Source: Sulfurospirillum sp. (lineage in GTDB: Bacteria > Campylobacterota > Campylobacteria > Campylobacterales > Sulfurospirillaceae). Taken from it: DNA of 64,000 nucleotides. Numbering within the stretch: the stretch's first letter is position 1; each line of letters starts with the position of its first letter. Location: NCBI GenBank assembly GCA_014859685.1, contig JACUTU010000004.1:1-64000 (forward strand), written 5' to 3'. The position numbers were made by a program, and so were the translations under genes. Below, piece after piece: positions 1 to 64,000 of this stretch. A model generated the notes under the pieces. The model saw only the letters and a list, made by a program, of their open reading frames with translations, had not been told where the DNA came from and searched no databases.

Positions 1-142
1 CTTTAGTGAGGGGAATTTGGTTTGGAACTTGTTTCAAATCAAAGGAGACAGTTAATATGATATTTTCATTCTTGCCAAAAGGCAAAGCTTTAGTGAGGGG
101 AATTTGGTTTGGAACTTGTTTCAAATCAAAGGAGACAGTTAA
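1..142 (+). repeat. 87-bp-period direct tandem repeat
   Basis: Bases 1-55 recur identically at 88-142, giving a period of 87 bp. Each copy ends with AAAGGAGACAGTTAA, so the Shine-Dalgarno sequence that serves the gene at 143 is present twice; the first copy is followed by an ATG at 57. The unit may extend left of the window. Confidence 0.95.
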
Positions 143-146
143 ATGA
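2..146 (+). CDS. 3' end of an unidentified upstream ORF
   Basis: An open frame enters from the left edge and ends at the TGA at 144-146, which overlaps the ATG of the next gene in an ATGA arrangement typical of this genome's operons. The visible 47 residues contain the same block twice (residues ending FKSKETVN, then FKSKETVK), because an 87-bp unit (29 codons) is duplicated in frame. I do not recognise the family from this tail. The frame is open on both copies, so the duplication lengthens the product rather than breaking it. An alternative is that only the region from the ATG at 57 is translated, as a 29-residue peptide. Confidence 0.4.
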   Translation, partial: LVRGIWFGTCFKSKETVNMIFSFLPKGKALVRGIWFGTCFKSKETVK

Positions 147-937
147 AAATAGCCGCCCTGCAACTCCCTACCTTGCCTATGAGTGGTGCAAAATTGGATT
201 ATTATTTTCGCATCTGCCGTGAAAAAGAGGTTAAACTTGTTTTGCTTTGTGAATATGCTCTGAACAGTTTTTTCAAAGAGCTAGAAACGATGCCGTATTC
301 CATGATAAAAGAGCAATCAAACCACAAGATAGCCGTGCTTAAGGAGTTGTGTAAAACTTATGATCTCTGTGTTGTAGCACCGATTGTACATGTAAAAGGC
401 GATAAGCTTTTTAAGAGCATTGCAAAGTTTACTCCACGCTCGGTGCATTATTTTGAGCAACAATTTCTCATCAACTTCAAACATTGGAATGAAGAGAAAT
501 TTTTTCACAATAAGCAAGAAGTCTTTGTGCTTCCTACTTTTATGCTAGATGGCTTTCGAGTAGGCATTGTGAGTGGATTTGAGCTGCATTTTGACACTGT
601 ATTTGAGCAAGTTATGCAAAAAAATATAGACTTGCTTCTATGTCCATCAAGTTGTACTTTTGATTCGCTCAATCGATGGCAAGAGCTTTTAAAGATGCGT
701 GCGTATCTAAACAATACCTACATCTTGCGAGCCAATAGAATCGGCACTTATCTTGAGGGTGAGGTTGCATGGAGATTTTATGGACACAGCAATCTTATAA
801 ATCCTTTTGGCGAAGTAGAACTTACTTTGGGCGATAAAGAAGAGGTACTGCTTGCTGATATTGATAAAGAAGAGATAGCACAGGCTAGAAAAATGTGGGG
901 ATGGAAAAAAGCACTCAGTAAAAGAGGAATGGTATAA
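143..937 (+). CDS. Nitrilase-superfamily (carbon-nitrogen hydrolase) protein lacking the catalytic cysteine
   Basis: The 264-residue protein has the nitrilase-fold order: MKIAALQLPT at the N-terminus, glutamate E37 in LLCEYALN, and lysine K113 with E117 in the NFKHWNEEKF segment. The nucleophile elbow normally reads G-x-x-I-C-Y-E; here it is GIVSGFELHF, so position 145 is glycine instead of cysteine. The Glu and Lys of the Glu-Lys-Cys triad are kept and the nucleophile is lost. Related Helicobacter and Campylobacter genes are annotated as beta-alanine synthetase homologs next to a ThiF/MoeB gene, as here. Hydrolase activity is therefore doubtful; a binding or structural role is inferred. AAAGGAG lies 8 nt before the ATG. 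Confidence 0.8.
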   Translation: MKIAALQLPTLPMSGAKLDYYFRICREKEVKLVLLCEYALNSFFKELETMPYSMIKEQSNHKIAVLKELCKTYDLCVVAPIVHVKGDKLFKSIAKFTPRSVHYFEQQFLINFKHWNEEKFFHNKQEVFVLPTFMLDGFRVGIVSGFELHFDTVFEQVMQKNIDLLLCPSSCTFDSLNRWQELLKMRAYLNNTYILRANRIGTYLEGEVAWRFYGHSNLINPFGEVELTLGDKEEVLLADIDKEEIAQARKMWGWKKALSKRGMV

Positions 938-1615
938 ATGCAAAATTATTTTCATAGACAAATCCAACTTTGGGGAGAAGAAACGCAACAAATGCTTGCT
1001 AGCAAAAAAATCGTAATCATAGGTTGCGGTGGACTTGGAAGTTCTTTAGCGATAGGTTTGGGTTCGTGTGGCATAGGAGAAATTCATCTTGTGGATTTTG
1101 ACACAGTAAGTCTCCACAATATCCACCGACAAATAGCTTTTCGCATGGGCGATGAGGGCAAAAATAAGGCTGAAGTTGTTGGCGCATTGCTACAGCAGCG
1201 ATCACCTTTTGTCAAAACAAGCTTACATGTAGAAGATTTTGAAAGTTTTACCAAAAAAAACATTGAAGCCGATCTCATCATTGATGCCACAGATAATTTA
1301 CCAGTGCGTGCAAAGATTGATGCATATGCAAAGACGGTAAAAACCCCATGGATTTACGGTTCAGTAGAGGCATTTCACGGGCAAGTTTGTTTTTTTGAAA
1401 AAAGTAGCTTCGCAGCCTTTCAAGTAAAAGACAAAAAACCCTCAGGTATAGCCGCCCCTATTGTGATGCACATAGCTTCCTTGCAAGCCAATCTAGCTCT
1501 ACGCTACCTAGCAGGTTTGAGCGTAAAAAAAGATTTTTTATACTACCTATATTTCAATGAAGAGGGCGAACTCATTACCCAAAAATTTCGTATGCCAATC
1601 ATTGCACAATCATAA
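938..1615 (+). CDS. ThiF/MoeB/HesA-family adenylyltransferase (E1-like)
   Basis: A 225-residue E1-like protein. The nucleotide-binding loop GCGGLGSS is at residues 29-36, followed by the acidic VDFD (52-55), the NIHRQ motif (61-65) and a lysine near 77, the usual ATP-binding set for activating a C-terminal glycine of a sulfur-carrier protein such as MoaD or ThiS. The C-terminal half is short and has no CxxC zinc pair, unlike full-length MoeB. It starts on the base after the preceding stop, so the two genes are probably cotranscribed. The exact carrier protein cannot be told from sequence. Confidence 0.85.
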   Translation: MQNYFHRQIQLWGEETQQMLASKKIVIIGCGGLGSSLAIGLGSCGIGEIHLVDFDTVSLHNIHRQIAFRMGDEGKNKAEVVGALLQQRSPFVKTSLHVEDFESFTKKNIEADLIIDATDNLPVRAKIDAYAKTVKTPWIYGSVEAFHGQVCFFEKSSFAAFQVKDKKPSGIAAPIVMHIASLQANLALRYLAGLSVKKDFLYYLYFNEEGELITQKFRMPIIAQS

Positions 1616-1632
1616 AGCAACAAGGAAAGTCA

Positions 1633-2766
1633 TTGCAGTTTGAACCCTATCCGTTTGAAAAATTAAACACACTTTTAAGTGGAATAACACCCAATCAAAA
1701 TTATGAGCCTTTTGTTTTAACTATTGGTGAACCACAGTTTGAGACACCTTTATTTATCCAAGAATCTTTGTGTCAGAATGCGCATTTGTTGCGAAAGTAT
1801 CCAAAGAGTGCGGGCGAAGAGAGTCTGCGAGATGCACAGTTGGATTTTGTGCAAAGAAGATTTGGAGTGCATTTAGAGCCAGCACAACTTATTCCTACTT
1901 TTGGCACTAGAGAGGTGCTTTTTAATTTTCCACAGTTTTTATTGCACGATAAAAAAGAACCTGTTATGGCATATACAAATCCTTTTTATCAGATATACGA
2001 GGGTGCTGCAAAGGCTTCACGAGCGCATGTTGTACATCTTAATTTATGTAAAGAAAATGGATTCCAACCAGATATCCATGAGCCAAGATTGCGAGATGCA
2101 GATCTTGTCATTCTTAATTTTCCAAACAATCCAACAGCTTCTGTGATGAGTAAAGTTGATCTTGGAAAATGGGTGCAGTTAGCTTTGGAATATGATTTTG
2201 TGCTGATGAATGATGAGTGTTACAGCGAGATTTATGCCAATGAAAAACCACCATCATTGCTTGAGGCAAGTCTACATGTAGGCAATAGAAACTTTAAAAA
2301 TGTACTCGTGATTAATTCTATATCCAAAAGAAGTTCAGCCCCTAGTTTGCGTAGTGGATTTATTGCAGGCGATAGCGATATCCTGAAACAATACCTAAAA
2401 TATCGCACTTTTGCAGGAGTAGCTGTGCCTCTTCCCTTGCAAATGGCAGCGATAAAAGCATGGAGCGATGAGGTACATGTAGAGAAAACAAGAGAGATTT
2501 ATAAACAAAATCTTCTATTGGCTAGTGAGATCTTACATGTAAGCAAAATCGAAGCTACATTTTATGTTTGGCTTGAAGTTTGGAACGATTTAGAGTTTAC
2601 TAAAAAACTTTATGAACATAAAAATATCAAAGTGTTGCCTGGAAGTTTTTTAGGTCGCGATGGAATGGGAAGTGCTTTTGTAAGGGTGGCTTTAGTTGAA
2701 GATAGTGTAAAAACGAAGATCATACTTGAGCGTATCAATACATTTCAAAAGGAGATGATTGTATGA
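1633..2766 (+). CDS. PLP-dependent aminotransferase, probable succinyl-diaminopimelate transaminase
   Basis: A fold-type I aminotransferase of 377 residues. The Schiff-base lysine is K232 in NSISKRSS, followed by the phosphate-binding RSGF arginine; the NFPNNPTAS and NDECYSE segments fit the cofactor-binding Asn and Asp-Tyr positions. It starts at TTG 1633 after AAGGAAAG. The homologous gene precedes murC in Helicobacter, and Campylobacterota orthologs are usually called aspartate aminotransferase-like or DapC. dapE also lies in this window (8.2 kb), so a lysine/meso-DAP role fits, but the substrate is inferred. The stop overlaps the murC start by 4 bp. Confidence 0.85.
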   Translation: MQFEPYPFEKLNTLLSGITPNQNYEPFVLTIGEPQFETPLFIQESLCQNAHLLRKYPKSAGEESLRDAQLDFVQRRFGVHLEPAQLIPTFGTREVLFNFPQFLLHDKKEPVMAYTNPFYQIYEGAAKASRAHVVHLNLCKENGFQPDIHEPRLRDADLVILNFPNNPTASVMSKVDLGKWVQLALEYDFVLMNDECYSEIYANEKPPSLLEASLHVGNRNFKNVLVINSISKRSSAPSLRSGFIAGDSDILKQYLKYRTFAGVAVPLPLQMAAIKAWSDEVHVEKTREIYKQNLLLASEILHVSKIEATFYVWLEVWNDLEFTKKLYEHKNIKVLPGSFLGRDGMGSAFVRVALVEDSVKTKIILERINTFQKEMIV

Positions 2767-4064
2767 AAAAAATACACTTTGTGGGCATCGGAGGAATCGG
2801 ACTGTCCGCACTTGCTAGATACCTAAAAAAAGAAAAATATCAAGTGAGCGGCAGTGATATCAAAGAAACAAAAATTACAAAAGCTTTGCGTGCAGAGGGA
2901 ATTTTAGTATCTGTGCCACATGATAGCTCAAATATAACCGATCAAGATATTATTATCTATTCAGCAGTGATTAAAGATGACAATGCAGAGCTTATTGAGG
3001 CTAGAAAACGAAATATCATCACGCTTTCACGCAAAGATGCCCTGCCTCTTATATTGAAAAACAAACGAGTTTTTTCTGTATGTGGTGCGCATGGCAAAAG
3101 TACGACAAGTGCGATACTTGCGAGCATGGTTGATGGCAGTGTGATTATTGGTGCCGAAAGTAAGCAATTTGATACCAATATGTATTATCGGGTGAGCAAT
3201 AATATCATCTTTGAAGCCGACGAGAGTGACTCAAGTTTTCTCAATTCTAATCCATATGTCGCGATCGTAACCAACGCAGAGCCTGAACATATGGAATATT
3301 ACGACTATGATTATGAAAAATTTTACGACGCTTATCGTCAATTTTTAGAGCAAGCAAGTATCCGTGTGATCAATGCTGAAGATGATTTTTTGGCAACTCT
3401 TGATACGCTCGAAGCGATCAGACTTTTTCCAAGCCGTGATATAAAAGAGCGAAAAACGATCATAAAAAATGGTGAGCCTTTCACCTCTTTTATCCTTAAA
3501 GACCTCGGACGATTTGAAGTTTGGGGAATTGGTGAACATATCGCTATCGATGCTTCTTTGGCGATATTAGCTAGTATCAATGAGGTTGATCTTGAGAGTA
3601 CGAGAGAGAAGATAAAAAATTATCGAGGTATCAAAAAACGCTTTGATATCTTAAGTAAGAGTGAAAATTATGCACTTATCGATGATTATGGACACCATCC
3701 AACGGAGATCAAAGCCACCTTGCGATCTGTAAAAAGATATGCAAATCTTATGGGTTTCAAAAAAATTACAGCGATTTGGCAGCCACATAAATATTCACGA
3801 ACGATAGATAACCTACCAGCTTTTATCAACTGTTTTGCTGGTGTTGATGAGCTTTTGATTTTACCAGTTTGGAGTGCTGGTGAAGCGATCAGAGACATTG
3901 ATTTTGCAAAAGAGTTTGCAAAATATCATCCTAAGTTTATCGATAGCGTGCATAGAAATGGCGAATTTATCGAGGTACTTGGGGAAAAAAATTTACTCAA
4001 AGATGGTATAGTTATCGGGTTTGGTGCCGGTGATATTAGCTATCAACTCAGAGGTGCCTGCTAG
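2763..4064 (+). CDS. murC: UDP-N-acetylmuramate-L-alanine ligase
   Basis: Adds the first amino acid of the peptidoglycan stem peptide in the cytoplasm. The Rossmann-like GIGGIGLSAL is at residues 8-17. The ATP loop CGAHGKSTT is at 107-115. The Mur-ligase segments FEADESDSS, TNAEPEHMEYY, DDYGHHPTE and WQPHKYSRT follow in order. At 433 residues it is slightly shorter than the roughly 490 of E. coli MurC, as in other Campylobacterota. It overlaps the aminotransferase by ATGA and is followed after 9 bp by a small membrane-protein gene, so the three look like one operon. Confidence 0.97.
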   Translation: MKKIHFVGIGGIGLSALARYLKKEKYQVSGSDIKETKITKALRAEGILVSVPHDSSNITDQDIIIYSAVIKDDNAELIEARKRNIITLSRKDALPLILKNKRVFSVCGAHGKSTTSAILASMVDGSVIIGAESKQFDTNMYYRVSNNIIFEADESDSSFLNSNPYVAIVTNAEPEHMEYYDYDYEKFYDAYRQFLEQASIRVINAEDDFLATLDTLEAIRLFPSRDIKERKTIIKNGEPFTSFILKDLGRFEVWGIGEHIAIDASLAILASINEVDLESTREKIKNYRGIKKRFDILSKSENYALIDDYGHHPTEIKATLRSVKRYANLMGFKKITAIWQPHKYSRTIDNLPAFINCFAGVDELLILPVWSAGEAIRDIDFAKEFAKYHPKFIDSVHRNGEFIEVLGEKNLLKDGIVIGFGAGDISYQLRGAC

Positions 4065-4073
4065 GAGCATTGT

Positions 4074-4418
4074 ATGCAGATTATACTTTTTTTATTTTTT
4101 ATTTTTGCAATTATTGGGCTATTTGCTATCAAAAAAGAGGAGTTACCTCTCAAAACAAAGATAGCACTTTTAGTAACATTATTTGTTTTGCTTGCGGCAG
4201 CTGGTGTGTATGAACTTTCAAAAAGTGCAAATACCTCTCAAAATCGGGAAACTCTCAACGCTTTTTTACAAGGTAAAACGCTTGATTGCGGGGGTGTGAG
4301 CGTACATACACAAGCTTTTGATTATATCAGCGGTACACAGGTGTTTATGCCTAAAAGATCAAATACCCAGCACAAAGGTTTAGTACTAGAAATCACCACA
4401 TGTAAGATAAGGCCTTGA
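4074..4418 (+). CDS. Conserved small membrane protein between murC and mutS2
   Basis: A 114-residue protein with two predicted membrane segments (about residues 2-18 and 28-46) and a soluble tail with two cysteines (C72 in TLDCGG and C110 in TTCK). No domain is recognised. A small hypothetical gene sits in the same place between murC and mutS2 in Helicobacter, so it is a conserved lineage-specific gene rather than a chance ORF. The TGA at 4416-4418 overlaps the mutS2 ATG. Confidence 0.75.
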   Translation: MQIILFLFFIFAIIGLFAIKKEELPLKTKIALLVTLFVLLAAAGVYELSKSANTSQNRETLNAFLQGKTLDCGGVSVHTQAFDYISGTQVFMPKRSNTQHKGLVLEITTCKIRP

Positions 4419-6628
4419 TGGAACAACTGCTTGTTAAGTTGGATTTACAAGAGTACGCCAACGAATTTCAATCCCATTTTTCAAGACAAAAACCATTCTT
4501 TTTAGAAGGTGATATCCATCTGCATTTTAAGATGATACAAGAGCTTGATTTGTACCTCCAGCTCAATGCTCCTCCGACACTTGAGCCTATGCAAACTGCG
4601 CTTGCACATTTGCAAAAAAGTGGCGTTTTGGTTTTGCAAGAGATTCACTCTTTTGTAAAAATCTTGCGATATTTTCAGTATCTTAGAAAAAATATTCTTG
4701 AGGGATTACTTGCCTCTTGGCTTGAAAAGATAGAAATCTCCAAAGAGATGAGTGATATTTGTAATTATTTTAATGATAAGGGTGAATTGCGTGATGAAAC
4801 AGATGAGCGTTTTGCCAATATACAAAATGCGTTAGCCCACATCAAAGAAGATATTGCACAAATTCTCAGACGATTACTTTCAAATGCAAAACTTGGCTCA
4901 TATCTTGTTGATAGACAGGTGCATTACATTAACAATCAAGAAGCACTTTTGCTGCGAGGTGGTTTTAATCATGTGCTTAAGGGCAACATTATCGCTCGCA
5001 GTAGCGGTGGTTTTTTCTATGTCAATCCAGAGGGTATCTCAAAACTCAAGTCAAAACAGAGTGAACTCCTCGATAAAAAAGAGGAGCTGATCTATCAATA
5101 CTGTAAGCAAATCTCAGCTATTTTGGCTAAAAACTATAAATTTTTACGCTTTTTAGATAGAGAGTTTGATAGATTTGATCATTACTTTGCACGGGTAAGC
5201 TTTGCGCGTTCAAGGGATTTGCATTTCATCATTCCTACTAAAAATCAAACCATAAAACTAGCCAAATTTTCACATCCAGCATTGAAAGATGCAAAAGCGA
5301 TTAGTCTCAATTTTCAGGGACAAGTTTTGATGGTGACAGGTGTTAATGCCGGCGGAAAAACAATGTTGTTAAAATCAATCCTCAGCAGTGTCTTTTTAGC
5401 AAAATACCTCTTGCCTATGTCTATAGATGTTCAAAATTCACAAATAGGCTCATTTAAACAAATTGTGGCTATTTTAGATGATCCACAAAGTGTCAAAAAT
5501 GATATTTCTACTTTTGCTGGGCGAATGAGCCAATTTGCACAACTGTTCAATACACGAGAGGCGCTGATTGGTGTTGATGAGATTGAACTTGGAACTGATG
5601 CAGATGAAGCAGCGAGTTTATTTAAAGTTTTACTCGAAGAGCTAATGGCGCGAGGTGCAAAGGTTGTGATTACTACTCACCACAAAAGACTTGCTTCCCT
5701 GATGGCAACCCATGAAAAAGTTGAACTTTTGGCGGCTATCTATGATGAAAAAGCACAAAGACCAACTTATGGATTTTTACAAGGAACGATAGGTAGAAGT
5801 TATGCTTTTGAAACAGCTTTGCGTTATGGCATCAGTGCGAATTTTATAGCAAAAGCCAAAGAACTTTATGGAGAAGACAAAGAAAAGCTCAATGATTTAA
5901 TCCAAAAAAATATTGATCTTGAATTGGTTATGAAAAAAGAAGCTGCTAATTTAGAACAGAGCCAAGAGGAATTTAAACGCGCAAAAAATGCCCTTCAAGA
6001 AGAGCGAGAAACTGCAAAAAAAGAGTTTGAAGCTCAAAAATCACAGTTGCATTTCGAATATACAAAAGCCATAGTTGCAGCAAAAGAAGCGATTAAAACA
6101 AAAGATAGTTCGCAGGCGCATAGAGAATTAAATAAAGCGCATGAATATAAAAAAGCCGTACATGTAAGCACGCATACACCGCAACAAAAAGAGCCACTAG
6201 CGGTTGGTGATCTTGTGAAATACGCAAGTTCAAAAGGTGTGATAAAATCAATCAAAAAAGAGAGTGCGCTCATCGAGTGTGATGGTATTAAAATGCAAGT
6301 GCCATTGCATGCACTCAAGCGAAGAGGCGAACAAAAATTATTGCTTAAAAGCACAAAAGTACGGATTCAAACAAGTGTAGATACCGCTAGTACAGTAGTG
6401 CTTGATTTGCATGGTTTAAGAAGCGAAGAAGCTATAGAAAAACTCGATAAATTTCTCTCAGATTCCCTGATAAATGGTTTTGATGAGGTTATGGTGTACC
6501 ATGGAATTGGCACAGGAAAATTGGCATATGCTGTAAAAACTTTTCTCAAAACCCATCCAAGTGTGCTTGCATTTAGTGATGCGCCACCCAACCAAGGTGG
6601 ATTTGGTGCAACACTTGTAAAACTCTAA
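4418..6628 (+). CDS. mutS2: MutS2 family ATPase/endonuclease
   Basis: A 736-residue MutS2 protein. The MutS-type ATPase has the P-loop GVNAGGKTM near residue 308, DDPQSVKNDISTF and the Walker B-like GVDEIELGTD. A long charged coiled-coil connector follows (about 480-570). The C-terminus carries a Smr nuclease domain with VVLDLHGLRSEEA and the YHGIGTGKL motif. Campylobacterota lack MutL-dependent repair, and MutS2 there suppresses recombination, acts on oxidised DNA or rescues collided ribosomes. I chose ATG 4418, which overlaps the upstream TGA, over a TTG three bases earlier. Confidence 0.95.
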   Translation: MEQLLVKLDLQEYANEFQSHFSRQKPFFLEGDIHLHFKMIQELDLYLQLNAPPTLEPMQTALAHLQKSGVLVLQEIHSFVKILRYFQYLRKNILEGLLASWLEKIEISKEMSDICNYFNDKGELRDETDERFANIQNALAHIKEDIAQILRRLLSNAKLGSYLVDRQVHYINNQEALLLRGGFNHVLKGNIIARSSGGFFYVNPEGISKLKSKQSELLDKKEELIYQYCKQISAILAKNYKFLRFLDREFDRFDHYFARVSFARSRDLHFIIPTKNQTIKLAKFSHPALKDAKAISLNFQGQVLMVTGVNAGGKTMLLKSILSSVFLAKYLLPMSIDVQNSQIGSFKQIVAILDDPQSVKNDISTFAGRMSQFAQLFNTREALIGVDEIELGTDADEAASLFKVLLEELMARGAKVVITTHHKRLASLMATHEKVELLAAIYDEKAQRPTYGFLQGTIGRSYAFETALRYGISANFIAKAKELYGEDKEKLNDLIQKNIDLELVMKKEAANLEQSQEEFKRAKNALQEERETAKKEFEAQKSQLHFEYTKAIVAAKEAIKTKDSSQAHRELNKAHEYKKAVHVSTHTPQQKEPLAVGDLVKYASSKGVIKSIKKESALIECDGIKMQVPLHALKRRGEQKLLLKSTKVRIQTSVDTASTVVLDLHGLRSEEAIEKLDKFLSDSLINGFDEVMVYHGIGTGKLAYAVKTFLKTHPSVLAFSDAPPNQGGFGATLVKL

Positions 6629-6685
6629 CACTAAGAATTAAAAAGCTTTTTTTGAGTATAATTATCTAACTTTTTGCACCTCTAC

Positions 6686-6740
6686 AAAACGAAGTTTTTT
6701 TAGAAAAACGGACGCGTTTGTTTTGGTGTGTAAAATCAGT
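6686..6740 (+). repeat. Dispersed intergenic repeat, copy A
   Basis: Lies 57 bp after the mutS2 stop. Contains AGAAAAACGGACGCGTTTG and ends GTAAAATCAGT. It aligns over its whole length with copy C (61185-61241) with few differences, and its last 33 bases align with copy B (25206-25238). ACGCG pairs with the downstream TGTGT through wobble pairs. Confidence 0.75.
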
Positions 6741-6778
6741 AATTATTTTAGTATTTAAAAATTGCTAAGGAAAAATTA

Positions 6779-8230
6779 ATGCACCGTAACGACAAAATAC
6801 GAAAGATTATCGTTTATTCGCCTATGCTTTTTGTATTTTGTTTCATCTTATTTATCTTTTTCTATTTTAAACAATATAACTTTTATGAACCATACATCTT
6901 TGTTATGGGTGCATTTGTATTGTTTTGTGTTTATGTAGCCGCACGCAATATTTCAAAGCATATCTTACATGTAAACAAAACAAATGCACAGTTACAAGAG
7001 CAAAACAAACTTCTCGAAGAGCTTTTGTATAAAGATCATCTCACCAAACTTCCCAACAAAAAATCGCTCCAGCAAGATCTTGAATCAATGTATTCACCAA
7101 AAATAATCATCATAGATATCGATGACTTTCACAATATCAATGAATACTACGGAAATGATGTTGGCGATGCTATTTTATTTGAAGTAATTGGATATTTGCA
7201 TGATTTTATCTCAAATACGCAAACAAAACTCTATCGCGTAGGCTCTGATCAGTTTGCATTAGTTGAAGATGCGATACTAGATATCGAACGGTATGAACAA
7301 TTAGCGTTTGAGCTTGTAAGCGTGTTGAAGAAAAAAGAGGTCAAAGTCTTACATAAGACGCAAAAAATAGAGATAAATTGCACGATAGGCATGGCGCTCG
7401 AAGAGGAAAATACACTCTCAAAAGCTTTTATAGCTTTAGATTATGCGAAAAAAAATCAAAGAGATTTTATCTGTTATATGAAAAATCTTGATACAAAGAC
7501 AGATTATGCAAAACAGATAAAACTTGCTTCTACCATCAATGAAGCTATTATTGATGGTAGAATTGTACCTTATTTTCAGCCGATTTTCGATAAGTCACAG
7601 CAGGCGAATAAGTATGAATGTTTGGCAAGAATGATAAGTAAAGATGCTAAAGAGATCGGGCCTATCGATTTTTTAGAAACTTCCAAAAGCGTGCATCAGT
7701 ATACAAAAATCGCTAAAATTCTTATCAAAAAAGCCTTTACAACTATCCAAAATACAGATAAATCTGTGTCAATAAATCTGCTTGCACGCGATATGAGTGA
7801 TAGCGATGTGAGCAATTATGTGCTTGATAAGATTGCAGAACATGGCGTTGCGAAACAGGTTGTAATTGAGATTTTAGAAGATGAAAATATAGAAAATCTT
7901 ATGCGTATTAGCTCTTTTTTAGATCGCGCAAGACGCATGGGTGTTCGCATTGCAATAGATGATTTTGGTACAGGGTATAGCAATTTCTCTTATCTTTTGC
8001 AATTGCAGCCTGATTATATCAAGATCGATGGAAGCTTAATTAAACATATAGATACCGATAAAAACTCCGTTGCCATCGTTACAGCAATTATCGTTTTTGC
8101 AAAGCAGTTAGGTATAAAAACGATAGCTGAGTATGTCTGCACAAAAGAAGTGTATGAAAAATGCAAAGAGTTAGGTGTGGATGAATTTCAAGGTTTTTAT
8201 CTTGGAAAACCACTAGCAAATTTACTCTAA
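6779..8230 (+). CDS. Membrane GGDEF-EAL protein, probable c-di-GMP phosphodiesterase
   Basis: Two N-terminal membrane helices (about 11-30 and 38-55) lead through a short coiled coil to a GGDEF domain (about 85-235) and an EAL domain (about 245-483). The diguanylate-cyclase signature is degenerate: GGDEF reads VGSDQF at 154-159. The EAL domain keeps the residues needed for hydrolysis: E280-C-L, N333, E364, D394/D395 in DDFGTGYS, K415, E451 and Q471. It therefore most likely degrades c-di-GMP, with the GGDEF part as a regulatory or GTP-sensing domain; this is inference. It precedes dapE by 8 bp. Two long inverted repeats lie in the EAL coding region (see separate entry). Confidence 0.9.
   Translation: MHRNDKIRKIIVYSPMLFVFCFILFIFFYFKQYNFYEPYIFVMGAFVLFCVYVAARNISKHILHVNKTNAQLQEQNKLLEELLYKDHLTKLPNKKSLQQDLESMYSPKIIIIDIDDFHNINEYYGNDVGDAILFEVIGYLHDFISNTQTKLYRVGSDQFALVEDAILDIERYEQLAFELVSVLKKKEVKVLHKTQKIEINCTIGMALEEENTLSKAFIALDYAKKNQRDFICYMKNLDTKTDYAKQIKLASTINEAIIDGRIVPYFQPIFDKSQQANKYECLARMISKDAKEIGPIDFLETSKSVHQYTKIAKILIKKAFTTIQNTDKSVSINLLARDMSDSDVSNYVLDKIAEHGVAKQVVIEILEDENIENLMRISSFLDRARRMGVRIAIDDFGTGYSNFSYLLQLQPDYIKIDGSLIKHIDTDKNSVAIVTAIIVFAKQLGIKTIAEYVCTKEVYEKCKELGVDEFQGFYLGKPLANLL
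7528..7562 (+). repeat. Perfect 13-bp inverted repeat inside the EAL gene
   Basis: Arms TTCTACCATCAAT (7528-7540) and ATTGATGGTAGAA (7550-7562) are perfectly complementary around a 9-nt loop. They lie at the junction of the GGDEF and EAL domains. A second repeat in the same gene has 10-bp arms at 8089-8098 and 8116-8125 with a 17-nt loop. Confidence 0.9.
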
Positions 8231-8238
8231 GGAACTTT

Positions 8239-9333
8239 ATGAATACACAAGATCTTTTTTTCAAACTCCTCAGATACCACTCATTAACTCCAAAAGATGA
8301 TGGTGCTTTTGAATTTATCACTACCTATCTTGATGATTTTACTGCACAACGCATTGATATTGGCGGTGTAAAAAATCTCTTTTTATATAAAAAATTTGGC
8401 GAAGGTGATCGTTTATGTTTTGCTGGTCATATCGATGTTGTTCCGGCTGGAGAGGGTTGGTTGAGTGATCCTTTTGAGCCAATACTCAAAGACGGTTTTG
8501 TGTATGCAAGAGGAACGCAAGATATGAAAAGTGGTGTTTGTGCGATGTTGCAAGCGTGTAAAAATACCAAGAATTTTCACGGTACACTCTGCCTTATACT
8601 TACAAGCGACGAAGAGGGCGATGGAAAATGTGGTACCATTGAAGTATTACGATATCTTGAAACGCAAAATTTCTTACCCCATTTTGCCATTGTGGCTGAA
8701 CCTACGAGTGAAACTATTTTTGGTGATGCGATTAAGATCGGTCGCCGTGGTTCGATCAATGGCGTTTTGGAAGTTTTTGGATTGCAGGGACACGCTGCAT
8801 ATCCAGCCAAAGCAAAAAATCCAATCCATCTTTTTGCATCACGACTTGCTATGCTTGCTGGGTATGATTTTGATGATGGCGATGCAAATTTTGAGCCATC
8901 AAAACTCGTAATTACTGACTTGCGATCTGGCATGGAAGTTACCAATGTCACGCCAAATACACTCAAAATGATGTTCAATGTGCGAAATTCTACAAAAACA
9001 AGCAAGAAAGATATAGAGGCATATATACAAAAAGTCTGTGATGGTTTAGATTTTCGCCTGACGCTTTCACAAAGTGCATTGCCATTTGTAACATCGAGCA
9101 AAAATAAAATCGTCCGAAAATTGTGTCAATCTATAGAAAAAGTGCTTACATGTAAGCCAAAAAAATCTACAGCAGGTGGCACGAGTGATGCTCGATTTAT
9201 GGCAAGTTTTGGCGTACATGTAGTTGAGTTTGGTGTTCGAAATGACACGATTCACGCCCCAAATGAAAGATGTAGTTTGCAAGAAGTATATGATCTTGAA
9301 AAAGTATTTACAGATTTGATAAAAAATTTTTAA
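8239..9333 (+). CDS. dapE: Succinyl-diaminopimelate desuccinylase
   Basis: A di-zinc M20 peptidase-family amidohydrolase of 364 residues that releases LL-diaminopimelate for lysine and peptidoglycan synthesis. Metal ligands fall in the expected places: H64 in FAGHIDVVP, D95 in GTQDMKSG, E126 with the catalytic E125 in TSDEEGDG, E154 in VAEPTSE, and a C-terminal His in DTIHAPNE. The lid-domain segment IGRRGSING is present. AAGGAA precedes the ATG. Confidence 0.96.
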   Translation: MNTQDLFFKLLRYHSLTPKDDGAFEFITTYLDDFTAQRIDIGGVKNLFLYKKFGEGDRLCFAGHIDVVPAGEGWLSDPFEPILKDGFVYARGTQDMKSGVCAMLQACKNTKNFHGTLCLILTSDEEGDGKCGTIEVLRYLETQNFLPHFAIVAEPTSETIFGDAIKIGRRGSINGVLEVFGLQGHAAYPAKAKNPIHLFASRLAMLAGYDFDDGDANFEPSKLVITDLRSGMEVTNVTPNTLKMMFNVRNSTKTSKKDIEAYIQKVCDGLDFRLTLSQSALPFVTSSKNKIVRKLCQSIEKVLTCKPKKSTAGGTSDARFMASFGVHVVEFGVRNDTIHAPNERCSLQEVYDLEKVFTDLIKNF

Positions 9334-9345
9334 AAGGAAATGAAT

Positions 9346-9720
9346 ATGCGTTATATCAGTACCAACAAAGCCCCACAAGCCATTGGACCCTATTCACAAG
9401 CGATCGGTTTTGAAAACTTGATCTTTACTTCTGGAAGTATTGCACTGAGAGCTGATGGCTCACTCAATGATGGCGATGTGCAAACACAAGCCACGCAAGT
9501 ACTTACAAATCTAAATGAAGTGCTTGTCGCAGCTGGAAGCAGTTTGCAACAAGTGCTTAAAACGACAATTTTTTTAGCAGATATGGATGACTTTAAAAGT
9601 GTTAATGAAGTCTATGCTTCTTTTTTTGGATCACACAAACCAGCCCGCTCAACTGTAGCAGTAAAATCACTTCCCATGGGAGTCAAGCTTGAGATAGAAG
9701 CTATTGCTTACAAAGGTTAG
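9346..9720 (+). CDS. ridA: RidA-family enamine/imine deaminase
   Basis: A 124-residue RidA/YjgF protein: KAPQAIGPYSQA at the N-terminus and the active-site arginine in PARSTVAVKSLP with the EIEAIAY tail. It hydrolyses reactive enamine/imine intermediates such as 2-aminoacrylate. Of two in-frame ATGs, 9346 is 8 nt from AAAAGGAA, whereas 9340 is only about 2 nt from it, so 9346 is preferred. Its stop overlaps the end of the convergent small gene by 4 bp. Confidence 0.93.
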   Translation: MRYISTNKAPQAIGPYSQAIGFENLIFTSGSIALRADGSLNDGDVQTQATQVLTNLNEVLVAAGSSLQQVLKTTIFLADMDDFKSVNEVYASFFGSHKPARSTVAVKSLPMGVKLEIEAIAYKG

Positions 9721-10019
9721 TAAATTTTTGCACGGCACTCTCTTGTATGTTTGATGATATTTTTGATATTTGCAACTGAGTGTTTGTGTCCATCGAGTGC
9801 TTCTTCATAGCTTGTATAGCGTCTGTTAAATACGGGTTTTTCATACTGGACTTTACCGCTAGCTTTTTCAAAAATCATCGTTTCATACACAAAAACATTT
9901 TCATGCTGGTTGAGCCATGAATGTCTGACTTCCATTTTGATAGTAGAGATAAAAAATTTTTCCCCATCAACTGCAACAATATCTTTAAGTTCTAAATCCT
10001 GATCTATAGAGTGATTCAT
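9717..10019 (-). CDS. Conserved-looking small protein of unknown function
   Basis: A 100-residue soluble protein (starts MNHSIDQDLELKD) with no signal peptide, membrane segment or known motif. It has a predicted beta-rich N-terminal half (KDIVAVDGEKFFISTIKMEV) and a basic helical C-terminus (NIKNIIKHTRECRAKIY). It is convergent with ridA (4-bp overlap) and divergent from mqo across a 186-bp AT-rich region that must hold both promoters. Codon use resembles its neighbours, so it is probably a real gene. Confidence 0.6.
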   Translation of the reverse strand: MNHSIDQDLELKDIVAVDGEKFFISTIKMEVRHSWLNQHENVFVYETMIFEKASGKVQYEKPVFNRRYTSYEEALDGHKHSVANIKNIIKHTRECRAKIY

Positions 10020-10205
10020 CTTTTTCCCTTGTTTGATTTTTAAAATTTTATAACAAATTACATTTTTTTAACATAAGTTTAAAGTATAATTTTTTCATTT
10101 TAAATCGCTTAATACGGATTTAAAGTCTGAATTTAAATTTAATTTATAGTAAATTGACGATTAATTTAAGATATTATTGAATTTATAAAAATTGCAGGAG
10201 AGAAT

Positions 10206-11546
10206 ATGAAGCAAAATCACTATGAAGTTATTGTTATTGGCGGTGGAATTTCTGGAGCCGCTTTGTTCTATGAACTTGCAAAATACACAGATATTAAAAA
10301 AATTGCACTTTTAGAAAAATATGATGCGCTTTCAAAACTGAATTCAAAAGGCACAAGCAATTCTCAAACGATCCATTGTGGTGATATCGAAACAAACTAT
10401 ACTCTCCAAAAAGCTATAAATGTAAAGAGAACTGCTAAAATGGTGGAAAAATACTGTTTGCAGTATGGTTATGAAAATAAATTTATGTTTGCACATCAAA
10501 AAATGGCGATAGGCGTTGGCGAGAAAGAAGTAGCTTACATGTTAAAAAGATATGAAGATTTTAAAGAACTTTTTCCTTATCTTGAGATTTTTAGTAAAGA
10601 AAAGCTTAAAGAGATAGAACCAAAACTTATTTTTGATGCAGACGGTAAAGAACGAAGCGAAGATATCGTGGGTGTTGGCGTACAAAGTGGCGAGTGGAGT
10701 ACCGTGGATTACGGTGCGATGAGCGAAAGTCTTGTTGAAAATGCGATGAAAATTGAGGATAAACAAACTGATTTATTTTTAAATTCTCAAGTTACAAGTA
10801 TCCAAAAGCTAGGCAATATGCATGTAGTGCAAACAAAAGATCATACCTTTACCGCTGATTTTGTAGTGGTTAATGCTGGCGCGCATTCGCTTTATCTAGC
10901 CCATCGCATGGGGCATGGAACGGATTATGGTTGTTTACCTGTGGCTGGGAGTTTTTATCTGACCACCAAAAAAATTCTCAATGGTAAAGTTTATATGGTG
11001 CAGCATCCAAAGTTGCCATTTGCGGCTTTACATGGGGATCCAGATATCCTTGCAAACGGTTTTACCCGTTTTGGCCCAACCGCACTTGTGCTTCCTAAAC
11101 TTGAGCGATATACGAGTGGAACTTATGTAGATTTTATAAAAACGCTTCGATTTGATAAAAATATTGCCAAAATCTTTAAAGATCTTTTTACTGACAATGA
11201 TATTCGCAGTTACATCTTGCGAAACTTTCTTTTTGAAATTCCTTATTTCAATAAAAAATTCTTCTTAAAAGATGCTCGAAAAATTGTGCCATCCTTACAA
11301 GAGGAAGATATCGAATATGCAAAGGGTTTTGGAGGTGTAAGGCCACAAGTTTTGGATAAGAAAAATCAAAAATTGATGCTAGGAGAAGCAAGTATCAATC
11401 CAGGTACGGGTATCCTTTTCAATATGACACCAAGCCCTGGTGCTACAAGTTGTTTAGGAAATGGAGAACGAGATGCCAAAATTGTGTGCGATTTTTTAGG
11501 TAAGCAATTTTATCGTGAAACATTTGAAAAAGATCTTGTTGTTTGA
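10206..11546 (+). CDS. mqo: Malate:quinone oxidoreductase
   Basis: A peripheral membrane FAD enzyme that oxidises malate to oxaloacetate and passes electrons to the quinone pool. The FAD loop GGGISG is at residues 12-17. The segments SNSQTIHCGDIETNYT, FGGVRPQVLDKK and the C-terminal NMTPSPGATSC closely match the Helicobacter-type Mqo. Length is 446 residues. AGGAG precedes the ATG, and it is followed by a methyltransferase gene in a TGATG overlap. Confidence 0.93.
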   Translation: MKQNHYEVIVIGGGISGAALFYELAKYTDIKKIALLEKYDALSKLNSKGTSNSQTIHCGDIETNYTLQKAINVKRTAKMVEKYCLQYGYENKFMFAHQKMAIGVGEKEVAYMLKRYEDFKELFPYLEIFSKEKLKEIEPKLIFDADGKERSEDIVGVGVQSGEWSTVDYGAMSESLVENAMKIEDKQTDLFLNSQVTSIQKLGNMHVVQTKDHTFTADFVVVNAGAHSLYLAHRMGHGTDYGCLPVAGSFYLTTKKILNGKVYMVQHPKLPFAALHGDPDILANGFTRFGPTALVLPKLERYTSGTYVDFIKTLRFDKNIAKIFKDLFTDNDIRSYILRNFLFEIPYFNKKFFLKDARKIVPSLQEEDIEYAKGFGGVRPQVLDKKNQKLMLGEASINPGTGILFNMTPSPGATSCLGNGERDAKIVCDFLGKQFYRETFEKDLVV

Positions 11547-12244
11547 TGCAAGCGCTTGATCTGTATGCAAAAATTGAGCCATACATCGGATTTTATGAAG
11601 CGTATGAAGTGTTGTATCAAAAGTATCTGCAACTCATTAAACCTTTACATGTAAGCTCTGTTTTAGATGTAGGATGTGGCAATGGAAAATTCCTTGTACA
11701 TTTGCAAAAAGCTGGATATAAAGCTTTAGGTATCGAACAAAGTGAAGCCATGGTTGCATACGCTAAAAAACTGGGTGTGGATGCAATGGTTTGTGATATC
11801 AGCACACTACAAGATGCGAGTTTTGATTGTGTGGTTGCCATCGGTGATGTGCTCAATTACATGAACACACAGGATTTATTGGCGTTTTTTTCACATGTAA
11901 GCAGAGTTTTAAAACCCCAGGGGTACTTACTTGCTGACATCAATACACATCAAGGTTTTTTAGTTGCCGAGGGTGCTATGAGTAGTGAAGATGCAAATGG
12001 TTTTTTGAGTATTGAAGCTTTATACGAACACAATATCCTCACCACAAAGATTAATTTTTTTGAGAAAAAAGATACTCTTTATGAGCGATATGAGGGTGAG
12101 ATAAGGCAGTTCTACCACCCAAAATCCACTTTTAAAAATCTTACATCATTAAAACTTCAAAAGACTCTAAAACATATTATGTTTAGTGATGTAACAGAAA
12201 AAGAAATTATAATTTTTACAAATAATTCATTAAGCTCTATTTAA
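11546..12244 (+). CDS. Class I SAM-dependent methyltransferase
   Basis: A 232-residue protein with SAM motif I SVLDVGCGNGKFL (about residues 39-51), the acidic motif II around GIEQSEAMVAYA, motif DCVVAIGDVLNYM and a post-motif LKPQGYLLADINTH, as in Methyltransf_11/25 domains. The substrate is unknown. The ATG overlaps the mqo TGA by one base, suggesting coupling with mqo, although no functional link is evident. Confidence 0.85.
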   Translation: MQALDLYAKIEPYIGFYEAYEVLYQKYLQLIKPLHVSSVLDVGCGNGKFLVHLQKAGYKALGIEQSEAMVAYAKKLGVDAMVCDISTLQDASFDCVVAIGDVLNYMNTQDLLAFFSHVSRVLKPQGYLLADINTHQGFLVAEGAMSSEDANGFLSIEALYEHNILTTKINFFEKKDTLYERYEGEIRQFYHPKSTFKNLTSLKLQKTLKHIMFSDVTEKEIIIFTNNSLSSI

Positions 12245-12290
12245 GTAATAAAAAAGTAACATATTAATATATTTTTTAAAAGGAGTTTCG

Positions 12291-12740
12291 ATGTTAAGAA
12301 AAGGTCTTGTAGGTTTAGCAGCTGTTGCTATGCTTAGTAGTGTTGCTTTTGCAAAAGATGCTAAAAGCGGAGTTGAGAGAGATGGAAAAACAACATTTGC
12401 ACAATCATGTGCTGTGTGCCATAGTGTAAGAAATATTCCAGAAGTGCTTGTTATAGGCAATAAAAAAGATTGGGCTGAGTTGCTAGAAGAAGGACAACAA
12501 TTCCCTAGCGCTCATGGCTGGGTTGGTACAAGAAAAATGCCAAGACATGGTGGCGATCCAAAGATTACTTTAAATGAGTTTATCAGTGCTGTTGCTTTTA
12601 TGGCAAATGCATCAGGTGCGGATCCAAAATGGAAAGAAGCACCAGAACTTGATCCAGAAATGTACGCAAAAATCTTGGAACAAATCCAACTTAGATATCA
12701 AAGAAATGATCTCTATGACAAAATAGGTAAAAAATACTAA
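12291..12740 (+). CDS. Periplasmic mono-heme c-type cytochrome
   Basis: A signal peptide of about 21 residues (cleavage after VAFA) is followed by a single heme site CAVCH at residues 40-44. A likely axial methionine is M83 in TRKMPRHGG. The remainder (149 residues total) resembles class I / c5-like soluble cytochromes that shuttle electrons in the periplasm. A strong AAAAGGAG lies upstream, and a good hairpin terminator follows at 12751-12773, so it looks monocistronic. Confidence 0.88.
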   Translation: MLRKGLVGLAAVAMLSSVAFAKDAKSGVERDGKTTFAQSCAVCHSVRNIPEVLVIGNKKDWAELLEEGQQFPSAHGWVGTRKMPRHGGDPKITLNEFISAVAFMANASGADPKWKEAPELDPEMYAKILEQIQLRYQRNDLYDKIGKKY

Positions 12741-12750
12741 CATATCTTTT

Positions 12751-12773
12751 TAGCTCAAGTGCTGCTTGAGCTA
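12751..12773 (+). terminator. Hairpin terminator after the cytochrome c gene
   Basis: Perfect 9-bp stem TAGCTCAAG / CTTGAGCTA with a 5-nt loop, 10 bp after the cytochrome stop. It is flanked by ATCTTTT upstream and AAAAATCTTT downstream. Confidence 0.75.
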
Positions 12774-12800
12774 AAAATCTTTCTCATCACAAGGTATCAT

Positions 12801-13355
12801 TTGAAAATAAATATAAAAGAAATCAACGAATATCCATTTTTTATACGACCATTTTTTTGGTTACAAAAGCGAAAATATGGGCAAGTGCTTATTCCTGGTT
12901 TGCTTTGGGCAAGAGTCCCGAAACTTTTTGCCGCAGTTGCGATACTTTACGGAGTTCTTGATCGCAAAAGTTCACCACTTACTCCAGAGCTTAGATCACT
13001 TGTAACAGTTCGGGTTTCACAGATAAATTGGTGCAAATTTTGTGTTGATATAAATTCAGCAACCCTTATCAAACGAGCAGGTTCCACGCAAAAAGTTGAA
13101 AACTTGCACAACTATCAAGAGAGTGAACTCTATAGTTCAAAAGAAAAAGTAGTGCTAGCTTACACTGATGCCATTACTTATTCGCACTTACATGTAAGCG
13201 ATGAATTGCGAGATGAACTTGCACAGTATTTTGATGAAGATGGCATTGTTGAGCTAACAGGATTGATAGCTTTTCAAAATCTCTCGAGCAAATTCAATGC
13301 AGCACTCGATGTAGCCCCGCAAGGTTTTTGCAATATCCCGCAAAAGTTGGGTTAA
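12801..13355 (+). CDS. AhpD-like / carboxymuconolactone-decarboxylase-family protein
   Basis: A 184-residue alkylhydroperoxidase-type protein. The redox pair CKFC (C78, C81 from the chosen start) is preceded by LRSLVTVRVSQINW, the usual helix context of this fold. A longer frame opens at GTG 12759, but that start lies inside the terminator hairpin; TTG 12801 has AAGG 6 nt upstream and is preferred. Such proteins act as peroxidases or reductants of peroxiredoxins; the partner is not in this window. Confidence 0.8.
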   Translation: MKINIKEINEYPFFIRPFFWLQKRKYGQVLIPGLLWARVPKLFAAVAILYGVLDRKSSPLTPELRSLVTVRVSQINWCKFCVDINSATLIKRAGSTQKVENLHNYQESELYSSKEKVVLAYTDAITYSHLHVSDELRDELAQYFDEDGIVELTGLIAFQNLSSKFNAALDVAPQGFCNIPQKLG

Positions 13356-13360
13356 AATTG

Positions 13361-13903
13361 CTATTTTATAAGCTGAGAAATACCTTTAAAAATAGGATTT
13401 TTAGCACTCACACAGAGTTCAAAAAGTAAAGATTCAAGTGTAGTAGGTACAGCTCCAGCTTGAATCATTCGTTTTAGTGCAAAATCTGTGTCACTTGGTT
13501 TTCGTGAATCCACACAATCACACACTACAACGGGAATAAATCCAGCCTCAAGCAAGTCAAGTACGCTTTGCATAACACACACATGTGCTTCTATGCCAAA
13601 GACGATGACAAATTTTTTATCCATCGCACATATCGCATCCATCGTACTTTGTGTTTGGCAGCAGCTGAAGGTAAATTTTTCATAAGCCTCACTACTTCCT
13701 ACAAGCTCTTGCAAACTCCCTTGTGTTTTGCCGATACCCTTTGGATATTGCTCATTCAAGATAAAAGGTAACTCTAAAAGTTGTAAACCTTTGATGAGTT
13801 TGGCGCAATTTTCCAAAAGTCTTTTCGGATTTGACATATGAGGGACAAGTTTTTCTTGAATATCAACCATCAGCACTTGAGTTTGTTCTTTGATTACACG
13901 CAT
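13361..13903 (-). CDS. Isochorismatase-family (nicotinamidase-like) hydrolase
   Basis: A 180-residue cysteine hydrolase with a complete triad: D14 in LMVDIQEKL, K76 in AYEKFTFS and C109 in EAHVCVMQS. Metal-binding residues typical of nicotinamidase are not evident, so it belongs with the YcaC/isochorismatase-related group of unknown substrate. It is convergent with the AhpD-like gene (5-bp gap) and follows the CheX-like gene on the same strand with 9 bp between them. Confidence 0.85.
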   Translation of the reverse strand: MRVIKEQTQVLMVDIQEKLVPHMSNPKRLLENCAKLIKGLQLLELPFILNEQYPKGIGKTQGSLQELVGSSEAYEKFTFSCCQTQSTMDAICAMDKKFVIVFGIEAHVCVMQSVLDLLEAGFIPVVVCDCVDSRKPSDTDFALKRMIQAGAVPTTLESLLFELCVSAKNPIFKGISQLIK

Positions 13904-13912
13904 ATTGACTCC

Positions 13913-14950
13913 TTATTTTGTTATAAATATATAAAATGCTTTCTCACCGAGTTGCATATCGATCCAAATACCCCGTAAATCCCCTATAGCAGCGTGTGCT
14001 AATGCGAGATTGTTGTAAGTTTTTGGCAGATCAAAAAGTATCTTTATATTTTTTTTAGAAAAAAGTGTTTTGGTGCCACCTGTGATAATGTTGCAAATCT
14101 CCGCTATGCCATCAGCAAGGGCTTCTTTGTTGTTGTCATCGAGTTTTTGTTCGAGCATAATTTCGAGAGTTTGCACAGCTAGTTGTTTTGGAAAAAGGAG
14201 TACAAAAACACCCTCAAGATCACCTCTAAATTTCATAACTGCACTGATAATCTCCTCTTTTTTATCTTTTTGAAAAGTTATGATGCTATGTGTGATTTTT
14301 TTTGCGTGAAAATTTGTGAGCATTTCAAGATTCTCCACCGCCGTATCGATAAAAATAGGTAAATTTGTTACAAGTATTTTGGAAAGACCAAGAGCGTGTT
14401 TGGTTTGGTTTGTATGCAAAATTTTATTGAGTTTTGTTTCATAAATCCCAAAATCGATACCTTTTTCTTGCAATTTTGTCTCAAACTCTTGTTTTGTTGT
14501 AACATAAATGATGCGATGCTGTTGCCATGATAACACAGAAGCAATTTTATCAATCTCATTTTCATCATCATCTTGCAACAAGACTACAAAGAGTGACTTG
14601 TGAAAAGATTGGGGATGAAAAAGCATACGAGCGATTTGCTGATTCTTAAAAAGCTTAATGCTACTCTCTTTAGTAAGGTCGCACAACATTACAAAATTTT
14701 CGCTCACAAAATCCCCAATAGCAATTGATGCATTAAGGTTTTTTGAAAATTTATCAAGTTCAAACACTAAATACTGTGCGATTTTTGCATGAAGCAATAC
14801 ATTTTTCAAGCTTATAAAGATGCCTTTTAGAACCCTTTGGCTGAGTATGTTTTGTACATCAAATATTTCTTGCATAAAAAGCTTAATATTTTTGCTGTTA
14901 AGCGGCTCATCTGGTATAAAAAAAACAATCTCTTCTTTAATAATTTTCAT
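13913..14950 (-). CDS. CheX/CheC-like protein with a novel N-terminal region
   Basis: A 345-residue protein. The C-terminal ~150 residues resemble a CheX/CheC phosphatase domain: GDLEGVFVLLFPKQLA, then GIAEICNIITGGTK with the E-x-x-N pair typical of the active helix. The central segment (SLFVVLLQDDDENEID onward, about 118-175) looks like a degenerate receiver or alpha/beta domain, and the first ~110 residues are unrecognised. It may dephosphorylate a CheY-type regulator or be a decayed sensor version. It is divergent from pyk. Confidence 0.6.
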   Translation of the reverse strand: MKIIKEEIVFFIPDEPLNSKNIKLFMQEIFDVQNILSQRVLKGIFISLKNVLLHAKIAQYLVFELDKFSKNLNASIAIGDFVSENFVMLCDLTKESSIKLFKNQQIARMLFHPQSFHKSLFVVLLQDDDENEIDKIASVLSWQQHRIIYVTTKQEFETKLQEKGIDFGIYETKLNKILHTNQTKHALGLSKILVTNLPIFIDTAVENLEMLTNFHAKKITHSIITFQKDKKEEIISAVMKFRGDLEGVFVLLFPKQLAVQTLEIMLEQKLDDNNKEALADGIAEICNIITGGTKTLFSKKNIKILFDLPKTYNNLALAHAAIGDLRGIWIDMQLGEKAFYIFITK

Positions 14951-14970
14951 AAATGACTTTTGATTAAATT

Positions 14971-15001
14971 TTAAGCATATATTATAGTTTAAAATGCTTA
15001 A
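14971..15001 (+). promoter_or_regulatory. 8-bp inverted repeat in the cheX-like/pyk divergent region
   Basis: TTAAGCAT (14971-14978) and ATGCTTAA (14994-15001) flank a 15-nt AT-rich spacer midway between two divergent genes. It could be an operator; the chance level is moderate because of AT content. Confidence 0.35.
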
Positions 15002-15023
15002 TAAACTGCTAAAATACTGATTA

Positions 15024-15039
15024 CATAAGTTCGCTTATG
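15024..15039 (+). promoter_or_regulatory. UUCG-loop hairpin next to the probable pyk -10
   Basis: CATAAG-TTCG-CTTATG is a perfect 6-bp stem with a UUCG tetraloop, directly followed by a -10-like TATACT (15041-15046), about 50 nt before the pyk ATG. It is either a promoter-spacer palindrome or, if transcription starts upstream, a stable leader hairpin. Confidence 0.45.
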
Positions 15040-15090
15040 ATATACTTTCGTAATAAAAAAAAGATATTATTTTACGAAAAAGGAGTCATT

Positions 15091-16536
15091 ATGAATAAAA
15101 AAACAAAAATTTTAGCAACAGTTGGGCCATCGAGCGATAAACTAGAAGTTTTGGAAGGGCTTATTAACGCTGGTGTTAATGTATTTAGACTCAATTTTTC
15201 TCACGGTACGCATGAGTATCATTTTGAAACTATCGAAAAAATCAGACAAGCTTCTATAAATGTTGGCAAAAAAATAGGAATTTTGCAAGATATCTGTGGT
15301 CCAAAAGTAAGAGTTGGTACGCTTGAAGAAGATTTTTACCTCAAAACCGGTGATAAATTGATTTTTGAAAAACGCATTATTGAGGGTAAAAAAATAGATG
15401 AACATACTTATAGGCTCTGTATCAACCAACCACAAATTCTCGATATGCTCAAAATTGATGAGTATATCTATCTTTATGATGGAAATATCAAAGCAAAAGT
15501 AATTGCCATAGGCGATGAGATCGTAACAAATATAGAAAATGACGGAAAACTCTCTTCAAACAAAGGTGTTAATTTTCCAAATACGATCATCAATATAGAA
15601 GTTATTACGCCAAAAGATGAAAAAGATTTGCTTTGGGGCGTGCAAAATGGCGTTGATTTTGTTGCAATCTCTTTTGTGCAAAATGCAAATGACATACTAA
15701 AAGCTAGAAAGATACTCAATGCACACAAATCACGAGCGCAAGTTTTTGCAAAGATAGAAAAATTTGATGCAGTTGAGAACATAGATGAGATTTTAGAAGT
15801 GAGTGATGGGGTGATGGTAGCTCGTGGTGATTTGGGTATAGAAGTGCCTTACTATAAAGTTCCAAGTATTCAAAAAAAGATTATTAGAAAAGCAAACGCC
15901 CAGTCCAAGCCAGTTATTACAGCGACTCAAATGCTTCTTTCTATGGCTGAAAATGAGATGGCAACGCGTGCTGAGATCAGTGATGTGGCAAATGCTGTAC
16001 TTGATGGAACGGATGCTGTGATGCTCTCAGAAGAGAGTGCGATCGGAAAAAATCCTGTACATGTAGTCGAAGTTATGGCAAATACGATCAAAGAAACCGA
16101 ACAAGTATACCCATACAATAAATTTAACCGCTATGCGTTTTTGGATGAAACAGATATTATGTCCGAATCAACAGCAAAACTAGCACAGCGATTGGATGTC
16201 GATGCGGTTATTTCAATCACAAGTTCTGGTATGAGTGCTAGAAAACTTGCAAGGTATCGTATCAAAAATGATATCTATGCGATCACGCACGATGAGAGAG
16301 TGGCGCGTTCGCTTACTATCGCTTGGGGCGTGAAGCCTATTATGAATATTGAAGCGGGAACACTCAATATCATGCTCGCAAGAACAATGCAAAAAGGTTT
16401 AAACCGCGGATTTATTGATAAAAATAAAACTTACATTGTCACAGCTGGTCATCCAACGGGTGTAGAGGGAAGTACAAACTTCATCAGGCTTTTACGCAAG
16501 GAACAGATTGAGTATTATCTTGAAATGCTTTCGTAA
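15091..16536 (+). CDS. pyk: Pyruvate kinase
   Basis: Converts PEP and ADP to pyruvate and ATP. It contains KILATVGPSSD and NVFRLNFSHG at the N-terminus, the catalytic-loop VFAKIEKFDAVENID, MVARGDLGIEVP, TQMLLSM, and the ADAVML-like TDAVMLSEESAIG. The allosteric C-domain ends with IVTAGHPTGVEGSTNFI. The start is ATG 15091 with AAGGAG 6-11 nt upstream; an extension to 15037 is unsupported. Length 481 residues is normal. Two inverted repeats lie in its upstream region. Confidence 0.97.
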   Translation: MNKKTKILATVGPSSDKLEVLEGLINAGVNVFRLNFSHGTHEYHFETIEKIRQASINVGKKIGILQDICGPKVRVGTLEEDFYLKTGDKLIFEKRIIEGKKIDEHTYRLCINQPQILDMLKIDEYIYLYDGNIKAKVIAIGDEIVTNIENDGKLSSNKGVNFPNTIINIEVITPKDEKDLLWGVQNGVDFVAISFVQNANDILKARKILNAHKSRAQVFAKIEKFDAVENIDEILEVSDGVMVARGDLGIEVPYYKVPSIQKKIIRKANAQSKPVITATQMLLSMAENEMATRAEISDVANAVLDGTDAVMLSEESAIGKNPVHVVEVMANTIKETEQVYPYNKFNRYAFLDETDIMSESTAKLAQRLDVDAVISITSSGMSARKLARYRIKNDIYAITHDERVARSLTIAWGVKPIMNIEAGTLNIMLARTMQKGLNRGFIDKNKTYIVTAGHPTGVEGSTNFIRLLRKEQIEYYLEMLS

Positions 16537-16551
16537 ATAAGCGATATTTAC
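16533..16551 (+). terminator. Short hairpin over the pyk stop codon
   Basis: GTAAATA-AGCGA-TATTTAC is a perfect 7-bp stem that includes the TAA stop and is followed by TTTAGG. It is a weak, AT-rich terminator candidate before msrP. Confidence 0.4.
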
Positions 16552-16595
16552 TTTAGGCTTATACAATCTTCTTTATGCAAATTAAGGAGATTGTT

Positions 16596-17558
16596 ATGAA
16601 TATCATAAAAAAACCAAGTTGGCAGATCGGTGAAAATGAGATTACAGATGAAATTCTTTTTCACAATCGACGCCATTTTCTCAAGCTAGGAGCTGCGGCG
16701 TTCGTTTCCACAGGTATGATCGCTCAAAAGCTCAGCGCCTTGGAAAAAGAATACAGAATTCCGTTGCAATTTTCAAAAACTGCTTATGGTGAGGGGCTAG
16801 AACTCAATAGTTTTGAACAAGCAAGCACTTACAATAATTTCTACGAATTTTCTACCTCAAAAGAAAAACCAGCCAAAATGGCACATACGCTTATCACAAG
16901 TCCATGGGATGTAGGTTTTTATGGAGAGTGTGAAAATGACACTATTTTGGGTGTTGAAGATATCTTAAAACAAGTAACACTCGAGGAGCGGATTTATCGT
17001 TTTCGCTGTGTTGAGGGTTGGTCGATGGTTGTGCCGTGGATCGGTTTTCCTCTCAAAAAACTGCTAGATATTGCAAAACCAAAATCAAGTGCAAAATTTG
17101 TGGCTTTCAAAACAAAGTATGACCCACAAATGTTTTCTGATCAAGGCAGGGGGATTTTTGGTGCGATTCCTTATCCGTATGTTGAGGGATTACGCATGGA
17201 TGAAGCTATAAATGAACTTGCTTTTGTGGCGGTTGGTATGTATGGCAAGGTGTTGCCAAAACAAAATGGTGCGCCATTGCGTTTAATCGTTCCGTGGAAA
17301 TATGGTTTCAAATCGATTAAGTCTATAGATTATGTAGAATTTACCAAAAATGAGCCAAAAAACACTTGGCAAGCAGTTAATGCGCGAGAGTATGGATTTT
17401 ATGCAAATGTCAATCCACAAGTTGATCATCCTCGCTGGAGTCAAGCCAAAGAGCGAAAACTTGGCAGTTTTCTTAAAACAAAAACTTTACCATTTAATGG
17501 TTATGAAAAAGAAGTGGCCTACATGTACAAAGATATGGATTTGAAACGGTATTTTTGA
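16596..17558 (+). CDS. msrP: Protein-methionine-sulfoxide reductase catalytic subunit MsrP (YedY)
   Basis: A periplasmic molybdenum-cofactor enzyme that repairs oxidised methionines in exported proteins. The twin-arginine signal [13 protein letters not shown] has R25-R26. The molybdenum-ligating cysteine is C138 in [10 protein letters not shown]. SxYxPQMFSDQ and the [19 protein letters not shown] segment are characteristic of the family. ATG 16596 follows AAGGAG at the right spacing and is chosen over ATG 16575. It overlaps msrQ by TGATG and is followed by a copper-type efflux operon. Confidence 0.95.
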
Positions 17559-18103
17559 TGCGCAAAATTGTGCTTGTTCTCATCGCATTGATTCCGCTTT
17601 GTTATCTCGCTTTACATGTACAAAATGCAAATGACCCCATCAAATATATATATACACTCACAGGGTTTAGCGCACTAGTCTTTTTGCTCTCTTGTATATG
17701 TTTAAGCCCTCTTAAAAAACTGTACAATCTGATGATTTACCGCAAAACACTTGGGCTTTTAGCACTCTTCTACGCCTTGTTGCACTTTGTCAATTTTCTC
17801 GTGCTTGATGCGCAGTTTGAACTCTCATTTGTAATCAAAGAAGCTTTGGACAAACCATTTATCTATCTTGGAGTGTTTGCTTTGTTGATTCTTATTTTTA
17901 TGGGTTTTACTTCCACAAAAAAATTGTTTGCAAAATTTCATAAGTGGCATAAGCTCGTTTATATTGCCCTTGTTTTAGTGCTTATTCATGAGATTATGGC
18001 ACAAAAAACTATGACAAATTTAGAATATTTTTTTATAGTATTTGGCATCATATTGCTCTTGCAAAAATTTTTATATCTTACAAATATGAGATATAAATTT
18101 TAA
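17558..18103 (+). CDS. msrQ: MsrQ heme-binding membrane subunit (YedZ)
   Basis: A 181-residue inner-membrane b-type cytochrome with about six hydrophobic helices that delivers quinol electrons to MsrP. Candidate heme histidines sit in LLHFVNF, KWHKLVYIAL and LVLIHEIM. The start overlaps the msrP stop. The 3' end of the coding region forms a 9-bp hairpin followed by TTTT. Confidence 0.93.
   Translation: MRKIVLVLIALIPLCYLALHVQNANDPIKYIYTLTGFSALVFLLSCICLSPLKKLYNLMIYRKTLGLLALFYALLHFVNFLVLDAQFELSFVIKEALDKPFIYLGVFALLILIFMGFTSTKKLFAKFHKWHKLVYIALVLVLIHEIMAQKTMTNLEYFFIVFGIILLLQKFLYLTNMRYKF
18070..18097 (+). terminator. Hairpin at the end of msrQ
   Basis: TTTATATCT / AGATATAAA form a 9-bp perfect stem with a 10-nt loop just before the msrQ TAA, followed by TTTT and a T-rich run to about 18142. 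It is a possible terminator separating msrPQ from the efflux operon. Confidence 0.45.
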
Positions 18104-18190
18104 TACTGTTTTTATTTGTTTTTTGAATCCCCTTGCACATTGCTTCCACACTGATTCATTACAATATCCAAAATTATTTAAGGAGTTTTG

Positions 18191-18640
18191 ATGAAAAAGT
18201 TTTCAGCTATATTGTTAGGTTTGGGTTTATTGAGTTCGGTGGCGCTTGTAGGTGCGGATATGGATCATTCAAAGATGCAGATGAATATAGCACAATCTTC
18301 AAGCACCACACAAAGCGGTGCCTATACAAATATGACGCAAAAAGATGGCTACAGTGTTATGATGAGTTCACAAAAACCACTTATTGCAGGCTCAAATAAG
18401 CTACATGTAAAGATACAAAAAGATACAAAAGCTATAACCGATGCACAAGCAAGAATCAAATTTTTTATGCCAGAGATGCCAGGAATGCCAGCGATGGAAT
18501 ATAAAGCAAATGGTGTTTTAATAGGCGATACATTTCAATTTGACATCAGTCTAGGTATGGGCGGCACTTGGCAGTATCAACTACAGTTTAAAACAAGCGA
18601 CGGAGTTGTTCATAAAACAAAAGGGAGTGTAAATATCTAA
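18191..18640 (+). CDS. Exported FixH/YtkA-like small protein, first gene of a metal-efflux operon
   Basis: A signal peptide of about 23 residues is followed by a Met/His-rich stretch (MDHSKMQMN), then a beta-sandwich FixH/YtkA-like domain with DAQARIKFFMPEMPGMPA and GGTWQYQLQF. The many methionines in the exported part suggest Cu(I)/Ag(I) binding, which fits the CusA-type pump four genes on; this is inference. AAGGAG precedes ATG 18191. The stop overlaps the TolC gene start by one base. Confidence 0.75.
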   Translation: MKKFSAILLGLGLLSSVALVGADMDHSKMQMNIAQSSSTTQSGAYTNMTQKDGYSVMMSSQKPLIAGSNKLHVKIQKDTKAITDAQARIKFFMPEMPGMPAMEYKANGVLIGDTFQFDISLGMGGTWQYQLQFKTSDGVVHKTKGSVNI

Positions 18641-19839
18641 TGTTTGCTAAATCCATTTTTGCACTCGGCTTTTTATATGTGAGTTCTTTTGCGATCAGTT
18701 TTGAAGCGCTTACGCAAAAAGCGTTGGCACAAAATGACGCAATTGCTAGTTTGCAAAAAGAGAGTCTTGTGGCAGGTCAAGATATACTTTTAGCTCAAAA
18801 ATGGAGCAATCCTGTTTTGAGCATAGGGGCAAATGACATCTTATTTGATGATATAGGTGCTAGAGATCTTGAGCCTATGCAAGCGGTATTTGTTGCGATT
18901 TCGCAACTTATTCCGCTTGGTAAAAAACTTGAGTATCAAACACAGATCGCAAGCATTGTACAAAAAATTGCACAAACAAAACTTGAGGATGCGAAACTCA
19001 AACTCGTATCTTCGATTTATGCAAATGGTTACGATTTGCTTATTGCACAAAAAAAATTTGCATTGCTTGAGGGTTTTGAACAAAATCTACAAGAGTTGCA
19101 AACAGTTTTGCTAGCCTTGTATGAAAACTCAAATGCTAATCAGGTTGCAAGTTTGCAAGTGCAACTTTTGCGTTCAAACCTTCAGATTCAAAAAGAAAAT
19201 ATCCGCTCAAAAATAGCAACTTTACAGCTCAATCTTGAACAATTGAGTTATGAAAAAAATATTGCACTTGAAGCTGATTTGAGTCTTGAAAAAGCTTTTT
19301 TGGTACCACAAAATCTCAGCACGCATCCGTTTATCCAATCCATAGAATTTGCAATCAAAAAATACAATACACTTGCGCAACTTGAAGAGGAGAAAAAACA
19401 TTCTGATTTGCGGGTGAACTTCGGATATTTTTCAAGAGATGCAAAGTATAAAGACTATGCCAATCTTTCTTTTTCTATGCCACTTGCAATTTATGGGACA
19501 GAAGATGTGTTGCGTGTTAAAGCAAAATACCAAAGTTCACAAGCACTTGATGTTTTACATAAAACGAAACAAGTGTTCAAAACAAACTTTGAGATGTTAC
19601 AAGTGAGTATGGCAACGGCATTTGCAAACTATCAAAATCTTCTTACAAGTATGGTTCCACAAAGAAATTTCATACAAGAAAGTCTAGCGTTACACAATGC
19701 ATTAGGACACAATAGTGTGGTGGATCTTATCAAAAATTTCAATGAAATTATCACCTTGCAGTTGCTAGGCGTGGATGAGATGCAAAAATACTTTAATGCG
19801 TACGCACAATCAATTTACTACACAGGAATACCACAATGA
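18640..19839 (+). CDS. TolC-family outer-membrane efflux protein
   Basis: 399 residues: a signal peptide (cleavage near SSFA), then long amphipathic helices with the duplicated TolC pattern. The WSNPVLSIGANDI and ISQLIPLGKKLEYQ segments match outer-membrane efflux proteins that pair with heavy-metal RND pumps. It forms the exit duct of the tripartite system encoded by the next two genes, with overlaps of 1 and 4 bp to its neighbours. Confidence 0.9.
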   Translation: MFAKSIFALGFLYVSSFAISFEALTQKALAQNDAIASLQKESLVAGQDILLAQKWSNPVLSIGANDILFDDIGARDLEPMQAVFVAISQLIPLGKKLEYQTQIASIVQKIAQTKLEDAKLKLVSSIYANGYDLLIAQKKFALLEGFEQNLQELQTVLLALYENSNANQVASLQVQLLRSNLQIQKENIRSKIATLQLNLEQLSYEKNIALEADLSLEKAFLVPQNLSTHPFIQSIEFAIKKYNTLAQLEEEKKHSDLRVNFGYFSRDAKYKDYANLSFSMPLAIYGTEDVLRVKAKYQSSQALDVLHKTKQVFKTNFEMLQVSMATAFANYQNLLTSMVPQRNFIQESLALHNALGHNSVVDLIKNFNEIITLQLLGVDEMQKYFNAYAQSIYYTGIPQ

Positions 19840-20837
19840 GACTCTTTTTTTTACTTTTTCTATTTTTTGTTTATTCGCAAGCAAAAATCATACAAACAGA
19901 CCAGTTATTTAACAAAAAGATCGTACATGTAAAGCAAAAAGAGTTTGCATATGCAAAAACATTTTATGCAAAAACTATGATCAATGAGGCAAAAATCATC
20001 GATATAGCACCACGGTTTAGCGGTTTTGTGGAAAATCTTACAGCAGATAAAAATTATGCTTTTGTGGATGCAAATACCCCTTTGCTCAGTGTGTATTCAG
20101 ATGAAATACTCTCAGCCATAAATGAACTCAAACTTGCACAAAAATTGGGCAAGCAAAGCGGTTTGTACCAAAGTGCTTACAATAAACTTTTGCGTTTTGA
20201 TCTGCACAAAAAAACACTTGCAAAGATAACGCAAGGAGCATTCAAAGATAGCGATATCCAGATTTATTCGCCCATAAGTGGCTACATCATACAAAAAAAA
20301 ATTAACCAAAAATCTGCGTTTAAAAAAGGTCAACTTCTTTTTCAAATAGCAGATTTTCAAAATTTGTGGGTGATTGCTAAGGTATACCAACAAGATGTTG
20401 GATTTCTCTCCAAGGCCATGGCTGCAAAAATTATGATCGATGGAATATCTGAGCCAATAATTGCTAGCGTAGATTATATTTATCCATCGGTGAGCGAAAA
20501 AGATCAAACTATCGATGTTCGTTTGGTTATTGACAATAAAGAAAATCTTATTTTGCCAAATATGTTCGCAACAGTAGAACTTTCTAAAAAAGCACGAAAA
20601 ATCCTTAGTTTGCCTCGATCTGCGGTGCTTAGCAAGGGAGAAAAGCACTTTGTTTTCAAACCACTCAATGAAAAAGAGTATGAACCAGTTATCATCAAAG
20701 CTGAAAGAATTGATAGTGAAAGTTACGAGATACTTGAGGGTTTGCAAGAGGGTGATGCGGTGATCGATCGTGTGATGTTTATGCAAGATAGTGATGCCAT
20801 TACAAATGGTTTGTATGAATCTGATGAAGAGTGGTAG
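19836..20837 (+). CDS. RND efflux membrane-fusion (periplasmic adaptor) protein, CusB-like
   Basis: 333 residues with an N-terminal signal peptide (YSQA cleavage region), a barrel-sandwich/lipoyl domain (IAPRFSGFVENLTADKN and YSPISGYIIQK), a short alpha hairpin, and beta-barrel and membrane-proximal domains (VDYIYPSVSEKDQTIDVRLV; LPRSAVLSKGEKHFVF). It bridges the RND pump and the TolC-like channel. It starts in an ATGA overlap with the TolC gene. Confidence 0.9.
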   Translation: MRLFFLLFLFFVYSQAKIIQTDQLFNKKIVHVKQKEFAYAKTFYAKTMINEAKIIDIAPRFSGFVENLTADKNYAFVDANTPLLSVYSDEILSAINELKLAQKLGKQSGLYQSAYNKLLRFDLHKKTLAKITQGAFKDSDIQIYSPISGYIIQKKINQKSAFKKGQLLFQIADFQNLWVIAKVYQQDVGFLSKAMAAKIMIDGISEPIIASVDYIYPSVSEKDQTIDVRLVIDNKENLILPNMFATVELSKKARKILSLPRSAVLSKGEKHFVFKPLNEKEYEPVIIKAERIDSESYEILEGLQEGDAVIDRVMFMQDSDAITNGLYESDEEW

Positions 20838-20846
20838 GAAAAAATT

Positions 20847-23800
20847 ATGGTAGAAAAAATCATAGATTATAGTATTAAAAATATTTTTATCGTTCTTTTA
20901 AGTACTTTTGTTTTGGTGGGATTGTCGATTTGGGCAGTGAAACAAACTCCGCTTGATGCCCTGCCAGATCTTTCGCCACCGCAAGTTATCGTGCAAGTGA
21001 AATGGCCGGGACAATCACCAAGTACGATAGAAGAACAGATTAGTTACCCGCTCATCTCAAGCTTGTTATCCTTACAAAATATCGAAACAGTGCGTGCAGT
21101 GAGTAGTTTTGAAAATGCGCTTATTTACATCATTTTTAAAGAAAAAACAGATCTTTATGCGGCGAGAGAACGCGTTTTGGAACAACTTTCACAGCTTGCA
21201 TCGACTTTTCCGCAAGGTGCAACTGTCAATATTGGGCCAGATGCAACAGGTGTTGGTTGGGCGTATGAATACGCTTTGAACTCTAAAACAAAAAGCCTTG
21301 ATGAATTGCGTTCGTTGCAAGATTATTATTATAAATACGCACTTTTGAGTGTGGATGGTGTAAGTGATGTGGCATCTATCGGTGGTTTTGTAAAAAATTA
21401 TGAGATCACGCTTGATCAAGATAAGCTTGTGCAATACGACATAAGTTTGCAGATGATTACAGATGCCATCAAAAAGAGCAATAACGACAAAGGCGGCAGA
21501 ATTATTTTAGAAAATGGATTTGAAAATATCATTCAAGCCAAAGGCTATCTTAAAAATGAAGCTGACATAGAAGAGATCACAGTAAAAATACAAAATGCAA
21601 CACCCTTGAAGATCAAAGATATAGCACAAGTCAATCTTACCCCAGCTAGCAGAAGAGGCTTGGTGGATCTCAACGGTGAAGGCGAGAGTGTTGGTGGTAT
21701 CGTTATCGTTCGCTTTGGAGAAAACACTTATGATGTAATCCAAAGGGTAAAAAAGAAATTAGAAAGCTTACATGTAGAGGGTGTGAGCGTGGTAGAAACT
21801 TATGACAGAAGCTCACTTATCGACAAGGCAATTGCTACGCTAAAAAGCACACTTGTTGAGGAGAGTATCATTGTTATGATAGTATCAGCGCTGTTTTTAT
21901 TTCACCTAAGAAGTGCTTTTATCATCATCCTTACTTTGCCTATAACTGTGTTGTTCACATTTTTACTGATGAAAACTTTTGGGCTTGGAAGCAATATCAT
22001 GAGCCTTGGCGGTATCGCTATTGCGATTGGGGCGATGGTTGATGCGACAATTGTTATGGTAGAAAATGCACACAAATACATCCATAAGGCTATCTTGGAA
22101 AAAGGGAGCATAGATGAGCAGGAGCGAAAAAGAATAATCCTCAAATCTTCCAAACAAGTGGGACGCCCTATCTTTTTTGCATTGATTTTAGTTGTTGTAT
22201 CTTTCTTGCCTATCTTCGCACTTAACGGACAAGAGGGTAAGTTGTTTGTTCCGCTTGCTTTTACAAAAACATTTGCAATGCTTTGTGGCGCATTTTTATC
22301 GATTACGCTTGTGCCTATTTTAATGCTGTTTTTTATAAGAGGTAAAATTTTGCCAGAAAACAAAAACTGGCTCAATAGATTTTTTACTTTTTTGTATATT
22401 CCTATCTTAAAACTCTCCTTGAGGTTGCGTTATGTTGTTGTGCTAGGATTTGTTGCTATGTTGGCGTTTACTTACCCTTTATACAAAGAGCAAAATTGGG
22501 AATTTATGCCAATGATCAATGAGCAAACCTTTATGTATATGCCTGTTACACCTTATGGAATAGGCATAGATTTTGCAAAAGAGCTCACCCATAAAACAAA
22601 TAAAATCATCAAAAGTTTTCCAGAAGTTTCAAGCGTGTTTGCCAAAGTGGGACGAGCCGATTCTGCCACAGATCCAGCGCCGCTTGCCATGATCGAAACC
22701 ATTATCCAATTCAAAGATCAAAGTGAATGGCGTGAAGGCATGAGCTATGAAAAACTCATGAAAGAGATGGATGAAAAGTTGCAAATTGCAGGACTTATAA
22801 ACTCATGGACCTATCCAATTCGAGGACGAATAGATATGCTCCTTACAGGCATAAGAACGCCACTTGGTATCAAACTTTATGGCAACAACCACCAAAAACT
22901 TGAGCAAACCGCAACACAGATAGAGCAAAAACTCAAAAAACTAGAACATACATTGTCCGTGTCTTCAGATAAAATAAATAGTGGTTATTATCTGATGATC
23001 GACATAGATGATGCATTGCTTGCTCGTTATGGCATCACAAAAACTACTATTTTAGACACAGTACAACTAGCTATCGGTGGCGCTCAAGTAAGTGTTATGT
23101 TGCAAGGCTTGGAGCGCTATGGTATTAGTTTGCGACTCGAGGGTGAGCAGCGAAAAGAGATAACAAGTATCAAAAATATTCAGATAAAAACAAAACTTGG
23201 TTTTCAGCCTTTGCAAAGTTTTGCACGGGTTTATTACAAAGAAGGACCTAGTGTTATCAAATCTGAAAAAGGGATGAATGTCAATTTTATCTACATTACT
23301 CCAAAGCCAGAGGTCTCGTCAAAACAGTATAAAGATGAAGCGCAAAAAATTCTCAAAGAGATAAAATTGCCAGAGGGTTTTTATATAGAATGGGCGGGAC
23401 AGAGTGAATATCTTGAAAGTGCGATGAAAAAACTCACTTACATTATACCGCTTACTTTTGTGATTATCTTTTTTCTTATCCTCATGGCTTTGAAAAATTT
23501 TCTCTATACATGTGTGATATTTTTTACCTTGCCATTTGCGATAACAGGAGGAATTTTATATCTGGATTTTTTAAATTTCAATATAAGTATAGCTGTGATT
23601 GTAGGCTTTTTGGCACTGTTGGGCGTGGCGGCTGAAACTTCTATCGTGATGCTTGTGTATCTTGATGAAGCGCTTAAAGAGTTAAAAGAAAAGGAATTGC
23701 AATTTAGCAAAGCCAATATCTTTGCGGCTGTTTACAATGGTGCAGCACTCAGACTCAGGCCAAAACTCATGACGCTCTTTGCTATCATGGGCGGACTGAT

Positions 23801-23957
23801 TCCTATCATGTACATAAAAGGCGTTGGTAGCGAAGTGATGCAGCGAATTGCAGCTCCGATGATAGGAGGTATGGCGAGTTCTGCTGTACTAACTTTGATT
23901 ATCGTTCCGAGTATATTTTACATTATAGCCTTGGTTAAAAAGGAAAAATTGCTATAA
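20847..23957 (+). CDS. CusA/CzcA-family heavy-metal RND pump, probably Cu(I)/Ag(I)-type
   Basis: A 1036-residue inner-membrane proton antiporter with 12 predicted helices and two large periplasmic loops. The TM4 signature AIGAMVDATIVMVEN resembles the monovalent-cation CusA subgroup more than the divalent CzcA form. Periplasmic methionine-rich segments (WEFMPMINEQTFMYMPV) fit a methionine relay. With the preceding TolC and adaptor genes and the FixH-like exported protein it forms a complete efflux system. Copper or silver as substrate is inferred, not shown. Confidence 0.92.
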   Translation: MVEKIIDYSIKNIFIVLLSTFVLVGLSIWAVKQTPLDALPDLSPPQVIVQVKWPGQSPSTIEEQISYPLISSLLSLQNIETVRAVSSFENALIYIIFKEKTDLYAARERVLEQLSQLASTFPQGATVNIGPDATGVGWAYEYALNSKTKSLDELRSLQDYYYKYALLSVDGVSDVASIGGFVKNYEITLDQDKLVQYDISLQMITDAIKKSNNDKGGRIILENGFENIIQAKGYLKNEADIEEITVKIQNATPLKIKDIAQVNLTPASRRGLVDLNGEGESVGGIVIVRFGENTYDVIQRVKKKLESLHVEGVSVVETYDRSSLIDKAIATLKSTLVEESIIVMIVSALFLFHLRSAFIIILTLPITVLFTFLLMKTFGLGSNIMSLGGIAIAIGAMVDATIVMVENAHKYIHKAILEKGSIDEQERKRIILKSSKQVGRPIFFALILVVVSFLPIFALNGQEGKLFVPLAFTKTFAMLCGAFLSITLVPILMLFFIRGKILPENKNWLNRFFTFLYIPILKLSLRLRYVVVLGFVAMLAFTYPLYKEQNWEFMPMINEQTFMYMPVTPYGIGIDFAKELTHKTNKIIKSFPEVSSVFAKVGRADSATDPAPLAMIETIIQFKDQSEWREGMSYEKLMKEMDEKLQIAGLINSWTYPIRGRIDMLLTGIRTPLGIKLYGNNHQKLEQTATQIEQKLKKLEHTLSVSSDKINSGYYLMIDIDDALLARYGITKTTILDTVQLAIGGAQVSVMLQGLERYGISLRLEGEQRKEITSIKNIQIKTKLGFQPLQSFARVYYKEGPSVIKSEKGMNVNFIYITPKPEVSSKQYKDEAQKILKEIKLPEGFYIEWAGQSEYLESAMKKLTYIIPLTFVIIFFLILMALKNFLYTCVIFFTLPFAITGGILYLDFLNFNISIAVIVGFLALLGVAAETSIVMLVYLDEALKELKEKELQFSKANIFAAVYNGAALRLRPKLMTLFAIMGGLIPIMYIKGVGSEVMQRIAAPMIGGMASSAVLTLIIVPSIFYIIALVKKEKLL

Positions 23958-23964
23958 TGCGCAA

Positions 23965-24459
23965 ATGAAAAAAACAAATGCGTGTCGTATATTAGATAAA
24001 TACAAAATCCCTTACACTCTCATCGAGTATGCAATCGATGAGAGTGATTTGAGTGCCTTACATGTAGCCAAAGTTTCGGGTATAAACATCAAGCAAATTT
24101 TTAAAACTTTAGTCTGTGTAGATGAGAAAAACCAACCGCTCGTAGCTTGTATCTCTGGAGACGATGCGCTTGATCTCAAAGCTTTAGCAAAAGTAGCAGG
24201 AGTGAAAAAATGCACCATGATTCCTCTGAAAGATTTACTTAAAATCACAGGTTATATCAAAGGAGGTTGCTCGCCGATTGGAATGAAAAAACTCTATCCA
24301 ACATTCTTACATGTGAGTGCATTAGAATATCCATTTATAAGTATCAGCGCTGGAGTTAGAGGGATGCAAATCAAACTTGATCCCCAATTTTTACTCAAAG
24401 CAATTTTGGTAAAAACTGCCGATATCATCGAACGCAAAGAAAAAACATGCAAATCATAG
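23965..24459 (+). CDS. ybaK: YbaK/EbsC-family Cys-tRNA(Pro) deacylase
   Basis: A 164-residue trans-editing deacylase that clears mischarged Cys-tRNA(Pro). The family core is visible: catalytic-lysine region IKQIFKTLVC, LDLKALAKVAGVKKC, the GYIKGGCSPIG loop and the SISAGVRGMQIKL end. It starts 7 bp after the efflux pump gene; a TATAAT-like box at 23953-23958 lies directly before it. Residues 17-28 are encoded by a perfect 12-bp inverted repeat. The stop overlaps the next gene by 13 bp. Confidence 0.93.
   Translation: MKKTNACRILDKYKIPYTLIEYAIDESDLSALHVAKVSGINIKQIFKTLVCVDEKNQPLVACISGDDALDLKALAKVAGVKKCTMIPLKDLLKITGYIKGGCSPIGMKKLYPTFLHVSALEYPFISISAGVRGMQIKLDPQFLLKAILVKTADIIERKEKTCKS
24015..24046 (+). 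repeat. Perfect 12-bp inverted repeat inside ybaK
   Basis: CACTCTCATCGA (24015-24026) and TCGATGAGAGTG (24035-24046) flank an 8-nt loop, 50 nt after the ybaK start codon. Confidence 0.9.
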
Positions 24460-25130
24460 AATTACAAAACCTAACATATATGCTTTTACCGCTCTTGTTT
24501 GTTGGCTATTTTTACTACAAATGGGTGGGCAATAAAACAGAAATCATCTATGCTACTTTTAAGATGTTTGCACAACTCTTGCTCATTGGATATCTTTTGG
24601 GATATATATTTGAAGCTAAGAGTTCGCTTGTAACGCTTGTAGTGGTTTTAGTGATGATAACCGCCGCTAGTTTTATAACTATTAGAAATATTACATGTAA
24701 GTCTAAAAAACTCTATTTTTCCATCTTTTTTGCCATCTTTGTGGGGGGAAGTATCAATCTGTTTTTAGTTCTCTTTTTTGTTTTGGATTTAGATAGCTTT
24801 AACACTCCCCGCTATGTAATTCCGCTTGCTGGAATGCTCTATTCTAACTGTATGAATGCTGTTTCTTTGGTTGCAGAACGATTTGAAAAAGAGATGCAAC
24901 ATGCGGGGTATGAAGAAGCAAGGTCTATAGCATTTAAAGCTTCTATGATTCCTCAAATAAACGCATTTTTAGCCGTCGGTCTTGTTTCTTTGCCTGGGAC
25001 GATGACAGGTCAAATTTTAGCAGGAGCCGATCCACTCATCGCTGCAAGATACCAAATCATGGTAATGCTTATGATTTTAGGTAGCGCAGGTATCTCGACT
25101 ATCATCTATCTTTTGCAAAAAAGTTCGTAA
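24447..25130 (+). CDS. FetB/YbbM-like (UPF0014) ABC-transporter permease
   Basis: A 227-residue protein with about seven membrane helices. The family landmarks are PLAGMLYSNCMNAVSL, EKEMQHAGYEEARSIAFKAS and SLPGTMTGQILAGADP, as in FetB of the FetAB iron exporter. No FetA ATPase gene is next to it; the partner must be elsewhere or absent. It begins 13 bp inside ybaK, so the two are translationally linked. Confidence 0.85.
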   Translation: MQIIELQNLTYMLLPLLFVGYFYYKWVGNKTEIIYATFKMFAQLLLIGYLLGYIFEAKSSLVTLVVVLVMITAASFITIRNITCKSKKLYFSIFFAIFVGGSINLFLVLFFVLDLDSFNTPRYVIPLAGMLYSNCMNAVSLVAERFEKEMQHAGYEEARSIAFKASMIPQINAFLAVGLVSLPGTMTGQILAGADPLIAARYQIMVMLMILGSAGISTIIYLLQKSS

Positions 25131-25205
25131 ATACCTCTTGTTTTTTCGAAAATTACTTTTTCGTGGTTTGCTGGGTTTGTAGGGGCATTTGTTCCTAACA
25201 CTGAA

Positions 25206-25238
25206 GCGGACGCATTCGATTTAGTGCATAACATCAGT
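25206..25238 (+). repeat. Dispersed intergenic repeat, copy B
   Basis: GCGGACGCATTCG...GTGCATAACATCAGT lies between fetB and rplU and matches the 3' halves of copies A and C. Upstream, CACTGAA (25199-25205) can pair with TTTAGTG (25220-25226). A TAGGGG box at 25180-25185 is shared with copy C. Confidence 0.7.
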
Positions 25239-25307
25239 TATTTAAATAAATCTTAAAGAAATATTAGATACAATCCACATCTTAAATCTCTCCAAAAGGA
25301 CATACGC

Positions 25308-25616
25308 ATGTATGCAATTATAAAAAATGGCGGGAAGCAATATAAAGTTCAAGTTGGAGATTATGTAAATCTAGACAGACTTGACGCTTCGCCAAAAGAG
25401 AAAATCGAGGTCACGGAAGTTTTAGCTATCAATGATGGCGAACTAAAAGTGGGAGCTCCATTTGTTGATGGTGCAAAAGTGGAACTAGAAGTAGTAACCG
25501 AAGGTAAAGATAAAAAAGTCATTACTTTTAAAAAGCGTAGAAGAAAAGATTCAAAAGTAAAACGCGGTTTTAGACGACAGTTTACACGAGTAAAAGTTTT
25601 AAGCATTCAAGCTTAA
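25308..25616 (+). CDS. rplU: 50S ribosomal protein L21
   Basis: 102 residues beginning [18 protein letters not shown] and ending with the conserved [18 protein letters not shown] rRNA-binding tail and TRVKVLSI. It precedes rpmA as in nearly all bacteria. The -10-like GATACAAT at 25267-25274 and AAAAGGA before the ATG are suitable expression signals. Confidence 0.98.
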
Positions 25617-25654
25617 TTCCCACAAGACACTAAGAAAGAAATAGGAGTAACACA

Positions 25655-25909
25655 ATGGCTCACAAGAAAGGTCAGGGAAGTACCCAGAACAATAGAGACT
25701 CAGCTGGTCGCAGACTAGGCGTGAAAAAATTTGGTGGCGAATTTGTCCGTGCTGGCAATATCATCATCCGTCAAAGAGGAACGCAAACACATCCAGGTAG
25801 CAATGTAGGCATGGGCAATGATCATACTATATACGCACTTGTAGATGGACATGTACAATTTGGTCGTAAAGACAAAAGTAGAAAAAAAGTTTCTGTAATC
25901 CCCGCATAA
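25655..25909 (+). CDS. rpmA: 50S ribosomal protein L27
   Basis: 84 residues. It starts [20 protein letters not shown] with no N-terminal cleavable extension, and continues [21 protein letters not shown]. It lies near the peptidyl-transferase centre. A classic intrinsic terminator follows 6 bp after the stop. Confidence 0.98.
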
Positions 25910-25911
25910 TT

Positions 25912-25935
25912 AAAGGGCGGATTTTCCGCCTTTTT
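25912..25935 (+). terminator. Rho-independent terminator of rplU-rpmA
   Basis: GGCGG-ATTTT-CCGCC stem, preceded by AAAG and followed by TTTTT, just after the rpmA stop. Confidence 0.92.
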
Positions 25936-25944
25936 CCTCTGTAG

Positions 25945-25982
25945 TATATCCATAAAAGTTAGTTGTAGCAGTTATGGATATA
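25945..25982 (+). promoter_or_regulatory. Perfect 11-bp inverted repeat upstream of obg
   Basis: TATATCCATAA (25945-25955) and TTATGGATATA (25972-25982) are perfectly complementary across a 16-nt spacer, between the rpmA terminator and the obg start at 26012. The right arm overlaps a -10-like TATATT. It is a candidate operator or leader hairpin. Confidence 0.6.
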
Positions 25983-26011
25983 TTTTCTCATAATTCAAAA
26001 GGTTTTATCAA

Positions 26012-27865
<1,854 letters not shown>

Positions 27866-27866
<1 letters not shown>

Positions 27867-28789
27867 TGCGAAAAGTAGTATTTATGGGAACGCCTGATTA
27901 TGCTACTTGTATATTGCAAGAGTTGCTTACATGTAGTGATTTTGAAGTGGTGCTTTTAGTAACCCAACCTGACAAGCCAGCAGGAAGAGGACAATCACTC
28001 ACGCCACCACATATCAAACAATGGGTGCTAGAAAATAAAATAAGCATCGACATCTACCAGCCAACATCACTCAAAATACAAGAAGCACAAGAGCGAATTG
28101 CACAAGCAAAAGCAGATTTTATTGTCGTAGCAGCATATGGACAAATTCTTCCATTACAGATTTTGCAGCTTGCTCCTTGCATTAATCTACATGCTTCACT
28201 TCTACCAAAATACCGCGGTGCAAGCCCAATACAATCTGCTATTTTACACAATGAAACTTTCAGCGGTGTAACCGCTATGTTGATGCAAGAGGGATTAGAT
28301 AGTGGTGATATGTTAGGATTTAGTTATGTAAAATTGGATCCACATGTAAGAGTTGAAACACTCTTTGCAACTCTTGCCATATGTGCGGCTAAACTCACCG
28401 TTAAAACACTTAAAAATTTTCACAATATTGAAGCTTTACAACAAAATAAATTAGCCATAAGCTATGCCAAAAAGATACAAAAAACAGATGGACTAGTAGA
28501 TTTGAGTAATGAAAAAGCGTGTGATATTTATACAAAATTTCGAGCTTTTGATCCGTGGCCAGGTATATTTTTGTCATCAGGGTTAAAACTTAAACAGATT
28601 AAACCCTCACATGTAAAAGCCAAATGGAGTGCAGGAATGATACAAGAGATTTGCCCTACATCTTTGCAACTTACATGTAAGGAGGGTTGCCTTGAAATCA
28701 TCAGTGTGCAACCTACATCAAAAAAGCAGATGAATAGCGTGGATTATGCACGAGGTAAAAGGCTTGAGTGTGGAAATCCTTTGGTTTAA
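27866..28789 (+). CDS. fmt: Methionyl-tRNA formyltransferase
   Basis: 307 residues. The N-terminal formyltransferase fold has VFMGTPDYATCIL, the TQPDKPAGRGQSL loop that contacts tRNA, and the HASLLPKYRGASPIQSAI motif whose Asn-His-Asp-type active site includes the INLHAS histidine. The OB-like C-domain begins near FDPWPG. Formylates initiator tRNA. It starts in a TAATG overlap with proB and overlaps birA. Confidence 0.97.
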
Positions 28790-29405
28790 ACATCTCAATT
28801 CAACCCATAAGCACCTTATTGAAGGTGTCAAAAGTGGCTCATTCAAAGCACCGCTAGCCTTAGGTGCAGATTTTCAAAGTGAAGGTGTTGGCAGCAGAGG
28901 TAACAGCTGGGACGGATTTGAGGGCAATCTTTTCTTCTCATTTTGTGTAGAAGAGAAACAGTTACCAAAAGATTTACAACTTGCGTCTTGTTCTATCTAT
29001 TTTTCATGGATTATGAAAGAGGTTTTATGCACTTTAGGGTCGAAAATATGGATAAAATGGCCTAATGATTTTTATTTGGATACAAAAAAAATCGGTGGCA
29101 CTATCAGTTCAAAAATCGGTACTACTATCATAGGCTCGATAGGTATAAATATCCTTTATGCACCCCAAGAATTCGGTGTTTTAGATATAGATATCCCACC
29201 AAAAGCATTGGCAAATCTTTTTATAGATAAACTTGAAAAAAAAATTTCATGGAAGAATGTTTTTAGTAAATATAAGATAGAATTTCAAAATAGTCTTGGT
29301 TTTACATTTCATTTAAACGGTAAAATTCTCTCTTTAGCCGAAGCAAAGTTATGTGAAGATGGCTCGATTGAGATAGAAAACAAAAAGGTGTACAGTTTAC
29401 GATGA
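28770..29405 (+). CDS. birA: Biotin-[acetyl-CoA-carboxylase] ligase, no DNA-binding domain
   Basis: 211 residues with the BirA catalytic motifs: GADFQSEGVGSRGNSWD (biotin/ATP loop), EGNLFFSF, KWPNDFYLDTKKIGGT (catalytic lysine) and IGSIGINI. There is no N-terminal helix-turn-helix, so it is a ligase only. GTG 28770 lies 7 nt after AAAAGG and is preferred to the ATG at 28746, which is deeper in fmt. It ends in an ATGA overlap with parA. Confidence 0.93.
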   Translation: MEILWFKHLNSTHKHLIEGVKSGSFKAPLALGADFQSEGVGSRGNSWDGFEGNLFFSFCVEEKQLPKDLQLASCSIYFSWIMKEVLCTLGSKIWIKWPNDFYLDTKKIGGTISSKIGTTIIGSIGINILYAPQEFGVLDIDIPPKALANLFIDKLEKKISWKNVFSKYKIEFQNSLGFTFHLNGKILSLAEAKLCEDGSIEIENKKVYSLR

Positions 29406-30184
29406 GCGAAATAATAGCAATAGCAAATCAAAAAGGCGGCGTTGGCAAAACTACAACAGCGGTGAATTTAGCTGCATCTTTAGCCGTAGCTGAGAAAAGA
29501 GTTTTGTTGATAGATATTGATCCACAAGCCAATGCAACTACAGGTTTAGGTTTTCATAGAAATGATTATGAGTATAACATCTATCATGTGCTTATAGAGA
29601 GAAAGAAGCTTTCGCAAATAATTCTACAAACAACACTACCGACACTGTATTTAGCACCTTCCAACATAGGTTTAGTTGGTGTTGAAAAAGAGTTTTATGA
29701 CCAAAACATCAAAGGTAGAGAGCTTATACTGAAAAATAAAATCGAAGAGGTAAAGGATCAATATGATTTTATTATCATCGATTCACCACCAGCACTTGGA
29801 AGTATCACGATCAACGCACTCAGTGCTGCAAACTCAGTCATTATCCCAATTCAATGCGAATTTTTTGCTCTCGAGGGTTTAGCGCAATTACTCAATACTG
29901 TAAAACTTATCAAAAAAACCATCAATCCAACACTAGATATAAAAGGTTTTTTACCAACAATGTTTTCTACACAAAACAATCTTTCCAAGCAAGTTTTTGC
30001 AGATCTCAAACAACATTTTAAAAATAAACTTTTTGTAGATAGTGCATCAAACTATGTGGTTATCCCAAGAAATGTGAAATTGGCAGAATCGCCAAGTTTT
30101 GGAAAACCAATTATCTTGTACGATGTGCAATCCGCAGGATCCATAGCGTATCAAAATCTAGCAAATTCAATTCTTGCGAGCTAG
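29402..30184 (+). CDS. parA: Chromosome-partitioning ATPase ParA (Soj)
   Basis: 260 residues with the deviant Walker A KGGVGKTTTAVN, IDIDPQANATTG, DFIIIDSPPALG and the DNA-binding basic patch region near VIPRNVKLAES. It moves ParB-parS complexes during chromosome segregation. It directly precedes parB. No canonical parS (TGTTTCACGTGAAACA) is seen in or near the genes. Confidence 0.97.
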   Translation: MSEIIAIANQKGGVGKTTTAVNLAASLAVAEKRVLLIDIDPQANATTGLGFHRNDYEYNIYHVLIERKKLSQIILQTTLPTLYLAPSNIGLVGVEKEFYDQNIKGRELILKNKIEEVKDQYDFIIIDSPPALGSITINALSAANSVIIPIQCEFFALEGLAQLLNTVKLIKKTINPTLDIKGFLPTMFSTQNNLSKQVFADLKQHFKNKLFVDSASNYVVIPRNVKLAESPSFGKPIILYDVQSAGSIAYQNLANSILAS

Positions 30185-30186
30185 GG

Positions 30187-31047
30187 ATGAAGCAACCAAA
30201 AAAAGCTTTGGGTCGGGGATTGGGAGCTATATTTGAAGATGTTGAAGATGCTTACAATAAAGATATAAACAGTTCAAAAGATCTTGTGCGAGATATAGAT
30301 GTATCAAGGATTTCACCTAACCCTTACCAGCCACGAAAATATTTCAATGATGCAGCCTTAAAAGAACTCAGTGAATCTATCAAAAAACATGGACTTTTAC
30401 AGCCTATTATCGTTATTGAAAAAGATGATAATTACATGTTACTTGCTGGTGAACGAAGGTTTCGAGCAACAAAATTAGCAGGATTACAAAAAATACGCGC
30501 TATTGTTGCAGACATAGAATCAGAAAATCTGCGTGAACTCGCCCTCATAGAAAACATCCAAAGAGAAGATCTTAACCCAATTGAACTTGCCATTGCATTT
30601 AAAGAGCTAATAGAAGAATATAGTATTACGCAAGAGGGACTTTCGGAGATTATCAAAAAAAGTCGCACACAGATTACAAATACGCTACGACTTTTAACAC
30701 TTTCTCAAAAAACACAAGATTGCATCACTGATGGTAAGTTATCTCAAGGACATGCAAAGATTATTGTTGGTCTAGATAGTGTTTTAGAAAATGAGATACT
30801 CAATACAATTTTAGGACAAAAACTTAGTGTGCGTGAAACTGAGAAACTTGTCAAAAAACTCAAATCCGGTGAACAGATAAGTGACATTACAAAGAAAAAA
30901 TCACAAAATACTATTTTTGAACTTTTAGAGCTAGAAAAAGTGATTCAAAAACAAGGATTAAAAACAAAAATTAAAGCAAATACAATCACTATTGAGTTTG
31001 AAAATGGGGCATTTGTGAAAAAATTTTTAGAAAAAATTAAAAAATAA
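30187..31047 (+). CDS. parB: Chromosome-partitioning protein ParB (Spo0J)
   Basis: 286 residues: N-terminal GRGLGAIF (ParA-interaction), the CTPase/ParB-N motifs RISPNPYQPRK and LLAGERRFRATKLAG, NIQREDLNPIELA, the HTH TQEGLSEIIKKSRTQITN and a C-terminal dimerisation region. Followed by a 125-bp AT-rich gap and then the ATP synthase operon. Confidence 0.97.
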   Translation: MKQPKKALGRGLGAIFEDVEDAYNKDINSSKDLVRDIDVSRISPNPYQPRKYFNDAALKELSESIKKHGLLQPIIVIEKDDNYMLLAGERRFRATKLAGLQKIRAIVADIESENLRELALIENIQREDLNPIELAIAFKELIEEYSITQEGLSEIIKKSRTQITNTLRLLTLSQKTQDCITDGKLSQGHAKIIVGLDSVLENEILNTILGQKLSVRETEKLVKKLKSGEQISDITKKKSQNTIFELLELEKVIQKQGLKTKIKANTITIEFENGAFVKKFLEKIKK

Positions 31048-31111
31048 ATTTTTATTTAATAATTATTTTTATTAACTTATGCTAAAATTCGCGCAAAATT
31101 AATCATGCGTT

Positions 31112-31117
31112 TATAAT
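31112..31117 (+). promoter_or_regulatory. -10 element candidate for the ATP synthase operon
   Basis: TATAAT in TTTATAATATGCATCG, 56 nt before the atpF' start. A second AT-rich box TATAAAAT begins near 31138. No clear -35 is visible, which is usual in this phylum. Confidence 0.45.
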
Positions 31118-31172
31118 ATGCATCGTTTTAATTGTTGTATAAAATAAGAGTCTTATAAAAAGGAGCGAAGAG

Positions 31173-31595
31173 ATGTTGGACATAAGCCCCGCGCTTTTGC
31201 TAGTAACCGCCTCTGTATTTTTAATCTTGTTAATTGCACTCAACAAGATGCTTTACAAACCACTTTTGGGATTTATCGATAACAGAAATGATACGATAAA
31301 GCGAGATTTGGAAAATGCAGGTCAAAATGTTAGCGATGTTGATGCTTATTTCAAGGAAGCGGACGCTATTTTGCTTGTTGCAAAAGAAGAAGCAAGCAAG
31401 ATACGAGAAGTTGCTTTAGAAAAAGCGAAAGAGATTGCTACAAAAGAAGTAGCTCAAAAAAAGAGTGAGCTTGATGACCAGTATTTGGTATTTTTGAAAA
31501 CTCTTGAAATTGAACAAGTGCAACTCAAAAAAAGTTTATCTTTGCAAATACCGCTTTTCCAAGAGAGTATTAAAGCAAAATTAAGTCAGATTTAG
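31173..31595 (+). CDS. atpF': F0F1 ATP synthase subunit B'
   Basis: 140 residues: an N-terminal membrane helix (ALLLVTASVFLILLIALN), then a long charged helix forming half of the peripheral stalk with subunit B. Campylobacterota carry paired B' and B genes in this order and keep subunits a and c elsewhere, so their absence here is normal. AAGGAG lies 7 nt before the ATG. An 8-bp inverted repeat (ATCTTGTT at 31224 / AACAAGAT at 31242) lies in its first codons. Confidence 0.95.
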   Translation: MLDISPALLLVTASVFLILLIALNKMLYKPLLGFIDNRNDTIKRDLENAGQNVSDVDAYFKEADAILLVAKEEASKIREVALEKAKEIATKEVAQKKSELDDQYLVFLKTLEIEQVQLKKSLSLQIPLFQESIKAKLSQI

Positions 31596-31606
31596 GAGCC
31601 GTGTAT

Positions 31607-32113
31607 ATGAAATCAAAAATTATACTATTCATGATGAATCTCCCTGTGTTAGCATTGGCAAGTGAGGGTGGAACCGATATAGTGCCTAGAGCCATTAACT
31701 TTTTGATTTTCGCAGGCATAATGTACTATCTTGTAGCACAACATGCCAAAGATTTTTTTATTGGTCGAAAAGATGGTATAGCACAACGATTATCCTCAAT
31801 TCAAGCGAAAGTAAAAGAATCAAGTCTAGCGAAAGAAAAAGCACAACTCAAAGTTGAGGAAGCAAAAGCACAAGCAAAATCTTTAGTAGAAACTGCCAAA
31901 AGAGAAGCAGAGCTTATAAGTGAAAAATTAGTTAATGACACACGCGTAGAGATCCAAAATCTTGAAAAAGCATATACAGATAAAACGCAGATTCAAAGAC
32001 GAAAACTCACAAGAGAAGTTGTGGAACAAATTTTAAATGAAGTTTTTGTACAAACAGATATGGCACTCAACAAAGATGAACTTGTGAGCGTTGTCATGAA
32101 GAAGGTTGCATAA
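31607..32113 (+). CDS. atpF: F0F1 ATP synthase subunit B
   Basis: 168 residues with one N-terminal membrane helix preceded by a signal-like hydrophobic start (LFMMNLPVLALASEGG), then a long stalk helix (GIAQRLSSIQAKVKESSLAKE...). ATG 31607 is 8 nt from AGGAG; the frame also has GTG at 31601 but too close to the Shine-Dalgarno. It overlaps atpH by TAATG. Confidence 0.95.
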   Translation: MKSKIILFMMNLPVLALASEGGTDIVPRAINFLIFAGIMYYLVAQHAKDFFIGRKDGIAQRLSSIQAKVKESSLAKEKAQLKVEEAKAQAKSLVETAKREAELISEKLVNDTRVEIQNLEKAYTDKTQIQRRKLTREVVEQILNEVFVQTDMALNKDELVSVVMKKVA

Positions 32114-32643
32114 TGAAAGCAATGATCGCAAAAAAATATGTAAATGCATTGATAAAGAGTTGCACACAAGATGAGTTGCAACAAACTGCTACTAGTATAG
32201 CTAGCCTGAGTACTGCTTTTGCATTGCCAAAATTAAATAACATTATATTTTCGCAAGATCTTAGCGCATACAAAAAAGAAAAATTTATTCTTTCATTAGT
32301 GAGCGATGCAAATATAAAAACAGTTAATTTTTTGAAATTACTTGCAAAAAATGATCGTTTTGCACTATTGCCTGCGATTGATAAAGAACTCAAGTTTCAA
32401 ATTGCATGTAAACAAAATAGTTATCAAGGCACTATTGTGAGTAATTTTACGCTAAATCAAGATCAAGTTGCAAAACTCGAAGAAAGATTTAGCAAAAAGT
32501 TTGCAGCGACTATCGCATTGAAAAGTGTTACAAGTGATTATCCGGGTATTAAAATAGAACTTGATGATTTAGGTGTCGAAATGAGTTTCTCGTTTGAGAG
32601 ATTAAAAGCTCAAATGGTTGAGCATATATTAAAAGCTATTTAA
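32113..32643 (+). CDS. atpH: F0F1 ATP synthase subunit delta
   Basis: 176 residues matching OSCP/delta: [13 protein letters not shown] at the N-terminus, [15 protein letters not shown] in the middle and the C-terminal [18 protein letters not shown]. It links F1 to the peripheral stalk. Located between atpF and atpA as expected. Confidence 0.96.
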
Positions 32644-32665
32644 AATAGATGATAAGGAGCAATTT

Positions 32666-34183
32666 GTGGGAGCAAAAATGAAAGCTGATGAGATCAGCTC
32701 AATCATTAAAGAACGGATTGAAAATTTTGAATTAGATGTTGATGTTGAAGAAACTGGTAAAGTTGTTTCAGCTGCTGATGGCATAGCAAATGTTTATGGC
32801 CTTAACAATGTTATGGCTGGTGAAATGGTTGAGTTTGAAAATGGTGAAAGAGGAATGGCTCTAAACCTAGAAGAATCAAGCGTAGGTATCGTTGTACTTG
32901 GAAGTAGTAGCGAGATAAAAGAGGGCAGCTCAGTAAAAAGACTCGGTAAACTCTTAAGGGTGCCTGTTGGTGATGCGCTTATTGGTCGTGTAGTTAATTC
33001 TCTTGGCGATCCAATCGACGCCAAAGGACCAATTGAAGCTACTGAAACAAGATTTGTTGAAGAAAAAGCACATGGAATTATGGCCAGAAAATCAGTACAT
33101 GAGCCACTACAAACAGGTTTAAAAGCGATCGATGCACTTGTGCCAATTGGTAGAGGTCAAAGAGAACTTATCATCGGTGATAGGCAAACAGGTAAAACAA
33201 CCGTTGCGCTAGATACTATCATCAACCAAAAAGGTCAAGATGTTGTTTGTATTTATGTTGCAATTGGACAAAAACAATCAACTGTTGCACAAGTTGTAAA
33301 AAAACTTGAAGAACATGGAGCAATGGAATATACAATAGTTGTAAATGCTGGTGCTTCTGATTCTGCCGCATTGCAGTATTTAGCTCCATATGCTGGCGTG
33401 GCAATGGGCGAGTATTTTAGAGATAGCTCAAGACACGCACTCATCGTATATGATGATCTTTCAAAACATGCAGTTGCTTATCGTGAAATGTCACTTATTT
33501 TGCGAAGACCTCCAGGTCGTGAAGCCTATCCTGGTGATGTTTTTTATCTTCATTCAAGATTGCTAGAAAGAGCTGCCAAAGTAAATGATGCATTGGGCGC
33601 TGGTTCACTCACTGCTTTACCTATTATAGAAACACAAGCGGGCGATGTTTCGGCATATATTCCTACGAATGTAATCTCTATTACTGATGGACAAATATTT
33701 TTGGAATCAGATCTTTTTAACTCAGGTATTAGACCTGCTATCAATGTTGGTCTTTCTGTATCTCGTGTTGGTGGTGCTGCGCAAATTAAAGCAACAAAAC
33801 AAGTAGCAGGTACACTCAGGCTAGATCTTGCACAGTTTAGAGAATTGCAAGCATTTGCACAATTTGCAAGTGATCTTGATGAATCAAGCAGAAAACAACT
33901 TGAGCGCGGTCAAAAAATGGTTGAAATATTGAAACAACCTCCATATTCTCCACTAGCTGTAGAAAAGCAAGTTGTTATAATATTTGCAGGTGCAAAAGGC
34001 TTTTTAGATGATATACAAACAAGTGAAATTACTCGTTTTGAGATTGAACTTTATCCATTTATTGAAGCAAAATATCCAAATATTCTTGAGCAAATTAGAA
34101 CAAAAAAAGCTTTAGATAAGGAAATTGAAGAACTATTAACGAAAGCACTGAATGAGTTTAAAGCAACTTTTAGTGTCAAGTAA
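32666..34183 (+). CDS. atpA: F0F1 ATP synthase subunit alpha
   Basis: 505 residues with the nucleotide-binding [29 protein letters not shown] and the arginine-finger region [15 protein letters not shown]...[20 protein letters not shown] 32666, 6 nt after AAGGAG, aligns with the usual N-terminus ([21 protein letters not shown] corresponds to MxAKLKADEIS in relatives); an internal ATG at 32678 is less likely. Confidence 0.98.
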
Positions 34184-34192
34184 GGATAAGCT

Positions 34193-35077
34193 ATGGCAAG
34201 CCTTAAAGAGATAAAAAGAAAAATCAAGAGTGTTGAAAATACCAAAAAAACAACTCGTGCTATGAAACTTGTTTCAACAGCAAAGCTCAATCGTGCAAAA
34301 ACAGCAGCACAGCAATCACGAGTATATGCACAAAAAATAAATGAAGTACTTTCTGAAATATCTTTTAAATTACATCAATTTCGAGTTGAGGGTACGCAAA
34401 GTAGTTTTTTTGAAACTACACAGACGCCTGCTAAAGTGGATATTATTTTTGTGACAGCCGACAAAGGTTTGTGCGGCGGTTTCAATATACAAACAATTAA
34501 AGCTGTGAAGCAACTCATAAGTGAGTACAAAGAACAGAAAGTAAAAATTCGTCTTCGAGGAGTTGGCAAAAAAGGTATTGCGTATTTTAAATTCCTAGAT
34601 TATGAATTACAAGCAGAGTATGTAGGCGTAAGTTCTTCTCCTACTTATAAAAAAGCACAAGAAATTATTACAGAAGCTATTGATGATTTTATAAATGGTG
34701 TAACTGATAAAGTTATACTTGTACACAATGGCTATAAAAATATGATTTCACAAGAATTGAAAATCAATGATATTGTTCCAGTCGAGGAACCTGTTGGTTA
34801 TGAAAATACTTCAGATTCATTGATGGAGATGGAACCAGAAGAAGATATGAGTATTTTAGAATCATTGATGAAAAAATATTTTGAATACAACATGTACTAT
34901 GCGCTCATTGATTCGTTAGCAGCAGAGCATAGTGCAAGGATGCAAGCGATGGAAAATGCTACGAAAAATGCGTCTGAGCGAGTGGCACTTTTGACACTTG
35001 CTTACAACAAAGCTAGACAAGAAGCTATAACCACTGAACTCATTGAGATCATTAGTGGTGTAGAGTCTATGAAATAA
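34193..35077 (+). CDS. atpG: F0F1 ATP synthase subunit gamma
   Basis: 294 residues forming the central rotor: N-terminal [32 protein letters not shown] in the Rossmann-like domain and the C-terminal helix [22 protein letters not shown] 7-bp hairpin (GTAGTTT / AAACTAC) lies in the coding region near 34401. Confidence 0.98.
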
Positions 35078-35087
35078 TCTGTTTTAA

Positions 35088-36509
<1,422 letters not shown>

Positions 36510-36531
36510 GCCAGATGCAAAAGGTTAGATG

Positions 36532-36921
36532 ATGGAACTTTTAAAATTAGAAATTGTAACACCAGATGGACTTATATTTTCTGGGAATGTAAAAACAGTT
36601 ACACTCCCAGGAAGTGAGGGTGAGTTTGGTGTTTATGCTGGTCACGCTTCCCTCGTTTCGTTGCTTAAAGCAGGGGTTGTGGATATAGAATTAGAAAATG
36701 CAAAACGAGAAATGGTAGCCATAAATTGGGGACATGTGAAAGTAGATGAGCATTCTGTTGCAATTTTGGCAGATGGAGCAATTTCAATCTCACACGAGGA
36801 AAGTCAGATTGCTGACTCTCTTGAAAAGGCAAAAAAACTTATAGAAAGTATGGGCGATTCTGATGTGGCACTTGCTACAGTTACAGCTAGAATAGAAACA
36901 TTTGCCCGTACAAATAAATAG
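36532..36921 (+). CDS. atpC: F0F1 ATP synthase subunit epsilon
   Basis: 129 residues. The N-terminal beta-sandwich (LEIVTPDGLIFSGNVKTVTL, GSEGEFGVYAGHASLV) is followed by a helical hairpin that regulates ATP hydrolysis. Two adjacent ATGs (36529, 36532); the second has better spacing from AAGG. exbB starts 5 bp after its stop. Confidence 0.96.
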   Translation: MELLKLEIVTPDGLIFSGNVKTVTLPGSEGEFGVYAGHASLVSLLKAGVVDIELENAKREMVAINWGHVKVDEHSVAILADGAISISHEESQIADSLEKAKKLIESMGDSDVALATVTARIETFARTNK

Positions 36922-36926
36922 AAACT

Positions 36927-37526
36927 ATGGATGGTTTTGATCTTTTACTAAACTACTTTGCAAGAAGTAGTTTAGTAACTTTTATAGTTCTTGCTTGGCT
37001 TTCTATATATTTTATAGTAACTCTTGGTGTGTTGATTAGTAGATATTTAAATCTTGCAAGCTGGGAAAATAGTGAAAAAAATTCACTTGAAGCTATCCTT
37101 ATGGGGTCAAAAAACTTTCGAGATGATTCAATTTTAAAAAAATGCTCAAATACACAAAAAAACAATGAAAGCCTACTTAAAGTATGCAAAAGTGTTGCAG
37201 AAAAAAATGCAACTTCAAGCTTGTGGATTTTGTCTATGATCGCTTCTACCTCGCCATTTATTGGTCTTTTTGGAACTGTTGTATCCATTCTTGAAACTTT
37301 TAGTAAACTCGGTGGTGGTACAAGTGCATCATTGGGTGTCATTGCTCCAGCAATTTCTGAAGCACTCATAGCAACCGCAGCTGGTATTTTTGTAGCAATA
37401 CCTGCGTATAGCGCTCATCTTTTTTTGAAAAGAAAAGCATACGATGTGATGGTGTATGTACAAAGACAGATAGATTATATGCTTGCCCAACAAAAATCTA
37501 CACAAGAAGATGTGAACAATGTTTGA
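36927..37526 (+). CDS. exbB: ExbB/TolQ-type proton-channel protein
   Basis: 199 residues with three membrane helices (about 15-37, 95-120 and 138-165) and the MotA/TolQ/ExbB landmarks PFIGLFGTVVSILETF and ISEALIATAAGIFVAIPA. It energises the TolA/TonB-like protein encoded two genes on. It lacks an evident Shine-Dalgarno sequence and starts 5 bp after atpC, so translation is probably coupled. Codons 7-18 are made of a perfect 14-bp inverted repeat. It overlaps exbD by 8 bp. Confidence 0.93.
   Translation: MDGFDLLLNYFARSSLVTFIVLAWLSIYFIVTLGVLISRYLNLASWENSEKNSLEAILMGSKNFRDDSILKKCSNTQKNNESLLKVCKSVAEKNATSSLWILSMIASTSPFIGLFGTVVSILETFSKLGGGTSASLGVIAPAISEALIATAAGIFVAIPAYSAHLFLKRKAYDVMVYVQRQIDYMLAQQKSTQEDVNNV
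36945..36978 (+). repeat. Perfect 14-bp inverted repeat at the start of exbB
   Basis: TTACTAAACTACTT (36945-36958) and AAGTAGTTTAGTAA (36965-36978) flank TGCAAG; a U-G closing pair leaves a GCAA (GNRA) tetraloop. It begins 18 nt after the exbB AUG and is followed by CTTTTAT. It sits at the boundary between the atp and tol gene sets. Confidence 0.95.
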
Positions 37527-37911
37527 TTGGGATGAAACTCCTGAACTCAACATAACTCCACTTGTAGATATTATGCTTGTGCTTTTAGCCATTTTGATGG
37601 TTACAACTCCAGCTTTGGTATATGAAGAAAAAATTACACTACCAGATGGCACCAAATCTACGGTTATGCAAAAGATTCCTGAGATAGAGATTCGCATTGC
37701 AAATGACCGCTTTGTTTATATCAAAAATGATAAATTTTCCATTCAAGAGTTCCCTGATAATTTTATACTCTTCGCACAAAATTTTTCTCAAGAAACAACA
37801 CGCGTGTATATAAAAGCGGATGAACAACTTGCCTACAAAGATGTTATGTTTATACTCAAAAGTGTGAAACAAGCAGGGTTTGTACATGTATCTTTAGAGA
37901 CAAGTGGATGA
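37519..37911 (+). CDS. exbD: ExbD/TolR-type proton-channel protein
   Basis: 130 residues: a short cytoplasmic start, one membrane helix NITPLVDIMLVLLAILMV with the proton-carrying aspartate D17, and a periplasmic domain. Pairs with ExbB. Overlaps both neighbours (8 bp each). Confidence 0.95.
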   Translation: MFDWDETPELNITPLVDIMLVLLAILMVTTPALVYEEKITLPDGTKSTVMQKIPEIEIRIANDRFVYIKNDKFSIQEFPDNFILFAQNFSQETTRVYIKADEQLAYKDVMFILKSVKQAGFVHVSLETSG

Positions 37912-38668
37912 GTGGATGCCTATTAGACTTACTTATGATCTTGTAGCGTGGAGTATCTCTTTTTTACTCTATTTTTCTTTGCTCTTTTTCTTTACTTTAC
38001 TTTTGCAAGAACATTCTGTGCAAATACAAAAATATACAGCGAGTAAAAAAAATATGCTCAATGTTACATTGGTGGAACGGAAATTAGAAACTCCAAAAAT
38101 AAAAAAAGAGGTTCTCAAAATTACACAAACTCCAAAGAATACTCCTATAAAAACTGAGACGAAGATACAAAAATCAACAATAGCAAAAAATACACCAGTG
38201 CCTTTGAAAAATTTATTTGCAGATATAAACATCACAAAACCCTTAAATTCTACAAAAAAACAAGTGCAACAAGTGCGTAAAAAAGAGAGTTCAAAACCTA
38301 TCCAAGAGGTTCAAAGACAAAAAGAAGCTTCCAAAATTATAGATGCTTTAAAACTGCAAAAGCAATCAAGTCTGATTGTTACGCAAAAAGATGGTATTTA
38401 TGATCCATTTAAAGGAAAAATATCAGATATTTTAGATACATACTGGCAAGAAACTATTGACACAGTTTCTGGAAATGAAGCGAGAGTGCTTGTAAGCATC
38501 GATCAAAAAGGAAATTTTAGCTATAGCATAGAAACATTATCTTATAATGACGACTTTAATGCAAAACTACGAGAATTTTTAGAGATGATGAGAGAGGTTG
38601 TTTTTCCAGCTTATAGCGACGGAGACAAATATACCATGCAAGTAGTTTTCAAAGATATATTGGAGTAG
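37904..38668 (+). CDS. tolA: TolA/TonB-like energy-transducing protein
   Basis: 254 residues: one N-terminal membrane helix (WSISFLLYFSLLFFFTLLL), a long Lys/Thr/Gln-rich periplasmic linker (about 45-160) and a compact C-terminal TonB_C/TolA-III-like domain (IDQKGNFSYSIETLSYNDDF...). It sits between exbD and tolB, the TolA position. GTG 37904 or ATG 37916 could start it; neither has a strong Shine-Dalgarno. Symbol assigned mainly by position. Confidence 0.82.
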   Translation: MDEWMPIRLTYDLVAWSISFLLYFSLLFFFTLLLQEHSVQIQKYTASKKNMLNVTLVERKLETPKIKKEVLKITQTPKNTPIKTETKIQKSTIAKNTPVPLKNLFADINITKPLNSTKKQVQQVRKKESSKPIQEVQRQKEASKIIDALKLQKQSSLIVTQKDGIYDPFKGKISDILDTYWQETIDTVSGNEARVLVSIDQKGNFSYSIETLSYNDDFNAKLREFLEMMREVVFPAYSDGDKYTMQVVFKDILE

Positions 38669-38670
38669 AT

Positions 38671-39942
38671 ATGATCAAAAAATTTATAATGTTATTTGTG
38701 CTTACATGTAGCTTGGTTGCATATGATTCCACGGTAGAAATAGTTAAACGAATGGATAGATTGCCTAAGATTATTTTTCAAGATGCATCATCTGAAAATA
38801 TGCAACAAGGTTTTTTGCAAAAATTTCACAAGATCATTGCTGGAGATTTGCGAGTGAGCAGCCATTTTTTAGTTGATGATACATATTTTAAAAGTAGTTT
38901 TGATGGAAATTTACAAGAAAACTTTATGAGTGAAACTAAATCAGATCTCATTTTGCGCTACCAGTTGAGTTTTCAAGAAGATGAAAACATATTGGCTAAA
39001 ATTAAGCTTATAAATGCAAAAAATGGTCAAACTGATTTTTATAAAATATACCAAATATCAGATACGCAGAGATACCCCTTTTTAGCACATAAAATAGCAG
39101 TAGACATAAATGCGTATATAGGTGCTCCTGATATTAAATGGATGGAGCAATTTGTAATTTTTGCAAAATATACAGATGCAAAGCAGAGCGAAATAGTTAT
39201 CTCAGATTATACACTCAGTTTTCAAAAAACAGTCCTCAAAGGCGGACTCAATATCTTCCCAAAATGGGCAAATAAAAATCAAGATGCTTTTTATTACACA
39301 TCATACAATGGAGCAAAACCTACATTGTTTAAAGTCTATCTCTCAAGTGGCAAACGCGAAAGAGTGTATGCTAGTGATGGTATGATCGTGTGTTCTGATG
39401 TTTCAAAAGATGGAAATAAATTGCTCGTCACAATGGCACCGCAAGGTCAAACAGATATTTTTTTATATGATTTGACAAGCAAAAAAATGCAAAAACTCAC
39501 TCAATATCAAGGTATTGATGTAGGAGCAAACTTTATTGATGATGATTCACGAATTGTATTTGTTTCTGATAGATTGGGATACCCAAATATATTTGCTAAA
39601 ACAATTGGTGATAGTTCTCTTGAACAAATGGTATACCACGGAAAAAATAATAATTCACTGAGTGCTATTGAGAATTATATCGTGTATTCAAGCAGAGAAA
39701 AAGAGAGCGAATTTGGCTCTGGAACTTTTAATCTTTATCTTATCTCTACGCAAACAGATTTTATCAGACAACTCACAGCCAGTGGCGTCAATCTCTATCC
39801 TCGTTTTGCGGATGATAAAGAAACAATTTTATATATAAAGTACCTCAAAGATCAAAGTGCTTTAGGTGTTATCAGATTGAATGCAAATAAAAGTTATCAC
39901 TTCCCGCTCAAAGTGGGAAAAATACAATCAATTGATTGGTAA
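38671..39942 (+). CDS. tolB: Tol-Pal system beta-propeller protein TolB
   Basis: 423 residues with a signal peptide ending near LVAYDS, an N-terminal alpha/beta domain and WD40-like propeller repeats (SGKRERVYASDGMIV, GQTDIFLYDLTSKKMQKLT, SDRLGYPNIFAK, FNLYLISTQTDFIRQLT). Periplasmic partner of Pal and TolA. The 3' end contains a 14-bp perfect palindrome (39925-39938). Confidence 0.95.
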   Translation: MIKKFIMLFVLTCSLVAYDSTVEIVKRMDRLPKIIFQDASSENMQQGFLQKFHKIIAGDLRVSSHFLVDDTYFKSSFDGNLQENFMSETKSDLILRYQLSFQEDENILAKIKLINAKNGQTDFYKIYQISDTQRYPFLAHKIAVDINAYIGAPDIKWMEQFVIFAKYTDAKQSEIVISDYTLSFQKTVLKGGLNIFPKWANKNQDAFYYTSYNGAKPTLFKVYLSSGKRERVYASDGMIVCSDVSKDGNKLLVTMAPQGQTDIFLYDLTSKKMQKLTQYQGIDVGANFIDDDSRIVFVSDRLGYPNIFAKTIGDSSLEQMVYHGKNNNSLSAIENYIVYSSREKESEFGSGTFNLYLISTQTDFIRQLTASGVNLYPRFADDKETILYIKYLKDQSALGVIRLNANKSYHFPLKVGKIQSIDW

Positions 39943-39997
39943 TTAAAGAAAAAAATGATATTATATAAACAATTTTAACATAAAAAAAGGGGAAAGT

Positions 39998-40558
39998 ATG
40001 AAAAAAATAGCTCTAGCGGGTTTGACATTGTCATTACTTATTTTTAGTGGTTGTAGTCAAAAAAATCCAGAGATAGACATGGATAAAAGTGGATCAACTA
40101 CAGTAAGTACTGCTGATCAAAAAGTGTCTGATATTTCTGGTGTTGATGCAAATACCATGCATTCGCAAAATATGCAAAATGCACAAAATGCTATCGAAAG
40201 TATGATCGCAAATCTTGAATCAAAAACAGCAAAAGTATTTTTTGATTTTGATAAATATGTCGTGCGAGAAGATATGCAACCAGTTGTTGCTACAAATGCA
40301 CAGATATTTAATTCCACTGATGCACAAGCATTTTCTATCAAAGTTGAGGGAAACTCTGATGAATGGGGAACTGATGAATATAACTATGCACTTGGTCTTA
40401 AAAGAGCAAAAAGCGTAAAAGATTCTTTGGTTGCACAAGGTGTTGCAGGTGAACGCATCATGATGGTAAGTTATGGCGAAAGTAACCCTACATGTAAAGA
40501 AAGCAATAAAACTTGTTGGGCTCAAAACAGAAGAGCTGAATTTAAACTGCTTCCATAA
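39998..40558 (+). CDS. pal: Peptidoglycan-associated lipoprotein Pal
   Basis: 186 residues. The lipobox LIFSGC puts the lipidated cysteine at C19. The OmpA-like domain starts FFDFDKYVVRED and has the diaminopimelate-binding residues within DEWGTDEYNYALGLKRA and NRRAEF. It anchors the outer membrane to peptidoglycan with TolB. AGGGGAAAG precedes the ATG. Confidence 0.97.
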   Translation: MKKIALAGLTLSLLIFSGCSQKNPEIDMDKSGSTTVSTADQKVSDISGVDANTMHSQNMQNAQNAIESMIANLESKTAKVFFDFDKYVVREDMQPVVATNAQIFNSTDAQAFSIKVEGNSDEWGTDEYNYALGLKRAKSVKDSLVAQGVAGERIMMVSYGESNPTCKESNKTCWAQNRRAEFKLLP

Positions 40559-40564
40559 TCTTCA

Positions 40565-41449
40565 ATGAATTTTTTACATCTCTGTCTACCAATTGCACTA
40601 GTAATGCAATTGGTAGCAAATGAACCCTCCGCTTATAGTGCTGGTGATCTTGATAGCAAAAATCCTTATGGATTAACTTCAAGCGAACAACGCATTCTTA
40701 AAAATAAGCAAATGCTGGAAAATCTCGACAAAAAAGTTAACTCTATATCTTTGCAATTTTCAAAAATTAGTGAAAATTATGAGGGTATCCGATCTGTAAA
40801 TGAAGCTATCAATACAAAAATTGCAAAAATAGATCAAAAAATCTTTGATCTTGCTTTGAAATCCGATACAAATATCTCTGTATTGCAAACACAGATAAGT
40901 GCGCTAACAGAAGAGATGCAAAATAGCAAAGAGATACAAAATAGCAATCAAGAAAGTATCAAGATAGCTCTTGGTGAATTAAGCTCATTGATAGATTCTA
41001 TCAATACAAGTTATGTCTCAAAGGCATCATTTGATAAGCTAGCAAAAATAGTAGCATCTTTGCAATCAAAACCAGTGCAACAATCAAGCCCAAATACAAG
41101 TGGTGTTTCAGGTATACAATTGCTTGAGCAAGCGAGTAAGGCGTTTGAGAAAAATGAACTTGATAAAGCCAAATATTTGTTTGAAGAATTAGTGCAACGA
41201 AATTATAAGCCAGCATATAGCTCATTTCATCTTGGAGAAATAGCTTACAAGCAAACAAAATATACAGATGCTATAGCATACTACAAAAAAAGTATCGCTT
41301 TGTATGACAAAGCTTCTTATATCCCAACACTACTTTATCATACAGGTATCTCGCTTTCAAAACTCAAACAAAATACTGAGTCCAAAAAGTTTTTTGATGC
41401 ACTCAAAAATAATTATCCAGATTCAAAAGAAGCAAAATCTCTCCAATAA
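40565..41449 (+). CDS. cpoB: Tol-Pal system protein CpoB (YbgF)
   Basis: 294 residues: a signal peptide (cleavage near VANEPS), an N-terminal trimerising coiled coil (about 35-150) and C-terminal TPR repeats (LLEQASKAFEKNELDKAK, SFHLGEIAYKQTKYTDAI, TLLYHTGISLSKLKQ). It coordinates cell-wall synthesis with Tol-Pal during constriction. The signal-peptide codons contain a perfect 12-bp inverted repeat, and the gene carries four further perfect hairpins or palindromes. Confidence 0.92.
   Translation: MNFLHLCLPIALVMQLVANEPSAYSAGDLDSKNPYGLTSSEQRILKNKQMLENLDKKVNSISLQFSKISENYEGIRSVNEAINTKIAKIDQKIFDLALKSDTNISVLQTQISALTEEMQNSKEIQNSNQESIKIALGELSSLIDSINTSYVSKASFDKLAKIVASLQSKPVQQSSPNTSGVSGIQLLEQASKAFEKNELDKAKYLFEELVQRNYKPAYSSFHLGEIAYKQTKYTDAIAYYKKSIALYDKASYIPTLLYHTGISLSKLKQNTESKKFFDALKNNYPDSKEAKSLQ
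40586..40616 (+). repeat. Perfect 12-bp inverted repeat at the start of cpoB
   Basis: CTACCAATTGCA (40586-40597) and TGCAATTGGTAG (40605-40616) with a 7-nt loop, beginning 21 nt after the cpoB ATG. Further repeats in the gene: AGATCAAA/TTTGATCT (40831-40851), ATTGATAG/CTATCAAT (40987-41005), ATGCTATAGCAT (41268-41279) and GCTTTGT/ACAAAGC (41297-41313). Confidence 0.92.
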
Positions 41450-41483
41450 TTTTTTTATTAAGACTCTGTAAACATTCTTACGC

Positions 41484-41489
41484 TATAAT
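41484..41489 (+). promoter_or_regulatory. -10 element candidate for slyD
   Basis: TATAAT in ACGCTATAATCGC, 28 nt before the slyD ATG, in the 66-bp gap after cpoB. Confidence 0.5.
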
Positions 41490-41515
41490 CGCACTTCATT
41501 AAACAAGGAGAAATT

Positions 41516-42130
41516 ATGGCAATTAGCGACAATCAAGTTGTTTCAATCAGCTATGAATTGAAAGACTTTGTTAGTGGAGAAGTACTCGATAGCAATCTTG
41601 ATGCTGCTCCACTTTCATTTATCGTTGGCAAAGGTCAAATTATCCCAGGCTTAGAAAGTGAAATCAAAAATCTTAGCCTAGGTGATGACGCCCAAATCAA
41701 AGTTGCTGCAAAAGATGCATATGGTGAATATGATGAAACTGCAGTGCAAACACTTCCAAAAGAGCAATTTGCTGGTTTGGAATTAAGTGAAGGTATGACA
41801 CTTTATGGTCAAGGCGAACATGGTGAAACAGTTCAAGTAACAGTAAAAAGCTTTGATGAAGAAAGTGTAAATGTAGATTTTAACCATCCATTGGCTGGCA
41901 AAGAACTACTTTTTGCAATCTCAGTCGCAGAAGTTCGTGATGCTAGTGCAGATGAATTACTCAATGGCTTTGTTGGCAATGCTAGTTCAGGAGGTTGTGG
42001 ATGTGGTTCAGGTGACAGTTGTCACACTACATATGAAGATGAAAACGATCATCATCACGATCATGAAGGTGGATGCTGCGGTGGTGCAAACCACAATGAA
42101 GATGGCAGTGGATGCTGTGGATCACACTAA
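41516..42130 (+). CDS. slyD: FKBP-type peptidyl-prolyl isomerase SlyD
   Basis: 204 residues. The FKBP domain (SFIVGKGQIIPGLESEIKNL) has an inserted chaperone flap. The C-terminus is a metal-binding tail rich in Cys and His (GGCGCGSGDSCHTT, HHHDHEGGCCGG, GSGCCGSH), as in nickel-handling SlyD proteins involved in hydrogenase maturation. AAGGAG precedes the ATG. The tail codons overlap the start of the next gene. Confidence 0.95.
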   Translation: MAISDNQVVSISYELKDFVSGEVLDSNLDAAPLSFIVGKGQIIPGLESEIKNLSLGDDAQIKVAAKDAYGEYDETAVQTLPKEQFAGLELSEGMTLYGQGEHGETVQVTVKSFDEESVNVDFNHPLAGKELLFAISVAEVRDASADELLNGFVGNASSGGCGCGSGDSCHTTYEDENDHHHDHEGGCCGGANHNEDGSGCCGSH

Positions 42131-42884
42131 GTATATAGCAAGATCAAGGGCTTCAGTAGAAGCCCTAAAATCTGCTAATCTTCTCAAAAATCTCAATATA
42201 AATGCACTCATATATGGTGAATCAGGCGTCGGAAAAGTATCCTTATGTAAACATATACTTCCTGAATCAATCGTAGTTGATGGAGAAAATTTAGATGAAG
42301 TTTTAGAGTGTTTAAGCACTCAAAATAATCTAATTATTAAAAATTTTCATCGTATTGGTAATTTTCAAAAAGTAAAATCAGTTATCAAATTACATAAAAC
42401 ACGCATCATAGCAACATCTCTAGATAAGTTAAGTGAAAAAATAGCAGATGAATTTTTTAGCCTTAAAATCACTATTCCACCACTTCGTGATAGACTAGAA
42501 GATGTGTCCTTGCTTGCGGAAAAATTTTTTAAAGAAGTTTCGATAGCCTTTGGTTTTTTAAAAAAAAATGAACTTTCTTTAGAAAATTTTTCACTGGATT
42601 TATCCCAAAATTGTTTTTCACTGCGAAAATCTATCTATTTAAAATACCTCATCAATAGCATGAGTGAGCAAGATGTCTTAGAGATGATGGAAGCTTTTTT
42701 AAGCAAAAAAGTAGGCGGTAAAGATGATTATAGAGAACTTCTTTATCTTTTTGATGTGCCATTGATCAAGTGTGGTTTTAAAAAATTTCATTCGCAACTT
42801 TTGATGAGCGAAAAGTTTGGACTCAATAGAAACACTCTTCGTAAAAAGATAAACGACTACAAAGATACATACCAATTACAATAA
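42117..42884 (+). CDS. Reduced sigma-54-activator-like protein with Fis-type HTH
   Basis: About 255 residues. A Walker A NALIYGESGVGKVSL near the N-terminus, a sensor I/arginine-finger-like PPLRDRLEDVSLLAEKFF in the middle and a C-terminal Fis-type helix-turn-helix EKFGLNRNTLRKKIND. The GAFTGA loop that contacts sigma-54 and a normal Walker B are absent, and there is no receiver domain. It may be a regulator that no longer drives sigma-54, or a DNA-binding adaptor. The start is uncertain: GTG 42117, or ATG 42096/42102, all inside the slyD tail in another frame. Campylobacter has fabD here directly, so this is an accessory gene. Confidence 0.7.
   Translation: MDHTKYIARSRASVEALKSANLLKNLNINALIYGESGVGKVSLCKHILPESIVVDGENLDEVLECLSTQNNLIIKNFHRIGNFQKVKSVIKLHKTRIIATSLDKLSEKIADEFFSLKITIPPLRDRLEDVSLLAEKFFKEVSIAFGFLKKNELSLENFSLDLSQNCFSLRKSIYLKYLINSMSEQDVLEMMEAFLSKKVGGKDDYRELLYLFDVPLIKCGFKKFHSQLLMSEKFGLNRNTLRKKINDYKDTYQLQ
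42147..42166 (+). repeat. 8-bp GC-rich hairpin at the slyD/regulator junction
   Basis: AGGGCTTC-AGTA-GAAGCCCT, a perfect stem with a 4-nt loop, 17 nt after the slyD stop and about 30 nt into the downstream gene. It has no T-run, so it is not a standard terminator. Confidence 0.8.
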
Positions 42885-42900
42885 TTCAAAAAGGACCATA

Positions 42901-43824
42901 ATGAGTAAAAATATTATGATTTTTCCGGGTCAGGGCTCTCAAAGCATTGGCATGGGCAAAGATTTTTATACCAATGACCCACTAGCTAAAAAAATGATTG
43001 ATGATGCAAGCAACAGGCTTGATATAGATTTTACGCACCTACTTTTTGAGCCAAATGAAGATTTGGAACAAACACAATTTACCCAACCAGCTATTTTACT
43101 CATCAGTCTTGTTTCGTACAGACTTTTTGAGCGAGAAGTACATAAAAAACCACTCTATGCACTTGGACATTCTTTAGGCGAATTTTCAGCATTGGCTAGT
43201 GTTGGTGCGCTTGATTTTCTTGATGCGCTTGAACTTGTTCATAAAAGAGGTGCATTTATGCAAAAAGCTTGTGCGAATATAGATGCTGGTATGATGGCGC
43301 TTTTAGGGCTGAGCGATGAAAAAACGCATGAAATTATCACAGCACAACAAAAACTTGGCAAGCAAGTGTGGGCAGCAAATTATAATTGTGATGGGCAAAT
43401 TGTTATAGCAGGTGCAAAAAAAGACTTGCTCACTTTGGAGGATACCTTTAAACAAGCTGGTGCCAAAAGAGCGTTGGTTTTAAATATGTCCGTGGCAAGT
43501 CATTGTCCACTTTTGCAATCAGTTCAAGAACCGTTGATGGAGTATCTTGAGCAATATCTGCGGAACAGCTTTCAAGCACCTGTGATCTCAAATGTGAGCG
43601 CAAAAGCTTATGATAGTAAAAAAGAAGCATTAGAATTGTTAGCAAATCAACTTGTAATGCCTGTAAAATACAAACAATCAATTCTAAGCGTAGATGACGA
43701 GGCTGATCGTTTTATAGAGTTTGGCGGTAAAGTTTTGCAAGGACTAAACAAGCGATTGGCAAAAAAACCGACGCTAAGTATTGTTGATATGGCAAGTTTA
43801 GAGCAAGTTTTGTTAAGTTTATAG
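42901..43824 (+). CDS. fabD: Malonyl-CoA-ACP transacylase
   Basis: 307 residues: IFPGQGSQSIGMGKDFY at the N-terminus, the catalytic serine in GHSLGEFSAL, and VASHCPLLQ with the catalytic histidine. Loads malonate onto ACP for fatty-acid elongation. AAAAAGGA precedes the ATG. A short ORF of uncertain status begins immediately after its stop. Confidence 0.97.
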   Translation: MSKNIMIFPGQGSQSIGMGKDFYTNDPLAKKMIDDASNRLDIDFTHLLFEPNEDLEQTQFTQPAILLISLVSYRLFEREVHKKPLYALGHSLGEFSALASVGALDFLDALELVHKRGAFMQKACANIDAGMMALLGLSDEKTHEIITAQQKLGKQVWAANYNCDGQIVIAGAKKDLLTLEDTFKQAGAKRALVLNMSVASHCPLLQSVQEPLMEYLEQYLRNSFQAPVISNVSAKAYDSKKEALELLANQLVMPVKYKQSILSVDDEADRFIEFGGKVLQGLNKRLAKKPTLSIVDMASLEQVLLSL

Positions 43825-44160
43825 ATGCCAATAACTCTTGTTCAAAATATTCCAAAAATCAAGGATTCTGTTTTTGAAGATGTTTATAGCCTTGATGAGA
43901 TTGTGAAATTTGTAACACTGAGTGCTAGTAAGGATATGGTTTTTGGAGCGGTTCAAGACTTATAAGCCTAAAAGCCCAAACACTTTTTTCAAGCAGCATT
44001 GTTTGAAAAAGAGTGTTTACATGTAAGCTTGGATCAACATCTACGTATAGCCCAAAAATATGTATTGCGAATTCAAAATCAAAAGGAGATTGTAAGATAT
44101 GAAGATAGCCATCATGGGTGCAATGCCAGAAGAAATAGCCCCGCTTTTAGAGTATTTTAA
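43825..44160 (+). pseudogene. Interrupted ORF between fabD and mtnN
   Basis: An ATG directly after the fabD stop opens a 46-codon frame (MPITLVQNIPKIKDSVFEDV...) that ends at TAA 43963. The same frame continues past TAA-GCC-TAA with protein-like sequence (PKHFFQAALFEKECLHVSLD, RIAQKYVLRIQNQKEIVRYE) until TAA 44158. Two stops one codon apart in an otherwise coherent frame suggest a decayed gene of about 110 codons. I do not recognise the family. The alternative is a genuine 46-residue peptide plus non-coding DNA. The part after the stops contains a 15-bp hairpin with one bulge. Confidence 0.4.
43978..44018 (+). repeat. 15-bp quasi-palindrome in the interrupted ORF
   Basis: AAACACTTTTTTCAA (43978-43992) pairs fully with TTGAAAAA-g-AGTGTTT (44003-44018), leaving a single bulged G and a 10-nt loop. 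It is followed directly by a TACATGTAAG palindrome. Confidence 0.85.
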
Positions 44161-44800
44161 AGTGTATGAAACCATTGTTTATGCAAATAATTCATTTTAT
44201 AAAACTACCTATAAAAATCACGAAATAATTATTGCTTATAGTAAAATCGGTAAAGTAAATGCTGCTATTACGGCTTTGAGTTTAATTCAAAAATTTGGAT
44301 GCGAACAATTACTTTTTAGCGGAGTTGCTGGAGCTATTAGTAAGGATTTATCGATTGGTGATCTTATTGTTGCCACAGCACTTGCACAACACGATCTTGA
44401 CATCAGTGCTTTTGGTCATCCCTATGGTTTTGTGCCCGAGGGAAGTGTTTTTGAAAAAGCAGATGCGAGATTGATAGCAATTGCCAAAAAAGTAGCACAA
44501 GAAAAAGGCATCAAGCTTAAAGAAGGTATCATCGCTACTGGTGATCAATTTATCTGTGATAGCACGAAGAAAGAGTGGATTGCAAAAACTTTTGATGCGA
44601 GTGCGCTTGAGATGGAAGGTGCTAGTGTGGCACTTACATGTAATGCACTTGGTGTAAAGTTTTTTATATTGCGTTCCATTAGTGATGCTGCGGATATGGA
44701 TGCTAGTTTTGATTTTGATACATTTTTGCAATCTTCAGCAAGTGTGAGTGCAGATTTTATCATGGCTATGGTTGATCGGTTGGTTGATGATCAAGCTTAG
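44099..44800 (+). CDS. mtnN: 5'-methylthioadenosine/S-adenosylhomocysteine nucleosidase
   Basis: 233 residues: MKIAIMGAMPEEIAPLLEYF, the purine-site FSGVAGAISKDLSIGDLIVA, the FICDS loop and the ribose-binding LEMEGASVALTC with SISDAADMD containing the catalytic aspartate. It recycles SAM by-products and in Campylobacterota also acts in the futalosine menaquinone pathway. AAAAGGAG precedes the ATG; it overlaps the next gene by 14 bp. Confidence 0.96.
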   Translation: MKIAIMGAMPEEIAPLLEYFKVYETIVYANNSFYKTTYKNHEIIIAYSKIGKVNAAITALSLIQKFGCEQLLFSGVAGAISKDLSIGDLIVATALAQHDLDISAFGHPYGFVPEGSVFEKADARLIAIAKKVAQEKGIKLKEGIIATGDQFICDSTKKEWIAKTFDASALEMEGASVALTCNALGVKFFILRSISDAADMDASFDFDTFLQSSASVSADFIMAMVDRLVDDQA

Positions 44801-45545
44801 TAAACAGTTGTTGCGAATTGCGGGTAGAACAAATGCTCGTTATGGACTTATACGCGAGGGAGATAAGGTGCTTTTGGGCTTGAGCGGAGGCAAAGACTCA
44901 CTTACTCTTGCACATACGCTCAAGCATATGCAGCGAGTAGCACCCTTTCACTTTGAATTCCACGCACTCACAATTGCTTATGGAATGGGTGAAAATTTAG
45001 AACAATTGCACGCTCATTGCCTAGAACATAAGATTCCGCATACGATTTTAGATACAAAAATTTTTGATGTAGCAAAAGAAAAAATACGAGAAAATTCTTC
45101 ATTCTGTAGTTTTTTTTCACGAATGAGAAGGGGTTCTCTCTATACTTATGCACTCGAAAATGGTTACAATAAATTAGCACTTGCACACCATTTGGATGAT
45201 GCTTGTGAAAGTTTTTTTATGAATTTTAGTCACAATGGGCAGTTGCGCTCCATGCCTCCAATCTACAAGGCACAAAATGGATTGCTTGTAATAAGACCGT
45301 TTATACATGTAAGAGAACGAGCGCTTCGTGACCAAGCCATCAGCGCTAGCATGCCTACCATCAGCGATGAAGCATGTCCATCCATGCGTTTTAATGTAAA
45401 GATGCCAATAGCGAGAGCGCAAACCAAAGAGCTTTTATCCCACATGGAAGCACAAAATCCAGAACTTTTTATCTCAATGAAAAAAGCATTTGAGCATATG
45501 AGCCTCTCAAGTTTTTGTGACGAACAATACCTTATCGTGGAGTAG
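44787..45545 (+). CDS. TtcA-like PP-loop tRNA thiolation protein with an altered Fe-S site
   Basis: 252 residues. The ATP PP-loop SGGKDS is at 33-38. The TtcA-type segment normally reads C-x-x-C-S-R-L-R-R-G; here it is CSFFSRMRRGSLYTYA, so C107 is kept and the second Cys is F110. A later cysteine C197 (DEACPSMRF) could match the third ligand. In E. coli TtcA three cysteines hold the [4Fe-4S] cluster. It may use a different cluster ligand or act on another tRNA position. A similar gene follows mtnN in Campylobacter. ATG 44787 lies 14 bp inside mtnN. Confidence 0.82.
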   Translation: MIKLSKQLLRIAGRTNARYGLIREGDKVLLGLSGGKDSLTLAHTLKHMQRVAPFHFEFHALTIAYGMGENLEQLHAHCLEHKIPHTILDTKIFDVAKEKIRENSSFCSFFSRMRRGSLYTYALENGYNKLALAHHLDDACESFFMNFSHNGQLRSMPPIYKAQNGLLVIRPFIHVRERALRDQAISASMPTISDEACPSMRFNVKMPIARAQTKELLSHMEAQNPELFISMKKAFEHMSLSSFCDEQYLIVE

Positions 45546-45549
45546 AAAT

Positions 45550-46167
45550 CTAAAGACCCTCAAGCACGATATCCCAGAGTTTTTCTCTATCAAAATCATC
45601 AAAAAAAAGTGTAGATTTATGCGAAAAAAGCTCTTGGATTGCTTGGGCTTCAAAGGTGTTTTTATAGATACATTTTTCATGTCCCAAAAGAAATCCTCGA
45701 ACGATGGCGGGATTTTCTTGTATCTTTTGTTCACAAACAAAGCAAGTAAAATCATCATGCAACCTACCTTCAAATCCTAAAAGCTTAATATACGCTTCTA
45801 TGGCGACTCTTTTTGGATTTTGGAGTAGCCATTTTTCACTGCACTCCTCTAAAAGATCAAAATAAAATGGCTCAATAGAATCTATGCCTTTTAAATGCTT
45901 GTAAAAAAGTGGTATAAACAGTTGCCAAATATGCATCCGATCTCTTTGTGCATACCATTTGCTCGCAAGTTGTATGACCCCTCTAAGTTGTGCTATATTT
46001 GATCGAGTACTTTGTTGGATTTCAAAATCAATCTTGTAACCTAGGTTGATTGTGGCATGCCTTGCACCATAAAATCTGTAGGTATCTACCAACAAATCTC
46101 TTGTCAAAATACTTACAATAAGATCTTCATCTTTGACTTTGTTTATGTGAATTATGTATCCTTGCAT
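45550..46167 (-). CDS. recO: RecO-family DNA repair protein
   Basis: 205 residues matching the short epsilonproteobacterial RecO: an N-terminal OB-fold (MQGYIIHINKVKDEDLIVSI, YRFYGARHATINLGYKIDFE), then a helical C-domain with a putative zinc site, C142-x-x-C145 and H163/C166. It loads RecA on SSB-coated DNA with RecR. Convergent with the TtcA-like gene (4-bp gap) and divergent from gltB. Confidence 0.85.
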   Translation of the reverse strand: MQGYIIHINKVKDEDLIVSILTRDLLVDTYRFYGARHATINLGYKIDFEIQQSTRSNIAQLRGVIQLASKWYAQRDRMHIWQLFIPLFYKHLKGIDSIEPFYFDLLEECSEKWLLQNPKRVAIEAYIKLLGFEGRLHDDFTCFVCEQKIQENPAIVRGFLLGHEKCIYKNTFEAQAIQELFSHKSTLFFDDFDREKLWDIVLEGL

Positions 46168-46168
46168 G

Positions 46169-46219
46169 GATAAAATTATACCATTTTATCATATAAATTA
46201 CATCAATTTTTGATAAAAT
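46169..46219 (+). promoter_or_regulatory. Three alternating GATAAAAT/ATTTTATC arms between recO and gltB
   Basis: GATAAAAT (46169-46176), ATTTTATC (46183-46190) and GATAAAAT (46212-46219). The middle arm can pair with either neighbour (6- or 21-nt spacers). The block begins 2 nt upstream of the recO start. It is AT-rich, so chance cannot be excluded. Confidence 0.35.
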
Positions 46220-46321
46220 ATAATTATATTGATATTTAAGTTAAAAAAAGATAAGTAAAATTCAAAAAAACTGATAAATTCGATTTTATAAAAAATTAAG
46301 AAATATTTTAGTATATTTCAA

Positions 46322-46343
46322 TGCTTTTTCACTTAAAAAAGCA
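46322..46343 (+). promoter_or_regulatory. 8-bp hairpin in the gltB leader
   Basis: TGCTTTTT-CACTTA-AAAAAGCA, ending 31 nt before the gltB ATG; possible leader hairpin or operator within the 207-bp recO-gltB gap. Confidence 0.4.
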
Positions 46344-46374
46344 AAAATGTTAAAATTTATTAAAAGGTGATTGT

Positions 46375-49300
46375 ATGAAAGATCTCATAACCAGCTTTAA
46401 AGACAACTGTGGTTTTGGTCTGCTCGCAAATATAAACAATATTCCAACGCACCAAAATGTTGAGGATGCGATTTGTGCGCTTGAGCGGATGATGCACAGG
46501 GGTGCTATCGCGGCTGATGGCAAGAGTGGAGATGGGAGTGGACTGCTATTTTCGTTGCCAAAAGAATTTATGAAAAAAGAAGCGATAAAATTAGGGGTGG
46601 ATCTTCCAAAACAGTTTGCTGTTGCTATGGTTTTTTTACAGAACGATAATCAAAAAAAAGTTTTTCAAGATATCTGTGCAGCAAATGATCTCAAAGTTCT
46701 TTTGATACGAGATGTGCCAATCAATATAAAAGCACTCGGTAAACAAGCACTTGACACGCTCCCACAAATCGTGCAATTTTTCATCACACCAAATTCTTTA
46801 ATAGCTACAAAACGATTTGAAGCTCTTTTGTATCTGACTCGTAGAGAGATAGAAAATGCACTTATCGCTGATGAAGATTTTTATATCCCATCTTTTTCGA
46901 ATAAAGTGATTTCTTATAAAGGGCTTGTGATGCCTTTGCATATCAAAACACTCTATCCAGACCTCAGCGATCCTGCGTTTAAAACAACTTTTTCACTTTT
47001 TCATCAAAGATTTTCAACAAATACTCTTCCAAAGTGGAAGCTCGCACAGCCTTTTAGAACGATTGCACATAATGGTGAAATAAATTCAATAACTGCCAAT
47101 AGATTTAATGCAAAAATGAAAAGCGAATGTGTGAAAAGTAGTGTTTTTAGCGACAAAGAACTTGTTAAAATTATGCCTATAACAAATAAAAATATGAGTG
47201 ATAGTGCTAGTTTAGACAATATGTTTGAATTTATGATTATCAACGGTTATGATTTTTTCAAAGCTGCCCGTGTTTTGATACAAGCACCTTGGCAAAATTC
47301 TCCACACATGGATTCAGATCTGCGAGCGTTTTATGAGTATGCAAGTATCAATTTTGAGCCTTGGGATGGACCTGCTGCTATTTCACTTACAGATGGAAGA
47401 TACATCGGATGCGTGCTTGATAGAAATGGTTTACGACCCGCAAAGTATATCATTACTAAAGATGATCGAATTCTTATCTCAAGCGAATATGGTGTTATCG
47501 ATATAGAAGAGGAAAATATCCAAGAGCGTGGCAGATTGCAAAGTGGACAGATGATAGGCATAGATCTCAAATTTGGCAAAGTGATGAAAAATGGAGCGAT
47601 TGATAACTACATCAAAACATCAAACAGATATCCAGAATGGCTCAATAAACATCTTGTGTATTTGCAGGAATTTATCGAACTTCCATTTTCAAAGACGAGT
47701 GATTATGAGCGAAAAAACTTACATGTAGAGCAGAGATTTTTCAATATCACACAAGAAATAAAAGAGATGGTTCTTGAGCCTATGATGAAAGATGCAAAAG
47801 AGGGTGTTGGCTCTATGGGCGATGATACCCCAATGGCTGCTTTTAGTCAAAAACAACGAAATTTCAGTGATTTTTTCAAACAAAAATTTGCACAAGTTAC
47901 AAATCCAGCCATAGACCCTATCCGCGAAAAAGTTGTAATGAGTTTAAACGCTGGCTTTGGTGAGATGAGAAATCTGCTTGAAGAAACGCAAGAAAATGCA
48001 AAACGCATCAAGTCAATTTCACCTGTGTTGATGCAAGAAAAACTTGAAGTGCTTATGAGTTTCGGAGATCCAAGTAAACCACGATATAAAGATGACTATA
48101 AGTTCAAAGTATTTTCAACACTTTTTGAAGACAACCTCAAAGGAAGCCTTGAAGATCTTGTGTATGATGTAATAGACTCGATTAAGCGAGAAAAGATAAA
48201 AATTCTCTTTTTTGATGATAGAGGGATGAGTAAAAAACTCAAACCAATGCCCATGCTTATGGTTATAGGAAGAGTCAATCAAGCACTTTTGGATGAGGAA
48301 ATTCGACATCAAGCTTCTTTGATTCCTCTCAGTGGTGAGATATTTGACTCACATTCATGCGCTGCGATGATAGCTTTTGGTGCAAGTGCCGTTTATCCTT
48401 ATATGCTTTTTGCATCAGCGCTTGAGGAGTGCAAAACTAAAGAATTAAGTGCTTATGAAACAAAAACAGCTTTAAAAAATATAAACCATGCACTCAATCA
48501 AGGTTTGCTTAAAGTAATGTCAAAAATGGGTATTGCTACGATTGAATCATATAGAAGCTCTTCATTGTTTGATTGTTTAGGACTTTCAAAAAAGATAGTC
48601 AATGAATGTTTTTCCGATGTACATGTACTCATTCCAGGGCTTTGTTACGAAGATATAGAATTACGCATCAATCAAGCGCATCAAAAAGCATTTGAAATCC
48701 AAATTATGAAAAGACTCTTTCCCTTAGAAGTGGGAGGTTTTTATAAGCACATAGATGGCAATGAATTTCATGATTATGCTCCCGCTGTGATCCACTCTGT
48801 GCATAGACTGTGTGTTACGGGAGAGAAAAAAGATTTTACATACTTCAAAGATCTCATTAATGGCAGAGATAAAAAAATGGTTCGAGATTTTTTTGAATTA
48901 AAAAGTGATAGAAAACCTATACCGCTCTCAAAAGTTGAATCAAAGCAAGAAATTTTCAAACGATTTAATACAGCGGCTATGTCTTTGGGTTCAATCTCTC
49001 CAGAAGCCCATGAGGCACTTGCCGAAGCTATGAATATCTTAGGAGGAATGAGTAACTCAGGCGAAGGCGGTGAAGCACCTGAACGATTAAAATCTCCAAA
49101 AATCTCCAAAATAAAACAAATAGCAAGCGGTCGTTTTGGTGTGACACCTGAATATCTTAGAAGTGCTACAGAGATTCAGATAAAAGTTGCACAAGGTGCA
49201 AAACCAGGCGAGGGCGGACAGCTTCCTGGGTATAAAGTAAGTAAGCTTATAGCTAGTTTACGCTACACCATACCAGGAGTCACGCTCATCTCTCCACCAC

Positions 49301-50802
49301 CACACCATGACATATATTCTATCGAAGATCTTGCACAACTCATTTTCGATCTCAAACAAATCAATCCAGATGCAATTATTGCGGTAAAACTTGTATCAAC
49401 CGCTGGCGTTGGGACGATTGCCGCGGGCGTTGCAAAAGCGTATGCTGACAAGATAGTGATCTCAGGTGGAGATGGCGGTACAGGTGCTGCGCCACTTACT
49501 TCTATCAAATTTGCAGGGAATCCGTGGGAATTTGGTTTGGCTGAAGCACACAATGCTCTCAAGGCAAACCATTTGCGAGATTGCGTGCATTTGCAAACAG
49601 ATGGAGGCCTGAAAACAGGATTGGATGTTATCAAAGCCGCTTTATTGGGTGCTGAAAGTTATGCTTTTGGAACAGTTGTGCTTACAGTAATAGGTTGTAA
49701 AGTTTTAAGAATTTGCCATCAAAATAGATGTAGTGTTGGCATAGCAACACAGGATCCAAAACTACGGGAATATTTTGTTGGAACAACAGAAAAATTGATC
49801 AATTTTTTTACACTTTTAGCAGAAGATATTAGAGAAATTCTTGCATATTTAGGATATGAAAGATTGGAAGATATCATCGGCAGAAGTGACCTTCTAAAAG
49901 TTATCGATGATTCTTTTGCGCAAAAATTTGATTTTTCGGGCGTACTTATGTGTCTCGAGGGCGTAGATACGCGTCAAAAACCACGCAATGAACCATTTGA
50001 TAAAAATGAGTTTGAAAAAGATATCCTCAAACAAGTATATAAAGTGCTTGAAAATCCGGAAGAAAAGATTGTTATTCACAAAGAGATTTGTAATACAAAC
50101 AGAAGTTTTGGTGCGCTTATCAGTGGTGAAATTGCAAAATTCTATGGCAATAAAGGCTTAATTGAAGATGCACTGCATTTTGAGCTCAAGGGAACTGCCG
50201 GACAATCTTTCGGCGCTTTCTTGGTAAATGGTGTCACGCTTTGTTTACATGGCATCGGCAATGATTATATAGGCAAGGGGATGAATGGCGGAAAGATCAT
50301 TATCAAACCAACATACCAAAGAGTAGGCTATTCTTGTGGTGGCAATACATGTTTGTATGGCGCGACAGGTGGAAAACTCTTTGTAGCAGGTGAAGTTGGT
50401 GAGAGATTTTGTGTAAGAAATTCTGGAGCCACTGCGGTAGTTGAAGGAACGGGCGATCATGCTTGTGAATATATGACAGGTGGCATTGTTTTGATTTTAG
50501 GCACAACTGGTGTGAATTTTGGCGCTGGTATGACTGGTGGTGTAGCATTTGTATATGATGAAAGCCATGATTTTATAGATAAACTCAATCAAGAATTGGT
50601 TGTAGCTGAACGAATTGATACAGACGAAATGGATGAAGCACGGCATTTTCTTAAAAGATTGTTGCGTTCGCACATCAATGAAACAATAAGCATAAAAGCT
50701 ACAGATATACTCGAAAATTTTCGCCACGCAGTAAGAGACTTTTGGATGGTGCGTCCAAAAGATATGACCAAAGTGCCATTAAATCCGGATGCAGGAGACT
50801 AA
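46375..50802 (+). CDS. gltB: Glutamate synthase, large subunit
   Basis: 1475 residues. The N-terminal glutaminase has the nucleophile C12 in NCGFGLLANI after an 11-residue propeptide. The central and FMN synthase domains follow (SEGSISPEAHEAL-like MSLGSISPEAHEAL, GEGGEAPERL, PGEGGQLPGYKVSKLIA, VISGGDGGTGAAPL). The 3Fe-4S cysteines are in GCKVLRICHQNRCSVG. A beta-helix GXGXG domain with repeated glycine motifs ends the protein. Makes glutamate from 2-oxoglutarate and glutamine with GltD. Confidence 0.98.
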   Translation: MKDLITSFKDNCGFGLLANINNIPTHQNVEDAICALERMMHRGAIAADGKSGDGSGLLFSLPKEFMKKEAIKLGVDLPKQFAVAMVFLQNDNQKKVFQDICAANDLKVLLIRDVPINIKALGKQALDTLPQIVQFFITPNSLIATKRFEALLYLTRREIENALIADEDFYIPSFSNKVISYKGLVMPLHIKTLYPDLSDPAFKTTFSLFHQRFSTNTLPKWKLAQPFRTIAHNGEINSITANRFNAKMKSECVKSSVFSDKELVKIMPITNKNMSDSASLDNMFEFMIINGYDFFKAARVLIQAPWQNSPHMDSDLRAFYEYASINFEPWDGPAAISLTDGRYIGCVLDRNGLRPAKYIITKDDRILISSEYGVIDIEEENIQERGRLQSGQMIGIDLKFGKVMKNGAIDNYIKTSNRYPEWLNKHLVYLQEFIELPFSKTSDYERKNLHVEQRFFNITQEIKEMVLEPMMKDAKEGVGSMGDDTPMAAFSQKQRNFSDFFKQKFAQVTNPAIDPIREKVVMSLNAGFGEMRNLLEETQENAKRIKSISPVLMQEKLEVLMSFGDPSKPRYKDDYKFKVFSTLFEDNLKGSLEDLVYDVIDSIKREKIKILFFDDRGMSKKLKPMPMLMVIGRVNQALLDEEIRHQASLIPLSGEIFDSHSCAAMIAFGASAVYPYMLFASALEECKTKELSAYETKTALKNINHALNQGLLKVMSKMGIATIESYRSSSLFDCLGLSKKIVNECFSDVHVLIPGLCYEDIELRINQAHQKAFEIQIMKRLFPLEVGGFYKHIDGNEFHDYAPAVIHSVHRLCVTGEKKDFTYFKDLINGRDKKMVRDFFELKSDRKPIPLSKVESKQEIFKRFNTAAMSLGSISPEAHEALAEAMNILGGMSNSGEGGEAPERLKSPKISKIKQIASGRFGVTPEYLRSATEIQIKVAQGAKPGEGGQLPGYKVSKLIASLRYTIPGVTLISPPPHHDIYSIEDLAQLIFDLKQINPDAIIAVKLVSTAGVGTIAAGVAKAYADKIVISGGDGGTGAAPLTSIKFAGNPWEFGLAEAHNALKANHLRDCVHLQTDGGLKTGLDVIKAALLGAESYAFGTVVLTVIGCKVLRICHQNRCSVGIATQDPKLREYFVGTTEKLINFFTLLAEDIREILAYLGYERLEDIIGRSDLLKVIDDSFAQKFDFSGVLMCLEGVDTRQKPRNEPFDKNEFEKDILKQVYKVLENPEEKIVIHKEICNTNRSFGALISGEIAKFYGNKGLIEDALHFELKGTAGQSFGAFLVNGVTLCLHGIGNDYIGKGMNGGKIIIKPTYQRVGYSCGGNTCLYGATGGKLFVAGEVGERFCVRNSGATAVVEGTGDHACEYMTGGIVLILGTTGVNFGAGMTGGVAFVYDESHDFIDKLNQELVVAERIDTDEMDEARHFLKRLLRSHINETISIKATDILENFRHAVRDFWMVRPKDMTKVPLNPDAGD

Positions 50803-50803
50803 G

Positions 50804-52186
50804 ATGATAGATTTTGTAAAGATAGAAAGAATTGAGCAAGAAAAACGAAATAGCGTTGAGAGAATCGGAGATTTTAAAGAAATTTATGAAGTTTTTGATA
50901 AAAATGACACCTCATCACAAGCTAGCAGATGTATCCAGTGTGGCGATCCATTTTGTCACAACAAATGTCCGCTACATAACTATATTCCTCAATGGCTTCG
51001 AGCAATAAGTACACTCAATAAAGACTTAGCTTTTAAACTCTCTAATGAAAGCAATCCTTATCCTGAAATAACAGGAAGGATTTGTCCACAAGATAGACTT
51101 TGTGAGGGTGATTGTACGCTCAACGATGGACATGGTGCGATCACGATTGGTGCTATTGAAACTTTTATCTCTGAGTATGGATTCAAGCACGGTTTAAAAC
51201 CAGAATTTCCAGGAATTACGACTAAAAAAAGTGTAGCCATCATAGGAGCTGGACCTGCTGGAATGGCATGTGCAACCTATCTTTTGCGAGCTGGAATTAA
51301 GGTAAATATGTATGATAGGCAACCAAAAGCTGGTGGACTATTAACTTATGGCATACCTGGATTTAAACTTGATAAAGAGATAGTTTTAAGACGCGTTCGT
51401 TGGCTAGAAGAAGGTGGTATGAGCTTACATGTAGGCTGTGAAATAGGTAAAGATATATCTTTTGATGATCTTGCAAGTAGCCATGATGCTATCTTTTTAG
51501 GCATAGGCGCTGAGCGTTCAAGAAAAGCAAAGATAACCAATGAAAATGCTAAAAATTGCTTTTTAGCTATAGATTTTTTAAGAAACACGCAGCAGAAACT
51601 TTTTAAAGAATCTTATGAGCCATCAATGATACTTAAAGATAAAGTAGTTGTGGTAATTGGTGGCGGTGATACGGCGATGGATTGTATCCGAACCTCCATA
51701 AGACAAGGTGCAAAAAGCGTTACATGTGCATACAGGCGCGACAAATACAATATGCCAGGAAGCAAAAAAGAGTTTAAAAACGCTAGTGAAGAGGGAGCAG
51801 ATTTTATCTATAATGTAGCGCCAAAAGAGGTTATCGTAAATGCAAACCATGAGGTGATCGGCATAGAAATGCAAAAAACGATGCTGAGTTTTCCTGATGC
51901 GAGTGGACGGGCAAATGTTGAGATTGTCAAAGGTAGTGAATTTCGCATCGATGCTGATGTGATTATCTTTGCCTTGGGATTTTCACCATCACGGCCTGAT
52001 TTTTTAGCTGAAAATGGTATAGCTCTCAATAAAAAGGGAGCAATAGATGTGGATGCAAACTATGAAACAAGTAAATCAGGTGTCTACGCAGGCGGTGATT
52101 GCAAACGAGGTAGCGACCTTGTTGTAGTTGCTGCACAAGAGGGCAAGGAAGCAGCAAAAGCCATCATAAAAAGTTTGTTGATGTAA
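50804..52186 (+). CDS. gltD: Glutamate synthase, small subunit
   Basis: 460 residues. N-terminal 4Fe-4S cysteines are C43, C46, C51 and C55 (SRCIQCGDPFCHNKCPLH) with ICPQDRLCEGDC further on. FAD loop AIIGAGPAGMACATYL and NADPH loop VVVIGGGDTAMDCIRT follow. It passes NADPH electrons to GltB. ATG 50804 is chosen because AGGAG lies 8-12 nt upstream, inside the longer frame from 50789. The stop overlaps the next start (TAATG). Confidence 0.97.
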   Translation: MIDFVKIERIEQEKRNSVERIGDFKEIYEVFDKNDTSSQASRCIQCGDPFCHNKCPLHNYIPQWLRAISTLNKDLAFKLSNESNPYPEITGRICPQDRLCEGDCTLNDGHGAITIGAIETFISEYGFKHGLKPEFPGITTKKSVAIIGAGPAGMACATYLLRAGIKVNMYDRQPKAGGLLTYGIPGFKLDKEIVLRRVRWLEEGGMSLHVGCEIGKDISFDDLASSHDAIFLGIGAERSRKAKITNENAKNCFLAIDFLRNTQQKLFKESYEPSMILKDKVVVVIGGGDTAMDCIRTSIRQGAKSVTCAYRRDKYNMPGSKKEFKNASEEGADFIYNVAPKEVIVNANHEVIGIEMQKTMLSFPDASGRANVEIVKGSEFRIDADVIIFALGFSPSRPDFLAENGIALNKKGAIDVDANYETSKSGVYAGGDCKRGSDLVVVAAQEGKEAAKAIIKSLLM

Positions 52187-52911
52187 TGATACAAAAATTT
52201 ATCAAAGCGGTTATCTGTGCAAACGAAGAGATAAGTGAGCTTTTATCGCATGGATTGAGAAATGATTTTTATCAGCCCATTGCACAAGGTTTTGGTGGGG
52301 ATATCAGTAGTAAAATTGATGTCCTCGCTGAAAATATTTTCATCAAACACTTACACTTGTTTGGTACAATCTATTCTGAAGAAAAAGGAATAATACCAGC
52401 TAAATCTGCTTATACAATTATTATAGATCCGATTGATGGAAGTGATAATTTTCACTCTAAAATTCCCTATTTTGGAACATCGGTCGCACTAAAAAGAAAC
52501 AATAAAACACTTGTCGCTGTGATTGTAAATTTGGCAAATAATGATATTTTTATAAAAGATACCAAAAGGTTTGTGAGGGGAAAATTACATGCAAAACTTT
52601 TGATGAATGTTTGCAAAAATCCTTATGCAAAGAGTGGGATTTTTGAGCGATCGTATTGTTCAAAAATTATAGCTCCAAAGTTATTGGAAGAAGAAATTAA
52701 ATATAGAAGTCCAGGGGCTTTTGCGCTTTCATTGGCATATGCTCATGATGTATCATTTGTACTGTATGAGGGGTCGATGAGAATTTTTGATATCGCTGCT
52801 GGGCTTTACATGTGTGCAGACCTTTATGTAAAATCTGTAGATCAAATTTTGCTTGTAAGTAAAGATAAGGAAACTTTTGATAAAATGTCGGGATTTATTT
52901 TTAAACCATAA
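52186..52911 (+). CDS. Inositol-monophosphatase-family phosphatase
   Basis: 241 residues with the lithium-sensitive phosphatase motifs: YSEEKG (metal-binding Glu), DPIDGSDNF (metal site) and a C-terminal GSMRIFDIAAGLYM where WD is usual, here FD. Substrate could be inositol phosphate, fructose-1,6-bisphosphate or a related sugar phosphate. It sits in the gltBD operon, as a similar gene does in Campylobacter. Confidence 0.85.
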   Translation: MIQKFIKAVICANEEISELLSHGLRNDFYQPIAQGFGGDISSKIDVLAENIFIKHLHLFGTIYSEEKGIIPAKSAYTIIIDPIDGSDNFHSKIPYFGTSVALKRNNKTLVAVIVNLANNDIFIKDTKRFVRGKLHAKLLMNVCKNPYAKSGIFERSYCSKIIAPKLLEEEIKYRSPGAFALSLAYAHDVSFVLYEGSMRIFDIAAGLYMCADLYVKSVDQILLVSKDKETFDKMSGFIFKP

Positions 52912-52947
52912 TCTGAAAATAGTATTTATTGATGCAAGGAGATACAG

Positions 52948-53826
52948 ATGATGTTTGGAGAAATTTTTAATAAAATAAGAAAAAAACAATCAACCCCAAA
53001 CGAAGCTCCAAGCCATTGGGTAAAATGCTCTAGCTGTCAATCTTTGATGTATTATAAAGAGATTGAAAAAGAATTCAATGTTTGTCCAAAATGTGGATTT
53101 CATATGCGAATATCTGCTCAAATGCGGATAGAGCTTCTCAGTGATGTTGGAACATTTGAACAAAAAGATACTACATTAACTCCGATTGATCCACTCAAAT
53201 TTGTCGATAAAAAATCCTATGTAAAACGCATAACTGAAGCACATGAAAAAACAGGACGCAATAGCGCGCTCATAAGCGGAAGTTGCACGATAGATGGTGT
53301 AAAAGCACAACTTATAGTTTTTGATTTTTCTTACATGGGCGGCAGTTTAGGCTCTGTTGAGGGTGAGATGATAGTACGAGCGATCAATAGAGCGGTGCAA
53401 AACAAAGAGGGCTTAGTAATTGTAAGTGCTAGTGGTGGTGCGAGAATGCAAGAGAGTACTTTTGCACTTTTGCAGATGTCAAAAACTTCTGCAGCACTCA
53501 CAAAATTGACTCAAGCTGGTTTGCCTTTTATCTCAATCCTGAGCGATCCAACCATGGGGGGCGTGAGTGCATCTTTTGCATGGCTTGGAGATGTGATTAT
53601 GGCAGAACCCGGCGCACTTATAGGTTTTGCAGGGCAACGAGTTATCAAACAAACTATTGGCGCAGAACTTCCACAAGGCTTCCAAAGGGCAGAGTTTCTG
53701 CTAGAGCATGGTCTTATAGATATGATAGTGCATAGGGCAAATCTTAAAAAAACAGTTGCTGATATGTTGCGATTTTTGATTCAAGATGTGCCAACGGATG
53801 CATTTGAATTAAAGATAAAACAATAA
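52948..53826 (+). CDS. accD: Acetyl-CoA carboxylase carboxyltransferase subunit beta
   Basis: 292 residues. A zinc ribbon with C27, C30, C46 and C49 is followed by the crotonase-like carboxyltransferase core (DFSYMGGSLGSVEGEMIVRA, SASGGARMQEST, MGGVSASFAWLGDVI, AGQRVIKQT). First committed step of fatty-acid synthesis. AAGGAG precedes paired ATGs at 52948 and 52951. A large hairpin follows the stop. Confidence 0.97.
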   Translation: MMFGEIFNKIRKKQSTPNEAPSHWVKCSSCQSLMYYKEIEKEFNVCPKCGFHMRISAQMRIELLSDVGTFEQKDTTLTPIDPLKFVDKKSYVKRITEAHEKTGRNSALISGSCTIDGVKAQLIVFDFSYMGGSLGSVEGEMIVRAINRAVQNKEGLVIVSASGGARMQESTFALLQMSKTSAALTKLTQAGLPFISILSDPTMGGVSASFAWLGDVIMAEPGALIGFAGQRVIKQTIGAELPQGFQRAEFLLEHGLIDMIVHRANLKKTVADMLRFLIQDVPTDAFELKIKQ

Positions 53827-53837
53827 ATATAAAAATC

Positions 53838-53884
53838 ACTGGTTTGCATAAAAACCATTTTTTTAGGTTTTGATGCAAACCAGT
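53838..53884 (+). repeat. Long nested hairpin between accD and rlmH
   Basis: ACTGGTTTGCAT (53838-53849) pairs with ATGCAAACCAGT (53873-53884). After one A-G mismatch, AAAACC (53851-53856) pairs with GGTTTT (53866-53871) around a 9-nt T-rich loop: 18 pairs in total. There is no T-run after it, so a simple intrinsic terminator is unlikely. It ends 27 nt before the rlmH ATG. Confidence 0.92.
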
Positions 53885-53911
53885 TTATAAGGTTTGATGT
53901 GAAGTTTTTAT

Positions 53912-54367
53912 ATGTATATTAAAGTTTTTAGCATAGAAAAAACGACAGATAACTCTTTGGAGTGTATGCTTAAAGAGTATAAAAAAATGATATCCCGCTT
54001 TAGTGTTATAGAGGATCTTGTTCTTTTTAACAAGCAGATTGCTAAGGCACAAACGACTGGAATGCAAGCAGCTCAAGAAGCGTACGCAAAAGTTTATGAG
54101 CCACATGTAAAAGGCTTTAACATAGCACTTGATGTGGCAGGCTTACAAATGGATAGTTTTGCATTTAGCAAATTGATGGAAGATGCGGTAAATATCAATT
54201 TTTTTATAGGCGGTGCTTATGGCTTTAACAAAGAATTTTTGCAAAAAGCTGATAAAGTTATAAGTTTAAGTTATTTAACATACGCGCACAAGATAGCAAA
54301 ACTTGTTTTATATGAACAAATCTATCGTGGGTTGTGTATCAAAGAAAACCATCCTTATCACAAATAG
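53912..54367 (+). CDS. rlmH: 23S rRNA pseudouridine-1915 N3-methyltransferase RlmH
   Basis: 151 residues of SPOUT family: MYIKVFSIEKTTDNSLEC start, LDVAGLQMDSFAFSKLMED, the SAM-knot NFFIGGAYGFNKEFL and the C-terminal LSYLTYAHKIAKLVLYEQIYR and HPYHK end. Its leader includes the long hairpin; the Shine-Dalgarno (GAAG) is weak. Confidence 0.96.
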   Translation: MYIKVFSIEKTTDNSLECMLKEYKKMISRFSVIEDLVLFNKQIAKAQTTGMQAAQEAYAKVYEPHVKGFNIALDVAGLQMDSFAFSKLMEDAVNINFFIGGAYGFNKEFLQKADKVISLSYLTYAHKIAKLVLYEQIYRGLCIKENHPYHK

Positions 54368-54397
54368 TGCTTAAGGCTAGAAGAAAAAAGGAAAAAA

Positions 54398-54757
54398 ATG
54401 CGGGATAGTGATATTAAATTTTTTAAAAATATACTTCTTGAGCGAAAAGTACAAATTAAAAAAAACATAAATGATGCAAATAAAGAGATAGAATATTTAA
54501 AAGATGACGATGTGGGTGATGAAGCAGATCATGCCTCCGTAAGCACTGATCGTATGATTGAGCAAGCTATCAGTTCGCAACAAAGAAAAGAGCTTTCTGA
54601 GATTGATTATTCTTTGAGCAAGATAGACTTTGGTGGCTATGGTGTGTGTGAAATGTGTGAAGAAGATATCAGTTTTCAAAGACTAAAAGTAAAGCCTCAT
54701 GCAAGGTATTGTATAGTATGTAGAGAGATTATAGAAAAATCAGCAAATAAAAAATAA
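54398..54757 (+). CDS. dksA: DksA/TraR-family transcription factor
   Basis: 119 residues: N-terminal coiled coil with the acidic tip GDEADHAS (40-47) and a C-terminal zinc finger with C84, C87, C105 and C108. Binds RNA polymerase through the secondary channel with ppGpp. AAAGGAAAAAA precedes the ATG. Confidence 0.93.
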   Translation: MRDSDIKFFKNILLERKVQIKKNINDANKEIEYLKDDDVGDEADHASVSTDRMIEQAISSQQRKELSEIDYSLSKIDFGGYGVCEMCEEDISFQRLKVKPHARYCIVCREIIEKSANKK

Positions 54758-54769
54758 AAAGGGTACGAA

Positions 54770-55789
54770 ATGGGAATCAAGAGATACATTATATTTTCAA
54801 TCATATATTTAGCAGCAATCAGTGTATATGTGTATAGTTTAAGTGGGGAAAGTTACGCACTAAATATAGCGACGCTTTCACTTGATCTGCCTATAGCTGC
54901 GTGGATAATCATCCCTGCTGCAATTTTATTTATTGCTTCAAGTTTGCACATGATGGTTTATGGTTTTAAAGATTTTCTCTCCCAGCGTTCCTTAAAAAAA
55001 GATTTTGAAACTTTTAAAAATGTTTTAGCAAGAAAAATTTTATCTGAAGATTTAGAAGCCACTTATAAAACTTCGTGGTTTCAGTTTTTGGGCAATAGTT
55101 TGAAGATTTTACACTATAAAATGCCAACGCAAGCTACAACACTCAATGACGAGCAAATCGATAGTCTTATGCAAATAGTGCAAGATATTGATGAGGGAAA
55201 AGTAGTTGAGTTGAAAAAATACAAACTCTCTGCTGAAAATCAACTCAAAGAAAAAGTTGCTCGCAATAAACTCACCCAAGATCCAAAATACGCAAGTGTA
55301 ATCCTCAAAGAGTGTCAAGATGAAACAAGCGAACTTTGCCATGATGCGTACTTTGCATTCTTGAGATATGCAAGTTTCGATGAAATTAAAAAGATACATT
55401 TTGCACCCACAAAAGAGATGTTTAGAGTGTTGATGGAGCGATATTTGGATCCTGAAGATAAATTTGATATGCCTCTTGAATCCATTGAAGAGTTATTGAT
55501 GCAATTTAAGGCAACGAGAGAAGATTATCTTGAGCTTGCTTATGAGATTAAAGTAAAACTTTCACCAGATGCATGGATGGCACTTTTTGAAAAACTCTAC
55601 AACTCTCCGGATCATACAGAAGTAAGCGATGCGTATCTTTTTGTCTTGTATGAGTTGCAAATGATTGATAAAATTCGAGAAATTTTAGAGAACTCCGAAG
55701 AGGGCGAGTTTGTCAAATTTAAAACATTACTATTTTTAAAAGATCACGGTAAAAATGTCAATAGCGGGATTTTTCTGAGATTCGCTTAA
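54770..55789 (+). CDS. Conserved membrane protein of unknown function
   Basis: 339 residues: two N-terminal membrane helices (about 7-25 and 41-63) with a LapA-like hairpin, then a roughly 270-residue cytoplasmic helical domain rich in acidic and leucine residues (LMQIVQDIDEGKVVELKKYK, FKTLLFLKDHG). No enzymatic motif is seen. It lies between dksA and dus, where Campylobacter also has a hypothetical gene. Confidence 0.7.
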   Translation: MGIKRYIIFSIIYLAAISVYVYSLSGESYALNIATLSLDLPIAAWIIIPAAILFIASSLHMMVYGFKDFLSQRSLKKDFETFKNVLARKILSEDLEATYKTSWFQFLGNSLKILHYKMPTQATTLNDEQIDSLMQIVQDIDEGKVVELKKYKLSAENQLKEKVARNKLTQDPKYASVILKECQDETSELCHDAYFAFLRYASFDEIKKIHFAPTKEMFRVLMERYLDPEDKFDMPLESIEELLMQFKATREDYLELAYEIKVKLSPDAWMALFEKLYNSPDHTEVSDAYLFVLYELQMIDKIREILENSEEGEFVKFKTLLFLKDHGKNVNSGIFLRFA

Positions 55790-55792
55790 ACT

Positions 55793-56722
55793 ATGGAACG
55801 CATTGATTTTGAACAGGGTATCTTGGCTCTAGCCCCTCTTGCTGGATTTACCGATCTGCCATTTAGGCAGGTTGTAAAAAAGTTTGGAGCAGATATAACT
55901 TTTTCTGAAATGATCAGCTCCAATGCTCTGGTTCATAATGCAAAAAAAACTTTTAAAATGCTTCAAAAAGCAGGCAATGAAACGCCATATATAGTGCAGA
56001 TTGCTGGAACAAATCTTGATGTTGTACAAGAGGCCGTACAGATACTTAATGACATTGAGGGTATTGATGGCATTGATCTTAATTGTGGTTGTCCAGTACC
56101 AAAAGTAGTTTCACAAAACTCTGGATCTTCATTGTTGCTTGATCTTCCCCATCTAGTAAGAGTTGTTGATACAATAAAAAAATACTCCAACAAACCTTAC
56201 ACGAGTCTCAAAGTTCGTTTAGGCTACAAAGAAAAAATTCCACAAGACATAGCAAATGCGATCAACCAAAGTGGTGCAGATTTTTTGAGCGTACATGGCA
56301 GAACAAGAGCCGGTGCGTACAAGGCTCCCGTTGATTATGAGGCTATAGGCGTTTTGCGTGCATCTTGTCGCATTCCAGTTATAGCAAACGGTGATATCAC
56401 AAGTTATGAAAAAGCACTTGAGGTTAAAAAGATCACAGGCTGTAAATCACTGATGATCGGAAGAGGCGCTATCGGTAATCCGTGGATTTTTTATCAGCTC
56501 AAACACAATGCAACGCATATCGATCCACAGATAAAAAAAGATATTGTGCTTGAACATTTTGATAGTATGATAGATTTTCATGGTGAACATGGCGTTGCTA
56601 TGTTTCGAAAGCATTTGCACACTTACTCAAAAAATTACCCGCAAGCTACAGATTTTCGTTCCCAGATAAATACAATCAGCGATGTTGCACGGATGCGTAA
56701 AGTGCTTGAAGATTTTTTCTAG
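55793..56722 (+). CDS. dusB: tRNA-dihydrouridine synthase (DusB-like)
   Basis: 309 residues. FMN barrel with LAPLAGFTDLPFRQ, the catalytic C100 in LNCGCPVPKV, KVRLGY, SVHGRTRAGAY, ANGDITSYEKA and GRGAIGNPWIF. Reduces uridines in the tRNA D-loop. Starts 3 bp after the preceding gene; overlaps the end of the convergent gene by 4 bp. Confidence 0.92.
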   Translation: MERIDFEQGILALAPLAGFTDLPFRQVVKKFGADITFSEMISSNALVHNAKKTFKMLQKAGNETPYIVQIAGTNLDVVQEAVQILNDIEGIDGIDLNCGCPVPKVVSQNSGSSLLLDLPHLVRVVDTIKKYSNKPYTSLKVRLGYKEKIPQDIANAINQSGADFLSVHGRTRAGAYKAPVDYEAIGVLRASCRIPVIANGDITSYEKALEVKKITGCKSLMIGRGAIGNPWIFYQLKHNATHIDPQIKKDIVLEHFDSMIDFHGEHGVAMFRKHLHTYSKNYPQATDFRSQINTISDVARMRKVLEDFF

Positions 56723-57072
56723 TACCCATCATTGAAGCTCGCTTTTGAATGTTTGTCTTTTTTGTAGCGGTTTTTATTTTTCTCTTTTTGCAATAAATTT
56801 GCTCCCTTTATCAATTCGTCCCTTACATGTAAGGCATCTATCTGTTGCATATTGAGTATGTGAATTATAGAATTTGCATAGCATTCTAATGCAAAAGTGT
56901 AAGGCGAATCAAGACGAACCGCTTGTACTTTTGCTAAAATTTCATAAGTTTTAGCAACTTTTTTTTTCAATATCTCCATGTCAAAATCATTGCTTCTTAG
57001 GTAAGAGATATGGCTATTGATAAATTTTTCCAAAGCCCTCACATACCGTAATCGCAATGCTTTTTCATTCAT
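56719..57072 (-). CDS. Small helical protein of unknown function
   Basis: 117 residues, mostly helical and basic (LRLRYVRALEKFINSHIS; LQKEKNKNRYKKDKHSK), with no membrane segment or known motif. It is the last gene of a minus-strand cluster after an AEC transporter (12-bp gap), with AAAGGAT near its start. A TTACATGTAA palindrome encodes ALHVRD in it. Confidence 0.6.
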   Translation of the reverse strand: MNEKALRLRYVRALEKFINSHISYLRSNDFDMEILKKKVAKTYEILAKVQAVRLDSPYTFALECYANSIIHILNMQQIDALHVRDELIKGANLLQKEKNKNRYKKDKHSKASFNDGY

Positions 57073-57084
57073 AATTTATCCTTT

Positions 57085-57981
57085 TTACAAAAAGTAGCGT
57101 AGTAGCACTATGTAGGGAATAAAAGCAATTGAGCTAAAAAAAACAAGTGCTGTTACATCGAGTGGTTTGCAATCATACAATGCTGCGATATTAACATTTG
57201 TTACCGCCAAAGGCACGATAAGTTCCAGTAAAATAATCGAAAAAACATACCTATCCAAACCAAAGAGATATAAAACGCTAGCGCTTATAAGTGGAATGAG
57301 AAAAAATTTAATCCCAAACATAGCTCTAAGCAATCTTTTGTTTGTTTGTTTCAGTTTTGTGCTATACATGTACATCCCAAAAATCAACAATTGCAAAACC
57401 ATAGAAGCATAAGCTCCCATTTGCAAGGAGATAAAAAGGGAAGGATGGATGGATATATCAAAATAATTACAAAGCAATGCAAGTGCTGCAAACCAGATTA
57501 AAGGCAGTTTAAAAATATTTTTAATCGAATCTGTGAGATTAAAATTGCCCCTTGAATAGAAAAAAACACCAAGCGTATAGATAAGAAAGATATTGGCAAC
57601 ATTGATTAAAGAAGTGTAGATGATCGAACCCTCACCAAAAAGTGCGATACCCAAGGGAATGCCTAAATTGCCTGTATTGCCGATGATGCTTGCGATAGTT
57701 GTTATGGATCGCTCTTTTCTATCTTCAAAGAAGATGCGTGCTACAAAAAAACTGATAAGTATGCAAAGAATGCTGATAAACAGATATAAAAAAGGAGCTT
57801 GTAGGAGTGTGAGATCAATTTTTTTGGTGCTTAAGCCCCAAAATGTAAGCATAGGTTGTAAAAAATAGATTGATAAAACAACAAGGGACTTTTCTTGCAA
57901 CTCATCTTTGAGTTTTTTTTTGGCAAAGAAGCCAAGTATGATAAAGAGATAAACTGAACCTACACTGAGCAGAATATCCAC
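57085..57981 (-). CDS. AEC-family transporter (auxin-efflux-carrier superfamily)
   Basis: 298 residues with ten hydrophobic helices in two repeats. The family pattern includes GNTGNLGIPLGIALFG in helix 4 and LIVPLAVTNVNIAALYD in the second half. Members export organic acids such as malate or malonate, but the substrate cannot be told. It abuts the FliO-like gene with no gap. Confidence 0.85.
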   Translation of the reverse strand: MDILLSVGSVYLFIILGFFAKKKLKDELQEKSLVVLSIYFLQPMLTFWGLSTKKIDLTLLQAPFLYLFISILCILISFFVARIFFEDRKERSITTIASIIGNTGNLGIPLGIALFGEGSIIYTSLINVANIFLIYTLGVFFYSRGNFNLTDSIKNIFKLPLIWFAALALLCNYFDISIHPSLFISLQMGAYASMVLQLLIFGMYMYSTKLKQTNKRLLRAMFGIKFFLIPLISASVLYLFGLDRYVFSIILLELIVPLAVTNVNIAALYDCKPLDVTALVFFSSIAFIPYIVLLRYFL

Positions 57982-58836
57982 TTATCTTTGCTCGAGTGAA
58001 GGATGAAAATCTCCAGATGCTTTTGATTTGTATTTATCTATGCCGCCATCTTGTAATCGTAGAAAATCATCAAGTTTTTTTCTGTTTTCTTCAAATGCCT
58101 TCTCAAAATCATCTTCATTGCTGATAGTACTTTGTGAAAATTTTTCTAAAAGAAGATTTGAACTGCCAGTCATCACTAGATATTCTTTACCGTCAAATTC
58201 GAGCAAAACAACACTATTTTGATTGTCTATCGTTTTTTTATGGAGTACATGTACCTCTTTTTTTGAACCTTTTGGAAGAGTATCTTTAAAAAGCCAAGAG
58301 CCTTTTGCTTGTAATTGTCCTTTTTGTTGCAGCAGTTTATTTTTTAACCAAAGCATAAAAAGAAGTAAAACAATAAGTACGCTAATAACCAAGATATAAT
58401 CTGTATCTAAAATATTCTCTCTATTTTTGCCCACATTATTTTCAAGTAATTGGTTTTCATTTGTGTTTATGGCTTGTGTTTCGATCGGTTTACTTCTTAC
58501 TCGCAATCCAAAGCCATCAACCGTTTTTGAAGCAATAACGCCTATGTTTTTATCGCTTTTTATGGTGATGATAGTGCTTTGTGCATTTGGAGATATACTA
58601 ATGGCTTGTGCGATAGAGGAGTTAATGTTTTTTTCAACGAGCTTGTCAAAGGAGAGATCCTCAAGCGTTAGTATTGTGATATTTTCACCTTTTTTTTGCA
58701 AAATTCTTCCCTCGTAGGGTGCATCAAAGGAGAGCATGAGATCAACTCTGTCTGTTCTTTCATAAATATTGTAAGTAAGTAGGTTTGCTGCAAATACAGA
58801 ACTTAAAAAGATAAGTATCAAAATAAGTGCGCGCAT
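57982..58836 (-). CDS. fliO: FliO-like flagellar membrane protein with AMIN-like N-terminus
   Basis: 284 residues: signal-like N-terminus (MRALILILIFLSSVFA), an exported beta-rich AMIN-like region (about 18-115, DRVDLMLSFDAPYEG...), one membrane helix (about 147-165, YILVISVLIVLLLFMLWL), then a cytoplasmic FliO-type domain (LHKKTIDNQNSVVLLEFDGKEY). It directly follows fliN, as in Campylobacter. FliO helps assemble the FliPQR export gate. Identification relies on topology and context. Confidence 0.65.
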   Translation of the reverse strand: MRALILILIFLSSVFAANLLTYNIYERTDRVDLMLSFDAPYEGRILQKKGENITILTLEDLSFDKLVEKNINSSIAQAISISPNAQSTIITIKSDKNIGVIASKTVDGFGLRVRSKPIETQAINTNENQLLENNVGKNRENILDTDYILVISVLIVLLLFMLWLKNKLLQQKGQLQAKGSWLFKDTLPKGSKKEVHVLHKKTIDNQNSVVLLEFDGKEYLVMTGSSNLLLEKFSQSTISNEDDFEKAFEENRKKLDDFLRLQDGGIDKYKSKASGDFHPSLEQR

Positions 58837-59144
58837 TAATTTTCTCTTTTGAAGTATTGGATGACTGTTTTAGAATCAAGGATTTCATTGATACGAATAG
58901 CGAGATTTTTTTCATAAACCATCACTTCACCTTTGCCAAAAATTTTATTGTTGATGTAGAGTTCCACGCTTTCACCAGCCGGCTTTTCAAGATCAATGAG
59001 AGAACCTTTATCAAGCTTTAACATCTCTTTAAGACTCAAAGTAGTGGTGCCAAGTTCGGCGATAAAATCTACTCCGATATCCAAAAGATTTTCATAATTA
59101 CTGAGCAATTTTTCTTCTACAAATTTTTTTTCAGTTTCTGTCAT
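58836..59144 (-). CDS. fliN: Flagellar motor switch protein FliN
   Basis: 102 residues of the SpoA fold: DIGVDFIAELGTTTLSLKEML, LDKGSLIDLEKPAGESVELY and GKGEVMVYEKNLAIRINEIL. Part of the C-ring that sets rotation direction. It overlaps the CheX-like gene upstream (4 bp) and abuts fliO-like downstream. Confidence 0.92.
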   Translation of the reverse strand: MTETEKKFVEEKLLSNYENLLDIGVDFIAELGTTTLSLKEMLKLDKGSLIDLEKPAGESVELYINNKIFGKGEVMVYEKNLAIRINEILDSKTVIQYFKREN

Positions 59145-59572
59145 ATTTCCAGCTTTCTCCCGATAAGAAATGTGCGATTTTTTATCTTGTAAACAAAAAT
59201 ATCATCTAAATGCAAGGAGTTTGTATTGTCAATTCGTCCTAAAAATTCTGGAACACCGAGTGTATAATGCAAGTGGCTATTTTCGTTTTGTTCTAAAGTA
59301 ACTTTTGCTGAACCGATGATCATATTGGCTATCTCTTTACATAAATCATCAAGATCATCTTCACTCAAATCATCATCAAAAAGCAATGCTTTTGAAAAAA
59401 TATTGAGCGTTTCTTTTTGAAAAAGAAGATACCATTGGTATTCTTTTTCATTTGCACAAAGAGCAATCGCAGCACCATAAAGATTTTTACCTATATAGCG
59501 TGCTTGTATGTTTTCTAAACCTAAAATTTGTACGCAAAAATTTTTTAACGCAAGATCTACAGCATTTATCAT
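59141..59572 (-). CDS. CheX-like chemotaxis phosphatase-family protein
   Basis: 143 residues. DLCKEIANMIIGSAK contains the E-x-x-N active-helix motif of CheX/CheC/FliY proteins; the N-terminus (AVDLALKNFCVQILGL) fits the same fold. It is first in an operon with FliN and FliO-like genes, so a role in CheY-P dephosphorylation at the motor is inferred. A quasi-palindrome lies in the gene (59418-59450). Confidence 0.75.
   Translation of the reverse strand: MINAVDLALKNFCVQILGLENIQARYIGKNLYGAAIALCANEKEYQWYLLFQKETLNIFSKALLFDDDLSEDDLDDLCKEIANMIIGSAKVTLEQNENSHLHYTLGVPEFLGRIDNTNSLHLDDIFVYKIKNRTFLIGRKLEI
59418..59450 (+). repeat. Quasi-palindrome inside the cheX-like gene
   Basis: TGAAAAAGAA-ga-TACC pairs with GGTA-TTCTTTTTCA: 14 pairs with a 2-nt bulge and a 3-nt loop. 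Confidence 0.85.
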
Positions 59573-59649
59573 AGTAACCTTTTTATAGCAATATAAACAT
59601 TATATTTTAAATTTTTTAAATTGTTGATTAAAGTCCTTATAAATAGTAC

Positions 59650-59672
59650 ACATTTATCCAACAAATAAATGT
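59650..59672 (+). promoter_or_regulatory. Inverted repeat upstream of the disulfide reductase
   Basis: ACATTTAT-CCAACAA-ATAAATGT, 8-bp perfect arms, 45 nt before the ATG at 59717 in a divergent promoter region. The direct repeats TTAAAGTCC (59630) and TTAAAGTCT (59672) flank it. Candidate operator. Confidence 0.4.
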
Positions 59673-59716
59673 TAAAGTCTTTAAAATTAAAAATAATTAA
59701 AGATATAGGAGATTTC

Positions 59717-61084
59717 ATGAAAGAATTTGATATCATCATTATAGGTGGAGGTCGAGCGAGCAATCTTGCACTGAAAGCTGCCAAATCTGGCAAAAAAGTA
59801 GCACTTATAGAGCGTTCAAAGCTTGGCGGAACTTGCCCAAATAGAGGCTGTGTTCCCTCTAAACTTTTAGAAGGATATGCGCATGTTGCAAGGTCTATAA
59901 AGGGTGCTAACAGACACTTTATAGACGCAAGCATACAAAGTATTGATTTAGAAAAAATTTTTCAAGAAACTAATGGCTACATAGAAAAAGTTGATGGAAG
60001 ATATGAGACAAATCTTGGTAAAAATGTAACTATATTTAGAGGAGTCGGCTCTTTTGAAAGTGACCATATTGTACGAGTAGGCGATGAGCGTCTCAGCAGT
60101 GCAATTATAGTTATAGCAACTGGAACAAGACCTAAAAAACCAGAACATAAAAAAGCTTGGAGTAGTGATGATATCTTCCCGCTTTTAGGCAAAGTACCGC
60201 GTTCTATCACCATAGTCGGATCTGGTTTTATTGCTTGTGAATTGGCAAATTTTTTTGATGCTGTTGGTGTCAAAACAAAAGTGCTTGTTCGATCTCAAAA
60301 AATGCTCACTCAAGAGGATGGAACTATAAGTGGTATCTTCAAGGAGGAATTTTCTAAAAATATCGACATATCTTTTGATACAATTATTCAAGAAGTACGG
60401 TATGTGGATGATAAATTTTTAATGACTTTAAAGCAAAAAGATGGTGTTACATGTGAACACAGTAGTAACGCACTGTTGTATGCAACAGGGCGAGAATCAA
60501 ATAGTGATACACTTGATTTGCAAAATACTACTATTCAAACAGATGAGCGAGGTTTTATCAAACGCGATGCGTATATGCAAACTACCGTAAAAGGTGTTTA
60601 TGTGATAGGAGATGCCTCGGGTGAGCATATGTTGCAACATGCAGCTGCTTATGAAGCCAATCATTTAGGAAAAATTTTGTTTGAGGGCTGTGCAGAGCCT
60701 TTGGCGTTTAAGTATATGCCACACGCAGTTTTTACAGATCCACAAGTTGCAAGTGTGGGTATCACTGAAGAGCAAGCAAAAAAACAGGGTATTTTGTATG
60801 TAGCTACCACCACAAACTGGCAAGCAAGTGCGCGAGCCATGGCACTTCGTATCAATTATCCGCTTACCAAATTTATCATCAATCCGCAAACATACGAGAT
60901 ACTCGGTTGCCACATGATAGGACCTGAAAGTTCTTCGATGATACATCAAGTATTGAGCGTTTTGCATATCGATAATGATATCAGACATTTAAAACAGATG
61001 CTCTATATCCACCCAGCACTCAATGAAGCTTTACTTCCAGCGGCAGTTGCAAGCGTACAAGCTTGCGAGGATTGGCAGCAATAA
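59717..61084 (+). CDS. Flavin-dependent pyridine nucleotide-disulfide oxidoreductase
   Basis: 455 residues. FAD loop IIIIGGGRASNLALKAA; redox disulfide C40-PNRG-C45 followed by VPSKLL; NAD(P) loop SITIVGSGFIACELANF; YVIGDAS; and the C-terminal partner-subunit motif IHPALNEAL with His-Glu. The fold is that of dihydrolipoamide dehydrogenase, mercuric and mycothione reductases. No E2 or lipoyl gene is adjacent, and the CPNRGC spacing is normal but its sequence differs from the usual CLNVGC. AGGAG precedes ATG 59717. Confidence 0.88.
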   Translation: MKEFDIIIIGGGRASNLALKAAKSGKKVALIERSKLGGTCPNRGCVPSKLLEGYAHVARSIKGANRHFIDASIQSIDLEKIFQETNGYIEKVDGRYETNLGKNVTIFRGVGSFESDHIVRVGDERLSSAIIVIATGTRPKKPEHKKAWSSDDIFPLLGKVPRSITIVGSGFIACELANFFDAVGVKTKVLVRSQKMLTQEDGTISGIFKEEFSKNIDISFDTIIQEVRYVDDKFLMTLKQKDGVTCEHSSNALLYATGRESNSDTLDLQNTTIQTDERGFIKRDAYMQTTVKGVYVIGDASGEHMLQHAAAYEANHLGKILFEGCAEPLAFKYMPHAVFTDPQVASVGITEEQAKKQGILYVATTTNWQASARAMALRINYPLTKFIINPQTYEILGCHMIGPESSSMIHQVLSVLHIDNDIRHLKQMLYIHPALNEALLPAAVASVQACEDWQQ

Positions 61085-61184
61085 TGCCAAATAAAAAAAA
61101 TTAGAGCAATACAATGTTTAAGATATATATGAAAATGCTACTTCTCGTAGCTTTAGGGGATTGTAGTGTCTTTATCCCCGTTGC

Positions 61185-61241
61185 AAAACGCAAGTTTCTT
61201 TAGAAAAAAGGACGCGTTCGTTTTTAGCGCGTAACATCAGT
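61185..61241 (+). repeat. Dispersed intergenic repeat, copy C
   Basis: AAAACGCAAGTTTCTTTAG... to GCGTAACATCAGT, 100 bp after the disulfide-reductase stop. It contains a perfect ACGCG/CGCGT stem. It is preceded by a GGGGAT...ATCCCC hairpin (about 61157-61179). Confidence 0.75.
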
Positions 61242-61322
61242 GATATACTTTTTAAAAATGTGACATATATTTAAATCTTCAACAGAAACTTTTAGATACA
61301 ATACTACTTTTAGGAGTATAAT

Positions 61323-62057
61323 TTGTATATAGAACTATCGTTATTTGGGCTTGTAATTGGTTTTATATCTGCTTTTTTTGGTATTGGTGGCGGTACGGTT
61401 CTTGTGCCTTCCTTGATGTTTTTGGGATTTGATATAAAATATGCCATTGGTATATCTGTGATGCAGATGGTTTTTAGTTCTGTTTTTGCAACTTATCTCA
61501 ACATTAAAAAGGGAAAAGTAATTGCAAAAGAGGGGCTTTTGCTTGGTTTAGGTGGATTTTTGGGCGCACAGGGAAGTGGATTTGTTGTGCATTTCTTGCC
61601 ATCTCTAGCTTTAAATCTTATCTTTCTTTTTGCAATTACAATCGCTATCTTAAAATTTTTTAAATCCCCAATAACGACCGATAAAAAGGAAATTAACTCT
61701 GGTGTTGTGCTTTTTGTGGTGGGTATGTTTGTGGGACTTATTGCCATCAGTATCGGCATCGGTGGCGGATTGTTCTTAACTCCCATTTTGGTTGGATTTT
61801 TAAATTATGATGTAAAAAAAGCTGTTGGCTTGTCACTGTTTTATATCGTTTTTTCATCAATATCAGGTTTTATTTCTCTTTCATCTTATGGATATATCCA
61901 TTATCAAGAGGGCTTGATTGTTGGGATTGCTTCTTTGGTTGGCGTATATTTTGGACTCAAAATTTCTCATAAAACTGAAGTTGCAAGGCATAAACAACTT
62001 ATCTTAGGCATGTATATTATTATATTTTTGATGAGTTTATATAAACTATTTTTTTAA
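61323..62057 (+). CDS. TauE/SafE-family membrane transporter
   Basis: 244 residues, about eight membrane helices in two inverted halves each with a glycine motif: FFGIGGGTVLVPSLMFLGFD and SIGIGGGLFLTPILVGFL. Family members move sulfite, sulfoacetate or other organosulfur anions; the substrate is unknown. TTG start after AGGAG (6-nt spacing). The stop is 9 bp before uvrA. Confidence 0.88.
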   Translation: MYIELSLFGLVIGFISAFFGIGGGTVLVPSLMFLGFDIKYAIGISVMQMVFSSVFATYLNIKKGKVIAKEGLLLGLGGFLGAQGSGFVVHFLPSLALNLIFLFAITIAILKFFKSPITTDKKEINSGVVLFVVGMFVGLIAISIGIGGGLFLTPILVGFLNYDVKKAVGLSLFYIVFSSISGFISLSSYGYIHYQEGLIVGIASLVGVYFGLKISHKTEVARHKQLILGMYIIIFLMSLYKLFF

Positions 62058-62066
62058 GGTTGCATA

Positions 62067-64000
62067 TTGGATAATATAAAAATTTTTGGCGCAAGTGAAA
62101 ATAATCTCAAAAATATCGATCTCGTTATACCAAAAAATAAATTAGTTGTTTTTACAGGCTTAAGTGGAAGCGGTAAATCGACTCTCGCTTTTGATACGCT
62201 CTATGCAGAGGGTCAAAGAAGATACATAGAATCACTTTCAAGCTATGCAAGGCAATTTTTGGATCGCATTGGGAAACCAGCAGTTGAACGAATTGAGGGG
62301 CTAACCCCTGCTATTGCAATAGATCAAAAAACAACTAGCAAAAATCCTCGATCTACCGTGGGTACTATAACAGAGATTTATGATTACTTGCGACTTTTAT
62401 TTGCGCGAGTTGGCAAGCAGCATTGTCATCTGTGCGGCAAACCTATCTCACAAATGTCCAGCGCAGATATCATCGAACAAGTTTTAAAACTACCAGATGA
62501 GAGCAAGATTATCATCCTTGCGCCTATGATTAATGAAAAAAAGGGTTCATTTGCGGATATGCTTGAATCTTTGCGTCATCAAGGTTTTGTGCGAGCATAT
62601 ATAGATGGCGTGATCGTACGACTTGATGAGGATATAGAGCTTGCAAAAACGAAAAAGCACACTATCAAGGCGGTTATAGATAGAGTTACATGTAAGCTTG
62701 AAAACACAGAGAGAATAGCAAGTGCTATCGAAAAAGCACTTTTGCAAAGTTACGGTGAAGTGGAAATCGATATTTTGAACAAAGAAGAGATAGGGCTAGA
62801 TTTCTCACATGTACACTACAGTGAGCATCTAGCGTGTTTTGATTGTAAGATCAGTTTTGAACCACTTGAACCGCTTTCTTTTTCTTTCAACTCACCTAAA
62901 GGGGCCTGTGCTACATGTGATGGTTTAGGTATCCGTTATAGTCTTGATCTCTCCAAAATTATAGATGAGAGTTTGAGTATCGATAAGGGTGCTATAAAGC
63001 TTTTTTATGGTTTTAATAAAGGATATTACGCGAAGTTGTTGCATGGATTTTGTGAAAATGCAAAGATAGATACAAACATTGCTTTTGAAGAGCTTGAAGA
63101 TTATCAACAAAAAGCCATTTTACATGGAAGCGTAGAAGAATCACATTTTATTTGGAAGCGGCATAAGTTGGTTCGAAAATGGGAAGGTGTTATCAAATTA
63201 GCGTATGATATGCTTAAAGATGAACGAGATATCAGCGATCATATGGGTGAAAAAGTATGTGATACATGTGGCGGACATCGACTCAAACTTGAGGGTTTGA
63301 GTGTCAAAGTGAGTGATAAAAATATCGCCGACATTTTAGATATGCCAATCGAGCAAGCCCTAATATTTTTTCAAAATGAGCAAAATTTTGCTTATTTGAG
63401 TCCACAGCAACAAATTATCGCGAGTTCTGTGCTTAAAGAGATTAGGGAAAGACTTTTTTTCTTATCTGATGTAGGCTTAGGCTACATAACACTTGGAAGA
63501 GATGCAAGAACCATCAGTGGCGGTGAGGCACAACGCATCCGTATAGCTTCACAAATCGGTAGCGGACTGAGTGGCGTGATGTATGTGTTGGATGAACCAA
63601 GTATTGGTTTACATGAGCGTGATACACTCAAACTAATCCGCACTCTAAGAAATCTCCAACAAAAAGGCAATAGTGTCATTGTGGTGGAACATGATAAAAA
63701 AACAATCCAATCTGCTGATTTTATTGTCGATATTGGACCATTGGCTGGAAAATTTGGTGGTGAAATTGTTTTTGCAGGTACATTTGATGAGTTGCAAAAA
63801 AAAGATACACTCACAGCACAGTATCTCAATGGTATCAAAACGATAGATTACCGCCATGATCGTGTGCAAACAGATTGGCTTGCTATCAAAAATGTTACAA
63901 TTAACAATATAGAAAACTTAGATGTTGCTATCCCACTTCGCAATCTTGTCGCCATCACGGGCGTGAGTGGGTCAGGCAAGAGTTCACTCATCTTGCAAAC
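62067..64000 (+). CDS. uvrA: Excinuclease ABC subunit A, 5' part
   Basis: The frame is open to the right edge (644 codons). TTG 62067 lies 7 nt after AAGG. Seen in order: Walker A GLSGSGKST (31-39), EGQRRYIESLSSYARQFL, the DNA-binding segment with CHLCG, zinc-type cysteines CFDC and CATC, VCDTCGGHRL, the ABC signature ISGGEAQRIRIASQIGSGL and Walker B MYVLDEPSIGL, then the second ATP site beginning VAITGVSGSGKSS. It scans DNA for bulky lesions with UvrB. Confidence 0.97.
   Translation, partial: MDNIKIFGASENNLKNIDLVIPKNKLVVFTGLSGSGKSTLAFDTLYAEGQRRYIESLSSYARQFLDRIGKPAVERIEGLTPAIAIDQKTTSKNPRSTVGTITEIYDYLRLLFARVGKQHCHLCGKPISQMSSADIIEQVLKLPDESKIIILAPMINEKKGSFADMLESLRHQGFVRAYIDGVIVRLDEDIELAKTKKHTIKAVIDRVTCKLENTERIASAIEKALLQSYGEVEIDILNKEEIGLDFSHVHYSEHLACFDCKISFEPLEPLSFSFNSPKGACATCDGLGIRYSLDLSKIIDESLSIDKGAIKLFYGFNKGYYAKLLHGFCENAKIDTNIAFEELEDYQQKAILHGSVEESHFIWKRHKLVRKWEGVIKLAYDMLKDERDISDHMGEKVCDTCGGHRLKLEGLSVKVSDKNIADILDMPIEQALIFFQNEQNFAYLSPQQQIIASSVLKEIRERLFFLSDVGLGYITLGRDARTISGGEAQRIRIASQIGSGLSGVMYVLDEPSIGLHERDTLKLIRTLRNLQQKGNSVIVVEHDKKTIQSADFIVDIGPLAGKFGGEIVFAGTFDELQKKDTLTAQYLNGIKTIDYRHDRVQTDWLAIKNVTINNIENLDVAIPLRNLVAITGVSGSGKSSLILQ

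Follow-up and report, generated by a model that had tools for sequence, protein, structure and literature searches.

The window analysed here, a stretch of 64,000 nucleotides from a Sulfurospirillum sp. genome, carries between slyD and fabD an uninterrupted reading frame of 255 amino acids, GTG to stop, whose product we call X (Table 1). A sequence-only reading of the same DNA had proposed a GAFTGA-less relative of the sigma-54 activators at this position, and both the open frame and the conservation of the family bear this out. It had also placed the start of X inside the slyD tail in another frame, as is indeed the case; the start of X overlaps slyD in 39 of the 41 loci with the slyD-X order, and by exactly 14 nt in 33 of them, which suggests translational coupling of the two genes. 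On the other hand, the idea that X was inserted between slyD and fabD had to be dropped: the slyD-X-fabD order recurs across many families, within a wider arrangement (tolB-pal-ybgF-slyD-X-fabD-mtnN-ttcA) that is recurrent at slyD-type loci, and the absence of X elsewhere is therefore more simply explained by loss. The X family belongs to the Campylobacterota, and its best named match among the matches listed, where the window's own record may be missing, comes from the Sulfurospirillum sp. UBA6810 assembly (69% identical).

Table 1. Features of the X locus and of a candidate X site elsewhere in the window.
Feature	Position	Strand	Basis
slyD (FKBP-type isomerase, Cys/His-rich tail), gene 5' of X and overlapping it	41516..42130	+	
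X, minimal NtrC-like regulator, 255 aa, GTG start	42117..42884	+	ORF list and translation; relatives
Overlap of the X GTG start with the slyD 3' end, 14 nt, different frame	42117..42130	+	
Hairpin GGGCTTC-AGTA-GAAGCCC, 7 pairs, X codons 11-17	42148..42165	+	
Walker A (P-loop) GESGVGK, residues 34-40	42216..42236	+	
Strand at the Walker B position, LIIKNF, residues 72-77, KN instead of DE	42330..42347	+	strand order of the model, by eye
DEFFSL, residues 111-116, where NtrC has an arginine-bearing segment	42447..42464	+	
PPLRDR, residues 121-126, not an arginine finger	42477..42494	+	
Fis-type HTH; recognition helix NRNTLRKK, residues 237-244	42792..42863	+	
fabD, gene 3' of X, gap of 16 nt	42901..43824	+	
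Operator-like site TGATTAAATTTTAAGCA, 11/12, candidate X site upstream of pyruvate kinase	14961..14977	+	pattern search
TAAAAT, -10-like box, 32 nt after the 14961 site, spacing as at glnA	15010..15015	+	

The protein begins directly at its AAA+ domain, with no receiver in front of it, and retains the Walker A motif GESGVGK together with a Fis-type helix-turn-helix (HTH) whose recognition helix reads NRNTLRKK. These two motifs had been recognised from the letters alone, as had the absence of a receiver, of GAFTGA and of a clear Walker B. Across 73 X proteins, the Walker A residues G34 and G39 are invariant (73/73 each) and K40 is kept in 71, whilst the DE pair of Walker B occurs in none; nor was any orthologue seen among the 73 that keeps GAFTGA or a string resembling it. 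The stretch PPLRDRLED had been misread as resembling an arginine finger: its counterpart in E. coli NtrC is PPLRERRED, which lies past the finger region, and its R126 is present in 73/73. The segment that does align with FREDLFHRL of E. coli NtrC, which we take to hold the arginine fingers, is IADEFFSL, from which the arginines are gone; none is conserved in columns 110-115 (R stands at column 112 in 8 of 73). Nine residues are identical in all 73 proteins, namely G34, G39, R126, N165, N237, R238, T240, L241 and K244.

The AlphaFold model of X is confident (mean pLDDT 89.2, pTM 0.75), and together with structural comparison it points to the AAA+ fold of the sigma-54-activator family followed by a Fis-type HTH. 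Matching to the PDB, which bears mainly on residues up to 182, relates X to NtrC4 (Z 17.5, rmsd 2.2 over 180 residues) and to VpsR (7v2b, Z 15.2). Among curated sequence models, TIGR01818 (NtrC) ranks top for the window protein (E 5e-10), the protein for which this ranking was seen; it is the sole curated model to match all 37 of 37 X proteins at E<=0.01 (best 6.4e-16), with matches that fall far below its 558.6-bit cut-off, and the FlgR model matches 27 of the 37 (best E 3.1e-8). These matches make a firm case that X arose from NtrC by reduction, with the P-loop and an NtrC-type HTH kept.

Matches to X are found in 55 of 60 relatives, and a profile search for orthologues confirms a conserved protein, present in 166 of 397 Campylobacterota genomes at E<1e-40, a count outside which stand 204 further genomes with weak matches only (best about 6e-9), taken to be ordinary activators. 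Families f9, f11 and f14 probably correspond to the Arcobacteraceae, Campylobacteraceae and Helicobacteraceae, judging in part from gene loss; within f11 and f14, X is found only in G266, G349, G364, G381 and G208. In the Sulfurospirillum source genome rpoN is present, plus two strong PF00158 activators (FlgR and a second), whereas 47 of the 166 genomes with X give no match to rpoN (PF04552); 13 of these 47 are single-contig assemblies (G087, G106, G107, G256, G260, G283, G289, G295, G326, G339, G353, G370 and G415). A sigma-54 role of X is thus unlikely, and considering also that GAFTGA, the Walker B pair and the finger arginines are missing, X cannot be a standard sigma-54 activator. The earlier suggestion of a non-sigma-54 regulator gains support from these rpoN-less genomes, and from the sigma-70-type -10 boxes at the candidate target promoters described below.

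A second protein, Y, accompanies X without exception: 166 of the 397 genomes have both and 231 have neither, ten Y matches at E 1e-5 to 1e-3 being left uncounted. We first met Y as a protein of 204-251 aa at nine distant loci (L046-L054), either 3' of X or converging on it. At slyD-type loci Y was not found in the stretches around X, and a genome search then located it; in the Sulfurospirillum source genome it lies at G000:C12:81169-81834, unlinked to X and 5 nt after rpoD. In 16 of 20 further Y loci Y likewise follows rpoD on the same strand, the exceptions being L083, L084, L089 (where split rpoD pieces lie upstream) and L092 (where X does).

The model of Y (pLDDT 90.4, pTM 0.63) has a PAS-like start and, from about residue 100 on, a kinase-like CA domain. 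This matches the CA domain of NtrB (1r62) with Z 14.5 (rmsd 2.9, 120 residues), a score level with that of RetS (Z 14.6) and approached by many other kinases; the PAS assignment draws on weak sequence matches below curated cut-offs as well as on the structural model. Among kinase models, the NCBIfam NtrB model matches the most Y proteins (12 of 39 at E<=1, best 6.1e-5), with AtoS matching 2 of 39 and the general PAS model 14 of 39 at the same threshold. When ten Y proteins were taken singly, three matched NtrB, two of them in the first half of the CA domain (E 0.2 and 0.061) and one in the PAS region (0.0078), the last of which matches AtoS slightly better (0.0032). An hhalign comparison of Y with E. 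coli NtrB covers the PAS start alone, at a probability of 4.9%, and no significant hit came from searching PDB sequences with the profile of Y. As for the chemistry of a kinase, no column has H in more than 10 of the 39 Y proteins, and none of the 39 holds an HExxN-like string to mark the phospho-accepting histidine of a DHp domain, or a D.G.G or G.G[LIMV]G string to mark the G-boxes for ATP. Y seems to descend from NtrB by reduction, a weaker case than that of X and NtrC.

In several families X or Y has genes of nitrogen control in its neighbourhood. The ammonium-linked genes amtB and/or glnK are next to one of the two at L048, L049, L051, L107, L108, L109, L111 and L118, and one gene away at L053 and L117; at L048, L049, L051 and L111, X and amtB or glnK diverge from either side of a palindrome. 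The neighbour of X at L101, L102 and L119 is a protein of 846-862 aa, and the copy that was checked, that of L101, is a GlnD-type PII uridylyltransferase (PF08335, 1.6e-26). No amtB, glnK or glnD-type neighbour was seen at other loci of the same set, e.g. L046, L047, L050, L052 and L054. PII itself is found in 166 of the 166 genomes with X, plus 44 genomes without it. In the f14 genomes that lack X, PII gives matches of about 1e-19 to 1e-26, far weaker than those seen elsewhere, and may have diverged in this family where X and Y are absent. A gene of 276-295 aa also recurs next to or near X in the distant loci L053, L101, L102, L117 and L119; its copies start alike by eye, and the one searched (L119) has no Pfam match.

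The palindrome, TGATTA-N5-TAATCA, was first read in amtB upstreams, and since it was picked there, glnA provides an independent test, as does the source genome. We scanned 300 nt upstream over 12 scored positions, with block shuffles and the upstreams of other genes as controls. In genomes with X, 31 of 36 glnA and 32 of 52 amtB upstreams reach at least 10/12, and 21 of 36 and 25 of 52 reach at least 11/12. In the controls, 10/12 or better is reached by 5.1% of the block shuffles (n=1800) and by 5.0% of the upstreams of other genes (n=716; 1.7% at >=11). A TANAAT box begins 31-32 nt past the site in 28 of the 31 glnA upstreams that have one. At the 32 amtB sites the spacing is more varied: TANAAT follows after 29-33 nt in 12 and after 19-23 nt in 8, with one site counted in both, and stands at neither preferred distance in 13; in shuffled sequence the 29-33 nt window contains it in 4.3%. 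A strict -24/-12 sigma-54 motif, uncalibrated on flagellar promoters, is present in none of 98 glnA and amtB upstreams, duplicates and genomes without X included. In genomes lacking X, no glnA upstream reaches 10/12 (0 of 5), and among the nine upstreams of such genomes two of amtB do, L128 with 11/12 (at -197, far upstream) and L226 with 10/12. The glnK upstreams, many of them inside operons, are mostly without a site (8 of 63 from genomes with X reach 10). We do not read the palindrome as an FNR-type site, since the half-sites of the FNR box are spaced differently.

The source genome holds 12 sites with at most one mismatch, versus 3 for the reversed pattern. One is centred 74 nt upstream of glnA; ten lie inside ORFs, two of which are short (63 and 70 aa), and the remaining one is the window site at 14961, upstream of the pyruvate kinase gene (15091-16533); a divergent gene that encodes a CheX-like domain starts 11 nt away from it. 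At two mismatches the whole window has no excess of operator-like sites (9 found, 8.66 expected).

The form of the palindrome appears to follow the recognition helix of X. With the helix read in each genome, and the upstream of G406 (helix unread) left aside, 71 glnA and amtB upstreams come from 48 genomes with an NRN helix; 61 of them reach at least 10 for TGATTA, ten fall below 10/12, and one reaches at least 11 for a second form, TGTATA-N5-TATACA. With an NRI or NRA helix (23 upstreams, 16 genomes; f9, f12, f19-g23) the picture is reversed: 19 reach at least 11 for TGTATA, 14 of them with 12/12, and 1 of the 23 reaches at least 10 for TGATTA. The genomes are related, and the counts given here and above are of non-independent events. 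NRV and NRG helices are few and mixed, G051 (NRV) and G048 (NRG) having TGATTA at glnA and G418 (NRV) scoring 11/12 for TGTATA; some helix substitutions leave the operator form unchanged. Within f9, which is split for X and Y, 14 of 17 amtB upstreams from genomes with X reach at least 11 for TGTATA, versus 0 of 4 from genomes without X and 0.4% of shuffles, and a -10 box stands at 31-32 nt in 11 of the 14; an eighteenth f9 upstream with X, that of L107, scores 10/12.

The relationships, co-occurrence, linkage and palindromes of X and Y are properties of the sequences themselves, and we consider it probable that they reflect NtrBC remodelled: a phosphorelay-free, sigma-54-free, PII-linked regulator of glnA and amtB. 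In the mechanism that we posit, X would bind as a dimer to TGATTA-N5-TAATCA upstream of glnA and amtB, and bound X would help sigma-70 RNA polymerase to start their transcription. Y would pass on to X, through direct contact, what PII (GlnK) signals about nitrogen, in the fashion of NifL and NifA; reading PII via its CA-like domain, it would restrain or release X, and the switch would run without phosphate transfer, ATP-driven remodelling or sigma-54. The link between X and the operator is circumstantial, and we infer the binding of PII by Y from homology and co-occurrence, and activation over repression from the position of the sites. Since many lineages encode Y together with rpoD, Y may also touch the sigma-70 holoenzyme directly. 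We lean, if only slightly, towards a fuller account in which, early in the Campylobacterota, a whole NtrB-NtrC system became a pair without phosphorylation chemistry, ATP-driven remodelling or sigma-54, a pair that still reads PII and runs glnA and amtB at sigma-70 promoters, and whose operator changed together with the helix.

This remodelled pair shares much with NtrB-NtrC (GlnL-GlnG in E. coli), which gives the top family match for X and the commonest kinase model for Y: the palindrome has the 6-5-6 layout of the E. coli NtrC site, the candidate targets are glnA and amtB, and PII is present in all 166 genomes with X and Y. Both targets belong to the NtrC core regulon in the Proteobacteria (PMC5343134). 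Yet X is without receiver, GAFTGA and Walker B, and Y without a conserved DHp histidine and G-boxes, whilst rpoN is dispensable, the -10 boxes are of sigma-70 type, and the two genes are often unlinked, with Y beside rpoD. As far as the sequences can tell, X and Y derive from NtrBC with the chemistry removed. NifL-NifA offers another parallel, that of a PAS and kinase-like protein paired with an activator-like one; however, NifA keeps GAFTGA, NifL has more domains than Y, and the targets are nif genes. The models of Y and X match the NifL and NifA chains of 9qq6. NifL senses GlnK via its C-terminal nucleotide-binding domain, and NifA is a sigma-54-dependent activator (PMC6490700).

Relatives that dispense with GAFTGA are also instructive. 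X goes beyond the NtrC of Rhodobacter capsulatus and Caulobacter in having neither receiver nor Walker B pair. To our knowledge, VpsR of Vibrio cholerae has no NtrB-like partner. Unlike X, it keeps the phosphorylation-site region and binds c-di-GMP, the latter according to the title of 7v2b. All of these act at sigma-70 promoters: the R. capsulatus and Caulobacter proteins, GAFTGA-less with an L1 deletion, need their aspartyl phosphorylation site for activation, and VpsR (spelt VspR in the source), a GAFTGA-less bEBP, acts with no phosphorylation (PMC10274813).

If the remodelling is real, X and Y would fill a gap in the nitrogen control of the Campylobacterota, with a defined candidate operator and targets, and a phosphorelay would be reducible to a protein-contact switch with its core targets unchanged. 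The Arcobacter butzleri genome paper speaks of an apparent lack of NtrB/NtrC and RpoN (PMC2147049); because f9 is split for X and Y, this species may truly lack the pair. A Proteobacteria-wide regulon study omitted the epsilonproteobacteria for having no orthologues of its target regulators, NtrC included (PMC5343134). Among the matches listed in our literature search, which covered subscription journals thinly, no paper on X or Y was found.

The direction of control is not something that sequence shows, and X could instead repress glnA and amtB under nitrogen excess, with Y relieving the repression. We think this unlikely, as the sites lie upstream of the -10 box and not over it, at two preferred distances, 19-23 and 29-33 nt, that differ by roughly a turn of the helix, and upstream sites at such helically related distances from the -10 box are typical of activators. 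It is a fairly remote prospect that the palindrome belongs to another regulator altogether, with X and Y acting elsewhere and sharing only the nitrogen context: the circumstantial link and the two amtB upstreams that score 10-11/12 for TGATTA in genomes without X would fit this, but the glnA upstreams of such genomes have no site at 10 (0/5), the TGTATA form in f9 goes with the presence of X (14/17 versus 0/4 at >=11), the operator form tracks the recognition helix, and at L048, L049, L051 and L111 the site sits between X and the divergent amtB or glnK.

As an antagonist, which the sequence-only reading had offered as one option, or as a subunit without activity, X would join the true sigma-54 activators (in the source genome FlgR and a second one) and dampen them; an activator-like AAA+ fold minus its catalytic parts suits such a role, as does a source genome with rpoN and two strong PF00158 activators. 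This we set aside as unsupported and very improbable, given that 47 of 166 genomes with X have no rpoN match, that X carries a strongly conserved HTH of its own, and that its linkage and candidate sites indicate nitrogen genes. That X is simply the inactive leftover of an activator gene, as the lost Walker B pair, GAFTGA and finger arginines might suggest, is scarcely credible beside nine residues identical in 73/73 proteins, a perfect pairing with Y and, among the matches listed, a single copy that contains a stop (G404); decay was set aside on residue conservation.

The first codons of X carry a further layer. The GC hairpin that had been placed at the slyD/X junction does exist and is conserved, but it starts 31 nt from the first base of the X start codon and so lies within X. 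It is fully paired in all 32 loci that encode RAS.EAL, a count that omits 7 of 39 distinct segments encoding other residues there, which keep 5 to 7 of the 7 pairs. Two pairs covary via synonymous codons (A-U 23, G-C 8, G-U 1; C-G 24, U-A 7, U-G 1), with a covariation score of 0.221 versus 0.116 in shuffles and 15 cells versus 4.0, both above 500 of 500 shuffles; pairs changed on both sides number 2, no excess over shuffles (mean 1.8). Perhaps the RNA is itself under selection here, in addition to the protein, as an element that tunes the translation of slyD and X.

Further downstream, we had considered the fabD-mtnN gap of relatives as a home of Y; it encodes a carbon-nitrogen hydrolase instead. 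This gene is intact between fabD and mtnN in several relatives, and window positions 43826-44098 hold its remnant, three pieces of which match the L057 protein (PF00795) with tblastn E values of 1e-8 to 7e-8.
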